A stretch of DNA of 64,000 bases from Paraglaciecola hydrolytica (GTDB taxonomy: Bacteria; Pseudomonadota; Gammaproteobacteria; Enterobacterales; Alteromonadaceae), in contig NZ_LSNE01000006.1 of assembly GCF_001565895.1 (NCBI RefSeq), positions 128,965-192,964 on the forward strand, written 5' to 3'. The notes beneath the pieces are model-generated. The model worked only from the letters and a program-made list of their open reading frames with translations, was not told the origin of the DNA and searched no databases. Shown in pieces: positions 1 through 64,000 of this stretch (positions are counted from its first letter, which is position 1; each line of letters begins with the position of its first letter). The position numbers and the translations under genes were made by a program.

Positions 1-117
1 TACCTCGGTGACTTTAGGTATTTCGAGCTTGATTTGAGGGCCCGCCAGTTTAATACGGGCGTCCTCTGCATGATAGGGGGGCTCGTGCGATACGCTAGTT
101 TAAAACTGATGAAATAG
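1..117 (+). CDS. C-terminal fragment of an unidentified protein (5' end outside window)
   Basis: Frame 1 is open from the first base and ends at a TAG at 115-117, giving 38 residues that begin Tyr-Leu-Gly-Asp and end Lys-Leu-Met-Lys. The tail is basic and partly hydrophobic. I do not recognise the family. Its position beside glycosyltransferases suggests another polysaccharide-locus gene, but that is only context. It converges with the minus-strand gene ending at 149. The stretch could be a chance open frame, because only about 115 bases are visible. Confidence 0.45.
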   Translation, partial: YLGDFRYFELDLRARQFNTGVLCMIGGLVRYASLKLMK

Positions 118-148
118 AGAAAGCTTTCAAAACACGTGAAGGTTAATT

Positions 149-874
149 CTAGATCACACATGGATATCTTTTACGTGCAATTAAAGTACGGTTTTCAACG
201 GAAACATAATCTTTGACTAATTCTTTTGCCCAATAAGGTTTAAAGCATGGGGCATCATAAGACTCGAAACCTAGGGCATTTAATACAGTTGGGATCTTGT
301 ATTCTAAAAAATAAGCCTCTGGATACTCTCTATTTTTATAATATTCGAAAAATTCACGTGGTAATAATGCACATATAAATAAACTACAACTAATGATACC
401 TTCATAATTAAAGTTATCTTTCAGATATGAACGAAATTCATTTATTCTGTTTTCTTCGAAATTAGGCCACCAAGCTTGAACATTTTTAATGTTGCGAACA
501 CCAGGAATAATGAACTGATTAGCTTTCACATCACCAATAAAATAATCTAAAGGTTGGTACATGATTAGATCCCACTGCAGGATAAACACTCTATCCCAGC
601 TAAAAGTGCCACCAATCTGCCTATACCAGTCAACCAGCATTTGGTCTCCATTCAGCCATTTCCATTTCGCTGAAGCTTCTTTTTCAAATACGTAAAGATG
701 CTCCATATAAGTGGCTATTTCATCCAGCTCACCTAATTTAGACTTTTCGCCCCCATATAAACCATAAATAGGCATGTCTGGATTAAGTTTTTTAAAATGT
801 TCGAGTCTTTCTTGGCATAAAGGAATTTCCTTATAAAACCAAAATAAAATAACAATATTATTTTTTTTAGACAC
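149..874 (-). CDS. Uncharacterised protein, possible glycosyltransferase
   Basis: This 241-residue protein begins with a GTG at 874. An AAGGAA ribosome-binding site lies six bases upstream. It opens with a hydrophobic strand (IVILFWFYKE) followed by a region like a nucleotide-sugar fold. Residues around 100-110 (QWDLIMYQPLD) could be the acidic metal-binding strand of a GT-A glycosyltransferase. The sequence is rich in Trp and Tyr and has no signal peptide or membrane segment. I cannot place it in a named family. Its neighbours to the right are GT2 and GT4 glycosyltransferases on the same strand, which supports a glycan-assembly role by context only. Confidence 0.7.
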   Translation of the reverse strand: MSKKNNIVILFWFYKEIPLCQERLEHFKKLNPDMPIYGLYGGEKSKLGELDEIATYMEHLYVFEKEASAKWKWLNGDQMLVDWYRQIGGTFSWDRVFILQWDLIMYQPLDYFIGDVKANQFIIPGVRNIKNVQAWWPNFEENRINEFRSYLKDNFNYEGIISCSLFICALLPREFFEYYKNREYPEAYFLEYKIPTVLNALGFESYDAPCFKPYWAKELVKDYVSVENRTLIARKRYPCVI

Positions 875-904
875 GTTACATTCCTTTTATAACTCATATT
901 TTAT

Positions 905-920
905 GTGCAATTTATTGCAC
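905..920. repeat. 16-bp perfect palindrome GTGCAAT-TT-ATTGCAC
   Basis: Arms of seven bases (905-911 and 914-920) flank two T's. It lies 31 bases upstream of the GTG start at 874 and 55 bases past the stop of the GT2 gene at 975. No T-run follows on either strand, so an operator or an mRNA structure fits better than a terminator. Confidence 0.5.
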
Positions 921-974
921 TATAATTACTTCCATCACTATTTTACACGACTATGATTTTTGTCAGACGCTAAT

Positions 975-1922
975 CTAGATATTAGTGGTTTTTAGAGCAT
1001 CTTTTAGGTTTGTCCAAATGCCAATACAAAAGCCAATGTCTAATGCTGCTTGGCATTCTGTTTCTATAGCTTTTTGTGTATTAAGCGTAACTTGGTGATA
1101 AATCGTCAGAAAACATGATTTAATTATTCTGCCTAGCCGATATCTTGCAACTCCAAAAATATGCGGTATGTTTTTTTCTGACGTGGGTGATGGTGCCCAA
1201 ACCGCCATACCTAATCCCATTGCGTAACATCGTTTTCTCAGATAACTTCTTTGAAGCATATTATCTGTTATTCTATGAAATACTTCAGATTCAGGAATGT
1301 AAAGTCCTTTGTGATTGGCTAATACTCGACTCAAGAACTCTGATTCACTTCCGCTGATTCTTTTGCTCCCAATCGGACCTATTTTCTCGTTAAATCGTAA
1401 ACCTTCATCAAAAATATAACGTCTAAACGCCATGTTAGGACTAGAAGGAAGCACGCCATCCTCGTATGTTAATTGTTCTACACCTAAGTTTTGGTCTGCG
1501 TAAACAAATGAGGAAAACCACGCAGATGCTTGCCATGGCGGTTGTTTCGATTGCCAAACTGGTGTTATTTTTCCTCCAAAAACGGCTGTATCTGGATGTT
1601 CTTTGGATGCGGTGTACATGGACAGAAGCCAATTTTTTTGAGGAGTTATATCATCATCGGTAAATACAACTAATTCACCTTTAATACTTGCAATAGCTGA
1701 GTTTCTGGCTGAATTTTGTCCAGGCTTTTTTTCGATGATTAAAGAGATGGGTAATCGGTCGCTAAGGTCTTTTACTACTTGTTGGGTACTAATATCGTTT
1801 GCGTTGTCTACGACAATTATTTCCCAATCAAATGAACTGGGAAATTGCCCAACCAGGCCATTTAGCGTTTCTTGGAGAGAGGTCGCTCTTTTATGAGTGC
1901 ATATTAAAAGCGTTAATTCCAT
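975..1922 (-). CDS. Glycosyltransferase family 2
   Basis: The product is a cytoplasmic 315-residue GT2 enzyme that would transfer a sugar from a nucleotide donor to a growing surface glycan. The GT-A fold is clear: LLICTHKR at residues 5-12, the VVDNAND strand at 37-43, an RNSA segment near 73-76, and the metal-binding TDDD at 88-91. A conserved GSESEF-type acceptor region follows near residue 200. There is no membrane anchor, so it probably acts at the inner face of the cytoplasmic membrane. Only a weak ribosome-binding site precedes the ATG. It is followed on the same strand by the gene at 149-874. Donor and acceptor cannot be read from the sequence. Confidence 0.88.
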   Translation of the reverse strand: MELTLLICTHKRATSLQETLNGLVGQFPSSFDWEIIVVDNANDISTQQVVKDLSDRLPISLIIEKKPGQNSARNSAIASIKGELVVFTDDDITPQKNWLLSMYTASKEHPDTAVFGGKITPVWQSKQPPWQASAWFSSFVYADQNLGVEQLTYEDGVLPSSPNMAFRRYIFDEGLRFNEKIGPIGSKRISGSESEFLSRVLANHKGLYIPESEVFHRITDNMLQRSYLRKRCYAMGLGMAVWAPSPTSEKNIPHIFGVARYRLGRIIKSCFLTIYHQVTLNTQKAIETECQAALDIGFCIGIWTNLKDALKTTNI

Positions 1923-2060
1923 TTTAAATTCTATTTAAACTAAATTGATGTTTAAGTTTATGGTGTATCAAAATTTAATGCAATCGTGCTAAATATTTGC
2001 ATTTTTCAACTTTGGAGTAATAAGGCCTCTTACTAAATTGATTAGCAGGCAAATGAAGAC

Positions 2061-3206
2061 TCATCTGATTTTTCGAAATTTTACTGTCGCTTTATATAGG
2101 TCGAGCATGGTTTTAGCGCAGTCTTCCCATGTAAATTTCAATACTTGCTGGTGGCCGCGACTAATTAATCTTTCTCGAAGTTTGTAGTCTAGGCATAGGT
2201 TTCTCATTGCCTCTGCTAACTCGCTTGTTGAATCAGCGTCTACTAATACAGCTGCTTCCCCTGCAGCTTCTGGTAATGAACTGTTATTTGACGTGATAAC
2301 AGGCACCCCATAAGACATTGCTTCCAGTATTACTAATCCAAAACCTTCATATTTACTTGGGTATACAAATAACTCAGCATGTTGATAAAGTGCACTACGC
2401 TGTTCATCATCTATATAACCAAGTCTTATCACTCGGTTTTGTAAGTTATGCTTGACGATTAACTTCTCTACAGCTGAACTGTCGTCACCAGGCGCGCCTG
2501 CAAGCACAAGGTTATGAGGGATTTGAAGACAAATGCTTGCAAAACTTTCTATTAAGTGGGGAATATTTTTCCTAGGTTGAATGGTACCCACAAACAATAT
2601 GTAGGGGATAGAGCAGTCGGGTAACTTAGTTAAAGTAAGAGATAAGGCTTTTACGGTGGCTTGATTTGCATTTTCAAAGCCTTGGTAGATAACCGAGAGT
2701 TTGTTCTTACCTATACCTTCTTTTTCACAATCTAATGCTGTCGACCTAGACACTGTTACCACTTTAGTGGCTTTTAACATAGATTGGTTTGTCCATTGCT
2801 TCAGTATTCGATCGATTCCTTCGCCATGAACATTCATATAATAGTAAGCAATGTCATGGATTGTAACAATACTTGGAATATCGCCACTTAACGGAACATA
2901 GTGGTTTGGTCCATGAAAAACATCGATTTTATCTATGTGCAAACATAGTGGTAAATAATACTGCCACCAAATTCGGGGGTGCTCACTGAGCCAAGTGTCT
3001 GGAAATCGAAGAGGTTTATGAATTACATTTGGGCATGTTGCCAACCAATCCATTTGCTGTTTTTTTAAAATGCTTGTTTGGTAATAAAGATAATATTCAT
3101 TATCTTGATCAAGGAGCGTTAGTGATTCAACTAAGCCAATGATATAACGACTAATACCAGTCTTGTTCGATACTTTGACTGGTTCAATATAGATCCCTAC
3201 ACGCAA
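2061..3206 (-). CDS. Glycosyltransferase family 4 (GT-B fold)
   Basis: This is a GT1/GT4-type glycosyltransferase, 381 residues from the start I chose. An IYIEPV strand and the glycine-containing TGISRY loop lie at the N terminus. The C-terminal Rossmann domain has the FVGTIQPRKN strand and the EX7E donor-sugar motif within EGFGLVILEAM. The frame stays open further to a TTG at 3266. I prefer the TTG at 3206 because AGAGGT lies eight bases upstream and because family members begin at the MRVGIYI-like strand. The C terminus is short and basic. It is likely one step of exopolysaccharide repeat-unit assembly; the sugar is unknown. Confidence 0.85.
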   Translation of the reverse strand: MRVGIYIEPVKVSNKTGISRYIIGLVESLTLLDQDNEYYLYYQTSILKKQQMDWLATCPNVIHKPLRFPDTWLSEHPRIWWQYYLPLCLHIDKIDVFHGPNHYVPLSGDIPSIVTIHDIAYYYMNVHGEGIDRILKQWTNQSMLKATKVVTVSRSTALDCEKEGIGKNKLSVIYQGFENANQATVKALSLTLTKLPDCSIPYILFVGTIQPRKNIPHLIESFASICLQIPHNLVLAGAPGDDSSAVEKLIVKHNLQNRVIRLGYIDDEQRSALYQHAELFVYPSKYEGFGLVILEAMSYGVPVITSNNSSLPEAAGEAAVLVDADSTSELAEAMRNLCLDYKLRERLISRGHQQVLKFTWEDCAKTMLDLYKATVKFRKIR

Positions 3207-3556
3207 CAGGATGTACCTCTTTTTTAATATAAAAGCTAGAGTACGTGTTAGGTAATGGCTTTGCAATAATTTGTATTCTTGACATGTTTAATGGTGAATT
3301 ATACCGCATAAATTTTAGACGTCATCGGAACAACTCGTACTTGAGTGTATATTTAAAATATCTCACTGATTTTACTAAATAATGTTAACCTAAAGCTGAA
3401 GGTGTCGGCACATAATCTTTATTAAAATGTGTGTAAGACAGTAACAACATTTATTGAATCAACTACAGTGATTGTTTTATCCTTTCAATGTCAGTTGATA
3501 TTTCAAATTAATAAATTTTTTAGGTGAATAATGATAAGCAAAAAGTGTAATTAACC
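3207..3556. other. 350-bp divergent intergenic region of the polysaccharide locus
   Basis: The region separates the minus-strand GT4 gene from the plus-strand O-ligase-like gene and must hold promoters for both directions. It is AT-rich. I could not identify a convincing sigma-70 pair. A GGCACATAATC stretch near 3408 resembles a sigma-54 minus-24 element but lacks the GC at minus 12. The only clear translation signal is a short open frame at 3531-3554, listed separately. Confidence 0.5.
3531..3554 (+). CDS. Possible seven-residue leader peptide (MISKKCN)
   Basis: ATG at 3531 is preceded by TAGGTG at a good distance. The frame runs seven codons to a TAA at 3552-3554, two bases before the ATG of the O-ligase-like gene. 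That gene has no good ribosome-binding site of its own, so translation re-initiation from this mini-frame would explain its expression. Very short frames also arise by chance. Confidence 0.3.
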   Translation: MISKKCN

Positions 3557-4858
3557 ATGGGTGTAGTAATTTTATATTTTTTACTAATTACCACGGTTGT
3601 CAGGTCGTTTAAATATCAACAGACCTCAGTTTATGCCTATTATCTTATGTCCATTATGGCACCACAGTTTATTTGGTTTTGGATTTTCGAAGGCATCCCG
3701 GCATTTACCATTGCTGCCGGTACGGCTATAGCTGTATTTCTATTTCAATCACTTAACAAAAAACTCGACTTTTCCGTTTATCGCTATAAACAAAATATAT
3801 TGCTAATCATCTTTTGGGTGATGTTTAATCTATCTGATTATTTTAGTCCTATTGGGGCGTTTAGATCAGCGACCAGCTCAGTGTTAGTCCTTGATATTTT
3901 TAATACTATAATATTGATGTATTTCATTTCGCTGCCACTTATCAACAGTGAACAGTCCTTAAAAGTACTGGTTTTGTTGTTTTCTGGCTTGATACTGTAT
4001 TACGTGTACTGGAGTAATGATCAGTATTTTAGTTGGAATATGCGACAATTTTTGCATGGACGGTTGATGGGGCCCTGGAAGAGTCCTTATCGTGATGAAA
4101 ATAAGTTTGCCATGTTGTTTGTTACTGGTATGCCATTTTTGTTGTTTGGGATATTTTATTTTCGCTCTTTAATAATGCGTGCTGTTTTTGGATTCGGTTT
4201 ACTCCTTCTGTGGCATAGTATTATTTTGACAGGATCTCGGGGCGCGCTTGTGGCAATAGCCGCAGCTACTTTAGTATCATATTTACTCATTAAGTCGCGT
4301 TTGTTTGGAGCAATGTTAGTTTTGGGGCTAATCGCCGCGGTTATCTATCAGGGAGGGCAGTTATTAACTCGAACCACTGAGACCGTTGCGGCTGCAGAAT
4401 CACAGTCCGAACAGAAACTCGATCCGAGGCTCCAGTCTTGGGATACTGGATTAGGATTGATCTCGCAATATCCATTATTAGGTGTCGGAGTACAGCGTTT
4501 TCAAGAGGCAACACGTATATTCTATCCCGGTAGGCCAGCTTATGTAGCGCACAATACCTTTTTGAATTTTGCTGCAAATACAGGGATCATAAATGGTCTA
4601 ATTTATTTGAGTTTTTATTGGTTACAATTTAAACGTTTTAGACGAATACGTGCAAGTGAGGAAAATCCTCATTCAACTGTATCCTATATCAATAATTCGA
4701 CTATGGTCGCTTATACAGGGTTTTATGTTGGGTCAATGTTCTTAGACCTTATCATTTTTGAACCCTTCTATTTTTTACTTTTAATAGGCTTGTTGACTGA
4801 GCATATTTATAATAAGCAAAAGACGAATAGTACTGAAATTGCAGAGTCTCGGAGATAA
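3557..4858 (+). CDS. O-antigen-ligase-like membrane protein, exosortase-A-associated type
   Basis: This 433-residue integral membrane protein has about ten hydrophobic segments. A long periplasmic loop lies between residues about 270 and 340. The conserved ligase region has LTGSRGALVAIAAA near 225-240, followed by the loop with a PLLGVGVQRF-like stretch and a conserved His in AHNTFLN. The N-terminal layout matches the putative O-glycosylation ligase found with exosortase-A loci, which belongs to the Wzy/WaaL superfamily. It would polymerise or transfer lipid-linked glycan at the periplasmic face. It heads a plus-strand group with a GT2 and a sulfotransferase. Whether it acts as a polymerase or a ligase cannot be told from the sequence. 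Confidence 0.85.
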   Translation: MGVVILYFLLITTVVRSFKYQQTSVYAYYLMSIMAPQFIWFWIFEGIPAFTIAAGTAIAVFLFQSLNKKLDFSVYRYKQNILLIIFWVMFNLSDYFSPIGAFRSATSSVLVLDIFNTIILMYFISLPLINSEQSLKVLVLLFSGLILYYVYWSNDQYFSWNMRQFLHGRLMGPWKSPYRDENKFAMLFVTGMPFLLFGIFYFRSLIMRAVFGFGLLLLWHSIILTGSRGALVAIAAATLVSYLLIKSRLFGAMLVLGLIAAVIYQGGQLLTRTTETVAAAESQSEQKLDPRLQSWDTGLGLISQYPLLGVGVQRFQEATRIFYPGRPAYVAHNTFLNFAANTGIINGLIYLSFYWLQFKRFRRIRASEENPHSTVSYINNSTMVAYTGFYVGSMFLDLIIFEPFYFLLLIGLLTEHIYNKQKTNSTEIAESRR

Positions 4859-4916
4859 GATATTTCGTTGCACGACTGGGATTTTTGTTTTTTAAGATGG
4901 GTAGGAAAACACTGTT

Positions 4917-5786
4917 TTGTATAATATTGTCATGTTTGCACATAACGAGGGAAAACACATTGTTAACTCCATCACCAGTGTGTTGGATTCAGCAGATGAA
5001 AACCTTAATCGTTTTTATATTATAGCCAATGGCTGTACCGATAATACTTGTGCCGAAATCAAGAAAATTCAACTTATTCAAAGTGCTAAACTGTCATTAA
5101 TAGAATTAGAATTTGGGGATAAATGTAATGCATGGAATCACTATGTGCATGATATTGCTGACGATTCTTCCATTCATTTTTTTGTTGACGCTGATGTTAA
5201 GTTTGTCAAAGGTAGTTTTGGCCGGTTAAATGACTGTCTTTCTAGTAATAAGATAGCCAATGCTGCTGCGGGCTTACCTTTTTCGGGGCGAAATCAGCAA
5301 CAGTATCTTAACATGGTTAAACAAGGTCGTTGTTTATTTGGCAATTGTTACGCTTTAAAGAGAGAATTTATTGGATTAATCAGGCAAAAATCATTCTTTT
5401 TACCCATTGGCTTAGGCTGGATTGACTCAGCCATTACCAAAATCGTAAATCGTGACCTGGAGGATATTCCTAATCCGAAAGAGGGGCGAATCGTTTACGA
5501 TCTGGAAAGTGGTTATCATTTTGATAGTTTGTCTGTTTTTTCCAAAGAGGATCGGGAACTTTATGTCAATCGTATAGTTAGATATCGGTTGGGCAAACAC
5601 CAAGAAAAATATCTTGAAAAATGTTCATTTTTATCTTGGCCAAGGATACTAAATGAAATAAATACCGCGGTTTTAAATGATATTAAAACCAACGCTAAGT
5701 GGTTCAACCTTTTAGATAGATATTTTGTTGTAAAACGTATAATCCAACAAAACCAAAAATTAGAAAAAGTGATCAAAACCCAGTGA
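4917..5786 (+). CDS. Glycosyltransferase family 2
   Basis: The product is a 289-residue GT2-type enzyme. It starts with a TTG at 4917 behind a TAGGAAAA stretch. The next candidate, an ATG at 4932, would cut the first beta strand. IVMFAHNEGKH at residues 4-14 and the metal-binding DAD at 91-93 (FFVDADVKF) define the GT-A domain. The C-terminal third is basic and lacks membrane segments. Its stop overlaps the GTG start of the sulfotransferase by four bases, so the two are probably translated together. It would add one sugar to the glycan; its specificity is unknown. Confidence 0.82.
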   Translation: MYNIVMFAHNEGKHIVNSITSVLDSADENLNRFYIIANGCTDNTCAEIKKIQLIQSAKLSLIELEFGDKCNAWNHYVHDIADDSSIHFFVDADVKFVKGSFGRLNDCLSSNKIANAAAGLPFSGRNQQQYLNMVKQGRCLFGNCYALKREFIGLIRQKSFFLPIGLGWIDSAITKIVNRDLEDIPNPKEGRIVYDLESGYHFDSLSVFSKEDRELYVNRIVRYRLGKHQEKYLEKCSFLSWPRILNEINTAVLNDIKTNAKWFNLLDRYFVVKRIIQQNQKLEKVIKTQ

Positions 5787-6637
5787 ATAATTTTTATAAC
5801 CCGATATTTTTACTTGGAACGCAGCGTTCTGGCACAACACTACTTACTCGCATAATGAGCAGCCATCCTCGATTGTATATCCAGAATGAACTGCCCATGG
5901 ATGGCCTCTTTGCAAATCCTGTAACTAAAGAAGTATTGTTGCGCCGAATTGTGACAAAAATTTCAGATATGCATGGTGTATCTTTATCCATAGAAAGTGG
6001 TAAAGAACCCATTTGGGGATGGAAAGAACCTTTATTGACTTATGAGCTTGATAAACTTGAACGTTGTTTCCCAGATTCAAAATATATCTTAATTATCAGA
6101 GACGGTCGTGGTGTGGTGAACAGCTACATAGATAATCGTTGGGGCTTGGGTACCACAGCTTATACAGGAGCAATCAGGTGGCAAAAAGAAGTAGCACTGC
6201 AAATGGCATTTGCCAAAAAAATGCAGGATAAATGCTTAACTATTCGTTATGAAGATTTGGTACAAAATTTACCCGAAGTGCTTGTGCAACTCTGTGATTT
6301 TATCGGCGTTGAGTTTTCTGAGCACATGCTAGAATTTCACAATAAAAAATTAGATTTTCAAGTCAATCGGGAAAATGTTAATACCACTAAACCTGCTGAT
6401 CAGTCCCACAGCGATAAATGGCGTAAAGCATTGTCTGCTCGAGAAATAGCTTTAGTTGAATTGGTCGCTAGTGAGGAGCTTAAGGCGAATGGTTATGCTC
6501 TCGACCAAAAGTCCATTTCACCAAGCTGGTTAGAATTAATTTATTATCGTATACACCAAAAAATAGTAGGTGAGTTTCAGCTCCAATATAAATGGAAGTA
6601 TCGTGATAAGCTAAAAAAATTAGGTTTTGTTAAATAG
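5783..6637 (+). CDS. Sulfotransferase family protein
   Basis: This 284-residue protein carries the PAPS-binding signature of sulfotransferases. The 5'-phosphosulfate loop RSGTTLL is at residues 15-21, after a hydrophobic strand. The 3'-phosphate element is IIRDGRGVVNSY, near residue 110. It starts with GTG and overlaps the upstream GT2 by four bases (GTGA). The substrate is most plausibly a hydroxyl of the locus polysaccharide, because it sits among glycosyltransferases and sulfated exopolysaccharides are common in marine bacteria. A tyrosyl or lipid substrate cannot be excluded. No signal peptide is visible, so sulfation would be cytoplasmic. Confidence 0.85.
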   Translation: MNNFYNPIFLLGTQRSGTTLLTRIMSSHPRLYIQNELPMDGLFANPVTKEVLLRRIVTKISDMHGVSLSIESGKEPIWGWKEPLLTYELDKLERCFPDSKYILIIRDGRGVVNSYIDNRWGLGTTAYTGAIRWQKEVALQMAFAKKMQDKCLTIRYEDLVQNLPEVLVQLCDFIGVEFSEHMLEFHNKKLDFQVNRENVNTTKPADQSHSDKWRKALSAREIALVELVASEELKANGYALDQKSISPSWLELIYYRIHQKIVGEFQLQYKWKYRDKLKKLGFVK

Positions 6638-6717
6638 TTCTTTCAATCTTTATATGGGATTGTGATTAAGTCTTTGCTTTTGATTAGTCGAATTTAGAAT
6701 TGTCGTTTTATATATCT

Positions 6718-7833
6718 TTAACCGCTTTTATAGAGTTCACTAAAGCGTTTGACCATGACAGTTACCTTAAATAAGCGGCTAAATCTTTGCAGGCTAGCTA
6801 TTTCATATTCATTGCGTAATGCTTCATCGTTTACCAGTTTTAAAATAGCCTGAGAAAACTCGGCAGTAGCATCATTGCTGGTGACTATTCCATTTCCTCT
6901 ATCAGCTATTACCTCTTTATTACCTCCCGCATCCGTTACCACACAAGGTTTACCCAGTGACATTGCTTCAAGTAAGGTCATAGAAGTACCTTCACTTAAA
7001 GATGAAAGTAGGTAGATGTCCATCATTGCCAGTAGGGCTTGGGGTTTAGATTCGTAGCCAGTCAAAATAACCTGAGTACTTAAATCCAAGTCCTTGATCA
7101 GTGTCTCAATATTCTGTCTTTCTTCACCATCTCCTACTATCACTAATTTAGCTGCAATACCCGCATCGATAACTTGTTTAAAGGCTTTGAGCATCATAGT
7201 GTGGTTTTTAATCGGGTCGAGCCTCGCAATGGTGCCCAAACATAGTTCATGCTCAGCGATGTGGTATTGTTTTTTCAGCCGAGTGACTTCTTGCTCAGTA
7301 TAAGTTACCGGAGCAATGCCGTTATAAATCACTTCAATGCAATTGCGTGGAATATTTTCATAGATAACTAGCGCATCTTTGGTGGCGGCGGATATCGCGG
7401 TGGTTGCGGTGGTAAAGCGATTTAACACTGGGTTAATCAGTTTACGTTTCCAACTACTACTATCAGGGTAAAAACGCCCGTGCTCGGTAAATATTACTTT
7501 TGTTTTAGTGCCTATTGCAGCCAATACACCATAAATCCATGGGGTGTACTGATGGCAGTGAACCACAGAAATTTTATTGTTTTTGATATGTTGGCGGATT
7601 GTCTTAATTAAACCTAGATCAAAACCAGGCAGCCTGGCATGACTGGTAATACTTATACCTTTGGCGAGTAGGTCGTCGGCAAAGGGACCTAGTGGCGATT
7701 CAATGCAAAAAATACTCATATCAAATAGGCTGCTATCAGAGCCTTCAATAATATTTTTTATCACCATTTCAGTGCCACCTATACGCATGTCATAGGTGAT
7801 ATGCATTACAGATGTTTTCTTGTCTTGGTTCAT
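6718..7833 (-). CDS. Glycosyltransferase family 4, PEP-CTERM/exosortase-locus type
   Basis: This GT-B glycosyltransferase has 371 residues. The N-terminal domain carries the MRIGGTEM glycine loop (residues 16-23) and VVHCHQYTPW. The C-terminal domain has GTIARLDPIKN and the donor motif region EGTSMTLLEAM. The MRIGGTE start and HCHQY pattern resemble the sugar transferases recurrently found with EpsH-type exosortases. Its ATG overlaps the stop of the amidotransferase gene by four bases, making it the last gene of the nine-gene minus-strand run that begins with prsT. It probably adds a sugar to the lipid-linked repeat unit. Confidence 0.87.
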   Translation of the reverse strand: MNQDKKTSVMHITYDMRIGGTEMVIKNIIEGSDSSLFDMSIFCIESPLGPFADDLLAKGISITSHARLPGFDLGLIKTIRQHIKNNKISVVHCHQYTPWIYGVLAAIGTKTKVIFTEHGRFYPDSSSWKRKLINPVLNRFTTATTAISAATKDALVIYENIPRNCIEVIYNGIAPVTYTEQEVTRLKKQYHIAEHELCLGTIARLDPIKNHTMMLKAFKQVIDAGIAAKLVIVGDGEERQNIETLIKDLDLSTQVILTGYESKPQALLAMMDIYLLSSLSEGTSMTLLEAMSLGKPCVVTDAGGNKEVIADRGNGIVTSNDATAEFSQAILKLVNDEALRNEYEIASLQRFSRLFKVTVMVKRFSELYKSG

Positions 7834-9737
7834 AACGGCGAAGCTGCCTCAGGAGCGTTTTGCATGTAACCAAACCACCACATCTGGAACATCAACATAC
7901 TCCACAGCACCGTGGCGTGGTCGGCTTTTTGGCTTTGGTGTTGATCCCATAATTCTTGCACTACATGCATATCAAAAAACTGCTGAATCCCTTGGGATTT
8001 GCTGAACAAATATTCTTCTGCTAAAGCTTTGATTTCTACTCGTAACCAGCTTGCTAAAGGGACCGAGAATCCCATTTTTTTACGGTATAAAATGCCATCG
8101 GGTAACAATGGTTTAAAGGCTTCTTTGAGAATGTATTTCTTTTCGCCTTTATTAAATTTGAGCTGGGAGGGCAGGGTAGCGGCAAACTCTACTATGTCTT
8201 TGTCTAACAGTGGCGCTCGAACTTCTAAGGAGTGAGCCATGCTCATACGATCTACTTTGACTAAAATGCCGCCGGGCAGATAGGTTTTCATATCCGTATA
8301 GAGAATTTTGGATAAGTGATCTGGTCCGTCGGCGCGGGCGTAGGCGTCTAAGGTAAAAGTCGATGGGTGATATTGGCCCAGTGTTTGTTTAGTTTTATCA
8401 CTGGCTAAACGTTGCCACAGTCTGTCATCTATCTGAGCATTGGTCAGGTAAAACCCCATGGCGGGTTCTAGACTTAAACTGGTTAATAAGGTCTTAGCTT
8501 TGCGAAAGAGTGGATACTCACTTTTAGCAAACAGATTGGCGAGCTTAGGAAATATATGTTGGCGAACAATGCGAGGAAATTTTTGTCTTAATCTATTTTC
8601 AATGTCATCGGTGGTATATTTTTCATAACCTGCAAACACTTCATCACCACCATCACCTGCGATGGCAACGGTTACCTGAGCACGGGCTAATTCTGACACA
8701 AAGTAGGTAGGTACTAAGGACGGGTCAGCAAAGGGCTCATCAAAATAACTGACGATTTTTTCTAGATTATCGGCAACGTTCTGATGCACCGTAAACTCAA
8801 AGTGTTCAGTGTGATATTTATCGGCAACTTCTTTTGCGAATTCGGTTTCATTAAATTTTTTATCATCAAAACCAATGGAGCAGGTTTTAACCGGTGTTTG
8901 ACTGTTAAGTGCCATCATGGCCACCACACCGCTGGAATCAATACCACCACTTAAAAATGCACCTAAGGGCACATCACTGACCATACGATCTTTAGTGCGC
9001 TCTGTGGCCAGCTTGAGTAGTTCTGCCGTCAGTTCACTTTCACTTTGGGTGCTAGTTTGTTTAAAACTCACATCCCAGTATTGCTGTATTTCAATGCCTT
9101 GCTCTGAAACCCACATAAAATGGCCGGGTGGTAATTTATGGATATCCGTAAAAATGGTTTTGGGATCAGGAATATATTGATAGGCAAAAAAATCATGCAC
9201 GGCATCTAAACGAATTTCTTTGTTGACATCAGGTAAGGTTAACAGCGCCTTGATCTCTGAAGCAAAGGCAAATTGTTTGGCAGTACGTAAATAATATAAG
9301 GGTTTTTTACCCATTCTGTCGCGGGCAATCAGCAGTTTTTTAGTGTGGGTATCCCACAACGCAAAGGCAAACATGCCGTTGATACTATCCAGCATTTTAA
9401 TCCCGTCACGGGCGTAAAGCGCTAATATGACTTCGGTATCTGAATGGGATTTAAACGGATAGCCAGCTTTGACTAGCTCTTCTCGTGAGGACAAGAAATT
9501 ATAAATTTCACCATTAAAAGCAATAATGTAGCGACCGTCATGTGACACCATAGGCTGTACGCCGAGTTCAGACAAGTCGATGATAGCCAAACGGCGGTGG
9601 GCTAAACCAACAAAGTCATCAAGGTATTCTTTACCGGCATCGGGCCCTCTGTGGATAATGCTCTCGCCCATGCGCTTTAAGGTAGTAAGGTCGCCCATGT
9701 TACCTGCGAAATGCGTAAATCCTGCGATACCACACAT
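7830..9737 (-). CDS. Glutamine-hydrolysing asparagine-synthase-type amidotransferase (exosortase-A-associated)
   Basis: This 635-residue two-domain protein starts MCGIAGF, so the glutaminase nucleophile Cys2 is exposed after Met removal. The N-terminal nucleophile domain spans about 1-200, with RGPD at 30-33 and NGEIYN at 75-80. The ATP-pyrophosphatase loop SGGIDSS is at 263-269. Members of this family in exosortase loci are thought to amidate a sugar acid or amino-acid-bearing glycan rather than make free asparagine; that is inference here. AGGAG lies 11 bases before the ATG. Both domains look complete. Its place between FemAB-like and GT4 genes argues for a glycan-modification role, but true asparagine synthase activity remains possible. 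Confidence 0.9.
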   Translation of the reverse strand: MCGIAGFTHFAGNMGDLTTLKRMGESIIHRGPDAGKEYLDDFVGLAHRRLAIIDLSELGVQPMVSHDGRYIIAFNGEIYNFLSSREELVKAGYPFKSHSDTEVILALYARDGIKMLDSINGMFAFALWDTHTKKLLIARDRMGKKPLYYLRTAKQFAFASEIKALLTLPDVNKEIRLDAVHDFFAYQYIPDPKTIFTDIHKLPPGHFMWVSEQGIEIQQYWDVSFKQTSTQSESELTAELLKLATERTKDRMVSDVPLGAFLSGGIDSSGVVAMMALNSQTPVKTCSIGFDDKKFNETEFAKEVADKYHTEHFEFTVHQNVADNLEKIVSYFDEPFADPSLVPTYFVSELARAQVTVAIAGDGGDEVFAGYEKYTTDDIENRLRQKFPRIVRQHIFPKLANLFAKSEYPLFRKAKTLLTSLSLEPAMGFYLTNAQIDDRLWQRLASDKTKQTLGQYHPSTFTLDAYARADGPDHLSKILYTDMKTYLPGGILVKVDRMSMAHSLEVRAPLLDKDIVEFAATLPSQLKFNKGEKKYILKEAFKPLLPDGILYRKKMGFSVPLASWLRVEIKALAEEYLFSKSQGIQQFFDMHVVQELWDQHQSQKADHATVLWSMLMFQMWWFGYMQNAPEAASPL

Positions 9738-9797
9738 ATTGTGTCTGACTCCTACTTTTTTATAACAGCATAATTTACAACATAAACTTAATAAATA

Positions 9798-10862
9798 TTA
9801 GAGACTTATGTATTTTCTTATTTTGGGGCCAAGGAAAATTGTTAGACCAAGTGGCAAGTGTGACCAGGCGGTTTCAACAAATTTTCTTAAAGTGCTGGGC
9901 TGTCCGGGTGTAAGTTCACTCTCAGTTTGGCTGCTATTTAAATCCGACCATAACAGTGCAACGGGCTCCGCGCCCCATTGTTGCTTAAACTTAAATGTTC
10001 CTTCGCCAAAGGTTGACCGCCCAAAATCGAATTCAGTACAACCTAACTCACACGCATGTTGCATCAATGCCCAATACAACATCATATTAGGAGCCAGGTA
10101 GTTATAATCTGCGTCGGTAGATGCCCAAGGGATCGCGACTTTTTTAGCATTTCGAATGATAAGGCCAGCACCTATAGGGATGGCTTGTTTATACACTACG
10201 GCTAAAAATACATCTGAGCCATAATGGTTAATTAAGTTTTCAAACCATTGTTTACTGTGGACAGGAGAGCCTAATTTACGCATATTTTTAGCAAAGATGG
10301 TGTAAAAATTCGCAATGGACTGTGAGTTTTGGTTAATGGTGTAAGTCAGGCCATTTTTTTCAGCTTTACGAATTTGACTGCGTAACTTGGACTTAAATCC
10401 TTCCATTAATGCATCTGCACTGCCGGGCAAGGTGAGTAACATCCTGACTTTTATAGGCTTATCTCGCTCGTTAACTACACTATCCTGTGTGTCTCGATAT
10501 TCGAAAACGTGGGCATTGGCCGCCGTTAATTGCGCCAAAGCATGCTGCTTTAGTGCATGTGTTATTTCGTGGTTATCACTTAGCGCATAACCAATATCAC
10601 AAAAAGGTAGTGAGCAAAAAGTTGGTTTAGCCAAAGGTTTAAGCATTGCAATGCAAGGCAGGATGCCGACAACTTTGTTGTCAATGGTAGCTATCAAGCT
10701 GACGTTTTGATGTTTATAGGTCTGTTCAATCGACTTAACCCAAGCAAACTTATGATAAGGCGCGGCTTTAGCATGATTGGCAACATAACTATCCCAACTT
10801 ATTTCTAGCTCAGTGGTAGTAACAAGTTGTATTTGAAGCGAAGTGGGAGAACTATTATTCAT
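9798..10862 (-). CDS. FemAB-related acyltransferase, PEP-CTERM system-associated
   Basis: This cytoplasmic protein of 354 residues has the tandem GNAT fold of the FemAB family. The conserved LRSQIRKAEKNGL segment lies near 155-167, NMRKLGSPVH near 195-204, and the C-terminal FDFGRSTFGEGTFKFKQQWG block near 285-305. FemAB proteins transfer aminoacyl or acyl groups from carrier tRNA or CoA. In exosortase loci a variant of this length recurs and probably decorates the glycan or its lipid intermediate. It overlaps the deacetylase gene by eight bases and precedes the amidotransferase. The acyl donor is not evident. Confidence 0.87.
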   Translation of the reverse strand: MNNSSPTSLQIQLVTTTELEISWDSYVANHAKAAPYHKFAWVKSIEQTYKHQNVSLIATIDNKVVGILPCIAMLKPLAKPTFCSLPFCDIGYALSDNHEITHALKQHALAQLTAANAHVFEYRDTQDSVVNERDKPIKVRMLLTLPGSADALMEGFKSKLRSQIRKAEKNGLTYTINQNSQSIANFYTIFAKNMRKLGSPVHSKQWFENLINHYGSDVFLAVVYKQAIPIGAGLIIRNAKKVAIPWASTDADYNYLAPNMMLYWALMQHACELGCTEFDFGRSTFGEGTFKFKQQWGAEPVALLWSDLNSSQTESELTPGQPSTLRKFVETAWSHLPLGLTIFLGPKIRKYISL

Positions 10863-11847
10863 TTAACTTAGCTGCGGCTTGTGAAATTGTACAAAATTCA
10901 ATGTGGTAGTTAGCTTTTAAATGGGTGACTACTTCAGTCACTGCTTGAGTTATAAAATTAAAAGCATTTTTATTGCCTAACAAACTATTCGAATTATCAA
11001 TCAGACTGGAGCTATGCATATACATATGTAATACCGGGTAACCTTTTTCCAGTACCACATCACATAGCGAAATCATGTCTTCAATTGAGGATAATTCAGG
11101 GCACAAATAGTTTTTACGCAACAAATGAGTATGCCATGCCAAACCATTAAATCGAGTCCAACTTAATGGCGGTCTAGCAAAGGCAGTGTGGATTTTATTC
11201 CATGCTTCAAACGCCTGACGATTAAAACCAACCGTCACTGGGACTTCAAATATTTGTTGTTGATTTGCACTTTTTAGTGGATTTGCCAAATCAGGCCAGT
11301 AGGGTAATAAAGGCGCACCATTACAACTGAAATATTCATTCTGATAAAAAGGATAAACACTGGAGTCCACATTTATATCGTTTTCGATTAGTAACTGCAT
11401 GACTTTGCTGTCAATACCCCAGCGTCCGGTTCTGAACGATCGGGGTTTTATACCTAAGGTGGTGGTGATTTTATCAATCAGTATTTCAAGCTTCTGTTTA
11501 ACCTGCTCTGTAGGCAAATTGACCACATGGGATTCAGCTTCGCCGACTTCACCAAAATAAGGTGGGTTACACCAGGGGTGTAAATGAGCACCTATTTCAC
11601 AACTATTGGTGTGGCAGAACTCCTGCATTTTTTGCACAGCTTTGTGGGAATTAACAACGGCATAGTCAACAAAGTAGGTGGGTTTAACCCCTAGTTTTGT
11701 GCACAAACGCTGAAATTCAGGGAGACTGTCAACATTTTTTACATCCGCATATTCTTGTGGAAATGGACCTGACCAGTCCCACTCTTCCTCTGTATCAACA
11801 GAAAGTACAAATAAAATGGGGGGTTTATCTTTGGCGTTTATAGACAT
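10855..11847 (-). CDS. Polysaccharide deacetylase-like protein (NodB superfamily)
   Basis: The 330-residue protein has the three main NodB motifs in modified form. SVDTEEEW at 16-23 supplies the catalytic and metal Asp, GAHLHPW (near 98) supplies the HxxxH-region histidines, and FRTGRWGID (near 158) supplies the conserved Arg. Family members remove N- or O-acetyl groups from glycans. This one lacks a signal peptide, so it may act on cytoplasmic lipid-linked intermediates or be a divergent member. It is not the more usual VDVEDYF-type deacetylase of PEP-CTERM loci. Its start overlaps the upstream GT4 stop as TAATG, which implies translational coupling. Confidence 0.82.
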   Translation of the reverse strand: MSINAKDKPPILFVLSVDTEEEWDWSGPFPQEYADVKNVDSLPEFQRLCTKLGVKPTYFVDYAVVNSHKAVQKMQEFCHTNSCEIGAHLHPWCNPPYFGEVGEAESHVVNLPTEQVKQKLEILIDKITTTLGIKPRSFRTGRWGIDSKVMQLLIENDINVDSSVYPFYQNEYFSCNGAPLLPYWPDLANPLKSANQQQIFEVPVTVGFNRQAFEAWNKIHTAFARPPLSWTRFNGLAWHTHLLRKNYLCPELSSIEDMISLCDVVLEKGYPVLHMYMHSSSLIDNSNSLLGNKNAFNFITQAVTEVVTHLKANYHIEFCTISQAAAKLNE

Positions 11848-12962
11848 TATGGCGTCCCTGACAACTCGAAAAACAACTGTGAGTATTCTGCCGCCATGCG
11901 ATTGGCGGAATAATGTTGATAAACATATTCTTTGGCTGCATTGGCTAAGTCATTGGCTCTGTCTGGTTCAAATAACAGTTCTTGCCAATATTGTTGCAAA
12001 CTAGTTTTGTCGCCTAGGGTCGCAAGCAGACCGGTAAGATTGTGGCTGATGAGTTGATCTACACCAGGGATATTATATGCCGCCACAGGAATACCCGCCG
12101 CAGTGGCTTCCATCAAACAACGTGGAATGCCTTCTAATGTGGAAGTCATCACAAAAAGGTCAAATGATTTGAGTAAACTGAGGCGGTCATCGCGAAAACC
12201 AAGAAACTCAATATAATCGACAGACTTTAAACCTTTACTGTATTTTTCTAATTCAACTCGAGCATCCCCATCACCCAATAAAAGTAAACGGGTATCGGGG
12301 TGTTGTTGATGGAGTGATTCAAATATATCGAGAATATCAAAAATGTTTTTACGACTAATCATTTGGCCAACAAAACCGATGCGTTTTTCTGTTGCACTGA
12401 CACGACTAGGTTTGGGAGTGGCTTCTACTTCTGATAAATCAACACCATTTTGAATATAAAGGGCTTTATCTGCGTTAACACCCATACGCAGAATATCGTC
12501 CAACAACTGTTGAGACAAAGGCACAACTTTAGTGGCAAATTTCATTGCCTGACAGCCTAACCAGATAAATAGGCGTAATTTCAAATCTTTGGCATTCTCA
12601 AAGCCATGAGGAGTGACAATCGACTTAATACCGGCTTTTCGAGCGGCCAAGACGCCTATAATGTCTGATTTATAACCATGGGTATGGATGATATCTATGT
12701 TTTCATCTTTAATCAGTTTGACCAGTTTGTTGACGGCCGCGAAGTCAAATTTGTTACTCATGGGTATAATGTGACAACCCAACCCAAGCTTTTTATATTC
12801 GCTGACTAGTTCTAATGGCTTTTGTCCGGGCTCCATGGTCACGACTAAATCACAGCTAATTTTACTGGCATCCAGATGTTTAGCTAAGGCTAAAACCCAC
12901 CGCTCTGCGCCATAAAATCCGCTTGAACAAATAAACTGTAATACTTTTACGCGGCGTTCCAC
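11847..12962 (-). CDS. Glycosyltransferase family 4
   Basis: This GT-B glycosyltransferase of 371 residues starts with GTG at 12962, behind an AGGAAGGT ribosome-binding site. Visible features are FICSSGFYGAERW (the N-terminal glycine loop, residues 9-21), IIHTHGYKSD and TPHGFEN in the acceptor domain, and FVGQMISRKN with EGIPRCLMEA (the EX7E region) in the donor domain. There are no transmembrane segments. It lies ten bases after the GT2 gene and couples to the deacetylase by a TAATG overlap. It most likely builds the locus polysaccharide; the sugar is undetermined. Confidence 0.88.
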   Translation of the reverse strand: MERRVKVLQFICSSGFYGAERWVLALAKHLDASKISCDLVVTMEPGQKPLELVSEYKKLGLGCHIIPMSNKFDFAAVNKLVKLIKDENIDIIHTHGYKSDIIGVLAARKAGIKSIVTPHGFENAKDLKLRLFIWLGCQAMKFATKVVPLSQQLLDDILRMGVNADKALYIQNGVDLSEVEATPKPSRVSATEKRIGFVGQMISRKNIFDILDIFESLHQQHPDTRLLLLGDGDARVELEKYSKGLKSVDYIEFLGFRDDRLSLLKSFDLFVMTSTLEGIPRCLMEATAAGIPVAAYNIPGVDQLISHNLTGLLATLGDKTSLQQYWQELLFEPDRANDLANAAKEYVYQHYSANRMAAEYSQLFFELSGTP

Positions 12963-12972
12963 TGTTACCTTC

Positions 12973-13947
12973 CTAGCTTTGTTTTATTTTAATAGTTTTA
13001 AACACGCCCACTAAAGTACCTATTGCCCTGGCCGGAAAATAAACGGCATAAAAAAGTACAACTTTTGCGAAAGCTACCTCTGATTTTGCGATATTTTGCA
13101 AACGTAGGCTGTACACAACCACAGGCAATAATGCGAGTGCCAAGGCTAACATCGCTAATTTAGTTATTCCAATAATTAACAATATGCCAGCGATAATTAT
13201 GAGAATTAATATCGCAGGGGGCACAAAAAAACTAGGCAGTTCTCTTAAGGGCACTTTTCTGCCTGACAATGATTGAATATTCGATTGCCCACGCCATATT
13301 TCTTTATCAAACATGGCTTTATACTCTTTGTCTTCGCCGATATGACGATAGGTAGCAGCAGAAGTGTAAAAAAGCTGACCTAATTTTGCTGCCTTGTCAG
13401 TGAAATAATAATCTTCGCAGGTGACAAGATGCTCTGGGAAAAAGCCTATCTTATGAAAAGCATCTCGCGTCATAAAAAGGTTGCGACCGGGTAAAAACGC
13501 TACATTTTTGTCTATTTCAACATTACTCAAAAACGTGCGGATTTTCTCTAAGGGCGGAGCATTGTCATGACATATTTGTTGTGCACTGACGATGATGCGT
13601 CCATCGTTAGCTCTGAGTTCATTTAACATTTGTTCTGCCCAGTTTGCCGACAGATAAACATCGGCATCCAGAAAAGCTAAATATTCACCTTTGGCTTGGG
13701 TAACGCCAAAATTTCGAAGACTTGAAATCGTTTCATGAGCAGGCCTGATAAACACTTGTAGTGGCAATTCTTGATTGTCACTTAATCTGCAGGTTTGGAT
13801 CTCCGGTGTCTGACTGACCACAATAATATCAATATTAAAAGACTCTGTTTGTTGTAAGGCAATCGATTCGATAGTTTCAATCAACATTTCGAATCTTCCC
13901 TTGTGGGGAATAATAAATGACAAATTTATGCGGCTGTTGTTAATCAT
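12973..13947 (-). CDS. Glycosyltransferase family 2 with C-terminal membrane segments
   Basis: The 324-residue protein carries a GT-A domain with FIIPHKGRFE at residues 11-20 and the catalytic FLDADVYLS (DAD at 94-96). A glycosyltransferase-like CEDYYFTDKAAKLG acceptor motif follows. From about residue 240 it has two or three hydrophobic helices, so it is anchored in the inner membrane with the catalytic domain in the cytoplasm. This fits transfer to a lipid-linked precursor. It overlaps the upstream gene by four bases (ATGA). The two-step architecture resembles exopolysaccharide GT2 enzymes, but it is too short for a processive synthase. Confidence 0.86.
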   Translation of the reverse strand: MINNSRINLSFIIPHKGRFEMLIETIESIALQQTESFNIDIIVVSQTPEIQTCRLSDNQELPLQVFIRPAHETISSLRNFGVTQAKGEYLAFLDADVYLSANWAEQMLNELRANDGRIIVSAQQICHDNAPPLEKIRTFLSNVEIDKNVAFLPGRNLFMTRDAFHKIGFFPEHLVTCEDYYFTDKAAKLGQLFYTSAATYRHIGEDKEYKAMFDKEIWRGQSNIQSLSGRKVPLRELPSFFVPPAILILIIIAGILLIIGITKLAMLALALALLPVVVYSLRLQNIAKSEVAFAKVVLFYAVYFPARAIGTLVGVFKTIKIKQS

Positions 13948-16529
13948 TTTAAACGGGTCTTGAGCCAGTTGAATTCATTTTTTAGGGATAATTTTATTAA
14001 GCGTTTAGACATAACCTTAATAAAACTAGTGAATAAACCACGGTTCTCATATTGTGGTGCTGGCCAATTGCTTTGGTAACTCGCCATTTTTTGCAATTGT
14101 GGGTGGTTTTTATAAAAATCTACTAACCCACAGTTTTGCAGAACTAATACCATGATCCGAGTGTAGGTTTTACTTTCAGAGTTGTTAAGTCTGCTGGCAA
14201 CTTGGTTTTCAAAATATTCCGCTTTATCCAAATAATGCTGCTCATTGTCAGGGCTAAAATAATATGCTGCCGCCAAAACCGATGCTTTCCTTAGATCTTG
14301 AGCTGTCCAAGTATCATTGGGGTATTCTAAGATTTCTGGTTTGTCTAAATACATATATTCATTGTTCACCATCCAATTGGCAAAGTTTATGAGACAGTCG
14401 CGAGCATAATACAAGTGAGTGTCTAATTCTTCCATTTGTTGTTTTAACAGTAAGTACCGACAAACCGCTTGTAAAAATACGGTGTAAAACCAGGTGTTTT
14501 CAACATCGCTTAGATTACGCAAAGTCACATCCTCATTGGGATGAACGGTATGGCTAATAATGTGTTCGACACGGATTAAATAATCTCTATCTTGAGTTAG
14601 TTCAAAACTATCAAGCAGGGCGACGACATAATTTGCCGTACCTCTATCCAGCGGATATTGGCCGGTAAAATGATTTTTGGTGCCTGCAGCGTCGCGATTT
14701 TTCAGCGCTAATAACAATTCAAAGCAAGTGTTTGTACCTTCATAAAAACAACTTATCCAATTGCATAAGGTTAAGACCGCTTGTTTTGAGCTTTCGTCAC
14801 CGGTAAGTTGATAATGTAACGCCAACCCTGTGGTGTAACAGTGTTGTCCACCTGGACCACCACCACCTGCATGATCTTGGTAAGCATTGCTGTCCTGAAG
14901 TTTGGAATAAGAACGATGACTAGAAGTAAAGGCCGGTAAATAATGATCCGTGTGCCAAAAAAGACCGCCGTTGTATTCGGCTTTGTCTTCAGTGGTATGA
15001 TAGATGTCAATATCTTTTACATGTTTAGCTAAGTCATCGGCAAGCTCAAACCAAGCTATATCGCCACTGATTAAATACTGTTTCAGAAAACCAAAGATCG
15101 GATCATATTGGTTGTTATAGTGTGAAACAAATAAGTCAGTGCCTTGGTAATAAGCTGTTTCATGATCTGCATATAAATCCCCAAAATTACGCCAACCATA
15201 TTCATCAATGTTTTCGCGTTTTTGGAAAAAATTATTTGGACCACTAATGCCTGCTGAAATCACATCGTCTAATAGAGCAACTGCGTTTTTACTATAAAAT
15301 CCAAAATGGCTTTGACTTGCCACGTTAAGCCAATCGCTATGTATACTTAACTGTTGCGGTAATATTACCTGCGACGACTGGGCTTCATTAGATTCGTGAC
15401 GTAACCAGATATTATGGGTTTTACTCTCGCCACCTTGTAATTCATGAAGTTGTTCATTAGCGGGGAAGAGTTCAAAAGCCACTTTATTTTTATCAACGCT
15501 TAAGGCCTTAGGGAAATTTTGCCAAAATTGCTCCATACCCAGACTAAACTCTGCATTAATTCTAATGCTGGGATTTGCTCTAGCCAATATTGTAATGCTT
15601 CCGTCTGCATTGTATAACGTTGCTCCCTGATATTTAAGGGCGACGTTATTGTCTTTATCAACATGTACCGGACTTTGCCATGCATCGCCGCCACTACTGT
15701 GCTGTATTAAGGCAAATGCGCGGTCAGAAATCTCCTGCCATTGCTCATATTCATGTTTTTTAAGCGTAAGTGAACTTATACTTGAAAACTCAAATACCAT
15801 GCTCGCAGAGTGAAATTGGACAGCATTTTCATCACCTAAGTCCCAGTGGCCATTAGGATGTTTAGCGGCTTGTGGGTTGTGTAAACGATGTTTGATATTG
15901 AGTAAATTTGGATTCTGGTACAGAGTAAAAGTTAAGGTCGAATGGAGTAGGATATTAGTGGATGGCTCCTGATGTGTAAGCGATACCTGCAGTGCTATTT
16001 TTTGGATGGAACCATCCGCTAAATTAACAAAACTCTCCAATTGGTGACTTTTGACTTTGCCCTCAAGTAAGTTGTCGTGTTGAGCGTATAAGGCCAAACA
16101 GCCATTTTTAATGTCAGTCCCTGTGTGTGGACATGCCCATTTAAAGTTTGCCGAATTCAAGTCGAAAGTGAAGCTAGTATCTTTGGTATTGATGGTAATG
16201 ACATTGTTTTTTATGCATGTATTAATGCCATTATTGCTTGCTTCTTTCGGTGGAACACAGTTACTAATGGCTAAGGCATATTGAGCGTTTAGAGTATCGC
16301 CAAAAAATTCGAGAGCGACCCACTTTATACTTTTATCTGACCAGTAAGAGCTTATTTTGGCACTGCAATTTTGTGGCATACCGTTGTTCACTAAACCTAG
16401 CTGATCGAGTGAGGTAACCAAACCTAAAGGTAAAGGGACAGCAGCCTGAAACAAGCCTTCTTGAGCCTTTTGAGACGGACAAACTAGGGGAATAATGTGA
16501 CTGCCGTTTTGTATAAAACTGTTTAACAT
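13944..16529 (-). CDS. Large polysaccharide-lyase-like protein (PcRGLX/YetA-like)
   Basis: The product has 861 residues. The N-terminal region is beta-rich, with VPLPLG near residues 32-37 and SIKWVALEF near 67-75. It resembles the RIFT-barrel domain of exo-rhamnogalacturonan-lyase-like (YetA) proteins. A helical, His- and Tyr-rich central region (DHAGGGGPGGQHCYT) looks like an alpha/alpha toroid with a glycan-binding cleft. No signal peptide is visible, which is odd for a lyase that would act outside the cell. Its place between a GT2 and an acetyltransferase suggests it trims or releases the locus glycan. The family assignment is from memory of the fold pattern and is only moderately secure. 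Confidence 0.6.
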   Translation of the reverse strand: MLNSFIQNGSHIIPLVCPSQKAQEGLFQAAVPLPLGLVTSLDQLGLVNNGMPQNCSAKISSYWSDKSIKWVALEFFGDTLNAQYALAISNCVPPKEASNNGINTCIKNNVITINTKDTSFTFDLNSANFKWACPHTGTDIKNGCLALYAQHDNLLEGKVKSHQLESFVNLADGSIQKIALQVSLTHQEPSTNILLHSTLTFTLYQNPNLLNIKHRLHNPQAAKHPNGHWDLGDENAVQFHSASMVFEFSSISSLTLKKHEYEQWQEISDRAFALIQHSSGGDAWQSPVHVDKDNNVALKYQGATLYNADGSITILARANPSIRINAEFSLGMEQFWQNFPKALSVDKNKVAFELFPANEQLHELQGGESKTHNIWLRHESNEAQSSQVILPQQLSIHSDWLNVASQSHFGFYSKNAVALLDDVISAGISGPNNFFQKRENIDEYGWRNFGDLYADHETAYYQGTDLFVSHYNNQYDPIFGFLKQYLISGDIAWFELADDLAKHVKDIDIYHTTEDKAEYNGGLFWHTDHYLPAFTSSHRSYSKLQDSNAYQDHAGGGGPGGQHCYTTGLALHYQLTGDESSKQAVLTLCNWISCFYEGTNTCFELLLALKNRDAAGTKNHFTGQYPLDRGTANYVVALLDSFELTQDRDYLIRVEHIISHTVHPNEDVTLRNLSDVENTWFYTVFLQAVCRYLLLKQQMEELDTHLYYARDCLINFANWMVNNEYMYLDKPEILEYPNDTWTAQDLRKASVLAAAYYFSPDNEQHYLDKAEYFENQVASRLNNSESKTYTRIMVLVLQNCGLVDFYKNHPQLQKMASYQSNWPAPQYENRGLFTSFIKVMSKRLIKLSLKNEFNWLKTRLK

Positions 16530-17674
16530 TCTGGCTCTACTACCATTTTAAACTTATTAAAACATTGCCGCTTAAGCGTACGCATTTTTTGTCTGAACGA
16601 TAATAAATACGAGGGTTTGTAATAGCAGACTAACTGCTGATTAGAAACACTTTGATTACTTAAAGACTTTTTGTAACGTGCTTCTCCTGCTAGAAATTCA
16701 TATTTATGAATATTGTTAAGGATGGCATTTTCAATAACCATTACATGAGCAACTAATCCAACTTTGATTCGATTATCTTCGAAGGACTTTATCGCCGAAA
16801 GATAAAAATACCAGCAACCATTGTCTTTAAGTAAATATATATAGGCGAGCTTTTGCTCGTTTAAACTCATGCAGTAAATGCTGGTAAATTGGCACTCAGG
16901 ATCATTCTCGATAAGGGTTTGATGGAATTGTCTAAATTGGGAATTATCAAAGCCGCTGCCATATTTTGTGTTGCGCCACTTCTCAATATGGATATCAGCC
17001 ATTTCACTAAATGCTTGCATTTGTTCATCAGGATTTTGCACATCCTGCAATAAAAGCTCGCCATGTTGTCTTAACAATTTAAATGAGCGCTGTAGTTGTT
17101 GTTTGGTATTTTTTGACAGTGAATTGAGATAATCATCAACAGAATTAAAGGCGGTTAAATCTACACTGTAGTCGGGAGAATCAATATCAATTCTTTTGTT
17201 ACTTGCTAAACCTTCAAAGCGTGGTAATACCTCGGTGCTAGTGAGGCCAATAAAACACTCATGCCATGTTAATTTGGTGGCAACATAAGTAATCATTGCT
17301 TGTCTGATTTCGTTAGGAAACCGACTATCCAGCAAAAAATCATTGTGCTCAATCCAAACTTGATCCAAGCGTTCGTCACCGGTTCGATGCAACCAAATTT
17401 GCTTTACAAACCAGCCTGGGAATACAAATTTGGATTTACCAAAAAAAATCCCGATACCTAAACATTGGTTGCCAATTTTTGCCTCCACTACTGTGGGGGT
17501 ATTGGGGAGACTAACTAACCATCGGCTTATCCAATTCCAATGTAAAAATACCGATGGTGTAACTTTCCTACGATATAATTCATTCCACTTTTGAGCTAAT
17601 TGATGCGTATTGTGCAATGCATAGTGACACACTTCCAAGTTGTGCAGGGAGTCCTCCCTTTTATCATCAATCAT
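16523..17674 (-). CDS. GNAT-family acetyltransferase (BioF2/CelD-like)
   Basis: The protein has 383 residues and the two-domain layout of BioF2/FemAB-like acetyltransferases. A conserved SLSKNTKQQLQRS segment lies near residue 190, HIEKWRN near 230 and a YFYLSAIKSF strand near 295. The C-terminal EFLAGEARYKKSLS block is typical of CelD/BcsL-type proteins that acylate exported polysaccharides or their precursors. It is the second gene after prsT and overlaps the next gene by seven bases. It is distinct from the other FemAB-like protein in the operon, so the glycan may carry two acyl modifications. Confidence 0.82.
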   Translation of the reverse strand: MIDDKREDSLHNLEVCHYALHNTHQLAQKWNELYRRKVTPSVFLHWNWISRWLVSLPNTPTVVEAKIGNQCLGIGIFFGKSKFVFPGWFVKQIWLHRTGDERLDQVWIEHNDFLLDSRFPNEIRQAMITYVATKLTWHECFIGLTSTEVLPRFEGLASNKRIDIDSPDYSVDLTAFNSVDDYLNSLSKNTKQQLQRSFKLLRQHGELLLQDVQNPDEQMQAFSEMADIHIEKWRNTKYGSGFDNSQFRQFHQTLIENDPECQFTSIYCMSLNEQKLAYIYLLKDNGCWYFYLSAIKSFEDNRIKVGLVAHVMVIENAILNNIHKYEFLAGEARYKKSLSNQSVSNQQLVCYYKPSYLLSFRQKMRTLKRQCFNKFKMVVEPEC

Positions 17675-17713
17675 ATCAATATATGTCTACTCAAATGCTA
17701 ATGACAAATTCAC

Positions 17714-20452
17714 TTATAACATCGATTTTAGACGTTCATAAAGCTGTTTATCTTTAGGTGATTTGGCCGTTATTTGTTTTAATAAATTGCCGGCATTTTT
17801 GCTATCGTTCAACTTGATATAATTTTCAACTAAGTGAAATTGTATTTCTATATTATCTGGTAGTAATTCGTTTGCCTTTTTAATGTAAACGAAGGAGTCC
17901 ATTGGCTTATCTTGTTTAAACAAGCTCCAACCCAGGGTATCAAGTACAAAAGGAGAGGTCGTGTTTTGTTCCAGAGCTTTAGTTGCAACCTCATATGCTC
18001 GTTGGTATTTTCCCATTTTAATTAGCAGGTTGGCATAATTGTTTAATGTAGTGAACTGTTCTGGATGGGCTTCTAATATAGACTCATAATATTTAGCGGA
18101 CTTGTCAAATAAGTCATTATTAGCCGTATATTCAGCTACATAATGGGTCTCTACAAATGGTGAAGGCAACTTCAATAACTCTTGCTCTAGATAAATTGCA
18201 CCTTCAGCTGGGCGTTTTAATGCCTGTAGCGCTCTGGCTAACATTTTAGCCAACTCAAAGCTAGGAGTAGATTGATAGAATGCTGCTAAGTCTTTGACTG
18301 CGATATCATATTGCCGCTCTGCAAGTGCTAATTCACCGGTGAGCAGTTTCAGATTTGGACTAGTTGGATTCTCAAGTCTGTAAGCTGCAATTTTCTTTTT
18401 TGCATCATCAATTTTATTATTGTTTAACAGAAGTCTGGTGTTTTTGAATTCCAAAGTAGGTTCATTCGGAAATATGGATAGAGCTTCTTTACTTTTTTCA
18501 AGTGCCAATGGGTATTGATTCGAGCTAGCTAATGCTTCAACTAGCTGTATCCAGGCATTTATCATTTTATTATTGGTTTGCACTATTAAATTGAAGGATT
18601 TAGCTGCGTTTATATACTGCTTGGTTTGCATATATAAATTACCTAAAGCAAACGATATGCGAATATCCTGAGGATTCTCCAGTGGCTTAAGTAATTCAAT
18701 AGCTTCTCTTAATTTTCCTTGTTGTTGAAAAAGTAAAGCGAGACCGATATTTAACGTAACAGGTTTCTCAGTGGTGGAATCTTTTATTTGCTTTGTCAGG
18801 AAGTTCTCTAGCTCTTTTTCCTGATTTTTATCAATCATTACATTCATGAATTCAATAAGATACTGTAAATTTTCTGGCTGTGAGGCAATAATGCTCTTGC
18901 CTAATTTGGCGGACTCATCAAAATTTTTGTCCTTTGCGTACATAAGCATTAAAAATCGTTTAGAGCTGACTAAATTACTATCAAATTCTAAACTTTTTGT
19001 TAATAAAGGCTGTGCTTTTTCTGGCTGCTCCAACTGCAAGTAGATGTAAGCCTCAAGGCTTAAACCATTTGCGGGATTGATTTTTTGATATTGTCTTGCG
19101 GTATCAAGTGCTTTTTCAATTTCCTTATTTTGTACATATGCTTGAGACAACAGCATCCAGGCTTCTTCAGATTTAGGATCTTTTTCGATAACTTTTTTTA
19201 ATGTTTCAATCCCATCAAAATCATTATCAGACAACTGTACAAACCCTTGTTGCAACAAACCTTCGACATTTTCTGAATTTAAGTTATTTGATTTATCAAA
19301 AAACTCTTTAGCTTGAGATATGTTTCCCTTGCTGAAAGATTGCTTAGCAACTTCTGAATAAATGGATGCCATAATTTCTGGCTCTGCATAAAAGTCATTT
19401 ATTAATTCAAGAGCTTCATTGGTATAACCAAGTCGCAATTTGACCTCTATTAAAAGCGTTCTACCGACATGGTTCTTAGGCAAGTTGCCTATAATTTTAT
19501 TTAGATGCCTATAGGCGGTTTCCAACCTGTCTATTTTATAAGCACTAACGCCGGCAATTAAATTTGAATAGGTATTGTCTATACCATTTTGAGTCGCTTT
19601 TTCTGCACTTGAAAATGCTTGGGAGAATTTTTCTTGCTTAAAATTTACTTGCGCCATTAAAAAATTTGAATAGACATTATTGGGATTTAATTCCAACAGT
19701 TTTTTTACGAGTATCTCAGCTTGGTCTAACTGATTAGCTAAAATTTGCACTTCTGCTAGCTTAAAATAGGTAAAGTAATAATTTGGAGCAATAGAAATGG
19801 CTTCTTCAAAGGAATGTATTGCTTTTTCAAAGCGCCCCTGTTGAGCATGAATAAGACCGACAAGTATGTTTTTTTCCAGATTCTGCTCGTTGGGATTTTG
19901 AAAGGAGTTGGCGATTTGCAAAGCTGCGTCATTGTTCCCAGCTGCAAATTCAGCATAACTGCGGGCAATTAATAGGTCGTCAGCAACCAACACATTTTCA
20001 GGTAGCTTTATAGAAGCTGAATCTGAGTTAGACTTTAGTTGAGATAAATAAATATAGAGATTGATAATACTGTTGGATTTTAATGTAGCATCCTGCAAAG
20101 CCTCAGATTTAATTAATACTCTATCGAAATCATTTTGATAAAAAATTGCTTTGAAGATTAAGGGCTCGGTTTCACTAAGGGGGTAGCCTAGTTCTCTTGC
20201 GCGGACTAATTCTTTTTCCGCATCTGAATAGTTGCTGGCTAATAAATATACCTTGCCCAGTTCAAATCTGGCTTTAGCATTTTGTGGGTTATCATTTACC
20301 GCATTTTTTAGATCTATTGCAGCACTATTGAATTCGTTTTCTGCGACTTTTTTTTCTGCACTTAACATGAGCTCTTCTAAGCTTTTTTGCCCACAAGCAC
20401 TTAATGTAAGTAATAAAACTGAGATCACTGTAAATTTTATAAACAAACGCAT
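17714..20452 (-). CDS. prsT: PEP-CTERM system TPR-repeat lipoprotein PrsT
   Basis: I place the ATG at 20452 because AAGGAG lies six bases upstream and a classic lipoprotein signal follows. Hydrophobic residues 5-16 lead to LSAC with the lipidated Cys20. The longer frame to 20530 would bury this signal. The mature 890-odd residues are almost entirely TPR-like helix pairs, with many A/G-x-x-Y-P/N repeats, as in the long PrsT proteins of exosortase-A loci. Residues after Cys20 (GQKS) do not show a clear inner-membrane retention signal. It is a likely periplasmic scaffold for polysaccharide or PEP-CTERM export. It heads the nine-gene minus-strand run. Confidence 0.9.
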   Translation of the reverse strand: MRLFIKFTVISVLLLTLSACGQKSLEELMLSAEKKVAENEFNSAAIDLKNAVNDNPQNAKARFELGKVYLLASNYSDAEKELVRARELGYPLSETEPLIFKAIFYQNDFDRVLIKSEALQDATLKSNSIINLYIYLSQLKSNSDSASIKLPENVLVADDLLIARSYAEFAAGNNDAALQIANSFQNPNEQNLEKNILVGLIHAQQGRFEKAIHSFEEAISIAPNYYFTYFKLAEVQILANQLDQAEILVKKLLELNPNNVYSNFLMAQVNFKQEKFSQAFSSAEKATQNGIDNTYSNLIAGVSAYKIDRLETAYRHLNKIIGNLPKNHVGRTLLIEVKLRLGYTNEALELINDFYAEPEIMASIYSEVAKQSFSKGNISQAKEFFDKSNNLNSENVEGLLQQGFVQLSDNDFDGIETLKKVIEKDPKSEEAWMLLSQAYVQNKEIEKALDTARQYQKINPANGLSLEAYIYLQLEQPEKAQPLLTKSLEFDSNLVSSKRFLMLMYAKDKNFDESAKLGKSIIASQPENLQYLIEFMNVMIDKNQEKELENFLTKQIKDSTTEKPVTLNIGLALLFQQQGKLREAIELLKPLENPQDIRISFALGNLYMQTKQYINAAKSFNLIVQTNNKMINAWIQLVEALASSNQYPLALEKSKEALSIFPNEPTLEFKNTRLLLNNNKIDDAKKKIAAYRLENPTSPNLKLLTGELALAERQYDIAVKDLAAFYQSTPSFELAKMLARALQALKRPAEGAIYLEQELLKLPSPFVETHYVAEYTANNDLFDKSAKYYESILEAHPEQFTTLNNYANLLIKMGKYQRAYEVATKALEQNTTSPFVLDTLGWSLFKQDKPMDSFVYIKKANELLPDNIEIQFHLVENYIKLNDSKNAGNLLKQITAKSPKDKQLYERLKSML

Positions 20453-20594
20453 AATTTCTCCTTTCGCAAAAACCGATGTTATACAACAACGATTGGATAC
20501 TAGCGACAACAATCTCTTTGACGTAAACATCGTCGCACCAACCTATACTTTATGTTGTATAGATTAGTAACACAATATTCAATTGATAAAGGAT

Positions 20595-22232
20595 TTAAGA
20601 CTTGATGTTATGGGGAGAATATCGACCTGGATGGAGAATATTATTTGGATCGAGAGACTCCTTGATTAATTTTACTGTTTGCCAGAATACAGGCTTAAAA
20701 TCCATTTTTTGTTGCTGGCCTGTATTGAGTCTATAAGGGACAAAACCAAACTCCAGTCCTGCATTGATAAGTTCATTTAGGCAAGAGTGGGCTGCATCGC
20801 AGGCGTCTTTGTCTTCTAGATTGAATACAATAGGCACAGTTGCATCAATGCAATCGTGGCGTAAATTTGTAAATGTAATTAAGGGCTCTATCTGATATTT
20901 GGGGCATATTGTACGAACAAATTGAATGAAGTTTTCAAGACTCGCAGTTTTCATTGGGATCAACGGGGCATACCATAATAATCCACAACCATCTTTTGCA
21001 GGATTAAGGAGGATTGATTTGTCTGGAAATACCCTTGGGTTTCGCCAATATGCTAGTGGCAAAGCAATCTGATTGGGTTTACCAAGCATGATATCTGTGC
21101 CTTCTTGTAAAGATTTCATTTGCTCACGCAATGTTGTTAATATTTCTATTTGTGGAAGTGGAAGACTCAGAACCCTATTTACAAACTTCATAAGTAAACT
21201 ATCTGAAAAATAGACCGTTCCCAGATTATTTGCTCTTTTAAGAATGAATTTTTTTGTCGCTTGAACTATTTTACTATCGCCGTAAATTGAACCTACAATC
21301 ATCCATTCTGGTAATTGATTAGATTTGGCCAATTGCAATACTTGTTGTTCTGTCATTGTTGCGTGAGTTGCTGGGCCATTAGGGTTCTTGCTCGTCATAG
21401 AAACAAGTCTGCGGCGATCCATTAAATTAATGGAGCCCACAGTTCCCTCGAATTGTTGTAATGTATCTCTAATTAATTCGATAGCATTGGGAAAATTGGA
21501 ATGATTGGGTACTTTGATATAAAAACTACAAAAATTTTTAGGTAAAGGGGCTAAACGAATAGTCATTTCTGACACTATCCCTAAGTTACTTTGCGAAAAA
21601 ATACCGTCTAAATATGGTCCTAATCCCCATTTGAATGTTTTATCTATGAAGTCTTCTTTACTGCTATCTAAGGCTGAAATTGCCGATTCATAACGTGTTT
21701 CACAATGTTCTGGATGTGGAATGTAAGCTTTTAGTGCATTTACTGCTGCAAAATGATCGGTTCTTGGTGTGATCCCATAACCCCGCTCTAAGGCATTACT
21801 AACTATTGAGCAGCTTGGACCAGCTCCGGTAACAGGTGTCATATATGGCCAGTTGTTTTTTGATAAAAATTCGTATAGATCTTGTTGCGTTACACCAGGC
21901 TGCAGCGTGATTAATCCCAACTTTTTATCAGTGGATGTAATTTTTTTCAGCTTGCTTAAGTCTAAAACTACTTTGGGTTTACTACTAGATTGAAATTGAA
22001 AAGAGCCATAACCCCAATTTTTGCCAGAACTAATGGGATAGATGCAAAAGCTATAACGATTAGCTAAGGTCAATAACTTTCCAATGACACTTTCATCTAA
22101 CACGATAACGGCTGCATCAATTACAAGCTGTGGTGAAAAAGTGGTTTGTCCATAGTTTTGGCTTGCTGCCGCTGTATCCAAAATTAGAACTTTTTTATTG
22201 TCCAATTCGGTTGTTAATAATTCTGACAGCAT
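20595..22232 (-). CDS. FAD-binding oxidoreductase, vanillyl-alcohol-oxidase / p-cresol-methylhydroxylase type
   Basis: The protein has 545 residues from an ATG preceded by GCAGGAG six bases upstream; a TTG five codons earlier is less likely. The N-terminal FAD-binding domain carries PISSGKNWGYG near residues 65-75 and TLQPGVTQQDLYEFL near 110-125. The isoalloxazine-side block with NALERGYGITP near 150 is typical of the VAO/PCMH family. Members oxidise phenolic or other alcohol and amine substrates, often with covalent FAD. The linking residue and substrate cannot be read from the sequence. Its place between the PEP-CTERM gene and prsT is unusual. There is no signal peptide, so the location is cytoplasmic. 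Confidence 0.8.
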   Translation of the reverse strand: MLSELLTTELDNKKVLILDTAAASQNYGQTTFSPQLVIDAAVIVLDESVIGKLLTLANRYSFCIYPISSGKNWGYGSFQFQSSSKPKVVLDLSKLKKITSTDKKLGLITLQPGVTQQDLYEFLSKNNWPYMTPVTGAGPSCSIVSNALERGYGITPRTDHFAAVNALKAYIPHPEHCETRYESAISALDSSKEDFIDKTFKWGLGPYLDGIFSQSNLGIVSEMTIRLAPLPKNFCSFYIKVPNHSNFPNAIELIRDTLQQFEGTVGSINLMDRRRLVSMTSKNPNGPATHATMTEQQVLQLAKSNQLPEWMIVGSIYGDSKIVQATKKFILKRANNLGTVYFSDSLLMKFVNRVLSLPLPQIEILTTLREQMKSLQEGTDIMLGKPNQIALPLAYWRNPRVFPDKSILLNPAKDGCGLLWYAPLIPMKTASLENFIQFVRTICPKYQIEPLITFTNLRHDCIDATVPIVFNLEDKDACDAAHSCLNELINAGLEFGFVPYRLNTGQQQKMDFKPVFWQTVKLIKESLDPNNILHPGRYSPHNIKS

Positions 22233-22329
22233 GAGTTGCTCCTGCAAAAAGATTTTAACGCAAACTCTAAAATAAACGTTTTGAAAAAGATATGAATAAT
22301 ATGTTCTCTTAATAAGCTATTTAACAGGC

Positions 22330-22357
22330 AAAAAAAAGGCCGACTAAAAGTCGGCCT
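22330..22357 (-). terminator. Rho-independent terminator of the PEP-CTERM gene
   Basis: A perfect nine-base stem AGGCCGACT / AGTCGGCCT (22337-22345 with 22349-22357) and a three-base loop are followed in the minus-strand transcript by eight U's. It lies 17 bases past the stop at 22374, so the PEP-CTERM gene is a single-gene transcript. Confidence 0.9.
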
Positions 22358-22373
22358 AGAATTACTTTACTAT

Positions 22374-23219
22374 TTACTTCTTGAAACGTCTGCTAAATCC
22401 GATACCAACCAAGCCTAAACCTAGTAAAGCTAAACCAGCTGGAGCAGGAACTGGAGGTGGTGGACGTTTATCTAAACCAACTACGATATTATCAAACTCA
22501 CCAGCAACACCACTAGTTTTTACAACAAATTTGTTAAATGATTCTGCAGGGCTGAAGTCTATATTAACATAAACGTTAGAGCCATCACCAGTTTGATCGC
22601 CTGAAGTACCACTATTAGCAGTTAATAACTCTTGACCTGTGATACTTTTAACTAAAACATTATCTGAATAAAATTCAAAGGTATTATAGGTATCAACTGA
22701 ACCCCAGTAAAAGCCTAAATAGTTAATAAATGATCCCGCTAAGCTTGGTACTAAACCACCAATACCTGCTAAAAACCCGGTGTAGTCGATCGATACAGAA
22801 CTTGTGCCTGAACCATTGTTTGTGGTGTAGCCATAACAAGTCGTATCACCTGCTGGCGCAGCTGCAACACTTGCCACACTACCTGTTCTAACACCTAACG
22901 AACCTGCAGGGGCCGCCACAATACCTAGCGGAGAGTTAATTGCACAACCTGTTGAGGCTCCTGCAATATTATAATCAGTGTTATTGTCTGAACCGAAAGG
23001 TTGAACAGCAGTAGCTACATCAAATGTTTCAATAAAATAACCCAGACTTGGATCATTAATCATATTGTCAGCAGGAACAAAGCTACTTGTTTTGTTTGAA
23101 CCATCAGTTGCAGCTTGACCACCGAAACTAATTGTTGCTGCACTTGCTGAACCAGCCATTGCCATTGCAAGTACTAAACTTGCTGAGAACACTTTTGATT
23201 TGTTAAATAAATTTTTCAT
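22374..23219 (-). CDS. PEP-CTERM sorting-domain surface protein
   Basis: The 281-residue precursor has a Sec signal peptide (residues 1-27, cleavage after ASA) and a C-terminal exosortase signal: VPAP at 257-260, a glycine/leucine-rich membrane helix at 261-275, and the basic tail SRRFKK. The usual Pro-Glu-Pro is Pro-Ala-Pro here. Between these lies a beta-rich, Gly/Ser/Thr/Asn-rich body with two Cys residues and the segment GFYWGSVDTYNTF, shared with some exosortase-dependent surface proteins. It would be exported, cleaved by an exosortase and probably linked to or retained with the polysaccharide. AAAGGA precedes the ATG. It has its own sigma-54 promoter and terminator. Confidence 0.9.
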   Translation of the reverse strand: MKNLFNKSKVFSASLVLAMAMAGSASAATISFGGQAATDGSNKTSSFVPADNMINDPSLGYFIETFDVATAVQPFGSDNNTDYNIAGASTGCAINSPLGIVAAPAGSLGVRTGSVASVAAAPAGDTTCYGYTTNNGSGTSSVSIDYTGFLAGIGGLVPSLAGSFINYLGFYWGSVDTYNTFEFYSDNVLVKSITGQELLTANSGTSGDQTGDGSNVYVNIDFSPAESFNKFVVKTSGVAGEFDNIVVGLDKRPPPPVPAPAGLALLGLGLVGIGFSRRFKK

Positions 23220-23263
23220 CGTCTTATCCTTTGATTGGGGAATTTACATCTACGAATGATAAA

Positions 23264-23278
23264 GCATTGTTCGTGCCA
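23264..23278 (-). promoter_or_regulatory. Sigma-54 promoter of the PEP-CTERM gene
   Basis: On the minus strand the sequence reads TGGCACGAACAATGC. This matches the consensus TGGCACG-N4-TTGC at all but one position, with the required GG-N10-GC spacing. The start at 23219 lies about 45 bases downstream of the minus-12 GC, leaving room for a short leader and the AAAGGA site. PEP-CTERM genes are known in other bacteria to be controlled by RpoN together with the PrsK/PrsR pair. Confidence 0.85.
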
Positions 23279-23409
23279 AAAAAATAATATCTTTATTTTT
23301 CAATTGGTTGTGTATTTTGGTGAAATGCATCTAAAAGTGATTGTAAAGAAATTCGACAAAAATATAAGTTGCTGATGGGTAAAAACTGTCTTCATTATGC
23401 ACTCAAAAG

Positions 23410-24228
23410 CTAAGCTTTCTTTTTAAATTGGATTTCTATACGTTTTTCGATGTGGTGTAACATTTTTTTAAATCCTGGACTCAAACCTTCCATTAATAAT
23501 TTTCTACTTATGTAATAAGGGGCTCGTTTACCATGATATTCGACAACTGGGCCGACTTGCTGAAATGGTATGCCTACAAAACGTAAGCTGCGTGCAAGTC
23601 TAGGCTCCATCATCACAAAACAGTGATGTATATCATGATGAAGTGTAATCGATGCCGCAGAAAGATATAATCCAACCGCGATAAATGGAAAACACCTTAG
23701 TTCCCTTTCAGAGTAACTATGTTCGTTAATTGCACCTGTTGCAGAGCCACTAAATTTATCCGCAGCACGTTTTCTGAATTGTGCTGGGATGGCTAATCTG
23801 GATATTTCACATATATGTTCTCTGGGAAAATCACTGGGGTGCACACTTTTTTCATCAATTGAGCTAATACAATACTTTTCAATGGGTAACAGTTGTTCTG
23901 CGCTTTGTGTTCTTACAATTCTTACTGTTCCGGCATATGATCCTGTTGGGATATGTTTAATTAAACAATGTGTTGAGTGCCCATCAAAATCATCAGTTTC
24001 TTGAGAGTTGCTTCTTAAGTCTTCAAAGTTTAACTCTTCGCAATATACATTGTGCCTAATCTTATATGACTCTGCTTGAAGTTCAGGAGTAAACGCGACT
24101 ACTGGTTGCAGATATTCTGAAAAATGCTGAGAAATTTGATTAGCTTGTCGGCTCACCACAAAATTCAGCATTTTTTTAATCAATACGCCAATTATGGGTT
24201 TATCTGCATATTTTCTCAGGTTTTTCAT
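23410..24228 (-). CDS. PEP-CTERM/exosortase system-associated acyltransferase
   Basis: The 272-residue protein has the fold of autoinducer-synthase/FeeM-type N-acyl transferases. Visible blocks are ESYKIRHNVYCEELNFE near residues 54-70, the DFDGHSTH turn, TVRIVR near 100, and the EISRLAIP strand near 138. Exosortase loci often carry this type, thought to make an acylated small molecule or acylate a locus component; no substrate is proven. It has no signal peptide. It starts three bases after the stop of the patatin-like gene, whose last codons contain its GTGGAT ribosome-binding region, so the two genes are coupled. Confidence 0.88.
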   Translation of the reverse strand: MKNLRKYADKPIIGVLIKKMLNFVVSRQANQISQHFSEYLQPVVAFTPELQAESYKIRHNVYCEELNFEDLRSNSQETDDFDGHSTHCLIKHIPTGSYAGTVRIVRTQSAEQLLPIEKYCISSIDEKSVHPSDFPREHICEISRLAIPAQFRKRAADKFSGSATGAINEHSYSERELRCFPFIAVGLYLSAASITLHHDIHHCFVMMEPRLARSLRFVGIPFQQVGPVVEYHGKRAPYYISRKLLMEGLSPGFKKMLHHIEKRIEIQFKKKA

Positions 24229-24231
24229 TGC

Positions 24232-25092
24232 TTATGATCCACTAAAACTAACGTTGGGGACATTTTTATCTCTTTTATGATCAGACAAACGTTTAGGTAC
24301 AAACTCCAAAGCTGTCTCATACCCGACTTTAAATAGTTGTTCTTTTTGCTCAAGAGATACATTGAAATCAACCGGAGAAAGTACGCCAGTATTGACTACT
24401 ATAGTATTCTGCCAATGATTGTCGTGCACATATTCTCTTGACATAGCGGTCATAAAAGTTCTTATCAGCATCATCACATATTGCTTAATTGGCAACCAAC
24501 TTTTTTTGAATTTAGGTTCGCTGACTTGATCGCTTTTTAATCTGAAGCAAATAATCTTAGTGCCATCACCGGCCCAATCATTATAAAGCGCATCTTCTGA
24601 TAATATCGCCCCATCAACTAAAATGTGACTTCCATAGCTTTGGAAACTAAAAAAAAGGGGAATTGACATTGAAAACCGAACGGCTTTTGACACTTTTAGT
24701 TTGGGAGAAGTTGTTTTATTAAAAATTACAGGCCCACCACCGTTTACGTCAGTTGCTAATATATGTAAATCTTTTTCGATATCGTCAAATGTGGCTCCAT
24801 TTAACAGTTTATCCATCCACTTTTCGAATTTATCACCAGAACACAATCCGCCCTGAGTAATTAACCTAATAAGAGAAAACCCTCGGAATTCTCTAAAATC
24901 AGTATCTAAGGCTAGCTGTTTTATTTCTTCCAGTGGCATGCCAGAACAGTAAAGCGAAGAAACAATTGATCCGCCAGATACTCCTACTATATGTTTGAAT
25001 TCAATGTTCAGTACATCGAGCGCTTTTAGAATGCCAATATGAGCTGATAATCTAGTTCCTCCCCCTGAAAAAATAGGTACAATTTTACTCAT
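24232..25092 (-). CDS. Patatin-like phospholipase family protein
   Basis: This 286-residue serine lipase has the patatin catalytic parts in order. The oxyanion loop GGGTRLSAH is at 10-18, the nucleophile elbow GVSGG at 37-41 (Ser39), and the catalytic Asp in LVDGAILS is near residue 185. Patatins hydrolyse phospholipid or lysophospholipid acyl chains. There is no signal peptide, so it acts in the cytoplasm or at the inner membrane. It sits directly before the exosortase-associated acyltransferase with a three-base gap, so it may release the fatty acid that the acyltransferase uses. That link is inference. Confidence 0.87.
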   Translation of the reverse strand: MSKIVPIFSGGGTRLSAHIGILKALDVLNIEFKHIVGVSGGSIVSSLYCSGMPLEEIKQLALDTDFREFRGFSLIRLITQGGLCSGDKFEKWMDKLLNGATFDDIEKDLHILATDVNGGGPVIFNKTTSPKLKVSKAVRFSMSIPLFFSFQSYGSHILVDGAILSEDALYNDWAGDGTKIICFRLKSDQVSEPKFKKSWLPIKQYVMMLIRTFMTAMSREYVHDNHWQNTIVVNTGVLSPVDFNVSLEQKEQLFKVGYETALEFVPKRLSDHKRDKNVPNVSFSGS

Positions 25093-25177
25093 AGTAAAAC
25101 AATCCTACGCATCATGTTTTCCTTAATTAACAACAATATCGAGTTTATTATCGTCCAGAACTAGCTAAAGTAAAATT

Positions 25178-25930
25178 TCACAATAAAAACCGTTGATAAA
25201 TTAAACCAAGATATTCATGAATCGCGCGCTCACTTCTATATAAACTGAGAGCATTGGGTAAGCCAAGGCTAAATTCAATTTTTCGACGGCTAAAATGTTC
25301 GACTGGTACAGGTATTACGTCTATCCCAAGAGTTGAAAAATAGGCTACGGCCCTAGGTAAATGACTCGCTGATGTAACTAAAGCGATCTTTTTTCCATCG
25401 AGAATTGACACTAAAGCAGAGACTTCGGTTTCAGTACTTCTTCCTTTTGCAATTGTAAAAATATCCTCTGCCGGCACACCGAATTTTTCAAAGAACTGTT
25501 TGTTGTGCATAGCTTGTGCGATTTTGTCATTGTGACCAAGAACGTCTCCTGCTAAATATATAGGCAAAGGATAGGCTTGATACATCATTGCAGTATGCAT
25601 ATTTCGTTGCAAAGAACAGTTAGGCCAGCGCGAAACAAAAGGAAGTTCTTCATCCTCAAAATAGTTGCAGGCAAGTACCACTATAGCTTGTGCATCTCGC
25701 CATGTTTTTGACTCGATATTGATGACGGGATATTGATCTTCCAAAGGTTTAACTAATCTGACACTGGGATATGTCATGCTGCATAAAAAAAACCACACAA
25801 TTGGAATAAAAGATAAATATTTAAAAAGTTTTTTGCGTGAGCTAAAAACGCCAATCGAAACGATAAGTAAGTAAAAAACGGGCGCATGAACTAAGGGAGA
25901 GCTTAGCACTGACGCTATTTGAGCAAGCAT
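25178..25930 (-). CDS. YdcF/ElyC-like DUF218 membrane protein
   Basis: The protein has 250 residues. Two hydrophobic N-terminal helices (about 15-33 and 37-54) are followed by the DUF218 domain, with DAQAIVVLACNY near 79-90, GRSTETEVSAL near 162-172 and TSASHLPRAVAYF near 186-198. The His and Arg of the last motif are conserved in the family. Relatives such as ElyC affect envelope or lipid-carrier metabolism, and this one sits in a polysaccharide locus, so a role in undecaprenyl-linked glycan homeostasis is plausible. AAGG lies nine bases upstream of the ATG. The biochemical activity is not established in the family. Confidence 0.82.
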   Translation of the reverse strand: MLAQIASVLSSPLVHAPVFYLLIVSIGVFSSRKKLFKYLSFIPIVWFFLCSMTYPSVRLVKPLEDQYPVINIESKTWRDAQAIVVLACNYFEDEELPFVSRWPNCSLQRNMHTAMMYQAYPLPIYLAGDVLGHNDKIAQAMHNKQFFEKFGVPAEDIFTIAKGRSTETEVSALVSILDGKKIALVTSASHLPRAVAYFSTLGIDVIPVPVEHFSRRKIEFSLGLPNALSLYRSERAIHEYLGLIYQRFLL

Positions 25931-25999
25931 AATTAACAGCCTTAGTTAACAAAATCTAGTGGACGTAGTGTGTAAAACGATTTTACTAATCATACGTAA

Positions 26000-27013
26000 C
26001 TATCCGTAAAATTTTTTATACCAACTAACAAATTGGCCTATGCCATCAACTAAATTGGTTGATGGGTTGTATCCAACATCAATATTGAGCGCGGATACAT
26101 CAGCATAAGTATCCGGTACATCACCAGCTTGCATTGGTAGTAGATTTTTTTGTGCTGTTTTTCCTAGTGCGGTTTCGAGAGTTTCAATAAATTCTAATAA
26201 ATTGACTGGAGTTTGCGCACCAATATTATAAATTTTCCAGGGGGCTTTGCTGGTACTGGGATCAGGGTGTTGACCATTCCAAGCCTTGTTACCGCAAACA
26301 TTTTGATCCAATGACAATATGATGCCTTTTACGATGTCATCAATGTAAGTAAAGTCTCTGCGGTGGTTACCAAAATTATAAACATCGATAGCTTGATTTT
26401 TTAGTATGGCTTGAGTGAATTTAAACAAGGCCATATCAGGTCTACCCCATGGGCCGTAAACGGTGAAAAAGCGCAAGCCAGTGGTTGGTAGCTCATATAA
26501 ATGACTATAAGTATGTGCCATCAACTCATTTGCTTTTTTACTTGCTGCATATAAAGAGACGGGATGATCTACATTATCTTTAACGGAAAAGGGCATAGCT
26601 TCATTGGCACCATATACTGAACTTGATGAAGCATAAACAAGATGTTGTACTTTATGATGACGGCAGCCTTCTAATATGTTCATGAAACCAACGATGTTAC
26701 TGTCGATATAGGCATGAGGATTTTCGATCGAATACCTAACACCTGCCTGAGCAGCAAGATGGATGACTTTATCAAACTGTTGTTCAGCAAAAAGAGTCTC
26801 CATTGCTGAGCGTTCGGCAATATCCATTTTAATAAAGGTAAATAAATGGGCATCCTTGTGTATGGCAAGCTCTTGTAAACGCCCTTGTTTTAATTTGATG
26901 TCGTAATAATCATTGATATTGTCTATCCCAACAACAGTATCTCCTCTACTAATGAGGTAGTTGGCAACGTGGAAACCAATAAATCCCGCGACACCGGTTA
27001 CTAAAACTTTCAT
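26000..27013 (-). CDS. NAD-dependent epimerase, UDP-glucuronate 4-epimerase-like
   Basis: This short-chain dehydrogenase-type sugar-nucleotide epimerase has 337 residues. The NAD-binding TGVAGFIGFHVANYL is at 6-20, and NINDYYDIKLKQGRL after strand two is a signature of UDP-glucuronate/galacturonate epimerases. The catalytic Ser/Tyr/Lys are in SSSSVYG and YAASKKAN near 125-160, and a substrate-binding RFFTVYGPWGRPDMA block lies near 180. It would supply a uronic-acid precursor for the locus polysaccharide. A strong AAAGGAT precedes the ATG. It is monocistronic on the minus strand and divergent from the protease gene. Confidence 0.9.
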   Translation of the reverse strand: MKVLVTGVAGFIGFHVANYLISRGDTVVGIDNINDYYDIKLKQGRLQELAIHKDAHLFTFIKMDIAERSAMETLFAEQQFDKVIHLAAQAGVRYSIENPHAYIDSNIVGFMNILEGCRHHKVQHLVYASSSSVYGANEAMPFSVKDNVDHPVSLYAASKKANELMAHTYSHLYELPTTGLRFFTVYGPWGRPDMALFKFTQAILKNQAIDVYNFGNHRRDFTYIDDIVKGIILSLDQNVCGNKAWNGQHPDPSTSKAPWKIYNIGAQTPVNLLEFIETLETALGKTAQKNLLPMQAGDVPDTYADVSALNIDVGYNPSTNLVDGIGQFVSWYKKFYG

Positions 27014-27126
27014 TAAATATCCTTTAGAGTAATTCTTGTAACATAGTTTTTATAACAATAATAAAGTCTGCTGGCGGTGACTATGTATATTTGTCATTAT
27101 ATTTATTGATTACAACTAGAAAAGTG

Positions 27127-27903
27127 ATGAGATGTATGTTTAGAACTTTAGTGTTTAGTTTTTTTAAGCTAACAAGTCTAATTTTTATTGTTAGTAATGT
27201 TCATGCTCATTCAATCGAAGCTGTCGTGGCAAAAATTAAACCCTCGGTTGTTGGTGTTGGATTATACGATGCACTTGGTGCGCAAACTCATCAACTGCGA
27301 GGTACTGGTTTTGTGTTTGGTGACGGTAGTTTGGTGGCGACTAACTATCACGTGGTTTCTCACGATTTAGATCCTAAAGTGGTGCAATATCATATCGTGT
27401 TTTCTGGCTCTGGCCGAGCACCCAATATACACAGGGCAGAAATCATTGCCAAAGATCCCATTCATGACCTCGCCATTTTAAAATTGGACACTAAATTAAC
27501 GCCTGTTGTATTAGCTAGCGATGAGATGCTGAATGACGGTGCTGAAGTACTATTAACAGGTTTTCCGATTGGCGCTATCTTAGGGTTATTTCCAGCTACT
27601 CACAGAGGCATTGTCGCTGCATCCAGCCCGGATGTTATCCCCAGTGTTAATTCAAATATGTTGAGTAACAAGTTACTAGAAAAACTCAAAAACCCTTATC
27701 TTATTTATCAACTTGATATAACCGCCTATCCAGGTAATAGCGGTAGTCCTCTCTATAATGCCGATAATGGCGAAGTTGTTGGGGTGTTAAATAAAGTGTT
27801 TATTAAAGAAAGCAAAGAGACAGTGCTTGAAAAACCATCAGGTATTAGTTATGCCATTCCGATAAAGTACCTTAAGGTGCTTGCAAATGGTGCAAATTTA
27901 TAA
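27127..27903 (+). CDS. Secreted trypsin-like serine protease
   Basis: The protein has 258 residues. The frame extends to a TTG at 27091, but ATGs at 27127 or 27136 give a proper signal peptide: Arg residues, a hydrophobic core 8-22, then a VHA cleavage site at 25-27. The chymotrypsin-fold triad is complete: His75 in TNYHVV, Asp114 in HDLAIL and Ser205 in GNSGSP. The HtrA-like motif order is present, but there is no PDZ domain. It is therefore a small periplasmic or secreted protease. It lies just upstream of the twin-arginine-signal protein operon, though a sigma-54 promoter separates them. It could process that protein, but this is only a positional argument. Confidence 0.85.
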   Translation: MRCMFRTLVFSFFKLTSLIFIVSNVHAHSIEAVVAKIKPSVVGVGLYDALGAQTHQLRGTGFVFGDGSLVATNYHVVSHDLDPKVVQYHIVFSGSGRAPNIHRAEIIAKDPIHDLAILKLDTKLTPVVLASDEMLNDGAEVLLTGFPIGAILGLFPATHRGIVAASSPDVIPSVNSNMLSNKLLEKLKNPYLIYQLDITAYPGNSGSPLYNADNGEVVGVLNKVFIKESKETVLEKPSGISYAIPIKYLKVLANGANL

Positions 27904-27921
27904 ATAATAATCATTATTTTA

Positions 27922-27938
27922 TATTCTGTGTCAGAATA
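27922..27938. repeat. Inverted repeat TATTCTG-TGT-CAGAATA
   Basis: Seven-base perfect arms surround a three-base loop, centred about 90 bases before the transcription start predicted from the sigma-54 promoter at 27996. This could be a weak terminator for the protease gene, since few T's follow. It could also be the upstream binding site of a sigma-54 activator. Confidence 0.4.
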
Positions 27939-27995
27939 CTTTACGAAATAGATTTTTGAAAAAAATAAATCTTTGTATTTCAATCGCTTAACTTG

Positions 27996-28011
27996 TGGCT
28001 TGTAAATTGCT
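27996..28011 (+). promoter_or_regulatory. Sigma-54 promoter of the Tat-signal/PqqD/HPr-kinase operon
   Basis: TGGCTTGTAAATTGCT matches TGGCACG-N4-TTGCW with two mismatches, both outside the GG and GC dinucleotides, which are exactly ten bases apart. Transcription would start near 28022, giving a leader of about 24 bases with AAGGA before the ATG at 28046. The geometry is what a real RpoN promoter needs. Confidence 0.75.
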
Positions 28012-28045
28012 ATCAAATTAAAGAAGTTAAATTTAAGGAAATAGT

Positions 28046-28636
28046 ATGAATCTTGATAATCCAGACAGCAATGTCCCATCGACAGACGCTAATACCAGCG
28101 TGCGTCGAACATTTCTAAAACGTGCCTCTGCTGGTGCTGTTATTGCTTCAATTCCTGGGCGCTCTGCTTGGGCAACTTCAAATGGCTCTATTGCGGCTTC
28201 TGGGCATGGTTCAAACTTCGATCAAGGTGATTGCACTAAATTATTGGGTGTAACTTCATTTAACAATGATAACTATCGAGGTATGTCGTTTAAACATGTT
28301 TTTGGTGGTAAACCATTTGATAAACATGGAAATCGAGGCGACGATGATTTCACATTTGGTCAAATATTCGATGCATATAACAGCAACAACAATAGCAATA
28401 GCAATAAAAACAAGCGTGGAATAAACAGTGTTAACGTTAGTATGGTTGTTATGTACTTAAACGCAATTAACCATGATAATGGTTCTGGTGTTTTTTACCC
28501 TGTATTAGAGCTTCATCATAATAGTAAATCGGTCTTTGCATCTTTTTTATATAATTCGGCAAAAAATAATGCTGCATCTACTGGTATAACATTGAATAAA
28601 ACAATTAGTGAATATAGTGGCTTTTCGAGTTGCTAA
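28046..28636 (+). CDS. Twin-arginine-signal exported protein of unknown function
   Basis: The 196-residue precursor is not one I recognise. Residues 19-25 (VRRTFLK) match the twin-arginine motif. A hydrophobic stretch and a likely SAWA cleavage site at 40-43 follow, so the protein would be exported folded, perhaps after modification in the cytoplasm. The mature part of about 153 residues is rich in Asn, Ser, Gly and His, with an Asn/Ser/Lys low-complexity run near 112-123. Only two Cys are present, Cys63 and the very last residue Cys196, after Ser194-Ser195. It leads an operon with PqqD-like, HPr-kinase-like and nucleotidyltransferase genes, so it is a candidate substrate for them. AAGGA precedes the ATG. 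Confidence 0.8.
   Translation: MNLDNPDSNVPSTDANTSVRRTFLKRASAGAVIASIPGRSAWATSNGSIAASGHGSNFDQGDCTKLLGVTSFNNDNYRGMSFKHVFGGKPFDKHGNRGDDDFTFGQIFDAYNSNNNSNSNKNKRGINSVNVSMVVMYLNAINHDNGSGVFYPVLELHHNSKSVFASFLYNSAKNNAASTGITLNKTISEYSGFSSC
28379..28413 (+). repeat. Low-complexity AAC/AAT/AGC trinucleotide run in the Tat-protein gene
   Basis: About twelve codons alternate between Asn (AAC, AAT), Ser (AGC) and Lys. They form a short imperfect trinucleotide repeat that encodes an Asn/Ser/Lys linker. Such runs can vary in length between strains by slippage. Confidence 0.6.
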
Positions 28637-28675
28637 ATCACTTATACTTTAAATTTTAGCTTCAATGGTTTTAGT

Positions 28676-28900
28676 TTGAAATACATACTAAATAAAGGAG
28701 TGCTTTGGCACTCCTTTTGTGATCTTTCTGGTTGTGTATTTTTACATTCAATCTCTGGTGAGACATTAAGTGTAAAGTTAAGCGAACTAGAATTAACTCA
28801 ATTGTTATCCACTCCCTCCAAAATAGAATTATCGGAAGAAAATAAATTGGTTGTCGAATCTCTTGTAAACAAGGGATTTATAAAGCTTGGGATAAGTTAA
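28676..28900 (+). CDS. PqqD-family protein of the HPr-kinase-A-type system
   Basis: This 74-residue protein starts with TTG at 28676. The N-terminal pattern KYILNKGVLWHSF and the later ETLSVKLSELE helix start match the PqqD-related peptide chaperones that accompany HPr-kinase-like proteins, so a shorter start is unlikely. No good ribosome-binding site is visible, and translation probably couples to the gene 39 bases upstream. PqqD domains are winged-helix recognition elements that bind a leader or substrate and deliver it to a modifying enzyme. Here the partner would be the kinase that begins three bases downstream. Confidence 0.75.
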   Translation: MKYILNKGVLWHSFCDLSGCVFLHSISGETLSVKLSELELTQLLSTPSKIELSEENKLVVESLVNKGFIKLGIS

Positions 28901-28903
28901 TCG

Positions 28904-29773
28904 ATGCTGAAAAACTACTTATTAGATTTACATCCTTTTTCCTTTTCAGTTAAAACTGATTTACCTCAAGTCATTCAAAATCTATCAACTATCTATGGCA
29001 AACAATTAATACAAAATTTTGAAGAAAGTGCTGATTATCAACTTTCTGTTAAAAAATCCTCTGGGATACGCTCGTTTATTCGACCTCAAGCGCAGTTTTT
29101 TTGTGATCAACTAGAACCCTTTAAACCCTTAAGCTTTCAAAAAGCTTACGCATTTTTGGAATGGGGAATGAATTGGACAGTAGCAGCTAATGAACTACAG
29201 CACGTAATTATCCACTCTGCCGTTTTGGCTAAAGGTAATAAAGCGATATTGTTTCCAGCACCTCCAGGTTCAGGTAAAAGCACGCTGACGGCTTATTTAG
29301 CCCATAACGGTTGGCGTTTGTTTTCAGACGAAATGGCACTCATCGTGCCGTTGACTAAAACGGTAATTCCTTTTGTAAGACCAATATGTTTGAAGAATCA
29401 GTCAATCGATATCGCAAAAAACTTGTTTCCACATGGTAAATTTTCCGACATTGCAAAAGACACTCATAAGGGCGACGTGATCCACCTTTCTCCGCCTGAA
29501 TTAAGCTGGGATAATCAAGTAACACCAGCCGAGTTGGTGGCCGTGGTATTTCCCAATTATCGCGCTAATCAAGACTTACAAATTTATCAGTTAGACAAAA
29601 CCCAAGCCTTTATGCAGTTGGTAGATAATGCTATCAATTACGGGATGTTGCGTGATGTAGCGTTTAAAACCTTAAGCAATATCATTGATGGAGTAAAAAC
29701 CTTCGAAATTTTCCATAATAATTTGCAAGATGTGGCTGATTTTTTACAACAGGAAATTATTGAGAATGCATGA
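28904..29773 (+). CDS. HPr-kinase-related protein, family A
   Basis: The protein has 289 residues. A Walker A loop lies at 120-127 (PPGSGKST), inside the phrase KAILFPAPPGSGKS, and a SDE acidic motif at 141-143 matches the HprK catalytic region. The N-terminal 100 residues are not those of canonical HprK. There is no gene for HPr nearby, and no PTS gene in the window, so the substrate is probably not HPr. The gene follows the PqqD-like gene by three bases and overlaps the nucleotidyltransferase gene by eight. Related HprK-like kinases in lasso-peptide clusters phosphorylate a C-terminal Ser. Whether this one does is inference. Confidence 0.85.
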   Translation: MLKNYLLDLHPFSFSVKTDLPQVIQNLSTIYGKQLIQNFEESADYQLSVKKSSGIRSFIRPQAQFFCDQLEPFKPLSFQKAYAFLEWGMNWTVAANELQHVIIHSAVLAKGNKAILFPAPPGSGKSTLTAYLAHNGWRLFSDEMALIVPLTKTVIPFVRPICLKNQSIDIAKNLFPHGKFSDIAKDTHKGDVIHLSPPELSWDNQVTPAELVAVVFPNYRANQDLQIYQLDKTQAFMQLVDNAINYGMLRDVAFKTLSNIIDGVKTFEIFHNNLQDVADFLQQEIIENA

Positions 29774-30875
29774 TATTTCTGCTGACTTAGTCATTCGAGT
29801 TTATGTCTCACCTGAAAGTGCCACCAAGTTTACTTTTAATCAGTGGCAGAATTTAGTATTAATATTACGCCATCAGCAGTTGCTAGCCTGTTATTCAGCG
29901 CGGTTCAAACAAACGTTTTTTTTTGAGCGCATACCTACACGGATACAACGTCATTTTCTTAATGCGGATATCTTAGCCACAAACCATAAAATGCAGGTTA
30001 AATATGAAGCGGCAGAATTAACTCGTGATCTGTCAGATCAGGGCGGAGAGTTAATTTTTCTTAAAGGTGCGGGTTATACTTTGGCCAATGCTGCTGTTGG
30101 TGAAGGGCGTATTTACAATGATATTGATTTATTGACGGATAAAGAATCGATCGAAGGCGTAGAGAAAAAGATGCGTTTATTGGGGTGGTTAAGCCAAGAA
30201 TTAACCAGCCATGATGAAAAATATTATCGTAAATGGGCGCATGAAATTCCTCCACTAAGACATGGTAAGCGAGGTACTATTGTCGATATTCACCATAACA
30301 TTGTGCCTCTTATTTCTGGCCGGCAGATTCAGCCAAGTTTGTTTATGCAACAAAGCGTAAAAACGCCTGAAGGATTTCAGGTGTTATCCGCACCAGCGAT
30401 GACCTTGCACAGTTTAATTCATTTATTTTTTAATGAAGAAGTCAAAAAGGGTTATAGGGATCTTATTGATATCCATACTTTGATGATGTCGAACAATAAT
30501 AAAGAGTTTTGGTTGGGTTTAATTCGTCTCGCTAAAGAAACAGGTTTTGGCCTGGAGTTGTTTTTAGCCTGTCGTTATTGTCATAGATTTTTGGGCACTC
30601 AAATCCCAGATTATGCAGAGAATGCTATAGCCCAATTCAGACCTTGGAATATTGCTTTTTTGGATTTTATTTATACCAACACCTTACAACCAAATCACCC
30701 TATTTGTCAGCCTAAGTTTTTTGGATTGGCAGAGTTTTTGGTACTGCTCAGAGGGCATTTTCAAAAAATGCCGCTACATATACTGATTTACCATTTATTC
30801 ACCAAAAGCGGCGTGGCAATAATGCAAATGTTATTTGGCAAACATGTGTTTACCAAGCAACTAGATCAACCTTAA
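29766..30875 (+). CDS. Nucleotidyltransferase family protein
   Basis: The start is placed at the ATG of 29766, which overlaps the kinase stop by eight bases; the frame stays open to 29730. The 370-residue product has the beta-polymerase-type nucleotidyltransferase signature. LIFLKGAGYTLAN is followed by GRIYNDIDLLTD, whose DID Asp pair binds metal, near residues 95-125. Helical segments make up the rest. These proteins transfer a nucleotide to protein or small-molecule hydroxyls, and they occur with HprK-like kinases and PqqD-like proteins in modification clusters. It is the last gene of the operon and converges on glcB with overlapping stops. Confidence 0.85.
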   Translation: MHDISADLVIRVYVSPESATKFTFNQWQNLVLILRHQQLLACYSARFKQTFFFERIPTRIQRHFLNADILATNHKMQVKYEAAELTRDLSDQGGELIFLKGAGYTLANAAVGEGRIYNDIDLLTDKESIEGVEKKMRLLGWLSQELTSHDEKYYRKWAHEIPPLRHGKRGTIVDIHHNIVPLISGRQIQPSLFMQQSVKTPEGFQVLSAPAMTLHSLIHLFFNEEVKKGYRDLIDIHTLMMSNNNKEFWLGLIRLAKETGFGLELFLACRYCHRFLGTQIPDYAENAIAQFRPWNIAFLDFIYTNTLQPNHPICQPKFFGLAEFLVLLRGHFQKMPLHILIYHLFTKSGVAIMQMLFGKHVFTKQLDQP

Positions 30876-33070
30876 GATAATTGAGTTTGGCTTTTACTGC
30901 TCTTTCTGTGAGTCTGTTTAAATTCCCGCCTCCTTGTATGCAAAACTGGCTCGGTATAACCATTAGCTTGCTCTTTGCCTTTAAAAATTAACTGGTGAGC
31001 GGCTTGAAAAGCAATAGAGTCCTGAGTATTGGATGTCATGCTGATATAGTCTGGATCACTACAATTTTGCTCATCCACCAATTTGGCCATTTTTAATAAC
31101 GACTTATCTACTTGTTTTGCACTAACAATATTATGTTCCAGCCAGTTGGCAATATGTTGACTTGAGATACGCAGCGTGGCGCGGTCTTCCATCAAACCTA
31201 CATTATTAATATCAGGTACTTTAGAGCAACCAATGCCCTGATTTATCCAGCGCACCACATATCCCAGAATTCCTTGTACATTATTATCCAGTTCATCCTG
31301 AATATTGTCTGGTGTGAGTTTGTGGTCTGCAGTTAGTAAGGGTACTTGCAGCATGTCATCTAACATGCCGGAGTTAAATAAACTCAGTTGTTGACGTTGT
31401 GAAAACACATCCAGCTGGTGGTAATGCAGTGCGTGTAGGGTAGCAGCGGTAGGTGAGGGTACCCATGCCGTATTGGCTCCTGATTGAACATGGCCTAATT
31501 TAGCCTGCATCATATTGGCCATTTGATCTGGAACAGGCCACATGCCTTTGCCTATTTGCGCCTTGCCCGACATACCGGTTTGTATGCCGTTGATCACATT
31601 CAGTTTTTCGTAAGCACTTAGCCAAGCTCTGGTTTTGATCTCAGCTTTAGGCGCAAAGGCACCAAGTAACATCGAAGTATGGATTTCATCACCGGTACGG
31701 TCTAAAAATCCAGTATTGATAAATACCACGCGGGCTTTTGCAGCATGTATACAGGCTCTTAAGTTAAGGCTGGTGCGGCGCTCTTCATCCATAATGCCCA
31801 TTTTGATAGTGTTGGGTGGCAGAGCTAATAATTGTTCTACTCGCGCAAACAAGGTATCAGTAAACGCGACTTCTTCAGGGCCGTGCATTTTAGGTTTAAC
31901 AATGTAAATACTGCCGGTTAGGCTGTTTTTGTATTGGCCATGATTAAGCAAATCATGTTTAGCTATTAAGGAGGTGATTACAGCATCCATAATGCCTTCG
32001 GGGATGGGCTCGCCCTGACACAATATGGCATCGCTGGTCATCAAATGCCCCACGTTTCTGATAAACATCAGGCTACGGCTATTTAAGCTAAAGCTGCTGC
32101 CGCGAAAGTCTTGGTATTCACGATTTGGGTTTAATTGTCGTTTTACTAATTTACTACCTTGTTGTACTTCTGCAGTTAAATCACCTTTAATTAAACCTAA
32201 CCAGTTTTGATAAACCAAGGTTTTATCTTCAGCATCAACGGCTGCTACTGAGTCTTCACAGTCCATTATAGTGGTCAATGCAGCTTCAAGTATTACGTCT
32301 TTGAGAGTAGCGGGGTCGCCACTGGCGTTAGGACTGTCAATATCAAACAACAATTCCACATGTAAACCGTGATGAGTAAATAACATGCTGGTAGCTTGCT
32401 GTTGTTTGCCATTAAAACCGACAAGCTGACTTGGGTTTTGCAAGCGAGTTGTAGCGCCATCTGCCAAGGTAACAAGCAGTTCACCTGTGTTAATGGCGTA
32501 GGCCACACTGGTTTGATGACTGCCAGATTCAAGAGGAAGCAACGAGTCAAGCCAGTTACGTACATAACTAACAACTGCTTTGCCCCTTATTGGATTAAAA
32601 CCCGGACCTTTAAACTTACCTTCGGTTTCAGCAATAATATCAGAGCCATATACGGCATCGTATAAACTTCCCCATCTGGCATTTGCGGCATTTAGGGCAA
32701 AACGGGCATTGTTAATGGGTACTACCAGCTGTGGCCCTGCCATAGTGGCAATTTCTGGATCAACATTTGCTGTCGTAATTGTAAAATCTGCTGGCTCGGG
32801 TAACAAATAGCCAATCTCTTTTAAAAAGCTTTTATATTGCTGAGCAGAAGCGCTTTTGTGGTTGATACAAAAGTTATTTATCTGTTGTTGAAGTTCATTT
32901 CTTTTTTGTAAAAGAGCTTGGTTAACTGGGGTTAAATCGAATAATAGTTTTTCAAAACCTATCCAAAAATCTGACTCTACCAAGCCTGAATCAGGTAAAA
33001 CTTGCTGTGTTAAAAAGGTATGTAATTGCGCTGCAATCTGCAGGTTTCCATGCTGGATATAATTATTCAT
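30872..33070 (-). CDS. glcB: Malate synthase G
   Basis: The 732-residue length is that of the G isoform (about 720), not the shorter A form. It condenses glyoxylate with acetyl-CoA to malate and CoA in the glyoxylate shunt, as a cytoplasmic monomer with a TIM-barrel core. Signature blocks are the MDCEDSVAAVDAEDK motif near residue 265, RNVGHLMTSDA near 336, and the metal-binding GIMDEERRTS near 425. Its stop overlaps the convergent nucleotidyltransferase gene by four bases, leaving no space for a terminator. Upstream on the same strand are a LysR regulator and isocitrate lyase, so the whole shunt is local. Confidence 0.95.
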   Translation of the reverse strand: MNNYIQHGNLQIAAQLHTFLTQQVLPDSGLVESDFWIGFEKLLFDLTPVNQALLQKRNELQQQINNFCINHKSASAQQYKSFLKEIGYLLPEPADFTITTANVDPEIATMAGPQLVVPINNARFALNAANARWGSLYDAVYGSDIIAETEGKFKGPGFNPIRGKAVVSYVRNWLDSLLPLESGSHQTSVAYAINTGELLVTLADGATTRLQNPSQLVGFNGKQQQATSMLFTHHGLHVELLFDIDSPNASGDPATLKDVILEAALTTIMDCEDSVAAVDAEDKTLVYQNWLGLIKGDLTAEVQQGSKLVKRQLNPNREYQDFRGSSFSLNSRSLMFIRNVGHLMTSDAILCQGEPIPEGIMDAVITSLIAKHDLLNHGQYKNSLTGSIYIVKPKMHGPEEVAFTDTLFARVEQLLALPPNTIKMGIMDEERRTSLNLRACIHAAKARVVFINTGFLDRTGDEIHTSMLLGAFAPKAEIKTRAWLSAYEKLNVINGIQTGMSGKAQIGKGMWPVPDQMANMMQAKLGHVQSGANTAWVPSPTAATLHALHYHQLDVFSQRQQLSLFNSGMLDDMLQVPLLTADHKLTPDNIQDELDNNVQGILGYVVRWINQGIGCSKVPDINNVGLMEDRATLRISSQHIANWLEHNIVSAKQVDKSLLKMAKLVDEQNCSDPDYISMTSNTQDSIAFQAAHQLIFKGKEQANGYTEPVLHTRRREFKQTHRKSSKSQTQLS

Positions 33071-33195
33071 TGTTTGCTCGTTTTATTCATTGCTTAAACG
33101 AATATTATTGAATAATTATCATAATGTTTAATTTATGCCATGCATTGCAGCTATTTATTTCATGAATGTGCAAGGCGCTAAGTGATAGCAGATGA

Positions 33196-34134
33196 TTAAC
33201 TCAGTTCTGCTCCAATATCCGTGATTAAGCGTCTTAGCCAGATATGCCCTGCATCGTGTTGCAATAATGCACTCCAAGCCATTTTTAAGGCGATAGGCGG
33301 AATATCAAAAGGTGGCGTTAAAATTTCTACCTGCGGGTCACTTTTATACAAGTTGGCGGCTTTAGAAGGCAAAGTAGCAACAAGGTTTTGCGCTTTGGCT
33401 AATTGCAGTGCCACATGATAGTGGCGAGTAAATACACAGATATCGCGTTTTTTGCCGATTTTGGTTAATTCAGCGTCTACCCATCCCAGTTTTTGTACTT
33501 CAGTAGGGTCGATCCCTACACCCACACCAAAACCAGTTTTACTCACCCAAATATGTCTGCTCGCCAAATAATTATATAAATCAAACTGCTTAACAATAGG
33601 ATTACTACTGTTTACCACACAAGAAAAGGTGTCATACCAGATGACCTTTTGATGAAAAGAAAGTGGCAGCTCTTCAAAACGGTTGATAGCCATATCAACA
33701 CGGCCTTGCTCAACATCGTGAAAACTCACGTCACTTGGGGTGATTAAATCCAGAGTGATATTGGGAGCTAACTGACTTAAGCGTCTGATCACCTCTAAAA
33801 GTAAGGTTGATTCGGCATAATCACTGGCCATAATACGAAACGTGCGAGTGCTCGATATTGGTGAAAACTCGGTTTCAGGTTGGATAGCACTCTCGAGTTT
33901 AGCTAAGACATCCCGAATAACGGGCTGTAGTTCAGTGGCTCTTTTGGTTGGTGTCATGCCATCGCTGGTGCGCACTAATAATGGATCTTTAAACACATCA
34001 CGTAAACGTTTTAAACCATTACTCATGGCCGGTTGGGTAATACTTAAATGATTGGCGGCTTTGGTGACACTGCCTTCTCGAAGTAATACATCCAAATAAA
34101 CCAGCAAGTTAAGATCGATCTTGGCAATATTCAT
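33196..34134 (-). CDS. LysR-family transcriptional regulator
   Basis: The protein has 312 residues. The N-terminal winged helix carries the LysR signature DLNLLVYLDVLLREGSVTKA with AANHLSITQPAMSNGLKRL, between about residues 7 and 45. The rest is the periplasmic-binding-protein-like effector domain. It lies between aceA and glcB on the same strand, so it is likely to control one or both glyoxylate-shunt genes. The effector is unknown. A gap of 125 bases to glcB may hold a promoter. Many such regulators act on divergent genes, but here all three neighbours point the same way. Confidence 0.9.
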   Translation of the reverse strand: MNIAKIDLNLLVYLDVLLREGSVTKAANHLSITQPAMSNGLKRLRDVFKDPLLVRTSDGMTPTKRATELQPVIRDVLAKLESAIQPETEFSPISSTRTFRIMASDYAESTLLLEVIRRLSQLAPNITLDLITPSDVSFHDVEQGRVDMAINRFEELPLSFHQKVIWYDTFSCVVNSSNPIVKQFDLYNYLASRHIWVSKTGFGVGVGIDPTEVQKLGWVDAELTKIGKKRDICVFTRHYHVALQLAKAQNLVATLPSKAANLYKSDPQVEILTPPFDIPPIALKMAWSALLQHDAGHIWLRRLITDIGAELS

Positions 34135-34343
34135 ATTTTTAATGGCTTGAAAGAGATAGATTATGTAGCTGAATTCTACGTGGCTGATTTTATAAGGCCA
34201 GAGAAAATTTTGTTTTTTAATTATAATAAAAACAATGGGTTATGCGTTAGTGGTTTTATATGACAGAATTTAATACCTAATTTTGCATTCAGGTTATTGA
34301 TGTAAAGCTTAAGCTAAGATATTTAAGGGCTAGCAATAGCAAA

Positions 34344-34375
34344 GTGCAGACAAACTGAAGTTAGTGAGTCTGCAC
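34344..34375 (-). terminator. Possible terminator of aceA
   Basis: An eight-base stem GTGCAGAC / GTCTGCAC (34344-34351 with 34368-34375) encloses a 16-base loop that contains a smaller AACT/AGTT pairing. On the minus-strand transcript only three U's follow. The hairpin is clear; its role as a terminator is only likely. Confidence 0.5.
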
Positions 34376-34402
34376 CATTGAATTATTTCGTATTAAGGCT
34401 AG

Positions 34403-36004
34403 TTACACGGCTACATCAAATTGATTCATCGTATTATCTTTACCTGAAGCCTTAAGGGCTTGTTCACCAGAAAAATACTCTTTGTGATCATCACCAAGAT
34501 TAGATCCCGCCATCGCTTGATGTTTCACACAAGCTAACCCTTGACGAATCTCTTGACGTTGTACACCTTTCACGTAGGCCAGCATGCCTTCGCTGCCAAA
34601 GTATCCTTTAGCTAAGTTATCAGTAGATAAGGCAGCAGTGTGATAAGTTGGCAAGGTGATTAGGTGATGGAATATGCCAGCTTCACGGGCCGCATCAGCT
34701 TGAAAAGTTCTGATCTTATCATCGGCAACTTGAGCTAATTCTGAGTCATCGTATTGCGCTGACATTAAACTTTCACGTTGATAGTTGCTCAAGTCTTTTC
34801 CTTCGGTTTGCCACAGGTCAAATACCTGCTGACGGAAACTTAAAGTCCAGTTAAAAGAAGGAGAGTTGTTATATACCAACTTTGCATTGGGTATAGTTTG
34901 TCTGATAGCCCGAACCATGTCGCCTATTTGTCCGACATGAGGTTTTTCGGTTTCTATCCACAACAAATCAGCACCGTTTTGTAAGGAGGTGATGCAATCC
35001 AGTACTACACGATCAAAACCACTACCGTCTTTAAATTTGTATAAACCATTGGGCAAACGTGTGGGTTTTACTAATTTGCCGTTTTGTTTTAATACCGAAT
35101 CCCCTTCAGCTAAGTCGTTTACGCTGCTTACTTCCGTAGTATCTAAAAACTGATTGTATTGGGCGGCCAAATCATTAACGTGTTGTGACACGGGGATTTT
35201 TTGCGTAAGACCAGCGCCTAATGAATCCGTGCGCGCAACAATGATACCGTCGTCTACGCCCAGTTCTAAAAATGCGTAACGTACCGCATTTATTTTGGCC
35301 AAAAAGTCTTCATGGGGTACGGTAACTTTGCCGTCTTGATGACCACATTGTTTGGCATCTGATACTTGGTTTTCAATTTGGATACAACAAGCACCTGCCT
35401 CGATCATTTTTTTCGCTAATAGGTAGGTAGCTTCTTCGTTGCCAAAACCGGCATCAATGTCAGCAATAATGGGCACCACATGGGTTTGATAGTTATCAAT
35501 TTGTGCCATGATTTTACTGGTATTTAGCCCTTCTTGTTGAGCTTGGTCCAATTGCTTGAACAATTCACCTAGTTCACGGGCATCCGCCTGACGTAAAAAG
35601 GTATACAACTCTTCGATGAGGGCAGGTACGCTGGTTTTTTCATGCATGGATTGGTCGGGCAGGGGGCCAAATTCAGAACGTAACGCCGCCACCATCCAGC
35701 CAGACAAATATAAGTAGCGTTTATCGGTAGTACCATGATGTTTTTTTATCGCTAGCATCTTTTGTTGACCAATAAAACCGTGCCAACAACCTAAGGATTG
35801 AGTGTAATTAGTTGGATCTCTGTCATAATCTTCCATATCTTTACGCATAATAGCGGCAGTATATTTGGCTATGTCTAAACCTGTCTTAAAGCGGTTTTGG
35901 ATCTGCATGCGAGCAGCGTAAGCAGGGCTAATTGCTTTCCAGGTACCCAGCTGTTGGTTGACAAGTTTTTCGACAGAAGCAATATTATTTTGATACTGTG
36001 ACAT
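34403..36004 (-). CDS. aceA: Isocitrate lyase
   Basis: This enzyme splits isocitrate into glyoxylate and succinate, the first step of the glyoxylate shunt. I choose the ATG at 36004, with AAGGA eight bases upstream, giving 533 residues. The 32-codon extension to 36100 is unlikely. The length matches the longer isocitrate lyases of pseudomonads and Alteromonadales. The active-site cysteine loop reads AKQCGH instead of the Escherichia coli KKCGH, and the metal-binding PIIADIDAGFG block precedes it. The catalytic parts look intact. It is followed on the same strand by the LysR regulator and glcB. Confidence 0.95.
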   Translation of the reverse strand: MSQYQNNIASVEKLVNQQLGTWKAISPAYAARMQIQNRFKTGLDIAKYTAAIMRKDMEDYDRDPTNYTQSLGCWHGFIGQQKMLAIKKHHGTTDKRYLYLSGWMVAALRSEFGPLPDQSMHEKTSVPALIEELYTFLRQADARELGELFKQLDQAQQEGLNTSKIMAQIDNYQTHVVPIIADIDAGFGNEEATYLLAKKMIEAGACCIQIENQVSDAKQCGHQDGKVTVPHEDFLAKINAVRYAFLELGVDDGIIVARTDSLGAGLTQKIPVSQHVNDLAAQYNQFLDTTEVSSVNDLAEGDSVLKQNGKLVKPTRLPNGLYKFKDGSGFDRVVLDCITSLQNGADLLWIETEKPHVGQIGDMVRAIRQTIPNAKLVYNNSPSFNWTLSFRQQVFDLWQTEGKDLSNYQRESLMSAQYDDSELAQVADDKIRTFQADAAREAGIFHHLITLPTYHTAALSTDNLAKGYFGSEGMLAYVKGVQRQEIRQGLACVKHQAMAGSNLGDDHKEYFSGEQALKASGKDNTMNQFDVAV

Positions 36005-36276
36005 TAGGATGTTCCTTTTGTTTGTAGGGTAAGGCGATATGGGAACCTTATTATTATTGTGTTCACCACGTTGCAAACATCCTAAGTCAGAAATACACAT
36101 ATAAAAATACTATATATTTCATTTTCGTTATTCATGTTGTGAATGGTTGTTGTGATTGGATTACGATTATAAGTTGAACAGTTAGGTGTTTGTGCACACA
36201 GTGGCTACTATTCATGAGAATGAATGCGTTTTAATATGCATTTATTATGGCCAGCTCAATAGAAACGGTGGGAAAT

Positions 36277-37227
36277 ATGTCAGAATTATTAGCATCCATT
36301 GATCAAAGAACTCAACTGGTTGGAGAAAACCGACTTGAGTTATTGATGTTTAAATTGGGTACTCGCCATACTTTTGCGTTAAACGTATTTAAAGTCAGAG
36401 AAGTCATTACCGTTCCTTTACTTAATCAACTACCTGGCTCTCATGCTCATCTCAAAGGTGTAACAAACTACCGGGGCTCGTCGATCCCTATTATCGATTT
36501 ACGAGCTGCGATAAAAATGGCCAATAAAACAGATTATCAGCCTGCTAATGTGATCATCACGGAATACAATCGCAGTGTACAAGGTTTCCTTATTGGTCAG
36601 ATCATGAGCATCATTAATACCTCTTGGAGTAATATTCAGCCTCCTCCCTCTACCGCGGGTAAAAACAATTACTTAACCGCCATCACACAGGTAGACATTG
36701 AAGGAGCAAGAGAACTAGTTGAAATTATTGATGTTGAAAAAGTTTTAGCGGAAATTGTTGAGTATGACACCACTATTTCAGCTGAAGTACTGGATGATCA
36801 AGTAACTCAGCATCTTAAAGGTAAAAAGATACTTATTGTTGATGACTCGGCAACTGCACGTTGGCAGATCAGAGAAACGCTGCAACAGCTTGGTATCATA
36901 ATTATTGAACAAAAAGATGGTTTGAAAGCCCTGAACTTATTACGCAGTTGGGCTGATGAAGGCAAAACAGTCACAGACGAAATCCTCATGATGTTCACCG
37001 ATGCTGAAATGCCAGAAATGGATGGTTATCGCTTAACTGCCGAAGTTCGTCAAGATCCCAGAATGAGCAATTTGTTCATCGCTTTAAATACCTCATTAAG
37101 TGGCAGTTTTAATGAAGCCATGGTGGAAAAAGTCGGTTGTAACCGTTTTATTTCAAAGTTTCAGCCCGATTTGTTAGTCGATGTTGTGCAACAGCGTATG
37201 CGCCAAGTCCTTAATATAGAAGAATAA
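36277..37227 (+). CDS. cheV: Chemotaxis protein CheV (CheW domain plus receiver domain)
   Basis: I prefer the ATG at 36277, giving 316 residues, because family members begin MS-x-LL-x-S-I/V-x-QRTQLVG and GGTGGG lies upstream. An ATG ten codons earlier has no ribosome-binding site. A CheW-like coupling domain (about 14-160) is joined to a response-regulator domain (about 183-310). The acid pocket Asp189-Asp190 and the phosphorylation site Asp242 in FTDAEMP are present. CheV couples chemoreceptors to CheA and adapts by phosphorylation. No other chemotaxis gene is in the window, which is common for cheV paralogues. Confidence 0.92.
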   Translation: MSELLASIDQRTQLVGENRLELLMFKLGTRHTFALNVFKVREVITVPLLNQLPGSHAHLKGVTNYRGSSIPIIDLRAAIKMANKTDYQPANVIITEYNRSVQGFLIGQIMSIINTSWSNIQPPPSTAGKNNYLTAITQVDIEGARELVEIIDVEKVLAEIVEYDTTISAEVLDDQVTQHLKGKKILIVDDSATARWQIRETLQQLGIIIIEQKDGLKALNLLRSWADEGKTVTDEILMMFTDAEMPEMDGYRLTAEVRQDPRMSNLFIALNTSLSGSFNEAMVEKVGCNRFISKFQPDLLVDVVQQRMRQVLNIEE

Positions 37228-37368
37228 AAGGCTAGTCCTAACCTTGTGATATAGCTTTACATAGATTGTTTTAAAGTTTATGGATTTCTCTGCAATTTTT
37301 ATAGTCATTTTGTCATTAACCTGACTTATACTGCCCTGCCAAATTTGAAGAAACCCTCTGGAGATTGG

Positions 37369-38661
37369 ATGAAAAAGAGTGCAATTTTACTATTAGCTAG
37401 CGTGTGTAGTAGCGTATTGGCGAGCCCAGCCCCTAAAAATATCATAATGGTGGTGGGCGATGGTATGGGACCTGAATATACAACAGCTTATCGTATGTAC
37501 ATGGATGATAAGAATACTCCAGAATTAGAATTGACCATATTTGATCAACTATTGGTGGGGATGGCAAGTACCCATCCAGATTTATCTAATGGATATGTTA
37601 CCGATTCAGCCGCAGGCGCTACGTCTTTAGCCACTGGGGTAAAAACCTATAATGGCGCCATTGGCATGGATATTAACAAACAGCCAGTGCAAACCGTGTT
37701 GGAATACGCCAAACAACAGGGGCGTAAAACAGGTGTAGCCGTCACCTCACAAATTAACCATGCGACCCCTGCGGGGTTTTCGGCTCACAATGTTAGTCGG
37801 CAAAATTACGATGAAATCGCCAATAGTTATTTTGATCAAAGGATTAATGGTCAATTTACACTGGATGTAATGTTAGGTGGTGGTTGGACGTATTTTATTC
37901 GTAAAGACCGCAATCTGGTTGAGGAGTTTAAGCAAGCGGGTTACGAATATATTGATACCATGGCCGCTCTGGCTAACGTTAGCACTGGCAAACCCTTGCT
38001 TGGTCTCTTTGATGATACCGGCTTGGCGTGGGCACTAGATGCGCCGAACAAACAACGTTTACCTGCCTTAGTGAATACGGCAGTAAAACAATTGGAAAAC
38101 GATAAAGGTTTCTTTTTGTTAGTAGAGGGTAGCCAAATTGATTGGGGTGGGCATTCAAATGATATCGCCGCTGCCATGGGTGAAATGCACGATTTGGGCC
38201 TTACACTACAATGGTTAGCCGATTACGTAGAGCAACACCCAGACACTCTATTTGTGGTAACAGCTGATCATAGTACTGGCGGCATGACGATAGGTGCCCG
38301 TGGTAAGTACGAATGGGATCCGAGTTTTTTACATGGTTTGAAAAGCTCCCCTTCTAATATTGCCAGTTTGTTGGTGGATGCTAAAGATCGAATTGCTGTG
38401 GCCAATGAACAACTTGGTTTTGAGCTTAATGACGAGGAACAATCCAAGTTAACAGCAATTAATTCAAAAGATAGTAAAGCGTATTATAAAGCGCTTAAGT
38501 CAATACTAGATGTTCGCAGTCATACTGGTTGGACAACCAGCGGACATACCGGTGTGGATGTGCAAATTTTTGCCAAGGGGCCGGGTAGTGATTTGTTTCG
38601 TGGTCATCTGGACAATACTGATATAGCAAAAAACGTTTTTAAATTATTAGGTAAAAAATAG
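37369..38661 (+). CDS. Periplasmic alkaline phosphatase
   Basis: The protein has 430 residues from an ATG with GGAG six bases upstream; the frame stays open to a TTG at 37345. A Sec signal peptide (residues 1-19, VLA site) targets it to the periplasm. Metal and nucleophile motifs of the alkaline phosphatase superfamily are present: VVGDGMG at 28-34 with Asp31, the phosphoserine Ser80 in TDSAAGAT, then GSQIDWGGH and TADHSTGG, which supply Zn-binding Asp and His residues. It releases phosphate from monoesters. A TATACT minus-10-like box at 37327 is preceded by a Pho-box-like repeat, so phosphate control is possible but not certain. Confidence 0.92.
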   Translation: MKKSAILLLASVCSSVLASPAPKNIIMVVGDGMGPEYTTAYRMYMDDKNTPELELTIFDQLLVGMASTHPDLSNGYVTDSAAGATSLATGVKTYNGAIGMDINKQPVQTVLEYAKQQGRKTGVAVTSQINHATPAGFSAHNVSRQNYDEIANSYFDQRINGQFTLDVMLGGGWTYFIRKDRNLVEEFKQAGYEYIDTMAALANVSTGKPLLGLFDDTGLAWALDAPNKQRLPALVNTAVKQLENDKGFFLLVEGSQIDWGGHSNDIAAAMGEMHDLGLTLQWLADYVEQHPDTLFVVTADHSTGGMTIGARGKYEWDPSFLHGLKSSPSNIASLLVDAKDRIAVANEQLGFELNDEEQSKLTAINSKDSKAYYKALKSILDVRSHTGWTTSGHTGVDVQIFAKGPGSDLFRGHLDNTDIAKNVFKLLGKK

Positions 38662-38682
38662 TTAGTTCGACGTTTTAAAATT

Positions 38683-38710
38683 AAAACGCCAGTTTAATAC
38701 TGGCGTTTTT
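38683..38710. terminator. Bidirectional terminator between the phosphatase and membrane-protein genes
   Basis: An eleven-base perfect stem AAAACGCCAGT / ACTGGCGTTTT with loop TTAAT is followed by T's on the plus strand. On the minus strand it is also followed by a T-rich stretch. It lies 22 bases after the phosphatase stop and between convergent genes. Confidence 0.88.
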
Positions 38711-38789
38711 CGGTTTAGTTCTAGGCTTATTTAACGCAGTGCGTTGTTTTTAGCTCGCCACTCGAAGCTCGTAACTAAAAGCTAATGGT

Positions 38790-39491
38790 TTATTTAGTTT
38801 CGGCTAAAAAGTGATCCAACTCTTGACCCGTAAGTTTTTTGATTTGGGCAAAGATATACCATAGGGCACCAAGCAGCATGATCATGCTGGGGATAACGAT
38901 AACGGGGTAACTTAGCGCCGTCATACGTCCTAGTTCTTCAGTGTATTCGGTGGTGCCAGGTGGGCTGACTAAGATGACTTTGGCTAGTATGTAATTAAGG
39001 GCCGCTGATAAGAAAAAAGATCCCGCAACAATATACGAACTAATTGCCATCTTTTTTTCAAACAAAGAGTGTGTACCGGTGTTTTCGAGTGATTGATTAA
39101 GATTCTGCCAATTAATGATTTGCTCGTTTAGAACAAACACCTTGAGCAGTGGTTTACTGGTACGTTGGGTAATCAATACGGCTAAACCTATGATCGCAGG
39201 AATTGCAGCCTCTTTAATAGCGATATATTCAGCCGGAAGTTTTAATAGACTGATACCGCCAGTAAGAATAACACTAACAATACCCAGTATGGAAAAAGCA
39301 TTCACCTTACCTGATTGTTTTAAATCCCATAGGCCAAAACCGATAGGGAATAGTAGTGCTACCACTATGCTCCAAGCAGGACCCAGGCTGTCTTCTCCGC
39401 TCAACTTGGTCATGATCAATACAGGGATTACAATATTGAATGCTAAATTGCCTAACATGCCACCCGGTTTTTTCTGATTTTCTTCGCTCAT
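38790..39491 (-). CDS. Multi-pass inner-membrane protein (VC0807-like, tentative)
   Basis: The protein has 233 residues with about six hydrophobic helices. The first is near residues 17-28 (FNIVIPVLIMTK) and the last near 200-220. A cytoplasmic or periplasmic loop between about 115 and 150 is hydrophilic (NLNQSLENTG). No catalytic motif or transporter signature is recognised. The N-terminal layout and length recall the VC0807 family of membrane proteins, whose function is unknown. It is a single gene, convergent with the phosphatase. Physiology cannot be inferred from the sequence. Confidence 0.65.
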   Translation of the reverse strand: MSEENQKKPGGMLGNLAFNIVIPVLIMTKLSGEDSLGPAWSIVVALLFPIGFGLWDLKQSGKVNAFSILGIVSVILTGGISLLKLPAEYIAIKEAAIPAIIGLAVLITQRTSKPLLKVFVLNEQIINWQNLNQSLENTGTHSLFEKKMAISSYIVAGSFFLSAALNYILAKVILVSPPGTTEYTEELGRMTALSYPVIVIPSMIMLLGALWYIFAQIKKLTGQELDHFLAETK

Positions 39492-39576
39492 TTTAACCCT
39501 ACTGTAATTCTATATTTGCTTTGCCATTATAGGCAGATTGCTTGTGCAGACCTATCAATACTTTCAACAACCAGAA

Positions 39577-40140
39577 CTACTTTGGTTTAGCCCAAAGTTT
39601 GGCTGCAATTAACCCCGCCGCAAAACCAAATAAATGAGATTCCCAAGACACAAAAGGGCTGGTGGGCATAACACCAAAAATCAGTCCTCCATAAAAAAAC
39701 GCGACGAGTAAAGAAATGATCAGTAGTTTGAAGCTTTTACTTAAAAATCCTGCCAAAACTAAATAACCAAAATAGCCGTATATCAGCCCACTGGCTCCGA
39801 TATGGCTGGCAGAGCGGCCAAACAACCAGACTAAAATCCCACCTAAAATGATGATCCACAGACTGACCAGTAAATAGCGCCTAAGACCGTATTGCAACAT
39901 GAGGTAGGTGAAAATAGCCACAGGTATAAGGTTAGACAAAAAGTGTTGCAGACTACCGTGAATAAACGGTCCTAAAATAATGCCTTTTAAACCGGGTACA
40001 TAGCGAGGGATATTACCTAATTGATTGAGCATTCTACCGCTAAATAGATTGATCACTTCAATGGCGACTAATACCGCCAACAGGATAACTATCCATTTGA
40101 TTTGTTGTTTAGTATCCCATTTTTTTGTTAGTACATTCAT
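39577..40140 (-). CDS. Rhomboid-family intramembrane serine protease
   Basis: The protein has 187 residues from an ATG at 40140, with an AGG upstream; a GTG at 40158 would add six residues. It has six or so transmembrane helices. The catalytic dyad is intact: Ser117 in GASGLIYGY and His169 in SHLFGFAAG. The loop-1 segment GPFIHGSLQHFLSN near 57-70 is also conserved. Rhomboids cleave single-pass membrane proteins within the lipid bilayer. Nothing in the neighbourhood identifies the substrate. I see no GlyGly-CTERM protein in the window, so I do not call it a rhombosortase. Confidence 0.88.
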   Translation of the reverse strand: MNVLTKKWDTKQQIKWIVILLAVLVAIEVINLFSGRMLNQLGNIPRYVPGLKGIILGPFIHGSLQHFLSNLIPVAIFTYLMLQYGLRRYLLVSLWIIILGGILVWLFGRSASHIGASGLIYGYFGYLVLAGFLSKSFKLLIISLLVAFFYGGLIFGVMPTSPFVSWESHLFGFAAGLIAAKLWAKPK

Positions 40141-40216
40141 ATAAGCCTGTTTGACCACTGTGACTACCCTAGGCCATAGTCTGAATTAATTTTTATGTTT
40201 TAGTCGTGTCCAATTG

Positions 40217-41380
40217 TCACAAAATAATATGTGGCAAATAACGCGAAAGATCCTGAGTGATAGGGGAGGAGTCCTCACGTACCGAAATACCTGCGGCTTG
40301 ATCGTTAACTAACCAAGAGCCAATCAAAGTATGATTTTTGCCAAAGGTAGGCAAGGGAGCGTAGGCTTGATAAATAAATCCTTCTTCACCATAGGGACCT
40401 TGGCCAGTAACAATGGTTTTACCATTCTCAAGTAAACTAATATTGGCGCCTTCGCGGGAGAATAGCGGCTTTTTAATTAATTTAGTCTCACTTGCTTCAC
40501 TTAAATCGTCTTCAAAATAAGAGGGCAATAGATTGGGGTGCTTAGGGAACATTTTCCATAACATCGGCAGTAAAGCCTTGTTAGATAATACGGATTTCCA
40601 CAGGGGTTCAATCCAGTTCACTTGTGCCGGTATGATGGCCGTAGCAAATTCTTCACGTTGCATAAATTCCCAAGGATAAAGCTTAAATAGGGAATTGATG
40701 ACATGGTCTTGCAGGTCGGTAAAGTGACCACACTCGCTCAGGCCAATATCTTCTATATAGACAAAAGGGCTGCTTAAACCCGCTTCACTGGCACAGTCTT
40801 GTAAGTACTGTACTGTGCCACGGTCTTCAGTCGTGTCTTTGCAGCACGCAAAATGCAAACTGTTTATTCCGTAAAAATCAGCAATGTTGCTTAGTTGGTG
40901 GATGAGCTTTTCTTGTAGAGAATTAAATTGATCGGCTTGTTTGCTGAGCTTGCCAGCATTGACTTGGTCTTCTAACCACAGCCATTGCCAAAAACCAGAT
41001 TCATACAAAGACGTAGGTGTATCTGCATTATTTTCATAGAGTTTTGCTGGGCCTTTGCCATGATAAGCAAAGTCTAAACGAGAATATAGACTCGGGGTTT
41101 TAGCCTGCCATGAGTCTGCAATAGGTTGCCAAAACTCGTGGGGGATCTGAAATTTTTGTAGCAACTCTTCATCTTTAACTACCTTGTCTACCACAGCTAA
41201 ACACAGCTGGTGAATTTCCAAGGTAGGCTCTTCTATATCCTGCTCAATTTGTTGGAGGGTAAATTGGTAATAGGCGCTTTCATCCCAATAAGGTTCACCT
41301 TGTAGGGTATGAAAGCTAAAACCAAATTCGGCTGCTTTTTTACGCCAATTTTGCCGTTCCTGAATACCTACTCTTAACAT
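40217..41380 (-). CDS. Glutathionylspermidine-synthase-like ATP-grasp ligase (YjfC/YgiC-type)
   Basis: The start is set at the ATG of 41380, because the family begins M-x-R with DWR/NWR-x-KA, as here ([16 protein letters not shown]). The frame stays open to 41458 but would then overlap the previous gene. The product is 387 residues, the exact YjfC/YgiC length. It shows [22 protein letters not shown] blocks near residue 100 and the ATP-grasp LYPWEFM and [11 protein letters not shown] segments. It lacks the N-terminal amidase of bifunctional E. coli Gss. It probably ligates an amine to a peptide; the substrate is unknown. It ends the yjfIJKLMC-like operon. Confidence 0.88.
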
Positions 41381-41390
41381 GGTACTTAGA

Positions 41391-42056
41391 TTAACCGCCC
41401 CAACTGCTTTTAGATGAACTACTGCCCCATGAGGATTTTGCTCGTACGCTACTGCCAAAACCGCCGCGACTCATGGTTTTTGCCACTGTAGGTTTAGGTT
41501 TAAACACCTCTTTGTTAACCCGCATATTACGTTGGCGCTGATCACCAAAATCATAACCGTCTGAGCCAACCCAGCGATTACGAAAAGGTGAATTACCCGA
41601 ATAGGAAGTAAACATTGGCTGGCTGTAATAACCCCGAGGCGACAATAAATTGCTCAGCATGTAGCCAGCCATAAAGGGCATAAAAAATGAGCCACTTTCG
41701 TTACGAACAACCCTACATTGATTGGTGCCAAAATCCGTTTCACAATCTTGGGCAGAAGCATATTTAGGCGCTGTGCGCTCTGCTTCTTCTACTGCTTGCT
41801 GATAGGCCGTTCTACATTGCTCGGCCATACTGGGGTTGGCCGCGGCGCATTCATCTGCATTTGTGTAGATGGTGGCCTGTTCCTTTTCTTCGCCACAAGC
41901 GCTGAGAAAAATCGCAGCTATGCCCAAAGCTAAAGGCTTAATACTAAAACCCTTACGCATGCGGGATATATTGATTGAACTCGAGCGTTTCTGACTCGGT
42001 TTTTGTGTGGTAACTCTTTGTGGAGTACCTTGGTATGAAGTAACTACAGGACGCAT
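41391..42056 (-). CDS. DUF1190 lipoprotein (YjfM/YgiB-type)
   Basis: The protein has 221 residues. AGGAGG lies six bases before the ATG, which confirms this long N terminus. A hydrophobic segment ends in a lipobox (FLSAC, Cys54) after a 35-residue basic, Ser-rich leader, as in YgiB. The mature part has paired Cys residues ([24 protein letters not shown]) and ends in a Gly/Ser-rich tail. DUF1190 proteins always travel with the ATP-grasp gene downstream (gap ten bases). The tail may be the ligase substrate or an envelope anchor, but this is unproven. It is envelope-located by its lipobox. Confidence 0.88.
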
Positions 42057-42066
42057 ATCAATCCTC

Positions 42067-42483
42067 CTAATAGCTCATGCAAGCAGCGTTAAGCAGACCA
42101 ACCGATACTGACATCGCCGCTAACATAGTGCCTGCGGAGACTTCGTTTTGGTTAATGCGTTCGGCAATTTTTGGCATAAAAGTAAAACGTAGCAGCGCAA
42201 AAGCTATTGATTGGGCGATGATGGCTACTATGCCCCATACTACAAAATCAATGATAGACAGGGAATTAGTCGCGGCACCTGCCAAAGCAATGCTGAAACC
42301 TATCATCGCACCACCAAAACCGACAGCTGCTGCGAGGTTTTTATCCTCTTTGACTAACTTCCATTCGTCGTGGGGAGTGACAAAGGCGTAAATAATCTTA
42401 AAAACAAAAAGTAGTACCACTGAGATGGCAAAATACAGGGCAAAATTAGCCAAGCCTGCAATTGAATGTAAAATCATGTCCAT
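42067..42483 (-). CDS. DUF350 membrane protein (YjfL-type)
   Basis: The 138-residue protein has four predicted transmembrane helices and two repeated DUF350 halves. Signature positions are FKIIYAFVTPHDEW between helices 1 and 2 and a small-residue-rich second half (VGFGGAMIGFSIALAG). It is the fifth gene of the YjfI-to-C type operon in the order of E. coli, here ten bases before the DUF1190 lipoprotein. Family members are predicted envelope-stress components, but no biochemical function is proven. A GAGGA ribosome-binding site precedes the ATG. Confidence 0.88.
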   Translation of the reverse strand: MDMILHSIAGLANFALYFAISVVLLFVFKIIYAFVTPHDEWKLVKEDKNLAAAVGFGGAMIGFSIALAGAATNSLSIIDFVVWGIVAIIAQSIAFALLRFTFMPKIAERINQNEVSAGTMLAAMSVSVGLLNAACMSY

Positions 42484-42516
42484 GTTGAATCCTCTTTTTA
42501 GTCGATAAATATTGGT

Positions 42517-43161
42517 TTAGCCGTTAATCGTAATATCACCCTGAGTTAAATTGAAACCGGTACTTATTACTAAACAACGATCAAAGTTGTCATTCACCAG
42601 TTTTTCTTCCGCGCTGATCAGTAAGGTTTCAACTTCTCCACCATCAAGCTGTCTTTCATACAACATCACAAACTGATCGGTTTCGCTGACATCACCGTCT
42701 TCTTCATAGGTCTTTTCAGTCATTGCTACTGGCGGCGATTCATCCCCTACTGCATCCCACACTCGGGTAAAACGAGTGTCTTCCAATGGATATTGAGCTT
42801 TAGAGATTCCGTCTTTTATTAAAGATTTCCACTGTTGCTCATTACCAATCGTCGTCGTGCTGTAAAAGTACCACAGCTTGACATCGGTAATGTGGTTTTC
42901 GGTATCACCGCCGTCCAAAATGACCTGCAAAAAGGCATCGTCGTCAGTGTAAAAACGTAATATTTTTCCACCGGTATCGAGATTAACTTCGCCCACGGCT
43001 TGAATAATGTGGGTCGATGCGGCCTTTTCGATAATCAACTGCGGTTCGAGCATGCGTAACTTAAGAGGTTCGATTTGAAATGAACCACCCAGATACAAGC
43101 CCATAATTTCTGGCGTACTGGCTTTAGGTTCAGGCTTTTTACCAAACAAGCGGCTAAACAT
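42517..43161 (-). CDS. DUF2491 protein (YjfK-type)
   Basis: The start is set at 43161, where the ATG has TGGAG six bases before it and the N terminus becomes MFSRLFGKK, as in YjfK proteins. The frame stays open to 43233 but overlaps the channel gene heavily. With this start the overlap is eight bases, which suggests coupling. The 214-residue protein is acidic and cytoplasmic, without signal or membrane helices. The domain has no known activity but occurs in yjf operons with the PspA-like protein. It may bridge the channel or PspA-like protein and the membrane complex. Confidence 0.85.
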   Translation of the reverse strand: MFSRLFGKKPEPKASTPEIMGLYLGGSFQIEPLKLRMLEPQLIIEKAASTHIIQAVGEVNLDTGGKILRFYTDDDAFLQVILDGGDTENHITDVKLWYFYSTTTIGNEQQWKSLIKDGISKAQYPLEDTRFTRVWDAVGDESPPVAMTEKTYEEDGDVSETDQFVMLYERQLDGGEVETLLISAEEKLVNDNFDRCLVISTGFNLTQGDITING

Positions 43162-44215
43162 ATTTTTCTCCACTGAACTCATTCCAGTTAAAACGCTGGA
43201 TGCGCTCATCGGCAATATAAAAAATCTTATCACCTGGGTTCACTATTTGATCAAGGTCAGGATTAACCTCAATTGAGAGTTTTTGGTGAGCACGTGACAA
43301 GCCAATTAAGGTGGCACGGTAATCCCGTTTTAAGCCAATAAACAACTTGCTTACCAATAATGGTGAAACGTTTTCAGGGATAGAAACTGAATATTGAGCA
43401 TTGCCTTCATCCACATCTAAGAGGTCGTGGTGCAATAAACTGGAACCTGGGTCAAAAGCCGCTTTGGCTAACATTTCAACCGCGACGCTGGGAGTGCATT
43501 CCACATTGGGGCAGTGTTTTTGCAACAAAGGCACCAAGGTTTCGTCATTAAAATATGCCACCATTTGGGCATTGGGATTTCGCTGACTGCAATACAGCGC
43601 GGTAGTCATGGTCAGATCATCTTCTGGATTATCCATCAAAATCACTTTAGCTCGAGCCACACAAGCGCGATCCATGTCCTGATCATTGCTAAAGGTGGTG
43701 ACTTTTACAAACTCAATGTCGTCAGGCAAAGGATTAGTGATTTCAGCCCGCACACATAAAACAATAGTGGGGTTTTCTGCAACTGACTTTTTTTCACGGA
43801 TAAGCAAATTCAACAAGCGCATGGTGCGCTGACCATTCCAGCCCAGCACCAATATATGGTTCTCTACATGTAAATCTTTCAAACCTCTTACTCCTTTTTG
43901 CCATTGGTCAGACACCCATTTAGCACCATGGCCTAAAATCAGTGCAAAGATACTTAAACCCAGGGGGATGACATAAAAAGAAACGATGTATTTACCGGCT
44001 GTGGTAGACGGCGCTAGATCGCCATAACCTACAGTGGAACCCGTCACAGCTAACCAATAAATAAAATTGGTGGTTTGGGTTAAGTTTTCTTCGCCTGCTA
44101 GCCACAATAATATCCAACTTGTACAGGCATAAAAAAATAGCGCCAGTACAATGCTGTACCAGCGCATATCTGCGAATACTCTGATTATTAATTTACGTAC
44201 CTTTACACTGAGCAT
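43154..44215 (-). CDS. Two-helix potassium channel with cytoplasmic RCK/TrkA-N domain
   Basis: The protein has 353 residues. The first helix (about 20-40) is followed by a pore helix and the potassium-channel selectivity filter TVGYGD at 61-66, then a second helix (72-92). A Rossmann-type TrkA-N domain begins ILVLGWNGQRT near 116 and binds a nucleotide or ion-gating ligand. A TrkA-C-like tail ends the protein. It would conduct K+ across the inner membrane under ligand control. Its presence inside the otherwise standard yjf operon, between the PspA-like and DUF2491 genes, is notable. It overlaps the DUF2491 gene by eight bases. Confidence 0.92.
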   Translation of the reverse strand: MLSVKVRKLIIRVFADMRWYSIVLALFFYACTSWILLWLAGEENLTQTTNFIYWLAVTGSTVGYGDLAPSTTAGKYIVSFYVIPLGLSIFALILGHGAKWVSDQWQKGVRGLKDLHVENHILVLGWNGQRTMRLLNLLIREKKSVAENPTIVLCVRAEITNPLPDDIEFVKVTTFSNDQDMDRACVARAKVILMDNPEDDLTMTTALYCSQRNPNAQMVAYFNDETLVPLLQKHCPNVECTPSVAVEMLAKAAFDPGSSLLHHDLLDVDEGNAQYSVSIPENVSPLLVSKLFIGLKRDYRATLIGLSRAHQKLSIEVNPDLDQIVNPGDKIFYIADERIQRFNWNEFSGEKYV

Positions 44216-44274
44216 GCAGAATTACTGTTCCATTTTTTGCTTGATTTGAGTTCAGGTATTTATCCCAACTCAGT

Positions 44275-44955
44275 TTATTTGCCTAAAATACGGCTTAACT
44301 CATCATCTGCTGAGGTAGCATTGCCCTTAATACCTGCTGCAGCTAAACGTTTTTCCAAATCATCACTCGACTCATCCGCGGCTAACTCTTCTGCGGCTTG
44401 CAATTCGGCATTACGCAGTGTTTGTTTTTCTTGAATTCGTGATAAGGATTCAGTCGCCGTTTTCATTTTGCTATTGGCGCCTAAATGACGAGACGACACC
44501 GCAACTTGAGCTTTTTGTACCGATTCAGTGGCTTTAACCATATCAACCTGTTGCTCAAGACGTTTTAAATTGGCTTTAGCTTGATTGATATTATTCGCCA
44601 GTTGTTTTTCAGACTGACGAAACTGATCCAAGTAACTCTGTTCAGCCTGCTGTTCGGTCTTTAAATCTGCGACTTTTTGCGCACAATCTAAGGCCAGTTG
44701 ACGATCGCTATCCACGGCTTTACGGGCATGAGCTTCATATTGCTCAATCGACGTTTGTAAACTTGCGACTTTTTGCTGAGCCAGTTTACATTTAGCCAGT
44801 ATTTGGGTTCTGGCGTGATCTGATTTGCGTAATTCGTCTTTGGCTTCACGGATTTCTTGTTCCAAAATACGAATAGCTTGGCCGTCTACCACTGATTGAG
44901 CCGCTTCAGTGGCTCCACCTTTAATCGCTGTAACTAATTTTCTCCAAACTGACAT
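44275..44955 (-). CDS. PspA/IM30-family protein (YjfJ-type)
   Basis: The 226-residue protein is almost entirely a coiled coil. It has a short amphipathic N terminus (MSVWRKLVTAIKGG) that would insert in the inner membrane, then long helices with heptad patterns between about 25 and 190. PspA/IM30 proteins form oligomeric scaffolds that protect the membrane from stress and proton leakage. The yjfJ subgroup is tied to the neighbouring DUF2170 gene, 14 bases upstream here, and to the ATP-grasp/DUF1190 pair downstream. No PspB/C/F genes are near, so it is controlled by its own operon. Confidence 0.92.
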   Translation of the reverse strand: MSVWRKLVTAIKGGATEAAQSVVDGQAIRILEQEIREAKDELRKSDHARTQILAKCKLAQQKVASLQTSIEQYEAHARKAVDSDRQLALDCAQKVADLKTEQQAEQSYLDQFRQSEKQLANNINQAKANLKRLEQQVDMVKATESVQKAQVAVSSRHLGANSKMKTATESLSRIQEKQTLRNAELQAAEELAADESSDDLEKRLAAAGIKGNATSADDELSRILGK

Positions 44956-44969
44956 AATCGTTTCCTCAG

Positions 44970-45359
44970 TTACTGTAAATGTATTTGATAAGCATCAATA
45001 AATGCTTCGACATTTTGGAACAGTGTATTTAATTCAATAATGATGCTTTCGGCCTTAGATTGTGAACTTAAGGAGCCAAATGCGGTGTAATAATCATCGC
45101 CACCTACCTGCGAAATACCCACAGTCGTGAGTGGGAAGAGCATATGTGTCTTCAGTATTTCTTCATTCAGTGTGGCGCAGTTTTTAACTTCGCTTTTAGC
45201 AAACAATAAAGTTTCGATAATGATTTGCTCACCACTGATGGCTAACCATGCGTCGATACCATCACTGTTTGCAATTAACAAACAATCTTGTTCTTTGGTG
45301 ACAACTAAATCTTGATTGTCACTTAATAGGGCCTCAAGTTGGTTAAGATCCCAAGTCAT
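44970..45359 (-). CDS. DUF2170 protein (YjfI-type)
   Basis: The 129-residue protein is the first gene of the seven-gene minus-strand operon. It is cytoplasmic and has no recognisable catalytic motif. A central segment VGISQVGGDDYYTAFGSLS, about residues 78-96, is typical of the family. DUF2170 proteins are found with PspA-like partners and are thought to be a stress-response adaptor. ACAGGAGAG precedes the ATG. Its 217-base upstream region is shared with the divergent DUF6471 gene, so the promoter of the whole yjf-type operon must be there. Confidence 0.85.
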   Translation of the reverse strand: MTWDLNQLEALLSDNQDLVVTKEQDCLLIANSDGIDAWLAISGEQIIIETLLFAKSEVKNCATLNEEILKTHMLFPLTTVGISQVGGDDYYTAFGSLSSQSKAESIIIELNTLFQNVEAFIDAYQIHLQ

Positions 45360-45522
45360 GGATACTCTCCTGTATGTCGTATGACCAAAGCGCGATGTAC
45401 AATGCTGTCATCACGCTGCTAGTGTAGTCAGTTAAAAAACCTTTAGTCAACTTTTATTTTTTAACGTTTGACCATTATTTGTTTTAAATGTAAATTATAC
45501 GTCACATTTGTTTGGTTTTGGC

Positions 45523-45536
45523 GTCTTTTAAAAGAC
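45523..45536. repeat. 14-bp perfect palindrome GTCTTTTAAAAGAC
   Basis: This palindrome lies 40 bases upstream of the DUF6471 start, in the shared divergent promoter region. It has the form of an operator for a dimeric DNA-binding protein, but no regulator is assigned. Confidence 0.45.
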
Positions 45537-45576
45537 TTTTAAAAAGGCCTGAAAATAGCTAGGTAATTAGTTAAAT

Positions 45577-45870
45577 ATGAACATACCAATAAATAATCAA
45601 GCCCGTTCCGCAGACTGGCGGCAGTTAGTCCAACGTATTATTAAAGCTGAAATGTCTAAACGTGGCACTAAATATCAGGATCTGAGCGACCGTTTGTTAA
45701 CCATTGGGGTCGATCAAAGCGCAGATAACCTCAGAAATAAAGTTAATAAGGGAATTATGGGGGCAGATTTGTTGTTACAAATCATGTATGTGCTTAATAT
45801 GCGCCGTATTGAGCGTGATGATATCTTGGATATTTTTACTGATATGGGGCGCACTCTAGAACAGCAATAG
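45577..45870 (+). CDS. DUF6471 small helical protein
   Basis: The 97-residue protein is basic and predicted all-helical. WRQLVQRIIKAEMSKRG at the N terminus and LSDRLLTIGV with NLRNKVNKG in the middle match the DUF6471 pattern. This resembles a helix-turn-helix fold, so DNA binding is plausible but not shown. It is the plus-strand gene divergent from the yjf-type operon, with a 14-base palindrome in the shared promoter. A target could be this promoter or its own. There is no obvious strong ribosome-binding site. Confidence 0.75.
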   Translation: MNIPINNQARSADWRQLVQRIIKAEMSKRGTKYQDLSDRLLTIGVDQSADNLRNKVNKGIMGADLLLQIMYVLNMRRIERDDILDIFTDMGRTLEQQ

Positions 45871-45901
45871 AGCGGCGAAAGAGCGGCAAAAGAGCAATAA
45901 A
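45869..45901. repeat. Three 11-bp tandem units starting AGAGCGGC
   Basis: Units AGAGCGGCGAA, AGAGCGGCAAA and the decayed AGAGCAATAAA follow each other at the stop of the DUF6471 gene. The first two differ at one base. They probably arose by duplication and have no assigned role. Confidence 0.6.
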
Positions 45902-45940
45902 AGTGTCAGTCAATGAGTTTAATATTGAGGGAGTTAAAGA

Positions 45941-46435
45941 GTGGAAAAATTGTTAGAGAAAACCTTGTATGCAAGTCGCTGGTTATTAGCGCCCGTTTAT
46001 TTAGGTTTAAGTTTTGCGTTATTGGCATTGGCGGTAAAGTTTTTTCAGGAAGTATTTCATCTTGTACCTATCCTTTTTAGCATCAAAGAAACGGATCTTA
46101 TTTTAGTTATCTTGTCGCTGGTGGATATGGCCCTAGTGGGTGGTTTATTAGTGATGGTGATGTTTTCTGGGTACGAAAACTTTGTTAGTCAAATTGATTT
46201 ACAAGAAGGCAGTGAAAAGCTCAGTTGGTTAGGCAAAATGGATGCGGGCTCCTTAAAAAACAAAGTGGCAGCATCAATTGTGGCAATTTCTTCCATTCAT
46301 TTACTTAAGGTTTTTATGGATGCAGAAAACGTCTCAAATGATAAGATGTTTTGGTATGTAATTGTGCATCTCACCTTTGTTTTGTCTGCATTTTTGATGG
46401 GGTATTTGGATAAGATTACTCGTAAAACTGACTAA
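45941..46435 (+). CDS. yqhA: YqhA-family membrane protein
   Basis: The protein has 164 residues, the same as E. coli YqhA, and starts with GTG behind GAGGGAG seven bases upstream. Three or four hydrophobic helices lie at about 14-34, 50-75 and 105-155. The family signature [20 protein letters not shown] opens the protein. It is an inner-membrane protein of unknown function in the UPF0114 group. It lies 70 bases downstream of the DUF6471 gene in the same direction. No partner is evident from the context. Confidence 0.88.
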
Positions 46436-46478
46436 GCTTTGCGATAAGATATTGACGATAAGTGGTTGTTCTAGAGAC

Positions 46479-46517
46479 AAAAAAAAAAGCCCACGACCAT
46501 CTCAATGGTAGCGGGCT
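46479..46517 (-). terminator. Orphan minus-strand Rho-independent terminator
   Basis: On the minus strand the hairpin has a 13-position stem, AGCCCGCTACCAT paired with ATGGTCGTGGGCT over a TGAG loop, followed by nine or ten T's. In minus-strand RNA one of its two mismatches becomes a G-U wobble, whereas in plus-strand RNA it is an A-C mismatch. No minus-strand gene lies upstream of it within queA's leader. Confidence 0.8.
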
Positions 46518-46685
46518 AAAAACAGTCTTAGGAGAAACGTCAATAAATAAACTGTGATTAAAGTTTAAGCTTTATCGCTCTAACATCAACCGCATTTGGG
46601 TATCCCGTTTGATTTGCAGGTATAAATAAAAATACCTAAAATGCGCCGTCAGCCATTTTGAGGCAGCACCAATATTGAGAATCTT

Positions 46686-47732
46686 ATGAAACTTGCAGAT
46701 TTCCGCTTTGATTTACCTGAACACTTGATTGCCCGTTACCCTACCACAGAGCGCACTGCCAGCCGTTTAATGCACCTTAAAGGTAATGGCGGTGAAGTGG
46801 TTCATCGTCAGTTTCAAGACATTGTGAATTTAATTGAGCCCGGTGATTTATTAGTATTTAACAATACTCGGGTGATACCTGCGCGTTTGCTTGGACAGAA
46901 AGTGTCAGGGGGAAAAGTTGAGGTGTTAGTTGAACGGGTATTAGACGAACAGCGGGTATTGGCTCATGTCAGAGCCAGTAAAGCACCTAAAGTGGGGAGC
47001 TTATTAATACTCGAATCCTCCATTCAGGTTGAGATGCTGGCGCGCCATGATGCTTTGTTTGAACTTAAATTTTTGACCCAGGAGCCGGTGTTAGAGGTGC
47101 TGGAACAATTTGGCCATATGCCGCTTCCTCCTTATATTGATAGACCAGACGAAGATTCAGACAAAGAACGTTATCAGACCGTCTACAATCAAGTGCCGGG
47201 CGCGGTTGCTGCACCCACTGCTGGTTTACATTTTGATCAAGCACTATTAGAAACTCTTAAAAATAGAGGCGTGAATACCGCATTTGTAACCTTACATGTT
47301 GGGGCCGGCACGTTTCAGCCGGTGAGAGTTGATAATATTCTTGAACATCAAATGCATGCTGAATACGCTGAAGTTCCGCAAAATGTAGTGGATGCAGTAT
47401 TGCAAACCAAGGCTGCAGGCAAGCGGGTAATTGCGGTGGGCACAACGTCGGTGCGCTCCTTGGAGTCTGCGGCTCAAGCCTCGCTTAAAGCAGGTAATAA
47501 ACTCAGTCCATTTTTTGCCGATACCAGTATTTTTATTTACCCCGGTTATCAGTTTCAATTAGTCGATGCTCTGTTAACTAACTTTCATTTGTCTGAATCA
47601 ACGCTATTAATGTTGGTCAGTGCATTTGCCGGTAAACAACATATTTTTGCTGCCTATGGACAAGCGATTGCCGAGCAATATCGCTTTTTTAGTTATGGTG
47701 ACGCGATGTTTATTGAAAAGCGCACTGATTAA
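46686..47732 (+). CDS. queA: S-adenosylmethionine:tRNA ribosyltransferase-isomerase
   Basis: This 348-residue enzyme transfers and isomerises the ribosyl group of S-adenosylmethionine to preQ1-tRNA, making epoxyqueuosine in the wobble position. Family blocks [20 protein letters not shown] at the N terminus and [13 protein letters not shown] with [11 protein letters not shown] near 176-210 are clear. The C-terminal [17 protein letters not shown] is present. It is cytoplasmic and full length. It is followed at 220 bases by tgt, the enzyme that inserts preQ1, so the two consecutive queuosine steps are linked. Confidence 0.96.
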
Positions 47733-47745
47733 GTCGCTTTTTAGT

Positions 47746-47774
47746 TTTTCCCCTTGGGGCAATTCATATATAAT
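47746..47774 (+). promoter_or_regulatory. Possible sigma-70 promoter of tgt
   Basis: A perfect TATAAT at 47769-47774 lies 17 bases from a poor minus-35 (TTTTCC at 47746). Only the minus-10 is convincing. It sits about 180 bases before the tgt start, in the queA-tgt gap, where I saw no gene. Confidence 0.3.
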
Positions 47775-47953
47775 CCCGCGACTTTTTTGTCGTGCATGTT
47801 GGGCTCTATTGTCAACTTACACGCGATATACCCCAAATCATTGGAATGGCACGGCGGCGGCGAATGAAGACAGTCAACAAACGTGCGGTTTTAAGGATGA
47901 AGGGGATGCAATCTTTAGCACCGGACTGTTTTCTGGTCAGCAGGATAAATTAA

Positions 47954-49066
<1,113 letters not shown>

Positions 49067-49137
49067 CAGTTTATAGGGTGCTGGTTTGCTGCCGTCATCT
49101 TTGATTTTTAACAACATTATTACAATAAGGAAAAAAA

Positions 49138-49476
49138 ATGAGTTTATTTATATCTGATGCCTATGCACAAGGTGCCCCTGCCGGTGGTGCTGGTGGTGGT
49201 TTTGAAATGTTGATCATGCTGGGCGTGTTTGGTTTGATCTTTTATTTTATGTTATATCGTCCACAAGCCAAACGTGTGAAAGACCATAAAAACCTAGTGT
49301 CGTCATTGAGCAAAGGTGATGAAGTATTAACCCAAGGTGGCATGGTAGGTAAGATCACTAAAGTATCTGAAGACAAAGATTTTATCGAAATTGGCTTAAA
49401 CGATACCACTAATATCGTGATCCAAAAGTCAGCTGTATCAGCTGTTCTGCCCAAAGGTACTATGAAGGCCATTTAA
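49138..49476 (+). CDS. yajC: Preprotein translocase subunit YajC
   Basis: The protein has 112 residues. A single transmembrane helix follows a short N terminus (about 20-38, MLIMLGVFGLIFYFMLY). The conserved RPQAKRVKDHKNLVSSL cytoplasmic start and LTQGGMVGKI with a small beta-rich domain complete the family pattern. YajC associates with SecDF and the SecYEG translocon. AAGGAAAAAAA precedes the ATG, a slightly long spacing. It lies 71 bases after tgt and about 100 before secD. Confidence 0.95.
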   Translation: MSLFISDAYAQGAPAGGAGGGFEMLIMLGVFGLIFYFMLYRPQAKRVKDHKNLVSSLSKGDEVLTQGGMVGKITKVSEDKDFIEIGLNDTTNIVIQKSAVSAVLPKGTMKAI

Positions 49477-49579
49477 TTGGCCTTTTGTTTAAGCGCTTTT
49501 ATTTAAGTACTTTTGTTTAAAAGTACTGCGCATTGTTGCAGCGCTTAACCAAATAATTGAATAACGGAAGGAATAGCTT

Positions 49580-51424
49580 GTGTTAAACCAAACTCCGCTG
49601 TGGAAGTACATCATAATTGCCGTGGTTATTGGCTTATGTACTTTGTATGCGTCCCCCAATTTATACGGTGAAGATCATGCAGTGCAGATCTCCGCTGGCC
49701 GCAATGCGGTAGTCGATGAGCAATTAGTTGAAAAAGTTAGCGCTGACCTAGCGGCTGCCTCCATTGAAAGTAAAAGCATTGTACTAGAAAATGAACAAAT
49801 CTTAGTGCGTTTACTTGATGCGGATACTCAGCTTAGAGCCCGTGAAAGTCTTGAAAAATCCTTAGGTGAAAACTATTACGTGGCCATGAATTTGGCGCCT
49901 GATACACCTGAATGGCTGAGTGCTTTGGGTGGTGAACCCATGAAACTTGGTTTGGATTTACGTGGCGGTGTGCACTTCTTAATGGAAGTGGACATGAATA
50001 GTGCCTTAGAGAAAACACTTAAAGATAGCGACAACGATTTTCGCACGGCATTACGTGAAGAAGATATCCGTTATCGCACCATTAAGCAGGTTGAAAATGG
50101 CTTGGAAATTTATTTCCGCGATCAAGATACGTTAGATAAAGCGGAATTTTTCTTAAAAAACCGCAATCGTGATTTTGTCTTCAGTGAAAAATCTGATCTT
50201 GTGTTGTTTGCTACTATGTCTGAGCAAAAATTACTTGAGACTCGTGATTACGCTGTTAAACAAAACATCACCATTATCCGTAACCGGGTAAATCAATTGG
50301 GTGTGGCTGAGCCTGTTGTGCAAAAACAAGGTCCAGATCGCATCGTGGTGCAATTACCGGGTATTCAAGATACCGCTAAAGCCAAAGAAATTCTTAATGC
50401 CACTGCAACACTGGAATATCGCGAAGTTGATATTGAACATGATGTAAGTGATGCCATTGCAGGACGTGTACCCCCTGGTTCTGAGTTATTGAATTATGAA
50501 GGTCGTGGCCCACAATTGTTGAAAAAAGCCATTATTGTGGAAGGCAGTCATATTATTGATGCTACCAGTGGTGTGGATCAAAATGGCATGCCTAAGGTTT
50601 CCATTAAACTTGATTCACAAGGCGGCGCTAAAATGTTGGCCTTTACCAAACGTGCGGTGGGTAAACCCATGGCAGTGGTATTTATCGAATACAAGGCTAC
50701 CGGCGAGCGTGATGCAGCAGGTAAGTTAATCTTTGAAGCTAAACGTACAGTAATCAGTGTTGCCACTATTAATGGCGTATTTGGTAATCAATTTGAAACC
50801 ACAGGTTTAGACTCTCCTAAAGAAGCCCAAAACTTAGCCTTATTATTACGTGCAGGTGCCTTGATTGCACCGATTCAAATTATTGAAGAACGTACAGTAG
50901 GACCAAGCTTAGGTAAAGAAAACATCAAACTAGGTAAAGAAGCCATTATTGCTGGTTTTATGCTGGTATTAGTTTTTATGGTGATTTACTACAAAAAGTT
51001 TGGTTTTGTCGCCAACATAGCACTGAGTTTAAACTTGGTGATGATGGTGGGCATTATGTCTATGATCCCAGGTGCAACCTTAACCTTACCAGGTATGGCA
51101 GGTATCGTATTAACGGTGGGTATGGCAGTTGATGCTAACGTGTTAATCTTTGAGCGGATACGCGAAGAAGTCGCAGATGGGCGTAGTCCACAACAAGCGA
51201 TTCATTTTGGTTACGACAGTGCGTTTTCAACCATCTTAGATGCCAACATTACCACCTTTATAGCAGGTCTTATTCTGTTTGCTGTGGGTACTGGGCCTAT
51301 CAAAGGGTTTTCTATCACCTTAATGATCGGTATCGCTACCTCGATGTTCACTGCCATAGTAGTGACTCGAGCCATAGTTAATGCATGGTGGGGCGGTAAA
51401 CGTCTGACCAAGCTGTCAATTTAG
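49580..51424 (+). CDS. secD: Protein translocase subunit SecD
   Basis: The 614-residue membrane protein uses the proton gradient to help release proteins on the periplasmic side of SecYEG. It starts with GTG, behind AAGGA seven bases upstream. One N-terminal helix (about 8-26) and a large periplasmic P1 domain are followed by a C-terminal block of five helices (about 450-600). The conserved GLDLRGGVHFLMEVD near 121-135 and the C-terminal DANVLIFERIREE motif around helix four are present. It lies before secF with ten bases between them, so they are co-translated. Confidence 0.97.
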   Translation: MLNQTPLWKYIIIAVVIGLCTLYASPNLYGEDHAVQISAGRNAVVDEQLVEKVSADLAAASIESKSIVLENEQILVRLLDADTQLRARESLEKSLGENYYVAMNLAPDTPEWLSALGGEPMKLGLDLRGGVHFLMEVDMNSALEKTLKDSDNDFRTALREEDIRYRTIKQVENGLEIYFRDQDTLDKAEFFLKNRNRDFVFSEKSDLVLFATMSEQKLLETRDYAVKQNITIIRNRVNQLGVAEPVVQKQGPDRIVVQLPGIQDTAKAKEILNATATLEYREVDIEHDVSDAIAGRVPPGSELLNYEGRGPQLLKKAIIVEGSHIIDATSGVDQNGMPKVSIKLDSQGGAKMLAFTKRAVGKPMAVVFIEYKATGERDAAGKLIFEAKRTVISVATINGVFGNQFETTGLDSPKEAQNLALLLRAGALIAPIQIIEERTVGPSLGKENIKLGKEAIIAGFMLVLVFMVIYYKKFGFVANIALSLNLVMMVGIMSMIPGATLTLPGMAGIVLTVGMAVDANVLIFERIREEVADGRSPQQAIHFGYDSAFSTILDANITTFIAGLILFAVGTGPIKGFSITLMIGIATSMFTAIVVTRAIVNAWWGGKRLTKLSI

Positions 51425-51434
51425 GAGTCAGCCC

Positions 51435-52376
51435 ATGCAAATATTTAGTGGAAACTACACAGTCAACTTTATGAAGTTGTCTTTTCCTGCAGCGATTTTA
51501 TCAACGATTTTAGTCCTCGGTTCCTTTGCTACTTTAGCTATTAATCAACTTAACTGGGGATTAGATTTTACCGGCGGTACACAAATTGAAATCGGTTATC
51601 AAAATACCGCAGATTTAGATGCCATTCGTGCCCAATTGGCGGCCTCTGAATTTAATGATGCCGTGGTACAAAACTTTGGTTCAAGTAAAGATGTATTGAT
51701 ACGTTTGGCTTCACGTGAGGGCATCAAACCTTCAGAGCTGGGTGACAAAGCCATCGCCATACTTAAACAAGCCGATAGCAGTGCAGAAATGCGCGGCAGT
51801 TCTTTTGTGAGTGCCAGCGTGGGTGAAGAGCTTACCGAACAAGGTGGATTAGCCATGCTGATCTGTTTGTTGTGTATCTTGGTCTACGTCACTATGCGTT
51901 TTGAATGGCGTTTTGCCTTAGGTTCGGTAATCGCTTTAGCCCATGACGTGATCATAACCTTAGGTTTGTTTTCTATTTTGGGTTTAGAGTTTGACTTAAC
52001 CGTACTGGCAGCAGTATTAGCGGTAATAGGTTATTCCCTCAACGATACCATAGTGGTATTTGATCGAATTCGTGAAAATTTCCGTAAAATTCGTGATGTT
52101 GAGCCAACGGATATTATTAATACCTCCTTAACCCAAACTCTTAACCGAACCACTATTACCTCTGGTACAACCTTGTTGGTATTGTTTGCCTTGTTCTTTT
52201 TAGGCGGAGCGACTATCCATGGTTTTGCTACAGCCTTGTTGTTTGGGATCTTTATTGGTACTTATTCTTCTATTTATATCGCCAGTTTAGTGGCCTTAAA
52301 ATTAGGTGTAAGCCGCGAAGATTTGATGCCAACGGTGATCGAAAAAGAAGGTGCGGATCAAGATCCCATCATGTAA
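51435..52376 (+). CDS. secF: Protein translocase subunit SecF
   Basis: The 313-residue partner of SecD has six helices and a smaller periplasmic domain. Residues about 40-52 (WGLDFTGGTQIEI) match the SecD/SecF GLDFTGG motif. The C-terminal GYSLNDTIVVFDRIREN motif at about 195-211 is the proton-relay and helix-four signature. AGGAG precedes the ATG. A strong terminator follows 24 bases after the stop, so it ends the tgt-yajC-secDF transcript. Confidence 0.97.
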   Translation: MQIFSGNYTVNFMKLSFPAAILSTILVLGSFATLAINQLNWGLDFTGGTQIEIGYQNTADLDAIRAQLAASEFNDAVVQNFGSSKDVLIRLASREGIKPSELGDKAIAILKQADSSAEMRGSSFVSASVGEELTEQGGLAMLICLLCILVYVTMRFEWRFALGSVIALAHDVIITLGLFSILGLEFDLTVLAAVLAVIGYSLNDTIVVFDRIRENFRKIRDVEPTDIINTSLTQTLNRTTITSGTTLLVLFALFFLGGATIHGFATALLFGIFIGTYSSIYIASLVALKLGVSREDLMPTVIEKEGADQDPIM

Positions 52377-52400
52377 TACTGAGTATTAAATCCATTTTAG

Positions 52401-52434
52401 AAAAACCAGTTATTCAGATAACTGGTTTTTTTTT
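52401..52434 (+). terminator. Rho-independent terminator of secF
   Basis: A 13-base stem AAAAACCAGTTAT / ATAACTGGTTTTT with a TCAG loop is followed by further T's, up to nine in a row. It lies 24 bases after the secF stop. Confidence 0.93.
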
Positions 52435-52549
52435 GCACGAGTAAAAACCGACACACATTTTTTAACAGTTTTCTTAATATAAAAAAGTACTAACTCAGTT
52501 ATATTCAAAAGTTAGTGTTAGACAACAGCAGACATTTAAAGGGAATAGT

Positions 52550-55447
52550 ATGATTTTATGTAAACCACGCAGTAGCAAATTAGCCATGCTGGTGACAGGG
52601 ACCTTATTAGTCGCGGCTTGTGGCACCGTCAGCCAAAGCCAAAAGGTTGAGATCTCAACTTTACCCGAGACACAAAGTGCCATAGTTAAAAGCCCAATGG
52701 ATACGCGCGAGTACAGCTCCATTGTATTGGCTAACCAGCTCGAAGTTGTATTGGTATCCGATCCTAGTATTGAAAAATCTGCCGCGGCTTTAAGTGTTGG
52801 GGTGGGTTCATTTCAGGAGCCCAAAGAGTTTGGTGGCCTTGCCCATTATCTTGAACACATGTTGTTTTTAGGCACCAAAACCTATCCTGAAGTCGGGGAC
52901 TACAGTGAATTTGTTAGCCGTAATGGCGGTACACAAAACGCCTATACTCAGCTCGACCACACCAATTACATGGTGGCAGTAAATAACGATGCTTTTGCTG
53001 AAGCGCTTAAGCGTTTTAGTGGTTTCTTTTATGAAGCGACCTTAGACGAACATTACGCCGACAAAGAGCGTAATGCGGTGCATTCAGAGTGGTCAATGAA
53101 GGGCCCCAATGACTGGGTAATTTTAGGTCAGCTAGACGGTTTAACCCTGAATCAGGACCATCCCATTTCACAGTTTAACTGGGGTAATCTTACTTCTTTA
53201 GCTGATAAGCCAGATAATAAACTCCAAGATGCTTTGCTGAATTTATATCACACCTATTATTCAGCAAATTTGATGAAAGCAGCAATGATCAGCAATTTGC
53301 CATTAGCTGATATGGAAAAACTCGCTCGTGAATATTTTGGGAAAATTCCCAATAAAAATACGCCTGCCCCTAAGGTAACAGTGCCAGTTGCTAACACAGA
53401 TAATTTGAAAAAGATTATCCATTACGTGCCTCAAGCCGAAATGAAACAACTGCGCATGAGTTTTGTTATTGAAAATAATGCCGCGCAGTTTGCAGTTAAA
53501 CCTAATGGTTTTGTTAACTATATACTCAATAACGAAATGCCCGGTACATTAGCATCTACCTTACGTGATGCCGGCTTAAGTGAAGGTTTATATACCAGTT
53601 ATGACGCCGATGAATATGGCAATGCGGGAAGTTTTACCCTGTATATCGACCTGACTGAAACGGGCTTACAAAACCGCGATCGGGTAATGGCCGCCGTGCT
53701 TAAATATTTGGAACTATTACGTAACAAAGGGGTAGATAAAAAATATTTCAGTGAAATTAAACAATCTCTAAGTAACAGTTTCCGCTTTAAAGAAAAAACC
53801 AATGATTACAACTACGCCATGCAAATAGCGGCGGATTTACAACACGTGCCAACCCACTATGTATTAAGCAGTAATTACGAATATCAGCGTTTTAATCCCC
53901 AGGCAGCACAACGTGTACTTGATCAGCTTACCCTCGACAATGCGCGGATTTTTTACATCGACAAAAACCAACCAAGCGATAGCGGTATGGAATATTTTGC
54001 CGGTAAATATGCCGTTGAAGATATCAGTGCTCAAACCATAGAAGTTTGGCGCGACTTGGGCAGTGAGTTTGCCCTTAATTTGCCCAGAGCCAATAACTTA
54101 ATGCCGGAAAATTTCGACTTGGTTAAGGCTCAATATACCGATAAACCCAAACAGTTGGTGAATGAACCAGGTTACAGCGCATTTTTAGGCCATTCAGCTA
54201 ATTTTGAACAGCCTAAAGGTCGGGTAACTCTAGACTTAAACAGCAGCCTGAGTAAATCCAGTGCACGCAATCAGGTCAGCGCTGAATTACTCAATCGCGG
54301 TTTAAATCAAAGTCTGACTGAGTTACAAAATGAAGCCGCCGGTGGTGGTATGGGCTTGGGTGTGAGTTTGTACAATGGTTTGTCGATTACCGCTACCGGC
54401 TTTAGTGATAAACAAGGTGAATTACTCAGCCAAGCAGTTAAACACATACTGGCTTACAACATGACACTAAGTGATCTGGCTAATTACAAAGCCGCGTTTA
54501 AGTCAGACATGATCAGCAAGAAAAAAGGCATATTGTTAAACCAATTATTTCCTAAGTTCAGTCAGTTAGTCATTTTAGATGAATACAGTGATGAAGCTCT
54601 GTTGGCGGAAGTTGATGCTATTACCTTAGCTGATTTAACTGAGCTAAAAATCCAATTACTCAAACAAGCCAACCTAAGAGTATTTGCTTATGGAAACTAT
54701 GACGAAGCTCAAATCGCTAAGTTATCAAGCTTGATCCTGAGTGAGTTGCCAGCCGACCGTCAGTTTTCAGATGTGTATGAATCACCACGTTTAAACCCTA
54801 AAGCAGGGCAAGTCTATAACTGGCAAGAAGATGTAGAACTGGCAGACATAGCCTTGGTTAAGGCTTATATCTCTGAACGTAACGATAAGGATAATGCGGC
54901 GGCAAATGTGCTATCTCAGCTATTGCAACCGGCGTTGTTTAAACAAATCCGTACTGAAGAGCAGTTGGCATATGCAGTGGGATTTTTTAGTCAAACTAAC
55001 AAAACCCAGATGTTGACGGCATTTTATATTCAATCACCGGCTAAAGGTCTGGCAGAAGTGGATGCACGTATCAATACATTCCGCGCTAACTATGTGGCAG
55101 AATTGGCTAAGGTCAGTGCTGAAGAATTTGCCACCACCAAAAACAGTGTATTGATATCACTGACTCAGCCCCCTAAAAATCTTAATGAAGAAATGGGTGA
55201 GTATTTGGGTGATTGGCGTGATCAAAATTATGCCTTTGACAGTCGTAGTCGGATAATTGCTGCGGTACAAGCAGTTAGTTTGCAGGATGTAATTGATTTA
55301 TATAACAAACTGCAAGACGGTAAGTCATTTGGCCAAGTGATGATCCAAATGCGGGGTACTCAGTTTGCCGAGCAGGATTTTGCCAGTATCAAAGATGCCA
55401 TTACTGTCATTGATATTGATGCTTTTCATCAGCAACAAAAGCCTTAG
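52550..55447 (+). CDS. M16-family (pitrilysin-type) peptidase lipoprotein
   Basis: The 965-residue zinc metallopeptidase has the inverted zinc motif HYLEH at 99-103 and the third ligand Glu180 (ERNAVHSE), 77 residues on, as in pitrilysin. The four-domain clamshell layout of about 950 residues is complete; the second half is catalytically inactive. A lipobox LVAAC (Cys24) replaces the usual signal peptide of E. coli protease III, so it is a periplasmic lipoprotein. AGGG lies before the ATG. It degrades small peptides such as signal or secreted fragments. A 16-bp palindrome follows its stop. Confidence 0.92.
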   Translation: MILCKPRSSKLAMLVTGTLLVAACGTVSQSQKVEISTLPETQSAIVKSPMDTREYSSIVLANQLEVVLVSDPSIEKSAAALSVGVGSFQEPKEFGGLAHYLEHMLFLGTKTYPEVGDYSEFVSRNGGTQNAYTQLDHTNYMVAVNNDAFAEALKRFSGFFYEATLDEHYADKERNAVHSEWSMKGPNDWVILGQLDGLTLNQDHPISQFNWGNLTSLADKPDNKLQDALLNLYHTYYSANLMKAAMISNLPLADMEKLAREYFGKIPNKNTPAPKVTVPVANTDNLKKIIHYVPQAEMKQLRMSFVIENNAAQFAVKPNGFVNYILNNEMPGTLASTLRDAGLSEGLYTSYDADEYGNAGSFTLYIDLTETGLQNRDRVMAAVLKYLELLRNKGVDKKYFSEIKQSLSNSFRFKEKTNDYNYAMQIAADLQHVPTHYVLSSNYEYQRFNPQAAQRVLDQLTLDNARIFYIDKNQPSDSGMEYFAGKYAVEDISAQTIEVWRDLGSEFALNLPRANNLMPENFDLVKAQYTDKPKQLVNEPGYSAFLGHSANFEQPKGRVTLDLNSSLSKSSARNQVSAELLNRGLNQSLTELQNEAAGGGMGLGVSLYNGLSITATGFSDKQGELLSQAVKHILAYNMTLSDLANYKAAFKSDMISKKKGILLNQLFPKFSQLVILDEYSDEALLAEVDAITLADLTELKIQLLKQANLRVFAYGNYDEAQIAKLSSLILSELPADRQFSDVYESPRLNPKAGQVYNWQEDVELADIALVKAYISERNDKDNAAANVLSQLLQPALFKQIRTEEQLAYAVGFFSQTNKTQMLTAFYIQSPAKGLAEVDARINTFRANYVAELAKVSAEEFATTKNSVLISLTQPPKNLNEEMGEYLGDWRDQNYAFDSRSRIIAAVQAVSLQDVIDLYNKLQDGKSFGQVMIQMRGTQFAEQDFASIKDAITVIDIDAFHQQQKP

Positions 55448-55453
55448 TAAAGA

Positions 55454-55486
55454 CTAATTAGGCCAGATAATATCTGGCCTAATTAG
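55454..55486. repeat. 16-bp perfect inverted repeat between convergent genes
   Basis: Arms CTAATTAGGCCAGATA and TATCTGGCCTAATTAG share a single central base at 55470. It lies between convergent M16 and rhodanese genes, seven bases from each stop. No U-tract follows in either direction, so it may act as a weak bidirectional terminator or a transcript-end hairpin. Confidence 0.75.
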
Positions 55487-55493
55487 CTAAAAA

Positions 55494-55889
55494 TCAAGCA
55501 CTTACTAGCTCAAAACCTTCATCTAACCAACCTGTAATACCACCAATCATCTTTTTCACCTGGCGATTAAGTTCGGCCAGTTTTATGGCGCCTTTTTCGG
55601 TGCCATTGCAATGTGGCCCTGCGCAATAGACGATAAACAAGGTATCCATTGGATACGCTGAGAGACGTTCTGCATTGAGATATTTATGCGGGATATTAAT
55701 GGCTTGATCAATATGACCTTGAGCAAATAATAATTCACTACGCACATCTATTAATACAAAGTCTTGGCGTTTATTACTAAGGGCAAAATGCACATCCCAG
55801 CAATCAGTTTCAAAAGCCAATAAGCGGCTAAAGTGGGCCAGCGCTTCTTCACTGGTGGCGGCGGGAATACGAGAAACAACAGAGGGCAT
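55494..55889 (-). CDS. Rhodanese-like domain protein
   Basis: The 131-residue single-domain protein carries the catalytic loop CAGPHCNGT, with Cys89 the probable persulfide-bearing nucleophile, and the N-terminal rhodanese signature IDVRSELLFAQGHI near 47-60. It would transfer sulfane sulfur to cyanide or another acceptor. It is cytoplasmic, with a 25-residue alpha-helical N-terminal extension (EEALAHFSRLLAF). A second Cys (94) in the active-site loop is unusual. AAGGAAA precedes the ATG. It is monocistronic. Confidence 0.88.
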   Translation of the reverse strand: MPSVVSRIPAATSEEALAHFSRLLAFETDCWDVHFALSNKRQDFVLIDVRSELLFAQGHIDQAINIPHKYLNAERLSAYPMDTLFIVYCAGPHCNGTEKGAIKLAELNRQVKKMIGGITGWLDEGFELVSA

Positions 55890-56011
55890 GGGCTTTCCTT
55901 ATAAGATAAATTAAATCCATATTGTAGTGATACACTCTAAAGTGGATAGGTGGATTAAAGCCAAAATTCAATCATATCCAGACGATTTTTATTTTTCCAA
56001 AATCCCATTAT

Positions 56012-56038
56012 AAAAAAGGCGAACCTAAGTTCGCCTTT
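56012..56038 (-). terminator. Rho-independent terminator of suhB
   Basis: A ten-base stem AAAGGCGAAC / GTTCGCCTTT (56015-56024 with 56029-56038) and CTAA loop are followed by T's on the minus strand. It lies 38 bases after the suhB stop. Confidence 0.88.
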
Positions 56039-56075
56039 CATTTATATCTTTGATTTTATTTAAGCAGAATTCAGT

Positions 56076-56849
56076 TTATTTAAGGTGTTTAACCAGTGCT
56101 TGTACTACTTTAGCGGCACCAGCGACGATTTCGCCCTTATGCATAGGATCGTTACCACCACTAAAATCGGTAACTAAACCACCTGATTCGCGCACCAACA
56201 ACTCGCCGCCAGCAATATCCCATGGTTTTAAACCACGCTCCCAGTAACCGTCAAAACGACCGCTAGCCACATAGGCCAAATCTAGGGCCGCAGAACCACT
56301 GCGACGTATATCACCACATTCAGCAAATATTTTGCTAAAACTTTCCATATACTGAGGGAGGACAGCTTTGTTTTTGAAAGGAAAAGCAGTGGCTAATACG
56401 GTTTGATTAAGCTCACGTGCTTTGCTTGCACGGATACGGAAACCATTCAACTGGGCGCCTGCACCTTTACTGGCAGTAAATAATTCACCACGGATAGGAT
56501 CAAATACCACAGCTTGGTCTAAACGACCTTTGTGCATTAAAGCAATGGAGACGGCAAAGTGGGGAATACCTTTGATAAAATTAGTGGTGCCGTCTAAAGG
56601 GTCGATGATCCATTTAAAATCTTCATCGCCGGCTACTATGCCACCCTCTTCACCAATAAAACTATGTTCAGGGAAGGATTGTTTGATTTTGCTGATAATT
56701 GCCTGCTCAGCTTCTTTGTCAATACGTGTTACATAATCGTTGTCGCCTTTGGCTTGAGTCATCAAATCTGATTGATTTTCAAAACCACGAGAAATAATCG
56801 TACCGGCCACGCGGGCAGCTCGCACTGCAATGTTGAGCATAGGATGCAT
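56076..56849 (-). CDS. suhB: Inositol-1-monophosphatase family protein SuhB
   Basis: The 257-residue enzyme hydrolyses inositol phosphates, and SuhB also joins rRNA antitermination complexes. The FIG-superfamily metal motifs are intact: Glu67-Glu68 in GEEGG, DPLDGT at 83-88 and WDIAGG near 213. GGTGG lies seven bases upstream of the ATG. It is divergent from trmJ across 258 bases, the usual gamma-proteobacterial arrangement in which suhB is adjacent to trmJ-(cysE)-iscR. A Rho-independent terminator follows. Confidence 0.95.
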   Translation of the reverse strand: MHPMLNIAVRAARVAGTIISRGFENQSDLMTQAKGDNDYVTRIDKEAEQAIISKIKQSFPEHSFIGEEGGIVAGDEDFKWIIDPLDGTTNFIKGIPHFAVSIALMHKGRLDQAVVFDPIRGELFTASKGAGAQLNGFRIRASKARELNQTVLATAFPFKNKAVLPQYMESFSKIFAECGDIRRSGSAALDLAYVASGRFDGYWERGLKPWDIAGGELLVRESGGLVTDFSGGNDPMHKGEIVAGAAKVVQALVKHLK

Positions 56850-57107
56850 AGATAAACCACCAATTTTAAAAGAACGTTAACTGTAGCCCAGTAGTGCAAA
56901 CTTGGTTACCACTACTGAACAAAAAATCGCCGCGCAGTTTAGCAGCTCTTATAAATTACGCAATCGGAATATACATACTTGTGCAAATTGGTAGTTTATT
57001 CCTGGTCATTATCAAGGCCGCTGAACTATTCAGACTGTCGATTTATTGCTACTATCCGCGACCAATAAAATCGTAGCTAGGCTAAACAGGGTGTTAGAAA
57101 AAGCAGC

Positions 57108-57830
57108 ATGTTAGAGAATATTCGTATTGTATTGGTCAATACTTCCCATACCGGCAACATAGGCTCTACTGCACGTGCCATGAAAACCATGGGTTTGAGT
57201 AATCTGGTGTTGGTTGATCCAATTACCGCGCCTGATGGCCAAGCAAGTGCTTTAGCGGCAGGAGCCGGTGATGTCTTGGCTAATGCTCGTCAGGTCAGTA
57301 CTTTAGCCGAAGCCATCCAAGGCTGTGGTTTAGTGATTGGCACCAGTGCTCGCTCGCGTACTTTGTCTTGGCCGATGCTTGAGCCTCGTGAATGTGGTGA
57401 AAAGCTCATCAGCGAAGTAGCTCAATATCCAGTAGCACTGGTTTTTGGTCGTGAAAACAATGGTTTAAGTAATGATGAATTACAACAATGTCATTTTCAT
57501 GTGTGTATCCCGGCTAATCCTGATTACAGTTCGCTTAATTTAGCGGCCGCCGTGCAAACTTTATGTTATGAAATTCGCATGGCATTTTTACATAAAACCC
57601 GTGAACCAGAAGTGCTTGAGCCTTACCCCTTGGTCGATGACCTAGAAGCTTTTTATAGTCATTTGGAACAAACCCTACTTAAAACGAATTTTATAAAACC
57701 GCAACATCCCGGTATGGTAATGCCCAAGCTGCGTCGTCTGTTTAATCGCACCCGGCCTGATGAGCAAGAATTTAATATACTTAGAGGTATACTCGCCTCT
57801 ATAGACAAGAGCATAAAAGCTAAAGACTAA
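57108..57830 (+). CDS. trmJ: tRNA (cytidine/uridine-2'-O-)-methyltransferase TrmJ
   Basis: The 240-residue SPOUT-type enzyme methylates the 2'-hydroxyl of nucleotide 32 in several tRNAs using S-adenosylmethionine. The N-terminal [20 protein letters not shown] (about 10-29) and the knot motif [12 protein letters not shown] near 123-134 are clear. The C-terminal helical extension ends [21 protein letters not shown]. It is cytoplasmic. cysE begins two bases after its stop, so the two are translated from the same transcript. Confidence 0.95.
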
Positions 57831-57832
57831 CT

Positions 57833-58654
57833 ATGTTTGAACGAATCAAAGAAGATATTCAAAGTGTTTTTCATCGCGATCCTGCCGCCCGTAGCACCAT
57901 GGAAATATTATTTAATTATCCTGGGTTACATGCGATTTGGCTACATCGGCTCAGCCATCGTTTATGGAAAGCCAACTGGTTGTGGTTAGCTCGTTCACTA
58001 TCGACCTTTTCACGATGGTTAACCGGTATTGAAATACACCCAGGTGCAACCTTAGGCCGCCGCTTTTTTATCGACCACGGCATGGGCGTAGTCATAGGTG
58101 AAACCGCAGAAATTGGCAATGATGTGACTATTTATCATGGTGTGACTTTGGGGGGGACTAGTTGGTCGGCAGGCAAACGCCATCCTACATTAATGGATAA
58201 CGTAGTCATTGGTGCTGGCGCTAAAGTTTTAGGGCCAATTACCATGGGCAAAGGCGCTAAAGTGGGCTCAAACTCTGTGGTGGTGCGTGATGTGCCGGAC
58301 GGCGCGACCGTAATTGGTATACCTGGTCGTATCGTGGTGCAAAAATCCAAAGGTGAAAAAGAGGCGGATAAAGAGAAAAACGGCCACCGTGAAAAAATCG
58401 CCAAAAAATATGGTTTTGATGCCTACGCAGTGGCATCAGATAACCCGGACCCTATCGCCCACGCCATCGGCATGATGGTAGACCATGTGCATTTAATTGA
58501 TACCAAAGTTGAAGAAATGTGTAAGGCCATCAACAAGATGGGCGGCGGAGTGTGTGGTGAATCCTTGCCTACCCTCGAGTTAGAAGAGTTTTGCAATCAA
58601 GATACAAACTACACTAACGAACAAGCCAAAGAGTCCTTTGATCCACATATATGA
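57833..58654 (+). CDS. cysE: Serine O-acetyltransferase CysE
   Basis: The 273-residue enzyme acetylates Ser with acetyl-CoA to make the precursor of cysteine. The N-terminal alpha domain ([21 protein letters not shown]) is followed by the left-handed beta helix of hexapeptide repeats at about 65-165. The catalytic His is in [12 protein letters not shown] and the substrate-binding Asp-His in [11 protein letters not shown]. The C-terminal tail is acidic. Cysteine supply just upstream of the isc genes fits their sulfur need, and the isc IscR boxes begin seven bases after its stop. Confidence 0.95.
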
Positions 58655-58661
58655 TATGTCA

Positions 58662-58686
58662 ATACCCTACTAAAACAGTAGGGTAT
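58662..58686 (+). promoter_or_regulatory. IscR-type box, distal
   Basis: ATACCCTACT, five bases (AAAAC), then AGTAGGGTAT form a perfect palindrome with the layout of the type 1 IscR site. It starts seven bases after cysE. It abuts the second box without a gap, giving cooperative binding potential. The hairpin could also end the cysE transcript. Confidence 0.8.
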
Positions 58687-58711
58687 ATACTTGACTAAAT
58701 TAGTAGGGTAT
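58687..58711 (+). promoter_or_regulatory. IscR-type box overlapping the isc promoter
   Basis: ATACTTGACT, five bases (AAATT), then AGTAGGGTAT match the E. coli type 1 IscR consensus (ATASYYGACT and AGTCRRSTAT halves) at all but one position (A for C). The left half includes the TTGACT minus-35 element, so binding of holo-IscR would block RNA polymerase, as in E. coli. Confidence 0.9.
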
Positions 58712-58719
58712 GTGAAAAT
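58691..58719 (+). promoter_or_regulatory. Sigma-70 promoter of the isc operon
   Basis: The minus-35 TTGACT is followed by 17 bases and then GAAAAT, which matches four of six minus-10 positions. Its overlap with the second IscR box is what autorepression requires. The start at 58748 is about 22 bases past the likely initiation point. Confidence 0.6.
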
Positions 58720-58747
58720 TCAACCACTAATTAAGCGAGTATTGTCT

Positions 58748-59236
58748 ATGAAATTAACTTCTAAAGGTCGTTATGCGGTGACAGCAATGTTGGATGTTTC
58801 TTTACATTCACAACGTGGCCCTGTGTCTTTAGCAGATATATCGGAACGACAAGATATTTCACTGTCCTATCTTGAACAATTGTTTTCAAGATTGCGTAAA
58901 GAAGAGCTGGTTGAAAGCGTACGTGGTCCCGGTGGTGGTTATAAATTGGGTCGCCAAGCGAGCGAGATTTCAGTCGGTGAAGTGATCCGTGCAGTTGATG
59001 AGTCGGTTGATGCTACTCGTTGTCAAGGCATGTCGGACTGTCAAGGCGGGGTGCGTTGCCTCACTCACACTTTGTGGGAAGGCCTGAGTGAACGTATCAG
59101 TATGTTTCTGGACAATATCACCTTAGGTGAATTAATGGCGCAACAAGATGTGCAAAAAATTGCCGAGCGTCAGGATAAAAATAAACATTTTAATCAATTA
59201 GCGGCTAACGAAATTTCCATCAGTTTGCAGTTATAA
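58748..59236 (+). CDS. iscR: Fe-S cluster-sensing regulator IscR
   Basis: I place the start at 58748 ([10 protein letters not shown]), as in all IscR; the frame stays open to 58691. The 162-residue protein is a Rrf2-family winged helix (about 1-65) with the [2Fe-2S] ligands Cys92, Cys98, Cys104 and His107 at the same numbers as in E. coli. Holo-IscR represses the isc operon; apo-IscR acts at type 2 sites. It leads iscSUA-hscBA-fdx. Two IscR boxes and a sigma-70 promoter lie directly upstream. iscS begins 12 bases after its stop. Confidence 0.97.
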
Positions 59237-59248
59237 GCGGAGTTAACC

Positions 59249-60472
59249 ATGAGCGATATTAAGCTTCCCATTTATTTGGATTATTCATCAACGACCCCTG
59301 TCGATCCTCGGGTTGCAGCCAAAATGGCGGAGTGCCTGACTACAGAAGGTAATTTTGGTAATCCTGCTAGCCGTTCACACCGTTTTGGTTGGGTGGCAGA
59401 AGAGGCAGTCGATATTGCCCGTAATCAAATTGCTGAATTAGTGAATGCTGATCCTCGTGAAATTGTTTTCACTTCAGGCGCGACTGAATCAAATAACTTA
59501 GCCATTAAAGGTGCTGCCAATTTTTATGGCAAACAAGGTAAACATTTAATTACCGTAAAAACCGAGCACAAAGCTGTTTTGGATACTTGTCGCCAACTCG
59601 AAAGAGAAGGTTTTGAAGTGACTTATTTGACGCCTGAACCCAGTGGTTTGTTGGATTTAGATAAGTTAGTAGCGGCTATTCGTCCTGACACTATTTTGAT
59701 TAGCGTCATGCACGTTAATAACGAAATTGGTGTTATTCAAGATATTGCAGCGATTGGTGAGATTTGCCGTTCACGTAAAATTTTATTCCATGTGGATGCG
59801 GCGCAAAGTACCGGTAAGGTAAAAATTGATTTACAAGAGTTGAAGGTAGACTTGATGTCGTTTTCGGCCCATAAAACTTATGGTCCTAAAGGTATTGGTG
59901 CTTTGTATGTTAGCCGTAAACCCCGTGTTCGTTTAGAAGCGCAAATGCACGGTGGCGGCCATGAACGTGGAATGCGTTCAGGCACAATGGCGACCCACCA
60001 AATTGTTGGAATGGGTGAAGCTTTTCGTTTAGCCAAAGTTGAAATGGCCGCAGAAAACGAACGTTTATTAATGTTACGTAACCGCTTATGGGATGGCATT
60101 AAAGATATCGAAGCTGTGTACATTAACGGTGATATGGAAAGTCGTGTAGCGGCTAACTTAAACGTGAGTTTTGCTTATGTTGAAGGTGAATCCTTGATTA
60201 TGGCGCTTAAAGATATGGCGGTGTCTTCAGGTTCTGCCTGCACTTCAGCCAGTTTAGAGCCGTCGTACGTATTACGTGCCTTAGGTTTAAGTGATGAATT
60301 AGCTCATAGCTCAATTCGTTTCACCATGGGACGTTTTACCACCGAAGCAGAAATCGACTACATAATTGGTGTCATCCACAATGCTATTGATAAATTGCGC
60401 GAAATGTCACCTTTGTGGGATATGTACAAAGAAGGCATAGACTTAAGCACAGTTGAGTGGGCTCATCACTAG
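59249..60472 (+). CDS. iscS: Cysteine desulfurase IscS
   Basis: This PLP-dependent cysteine desulfurase of 407 residues supplies sulfur for Fe-S clusters, thiolated tRNA and other products. The PLP Schiff-base Lys is Lys209 in [10 protein letters not shown], and the mobile-loop nucleophile is Cys331 in SGSACTSAS. His-based PLP contacts (TEHKAV) are present. GGAG lies seven bases before the ATG. The numbers are three above E. coli IscS because of the slightly longer N terminus. It is cytoplasmic and interacts with IscU and others. A hairpin follows before iscU. Confidence 0.98.
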
Positions 60473-60536
60473 TAAGCAGTTTTACTAAGAATACCCACTA
60501 GTTAAAAAGACAAAGTATAGAACGTTAATTTTATTG

Positions 60537-60552
60537 CGAGCCAAGCGGCTCG
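60537..60552 (+). other. Stem-loop upstream of iscU (CGAGCC-AAGC-GGCTCG)
   Basis: Six-base GC-rich arms with a four-base loop lie just upstream of the iscU AAAAGG ribosome-binding site. There is no T-run, so a terminator is unlikely. An RNA stabiliser or processing site between iscS and iscU is plausible. Confidence 0.6.
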
Positions 60553-60568
60553 ATAAAAGGCAAATATT

Positions 60569-60952
60569 ATGGCTTACAGCGAAAAAGTAATCGATCATTA
60601 TGAAAATCCCCGCAACGTAGGTGGATTTGATAAAAACGATCCCACCATTGCAACCGGTATGGTTGGTGCACCAGCCTGTGGTGACGTTATGAAGTTACAA
60701 CTTAAAATTGATGCCAACGGTATTATTGAAGATGCTAAATTCAAAACTTATGGTTGTGGCTCCGCTATAGCATCCAGCTCGTTAGTTACTGAGTGGGTAA
60801 AAGGTAAATCTATTGATGAAGCGGTATTGATTAAAAATACTGATATAGCTCATGAGTTAGCGTTGCCACCGGTTAAGATCCATTGTTCGATCTTGGCTGA
60901 AGATGCAATCAAGGCCGCAGTTGCTGACTATAAAAGCAAACACAATCAATAA
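60569..60952 (+). CDS. iscU: Fe-S cluster assembly scaffold IscU
   Basis: The 127-residue scaffold assembles [2Fe-2S] and [4Fe-4S] clusters with IscS and delivers them with HscA/HscB. The ligand residues Cys37, Asp39, Cys63 and Cys106 are all present. The HscA-recognition motif LPPVK is at 99-103. AAAAGG lies before the ATG. It is separated from iscS by about 100 bases that hold a hairpin, and from iscA by 24 bases. Confidence 0.98.
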   Translation: MAYSEKVIDHYENPRNVGGFDKNDPTIATGMVGAPACGDVMKLQLKIDANGIIEDAKFKTYGCGSAIASSSLVTEWVKGKSIDEAVLIKNTDIAHELALPPVKIHCSILAEDAIKAAVADYKSKHNQ

Positions 60953-60976
60953 AGATATTAGGTAGAGGATTGAGCG

Positions 60977-61300
60977 GTGGGAATTAAAGTATCTGACGCA
61001 GCAGCAAACAGAGCATTAAGCTTTTTGAAAAACCGAGGCTCAGGCTTGGGTTTACGTCTTGGGGTGAAAACCACAGGGTGTTCAGGCTTGGCTTATGTGC
61101 TTGAGTTTGTTGATGAGATGAATGATGACGATCAGCTTTTTGAAGACAATGGCTTGAAAGTTATTATCGATGGTAAATCGTTGGTCTACCTAGATGGTAC
61201 TCAGCTGGATTTTGCCAAAGAAGGTTTAAACGAAGGCTTTCAATTTAACAACCCCAACGCTAATGGCGAATGCGGTTGTGGCGAAAGTTTTAACGTGTAA
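60977..61300 (+). CDS. iscA: Iron-sulfur cluster assembly protein IscA
   Basis: This A-type carrier of 107 residues starts with GTG after an AGAGGAT region. The three metal-binding Cys are Cys35 (TTGCSGLAY), Cys99 and Cys101 (GECGCGESF). It takes or donates Fe or [4Fe-4S] clusters to apoproteins. It is followed by a strong 11-bp hairpin before hscB, so downstream expression may be tuned. The frame is intact and full length. Confidence 0.97.
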
Positions 61301-61303
61301 TTA

Positions 61304-61336
61304 AGACAATATCTAAGCAGATATTGTCTGTCTTTT
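61304..61336 (+). other. 11-bp stem-loop with short T-run between iscA and hscB
   Basis: AGACAATATCT / AGATATTGTCT (61304-61314 with 61319-61329) with a four-base loop is perfect. GTCTTTTTG with five T's follows. It lies four bases after the iscA stop and 47 before hscB. It has the form of a partial terminator or attenuator that could lower hscBA-fdx relative to iscRSUA. Confidence 0.75.
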
Positions 61337-61382
61337 TGATGCCGCAGATTCCAGATATGCGGCGACCGGCCCCAAGGTAAAC

Positions 61383-61910
61383 ATGAATTATTTTGAGCTG
61401 TTTAATATCAATCCAGAGTTTTCCCTCGATCTGGACTTGCTTGCCAACACCTACCAGAGATTACAACAACTCACTCATCCCGATAAGTTTGCTACCGCCA
61501 GCGATCGAGACAAGTTGTTGTCAGTGCAAAAAAACGCTCAGGTTAACGATGCCTATCAGGTGTTAAAGTCACCGATATCTCGTGCAGAATATATGCTTGG
61601 GCTTAGAGGCTTAGAGTTACGACATGAGCAGCAAACCTTGCAAGATACGCAATTTTTAATGCAGCAGATGGAATGGCGCGAGCAGCTTGAAGATATCGAC
61701 GGTAGCGCTAATGCAGAAGATCAATTGGCTGAGCTGGATGATGAAATTGCGCAGTTAATTCGCACACAAGTTGCTAGTCTTGCAGAGCAACTGGCGATTA
61801 ATAATGAGCAGGCCAATTTAGCTTGTGCTGATCTTATCCGTAAATTGAAGTTTATGTATAAATTACGCCAGGAAATTGCGCGTAAAGATGAACAACTCAA
61901 CGATTTTTGA
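61383..61910 (+). CDS. hscB: Co-chaperone HscB
   Basis: The 175-residue J-type co-chaperone stimulates HscA ATPase and delivers IscU. The J-domain HPD motif is at 32-34 (THPDKF), and the C-terminal three-helix bundle (about 85-170) binds IscU. AAGGT lies four bases before the ATG. It is cytoplasmic, and hscA begins 33 bases after its stop. The length and features match gammaproteobacterial HscB. Confidence 0.97.
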   Translation: MNYFELFNINPEFSLDLDLLANTYQRLQQLTHPDKFATASDRDKLLSVQKNAQVNDAYQVLKSPISRAEYMLGLRGLELRHEQQTLQDTQFLMQQMEWREQLEDIDGSANAEDQLAELDDEIAQLIRTQVASLAEQLAINNEQANLACADLIRKLKFMYKLRQEIARKDEQLNDF

Positions 61911-61942
61911 ATTAATTAATAAATAAGCGAACAAATTTCACT

Positions 61943-63811
61943 ATGGCATTTTTGCAAATATCAGAACCGGGTTTAAGCGCAGCTCCACATCAACGTAAGT
62001 TAGCTGTGGGTATCGACTTAGGCACGACTAATTCATTAGTAGCCAGTGTACGTAGTGGTCAAGCGACCACTTTGGCCGATGAAAGTGGTCAACATTTGTT
62101 GCCTTCTGTGGTGCATTATCAACAACATAACGTAGTGGTTGGGCAAGCCGCGGCAGCACAAGCTAGTTTAGATCCTATCAATACCATAGTGTCGGTTAAA
62201 CGTTTTTTGGGTCGTGACCTGCAAGACATCAAAAAATCCTATGCCAACTTACCTTATGAATTTGTCGCGCCAGAATCAGCTGCGGTGCAATTGCAAGTTA
62301 CTAGTGGAGTGGTAAATCCAGTACAGGTGTCGGCCGAAATATTGGCTGCCTTACGTCTGCGAGCTGAACATACTTTAGGTGATGAATTATCTGGTGCTGT
62401 GATCACCGTCCCCGCCTATTTTGACGATGCCCAGCGCCAAAGTACCAAAGATGCTGCAACCTTAGCAGGATTAAACGTACTGCGTTTACTCAACGAACCA
62501 ACGGCTGCCGCTATTGCCTACGGTTTAGATTCAGGTCAAGAAGGTTTGATTGCCGTTTATGACCTAGGTGGTGGTACTTTTGATATCTCGATTTTGCGTT
62601 TACGCAAAGGCGTGTTTGAAGTATTGGCAACTGGTGGTGATTCAGCCCTAGGTGGCGACGATTTTGATATCTTGTTGGTGGAATATATACGCCAGCAAAC
62701 AGGGTTGATGGGTGAGCTATCCAAATCTTTACATCGTACTTTGCTTGATATTGCGCGCTCTGCCAAAGAATCTCTAAGTAACAATGCAAGCATCAAGGTT
62801 GAATTTAACGATGATCAAGGTAAAGCTCATAAGTTAACTATTGAGTTGGCGACCTTTGAAGGTTTAATTGCTGATTTAGTTAAAAATACCCTGCGTGCCA
62901 GTCGCCGTGCATTACGTGATGCTGAACTGGAAAAAGAACACATTTTGGCGGTGGTCATGGTAGGCGGTTCTACCCGAGTGCCTTATGTACGCCAGCAAGT
63001 GGAAAGCTTTTTTGGTAAGGCACCTTTAACCTCTATCGATCCCGATAAAGTTGTGGCCATAGGCGCGGCGATCCAAGCCGATATCTTGGTGGGCAATAAA
63101 CCAGATTCCGACATGTTGTTACTTGATGTACTACCTTTGTCGCTGGGCATAGAAACTATGGGTGGTTTGGTCGAAAAAATCATTCATCGTAATACCACTA
63201 TTCCGGTAGCTAAAGCTCAGGAGTTTACAACCTTTAAAGATGGCCAAACCGCCATGATGGTGCACGTATTACAAGGTGAGCGTGAGATGGTGGCAGATTG
63301 CCGCTCTTTGGCTAAGTTTACCCTCACCGGTATTCCCCCAATGGCTGCTGGAGCCGCCCATATTCGCGTGACCTTTCAGGTTGATGCCGATGGTTTGCTT
63401 AATGTCACTGCCATGGAAAAGTCTACAGGTGTACAAGCGCACATAGTGGTTAAACCCTCATATGGCCTAGATGAACAGCAAATCACTCAGATGTTACAAG
63501 CGTCTATGCAACATGCTAAAAGTGATATGGCCGGACGCATGCTCAAAGAACAGCAAGTCGAAGCCGCCAGAGTAGAGGAAACCCTACGTGCGGCGATGCT
63601 CAAAGATGCTGAGACTTTATTAAATGCTGACGAAATAGCCCAAATCGAACAAGGTTTAACCATGTTGGCCGAAACCGCCCGCGGTGAAGATAAAGACGCC
63701 ATCAAAGATGCTATCGAAAAAGTGGATCAACTGAGCCAAACCTTTGCTGAACGCAGGATGGATCAATCTATTCGCCAGGCTTTTGCTGGTAAATCGGTTG
63801 ATATCATTTAA
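61943..63811 (+). CDS. hscA: Fe-S assembly chaperone HscA
   Basis: This 622-residue Hsp70-type chaperone hydrolyses ATP to release clusters from IscU at its LPPVK motif. [12 protein letters not shown] (about 23-34) and [12 protein letters not shown] near 205-216 are the ATPase phosphate loops. The substrate-binding domain follows from about 395 to 520, and the helical lid follows that. It lacks the C-terminal DnaK tail, as in HscA. No strong ribosome-binding site is evident; coupling to hscB is likely. Confidence 0.97.
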
Positions 63812-63860
63812 AACTAATTATTGTCAGAAACTACTTAATGTTTAGAACAGGAACAACAGA

Positions 63861-64000
63861 ATGCCTCAAGTGATTTTTTTACCTCACCCAGAACTTTGCC
63901 CTGATGGCGCTGTATTTGAAGCAGATCAGGGCACATCAGTGCTGGATGTGGCCTTGTCTAATGGTATTGGCATTGAACATGCCTGCGAAAAAGTTTGTGC
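63861..64000 (+). CDS. fdx: [2Fe-2S] ferredoxin Fdx, N-terminal part (cut by window end)
   Basis: The frame begins with ATG at 63861 and continues for 46 codons to the window end. MPQVIFLPHPELCPDGAVFE and the ligand-loop start EHACEKVC (Cys42 and Cys48) match isc-type adrenodoxin-like ferredoxins. It gives electrons to Fe-S assembly. AGGAACAACAG lies before the ATG, as a slightly long-spaced ribosome-binding site. The rest of the gene lies outside the window. Confidence 0.95.
   Translation, partial: MPQVIFLPHPELCPDGAVFEADQGTSVLDVALSNGIGIEHACEKVC

Follow-up and report, generated by a model that had tools for sequence, protein, structure and literature searches.

A Tat-type exported protein as candidate substrate of an HPr-rel-A kinase operon in Paraglaciecola hydrolytica

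We analysed a window of 64 kb (64,000 nucleotides) from Paraglaciecola hydrolytica, in which four plus-strand open reading frames follow one another with gaps of 39, 3 and -8 bases, and their coordinates agree with the operon proposed in a first-pass annotation (Table 1). The locus is a member of the HPr-rel-A system (TIGR04352 plus TIGR04353), with a kinase above the cut-off and an adjacent PqqD-like gene, the TIGR04353 partner beside the kinase being recognised through relatives and not through the window protein alone; the pair had rightly been called a known family, which NCBI labels "HPr-rel-A system". A trypsin-like protease gene flanks the operon and a hairpin lies within the start of the PqqD-like frame, both absent from the first-pass annotation. 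Among the genes around the operon, from 22.4 to 37.2 kb, Pfam and NCBIfam scans identified exosortase, epimerase, protease, malate synthase, LysR, isocitrate lyase and CheW-type genes and no lasso enzyme, and the nearest Asn_synthase among the genes scanned (7830-9737) lies about 18 kb off. A role in anti-phage defence was rejected, as PADLOC gave 0 matches for all four operon proteins.

Table 1. Coordinates of the genes and sequence features at the operon, numbered within the window.
Feature	Position	Strand	Basis or remark
Trypsin-like serine protease, possible processing protease	27136..27903	+	PF13365; flanks operon
Sigma-54-type -24/-12 promoter site TGGCTTGTAAATTGC	27996..28010	+	GG-N10-GC, shortly 5' of gene 1 ATG (28046)
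Gene 1, Tat-type exported protein, candidate substrate	28046..28636	+	196 aa; open reading frames, alignments A1 and A4
Twin-arginine signal, residues 20-43 (RR to AWA)	28103..28174	+	both R conserved
Serine triad S48-x3-S52-x3-S56, candidate modification site	28187..28213	+	conservation in A4, A1
Mature domain, mostly helical, residues 61-191, conserved N139	28226..28618	+	AlphaFold2 prediction
PqqD/RRE-like recognition protein	28676..28900	+	74 aa, TTG start; profile and fold
Terminator-like hairpin AAAGGAGTGC-TTTG-GCACTCCTTT	28694..28717	+	within start of PqqD-like frame
HprK-related kinase A	28904..29773	+	289 aa; TIGR04352
Kinase P-loop PGSGKST	29264..29284	+	invariant G122, G124, K125, S126, T127
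Nucleotidyltransferase (NTase), family PF14907	29766..30875	+	369 aa, from ATG at 29766
NTase D-I-D motif	30120..30128	+	both Asp conserved, 80 and 81 of 81

The 74-residue protein matched no curated model on its own. TIGR04353 was matched by 15 of 69 family proteins at the same position (E<=0.1, best 4e-17), the family profile matched the lasso B1 proteins TbiB1 (3.7e-5) and TfuB1 (1.1e-4), and the top Foldseek matches were to TbiB1 in the TbiB1-leader complex (TM 0.64, with a modest best E of 0.017). By family profile and fold, the protein belongs to the PqqD/RRE family, in line with its earlier description as a substrate-recognition domain. The kinase, annotated at first as having an intact P-loop, scores 293 bits against TIGR04352 (cut-off 200), and its P-loop residues are invariant in 39 aligned sequences; the eight NCBIfam matches obtained include no canonical HprK model, and its profile similarity to HprK structures is weak (1jb1, E 0.039). 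The NTase passes PF14907 (130.8 bits, cut-off 31.2). Among 81 sequences, counting that of the window, 80 or all 81 keep its K-G and D-x-D residues, and the D-I-D motif noted earlier is one that we take to be metal-binding, by analogy.

The exported protein was compared in two alignments: A4 (70 sequences) holds the window and 69 of the 80 named loci, leaving out nine loci without a Tat-rule pick, one with an overlong frame (L267) and one in the wrong frame (L293), and A1 (83 sequences) holds the window and 82 of the 85 family loci, leaving out two in which the simple gene finder called no gene 1 (L084, L117) and one that looks broken (L146). Gene 1 carries VRRTFLKRASAGAVIASIPGRSAWA, a twin-arginine signal as judged by eye, and the arginine pair is conserved (both in 70/70 sequences of A4; 82/83 and 83/83 in A1), which agrees with the Tat signal claimed earlier, although the NCBIfam TAT model scores only 13.2 bits, below its cut-off of 16.7. 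The first-pass annotation had described the protein as of unknown family, and indeed, in the window and its relatives, neither Pfam nor NCBIfam gave a family apart from isolated weak matches and Tat-signal models. TIGR02595, the PEP-CTERM sorting domain, matched neither gene 1 nor appeared among the families matched by the 83 proteins, and no structural match was obtained by profile or by a fold search of the PDB (best E 3.1). AlphaFold2 predicts the mature part with ten-residue confidence means of 66-97 over residues 61-190 (at least 83 in 10 of 13 blocks); N139 is conserved in 66/70 sequences of A4, and L138 is likewise kept in most relatives.

This compact gene set occurs across many related bacteria. 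In three sets of related loci, 84/85, 43/51 and 71/79 have a Tat-like open reading frame immediately 5' of the kinase, compared with 97/1206 control regions; these counts overstate the number of events because related loci are not independent, and they leave out two contig-edge loci (L217, L302). The Tat rule behind them, based on hydrophobicity, is crude: it failed on the window copy itself, misses three loci with a Tat-like start by eye (L204, L226, L242) and scores at least two (L230, L293) as positive through the wrong frame. Six loci that at first showed no upstream Tat gene (L277, L282, L293, L294, L295, L296) carry the family member at another place in the locus, L282 and L293 in two copies, so that a family member is present anywhere in the locus in 78 of the 80 named loci, L261 and L292 being the two in which none was found. 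Across 196 family genomes, the whole-protein profile (E<=1e-9) gave 87 matches in 86 genomes, 85 of them kinase-bearing; the one remaining matched genome (G156) is interrupted by a contig end. The co-occurrence of the Tat protein with the kinase and the PqqD-like gene, the main test proposed in the first-pass annotation, is very strongly upheld. Viral contigs scanned with one unlinked copy of the domain yielded no relative.

Which residue might be modified was less well foreseen. The first-pass annotation took the C-terminal serine as the target of the kinase, as in paeninodin-type lasso peptides, and assumed a conserved C-terminal Ser/Cys. The window protein does end in SSC, lasso kinases target a C-terminal serine according to the accessible passages of a review (PMC8498205), and in a phylum-wide set 36 of 43 proteins carry the motif C-[WFY]-x-S-[FLIM] close to the C terminus. 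However, the window protein alone ends in SSC in either alignment (1/70 in A4, 1/83 in A1), a cysteine falls within the last 12 residues in 25/70 and 20/83 sequences and a serine within the last three in 20/70 and 17/83, and the motif occurs in 0/84 family and 0/71 named proteins. A C-terminal cysteine may also serve otherwise, e.g., in a disulfide: of the named proteins, 23 have exactly one cysteine in the last 12 residues, and each of these 23 carries one or more further cysteines in its mature part. Most other family members contain cysteine too, and the disulfide reading is only a possible one. As a general site, the C-terminal Ser/Cys was thus rejected for the window branch, its ending being unconserved and the motif absent, and it appears quite improbable that the kinase phosphorylates the exported protein at its C-terminal serine. 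What stands of the first interpretation is the co-occurrence, the lasso-peptide precedent and the regulon; the conserved C terminus does not.

In the window branch, the serine triad S48/S52/S56 is a likelier target than the C terminus, judging from conservation. Serine is found at the three positions in 67, 67 and 66 of the 70 sequences in A4 and in 81, 76 and 71 of the 83 in A1; in A4 only Met1 and the two signal arginines rank higher than S48 and S52, and S56 is level with N139. In the predicted structure, residues 37-55, including S48 and S52, have a pLDDT below 50 and S56 sits in a short helix (55-58), suggesting that the triad probably lies mostly within a disordered stretch. In a comparison of the window with the closest named relative, the leader and triad are constrained and the remainder is not, because 31/37 residues from RR to S56 are identical whereas the exported proteins share 40% overall and the kinases 82%. 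The triad is nearly absent from the set with the C-terminal motif (2/42), and therefore no single site serves all; 49 of 216 loci match neither simple motif rule.

In an alternative, the exported protein is unmodified and its gene merely co-regulated with those of the enzymes, which would make or modify a small molecule or some other target in the cell. This alternative draws on the polysaccharide and exosortase genes found near the operon in the window and in several annotated loci, and on the status of the kinase and NTase substrates here as candidates. The kinase could indeed act on another target. We consider this alternative unlikely: the operon includes an RRE-type protein, the substrate type follows the kinase tree (12 changes against about 32 when shuffled), and the triad accompanies the kinase, for among relatives of the folded domain its strict form is present in 9 of the 11 that are linked to a kinase (the remaining two have S-x3-S) and in 0/6 that are not beside one. 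Of the six genomes behind the latter count, G590 has the kinase elsewhere, so that its domain copy is unlinked, not kinase-free. The same steep conservation of leader and triad relative to the remainder would also suit a RiPP-like scheme, in which a protease, perhaps the trypsin-like one, would free a short modified triad peptide and leave the rest as scaffold. Relatives of this protease were found at 56/85 family loci, 51 of them at most 1.4 kb from the kinase, but none was detected in 29/85, 48/52 and 52/80 loci; moreover, the mature part is predicted to be a mostly helical and largely confident domain, in which residues such as N139 and L138 are kept in most relatives. We regard this scheme as very unlikely.

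The promoter claimed earlier from its GG-N10-GC spacing is a perfect site, TGGCTTGTAAATTGC being the sole exact TGGC-N7-TTGC in the window when both strands were scanned, and sites with at most one mismatch in the eight fixed bases and GG and GC intact were found 5' of the first gene in 71/83 family relatives vs 73/782 regions taken at random from those loci. The gene set is linked at genome level to PrsR and exosortase genes: PrsR was found in all 85 kinase-bearing genomes and in 68/111 others, which together with the promoter site supports the proposed regulon. The genomes with kinase, EpsI and PrsR number 85, 107 and 153, respectively, EpsI being counted at E<=0.001 and exceeding its family cut-off in 45 genomes only. 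In the source genome, PrsR is on another contig (C18) and EpsI is on that of the operon, at a distance of about 49 kb. For the PrsR (PEP-CTERM box) regulon, the available text of Haft et al. 2006 (PMC1569441) refers to a sequence logo of motif 1, an activator-binding motif that lies 5' of the sigma-54 site.

Between the substrate and enzyme genes, the segment 28634-28740, which holds the terminator-like hairpin, has a fold z-score of -4.0. Such a hairpin follows gene 1 in 24/84 family loci against 13/672 controls, the other 60/84 being without it by the rule used. Its stem shows compensatory changes in an alignment (A7) of 13 sequences picked from 34 distinct ones for showing the stem, with one covariation measure (further pair types) no higher than in shuffles, and in the window clade the hairpin overlaps coding sequence, an overlap that can mimic covariation.

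Taking the locus as a whole, we favour, with moderate confidence, an HPr-rel-A operon in which gene 1 encodes the substrate of the products of the other three genes. Its sigma-54 promoter, probably under the exosortase-system regulator PrsR, would drive strong transcription of the substrate gene, and the hairpin would probably pass only part of it on to the enzyme genes. The PqqD-like protein would bind the N-terminal leader in the cytoplasm, and the HprK-like kinase would phosphorylate at least one of S48, S52 and S56. NTases of the pseudomycoidin, phosphoglycosylating type transfer a hexose to phosphoserine, and the NTase here would next elaborate the phosphoserine, the added group being a sugar by that precedent. 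Once modified, the protein would leave in folded form through the Tat pathway, and signal peptidase would cleave near residue 43, so that the tag comes to lie near the new N terminus, where it might join the protein to a surface polysaccharide. Leader-guided phosphorylation of the triad in the cytoplasm, probably followed by NTase tailoring and then Tat export, is thus the course we think somewhat probable. A bolder version, a widespread, protein-scale tailoring of lasso type, in which the triad of a folded Tat substrate is phosphorylated and then glycosylated, the leader is the docking site and the product is covalently coupled to an exopolysaccharide of the exosortase locus, seems to us doubtful, if conceivable.

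For the named enzyme families, the locus points to a likely regulator, to one concrete candidate for the substrate and to three candidate residues in it, and the gene set could explain an enzyme family with a previously unclear target. If true, leader-guided serine modification would extend beyond small natural products, and, in bacteria that produce polysaccharides, it would also ready surface proteins for export by the Tat route. A search of open-access literature yielded no paper on HPr-rel-A, TIGR04352/TIGR04353 or PF14907 (NTP_transf_5), and none pairing an HPr kinase with exosortase or HprK with PEP-CTERM; the searchable sources described no substrate for the kinase and PqqD-like protein of HPr-rel-A. 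PqqD and HPr kinase are met together in the lasso-peptide literature, as far as its accessible text goes.

Compared by name only, the NCBIfam HPr-rel-A entries, unlike the window locus, say nothing of an exported protein, a promoter, a hairpin or a protease; the covarying terminator-like hairpin, the recurrent flanking trypsin-like protease and the genome-level PrsR/exosortase linkage are additions made here. The lasso precedent invoked earlier is real, and the available passages of the review (PMC8498205) show that the paeninodin and pseudomycoidin clusters share three kinds of parts with the operon (RRE-type recognition, an HprK-like serine kinase and an NTase), the kinase acting first and the NTase after. 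The lasso target is a short precursor with its serine at the C terminus, whereas the window target would be a 196-residue Tat-type exported protein with conserved serines after the signal peptide, and the protease and asparagine-synthetase-like cyclase of lasso clusters do not adjoin the window operon. With the PEP-CTERM/exosortase (EpsH) system and its PrsK/PrsR/PrsT proteins, the locus shares a sigma-54-type site and nearby exosortase-associated genes, and the kinase loci co-occur with PrsR and EpsI of that system, but by the model the exported protein lacks the PEP-CTERM tail and bears a Tat-type signal instead.

The layout described by the first-pass annotation, four plus-strand genes with gaps of 39, 3 and -8, was recovered. 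Gene 1, for a Tat-type exported protein, has no Pfam or NCBIfam family and gave a sub-threshold Tat signal only; its 82 family relatives matched Tat-signal models and, in isolation and weakly, some others in these databases. The kinase has its best named match in Paraglaciecola sp. MB-3u-78 (82% identity), which points to a probable Paraglaciecola-like gammaproteobacterium as source.

Features of the operon, its surroundings and two unlinked domain copies (window coordinates unless a locus, L, is named)
Feature	Position	Strand	Remarks
PEP-CTERM protein	22374-23219	opposite operon	exosortase-system gene, ~4-6 kb upstream
Exosortase acyltransferase	23410-24228	opposite operon	exosortase-system gene, ~4-6 kb upstream
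Trypsin-like protease	27136-27903		borders operon
Sigma-54-type site TGGCTTGTAAATTGC	27996-28010		-24/-12 form; sequence match
Gene 1, Tat-type exported protein	28046-28636	+	ORF
PqqD-like gene	28676-28900	+	ORF
Terminator-like hairpin	28694-28717		between gene 1 and enzymes, inside first codons of PqqD-like ORF
HprK-related kinase A	28904-29773	+	TIGR04352, 293 bits, cut-off 200
Nucleotidyltransferase	29766-30875	+	PF14907, uncharacterised nucleotidyltransferase family
Unlinked domain copy	L323:2490-2840	minus	tail of secreted protein
Unlinked domain copy	L325:4702-5091	plus	tail of secreted protein

TIGR04352 scored above its cut-off in 85 of 196 genomes of the window's family. We compared 85 family loci besides the window, 52 from other families of the phylum (phylum-wide) and 80 named loci. 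A Tat-like ORF ending 150-800 bp upstream of the kinase was found in 84/85 family, 43/51 phylum-wide and 71/79 named loci, while control regions of equal width taken from these loci gave 97/1206; the counts include a few wrong matches and misses. A profile search placed a gene-1 family member somewhere in 78/80 named loci. In the reverse direction, the exported-protein profile gave 87 matches at E<=1e-9 in 86/196 genomes (counted and compared by eye), and the kinase was present in 85 of these 86, the match in the remaining genome (G156) being cut by a contig end. Because this profile was built from kinase-linked proteins, the search is a test for orphans and no independent census; its weaker matches mostly covered the signal region alone. 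Co-occurrence of the Tat protein with the kinase, the main check on the first-pass annotation, was borne out by both searches. Two loci, L282 (5689-7107) and L293 (10017-11546), carry two tandem exported-protein copies ~1-2 kb downstream of one kinase, and in the family locus L146 both genes look broken, the Tat protein being without its Tat start and the kinase ORF shortened.

Within both alignments (70 and 83 rows), the C-terminal Ser-Ser-Cys is unique to the window protein. In the 70-protein alignment (mean column identity 12%), only the initiator Met and the twin Arg are better conserved than S48 (67/70), S52 (67/70), S56 (66/70) and N139 (66/70); the 83-row family alignment has them in 81, 76, 71 and 72 rows, respectively. 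The strict S-x3-S-x3-S triad lies within its 40-residue stretch in 71/82 and 57/70 proteins, compared with 9/258 and 6/198 for stretches of equal length elsewhere in these proteins and, after shuffling, 178/1640 and 107/1400. AlphaFold assigns residues 37-55 a pLDDT <50 and S56 to a short helix (55-58); the domain behind them is predicted as mainly helical, for the most part with high confidence, so the triad is conserved with little reason from the predicted fold. The window protein and its closest named relative are 40% identical overall, with 31/37 residues identical from the RR to S56 (kinases, 82%); judged by sequence identity, leader and triad are the slow-changing part of the exported protein.

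The folded domain (G-C-T-P-G-Y-W-K ... L-L-N-A), which has no Pfam or NCBIfam model among the kinase-linked family members scanned, also occurs in other secreted proteins, as their tail. A domain profile, for which seven kinase-linked and two unlinked sequences were used, matched 15/198 genomes spread over the class. Where the kinase shares the locus (11 matches), a Tat-type start was seen by eye in every case and the strict triad in nine, the other two showing S-x3-S with the third Ser shifted; the strict triad occurs in 0/4 matches without a kinase in the locus, and two further unlinked copies, at L323 (which starts with a Tat-like stretch) and L325, also lack it. The triad therefore tracks the kinase and not the domain (9/11 vs 0/6, the unlinked sample being small). 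Unlinked copies are present in six genomes; five lack a TIGR04352 match above cut-off, and G590 has one on another contig. At L327, L329, L333 and L339 the domain is likewise the tail of secreted proteins not adjoining a kinase.

A second substrate type ends in C-[WFY]-x-S-[FLIM], found in 36/43 picked phylum-wide proteins, 0/84 family and 0/71 named proteins; the triad occurs in 2/42 of the phylum-wide set. Under strict motif rules, 216 loci comprised 132 triad, 34 C-terminal, 49 with neither and 1 with both. Mapped on the kinase tree, the C-terminal type takes 12 changes, where shuffling gives 32 on average and at least 28, hence substrate architecture follows the kinase. Since this type resembles lasso-kinase targets, the first-pass suggestion of a C-terminal Ser may hold there. 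In L220-L228 (family f45), the Tat protein has a near-fixed tail, FTC[FY]ASLQ (L226 by eye, in a longer frame). At two distant loci among those annotated (L213:6858-8555; L184:4362-6623) a TPR-sulfotransferase occupies the nucleotidyltransferase position directly after the kinase; sulfotransferase genes have been reported in lasso clusters too.

The window's PqqD-like protein alone matched no model; TIGR04353 ('HPr-rel-A system PqqD family peptide chaperone') matched 15/69 same-position proteins (E<=0.1, best 4e-17). Against the PDB, a profile of 65 PqqD-like sequences found TbiB1 (3.7e-5) and TfuB1 (1.1e-4), which bind the leaders of lasso peptides; for the AlphaFold model (mean pLDDT 89.9), Foldseek ranked the TbiB1-leader complex first, at a modest E-value of 0.017. 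Profile and model identify the second protein of the operon as a predicted recognition domain.

The sigma-54-type site is the only perfect TGGC-N7-TTGC in the 64 kb. Similar sites lie upstream in 71/83 family loci (vs 73/782 random regions), 49/70 named loci (vs 95/654) and, weakly, 13/42 phylum-wide loci (vs 59/387). PrsR, the PEP-CTERM system's sigma-54 activator, was found in 85/85 kinase-bearing genomes of the family sample vs 68/111 others, and EpsI (E<=0.001) in 80/85 vs 27/111, related genomes not being independent. Haft et al. 2006 (PMC1569441) described PrsR and PrsK, together with a sigma-54 motif that precedes PEP-CTERM genes. In the window, a patatin-like phospholipase gene (24232-25092) adjoins the exosortase acyltransferase; malate synthase, LysR and isocitrate-lyase-type genes lie downstream of the operon. 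By raw count, 56/85 family loci, 28/80 named loci and 4/52 phylum-wide loci contain a relative of the bordering protease, usually at a distance of 1-2 kb from the kinase; this enzyme may process the exported protein.

The hairpin region (28634-28740) has a fold z of -4.0. A hairpin of this kind comes after gene 1 in 24/84 family (control 13/672) and 11/71 named loci (control 13/568), but at just 1/43 phylum-wide loci (control 5/344). Across 13 window-clade sequences, picked for showing the stem, 95.4% of pair cells were paired, with 10 double-sided changes (e.g., GTG with CAC, ATG with CAT) vs 2.4 in shuffles, one further covariation measure being not above shuffles; as the stem is coding, part of its covariation may be codon choice. 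The hairpin would favour substrate over enzymes in output, as expected for a substrate gene.

In paeninodin-type precursors, the C-terminal Ser is phosphorylated by HPr-kinase homologues, and the pseudomycoidin nucleotidyltransferase puts one or two hexoses on the phosphorylated peptide (PMC8498205). A lasso-type order of events on the Tat substrate would have the kinase phosphorylate the serine triad, followed by nucleotidyltransferase tailoring, all before export; the putative recognition, kinase and nucleotidyltransferase steps are proposed from family and precedent. No paper on the HPr-rel-A kinase/PqqD system was found among the open-access papers searched. New here are a candidate substrate with its serine triad, a second type of substrate, and the hairpin and protease. 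The window kinase belongs to the HPr-rel-A system directly and the PqqD-like protein through its relatives; the operon would work like lasso tailoring, yet it falls outside the lasso definition.
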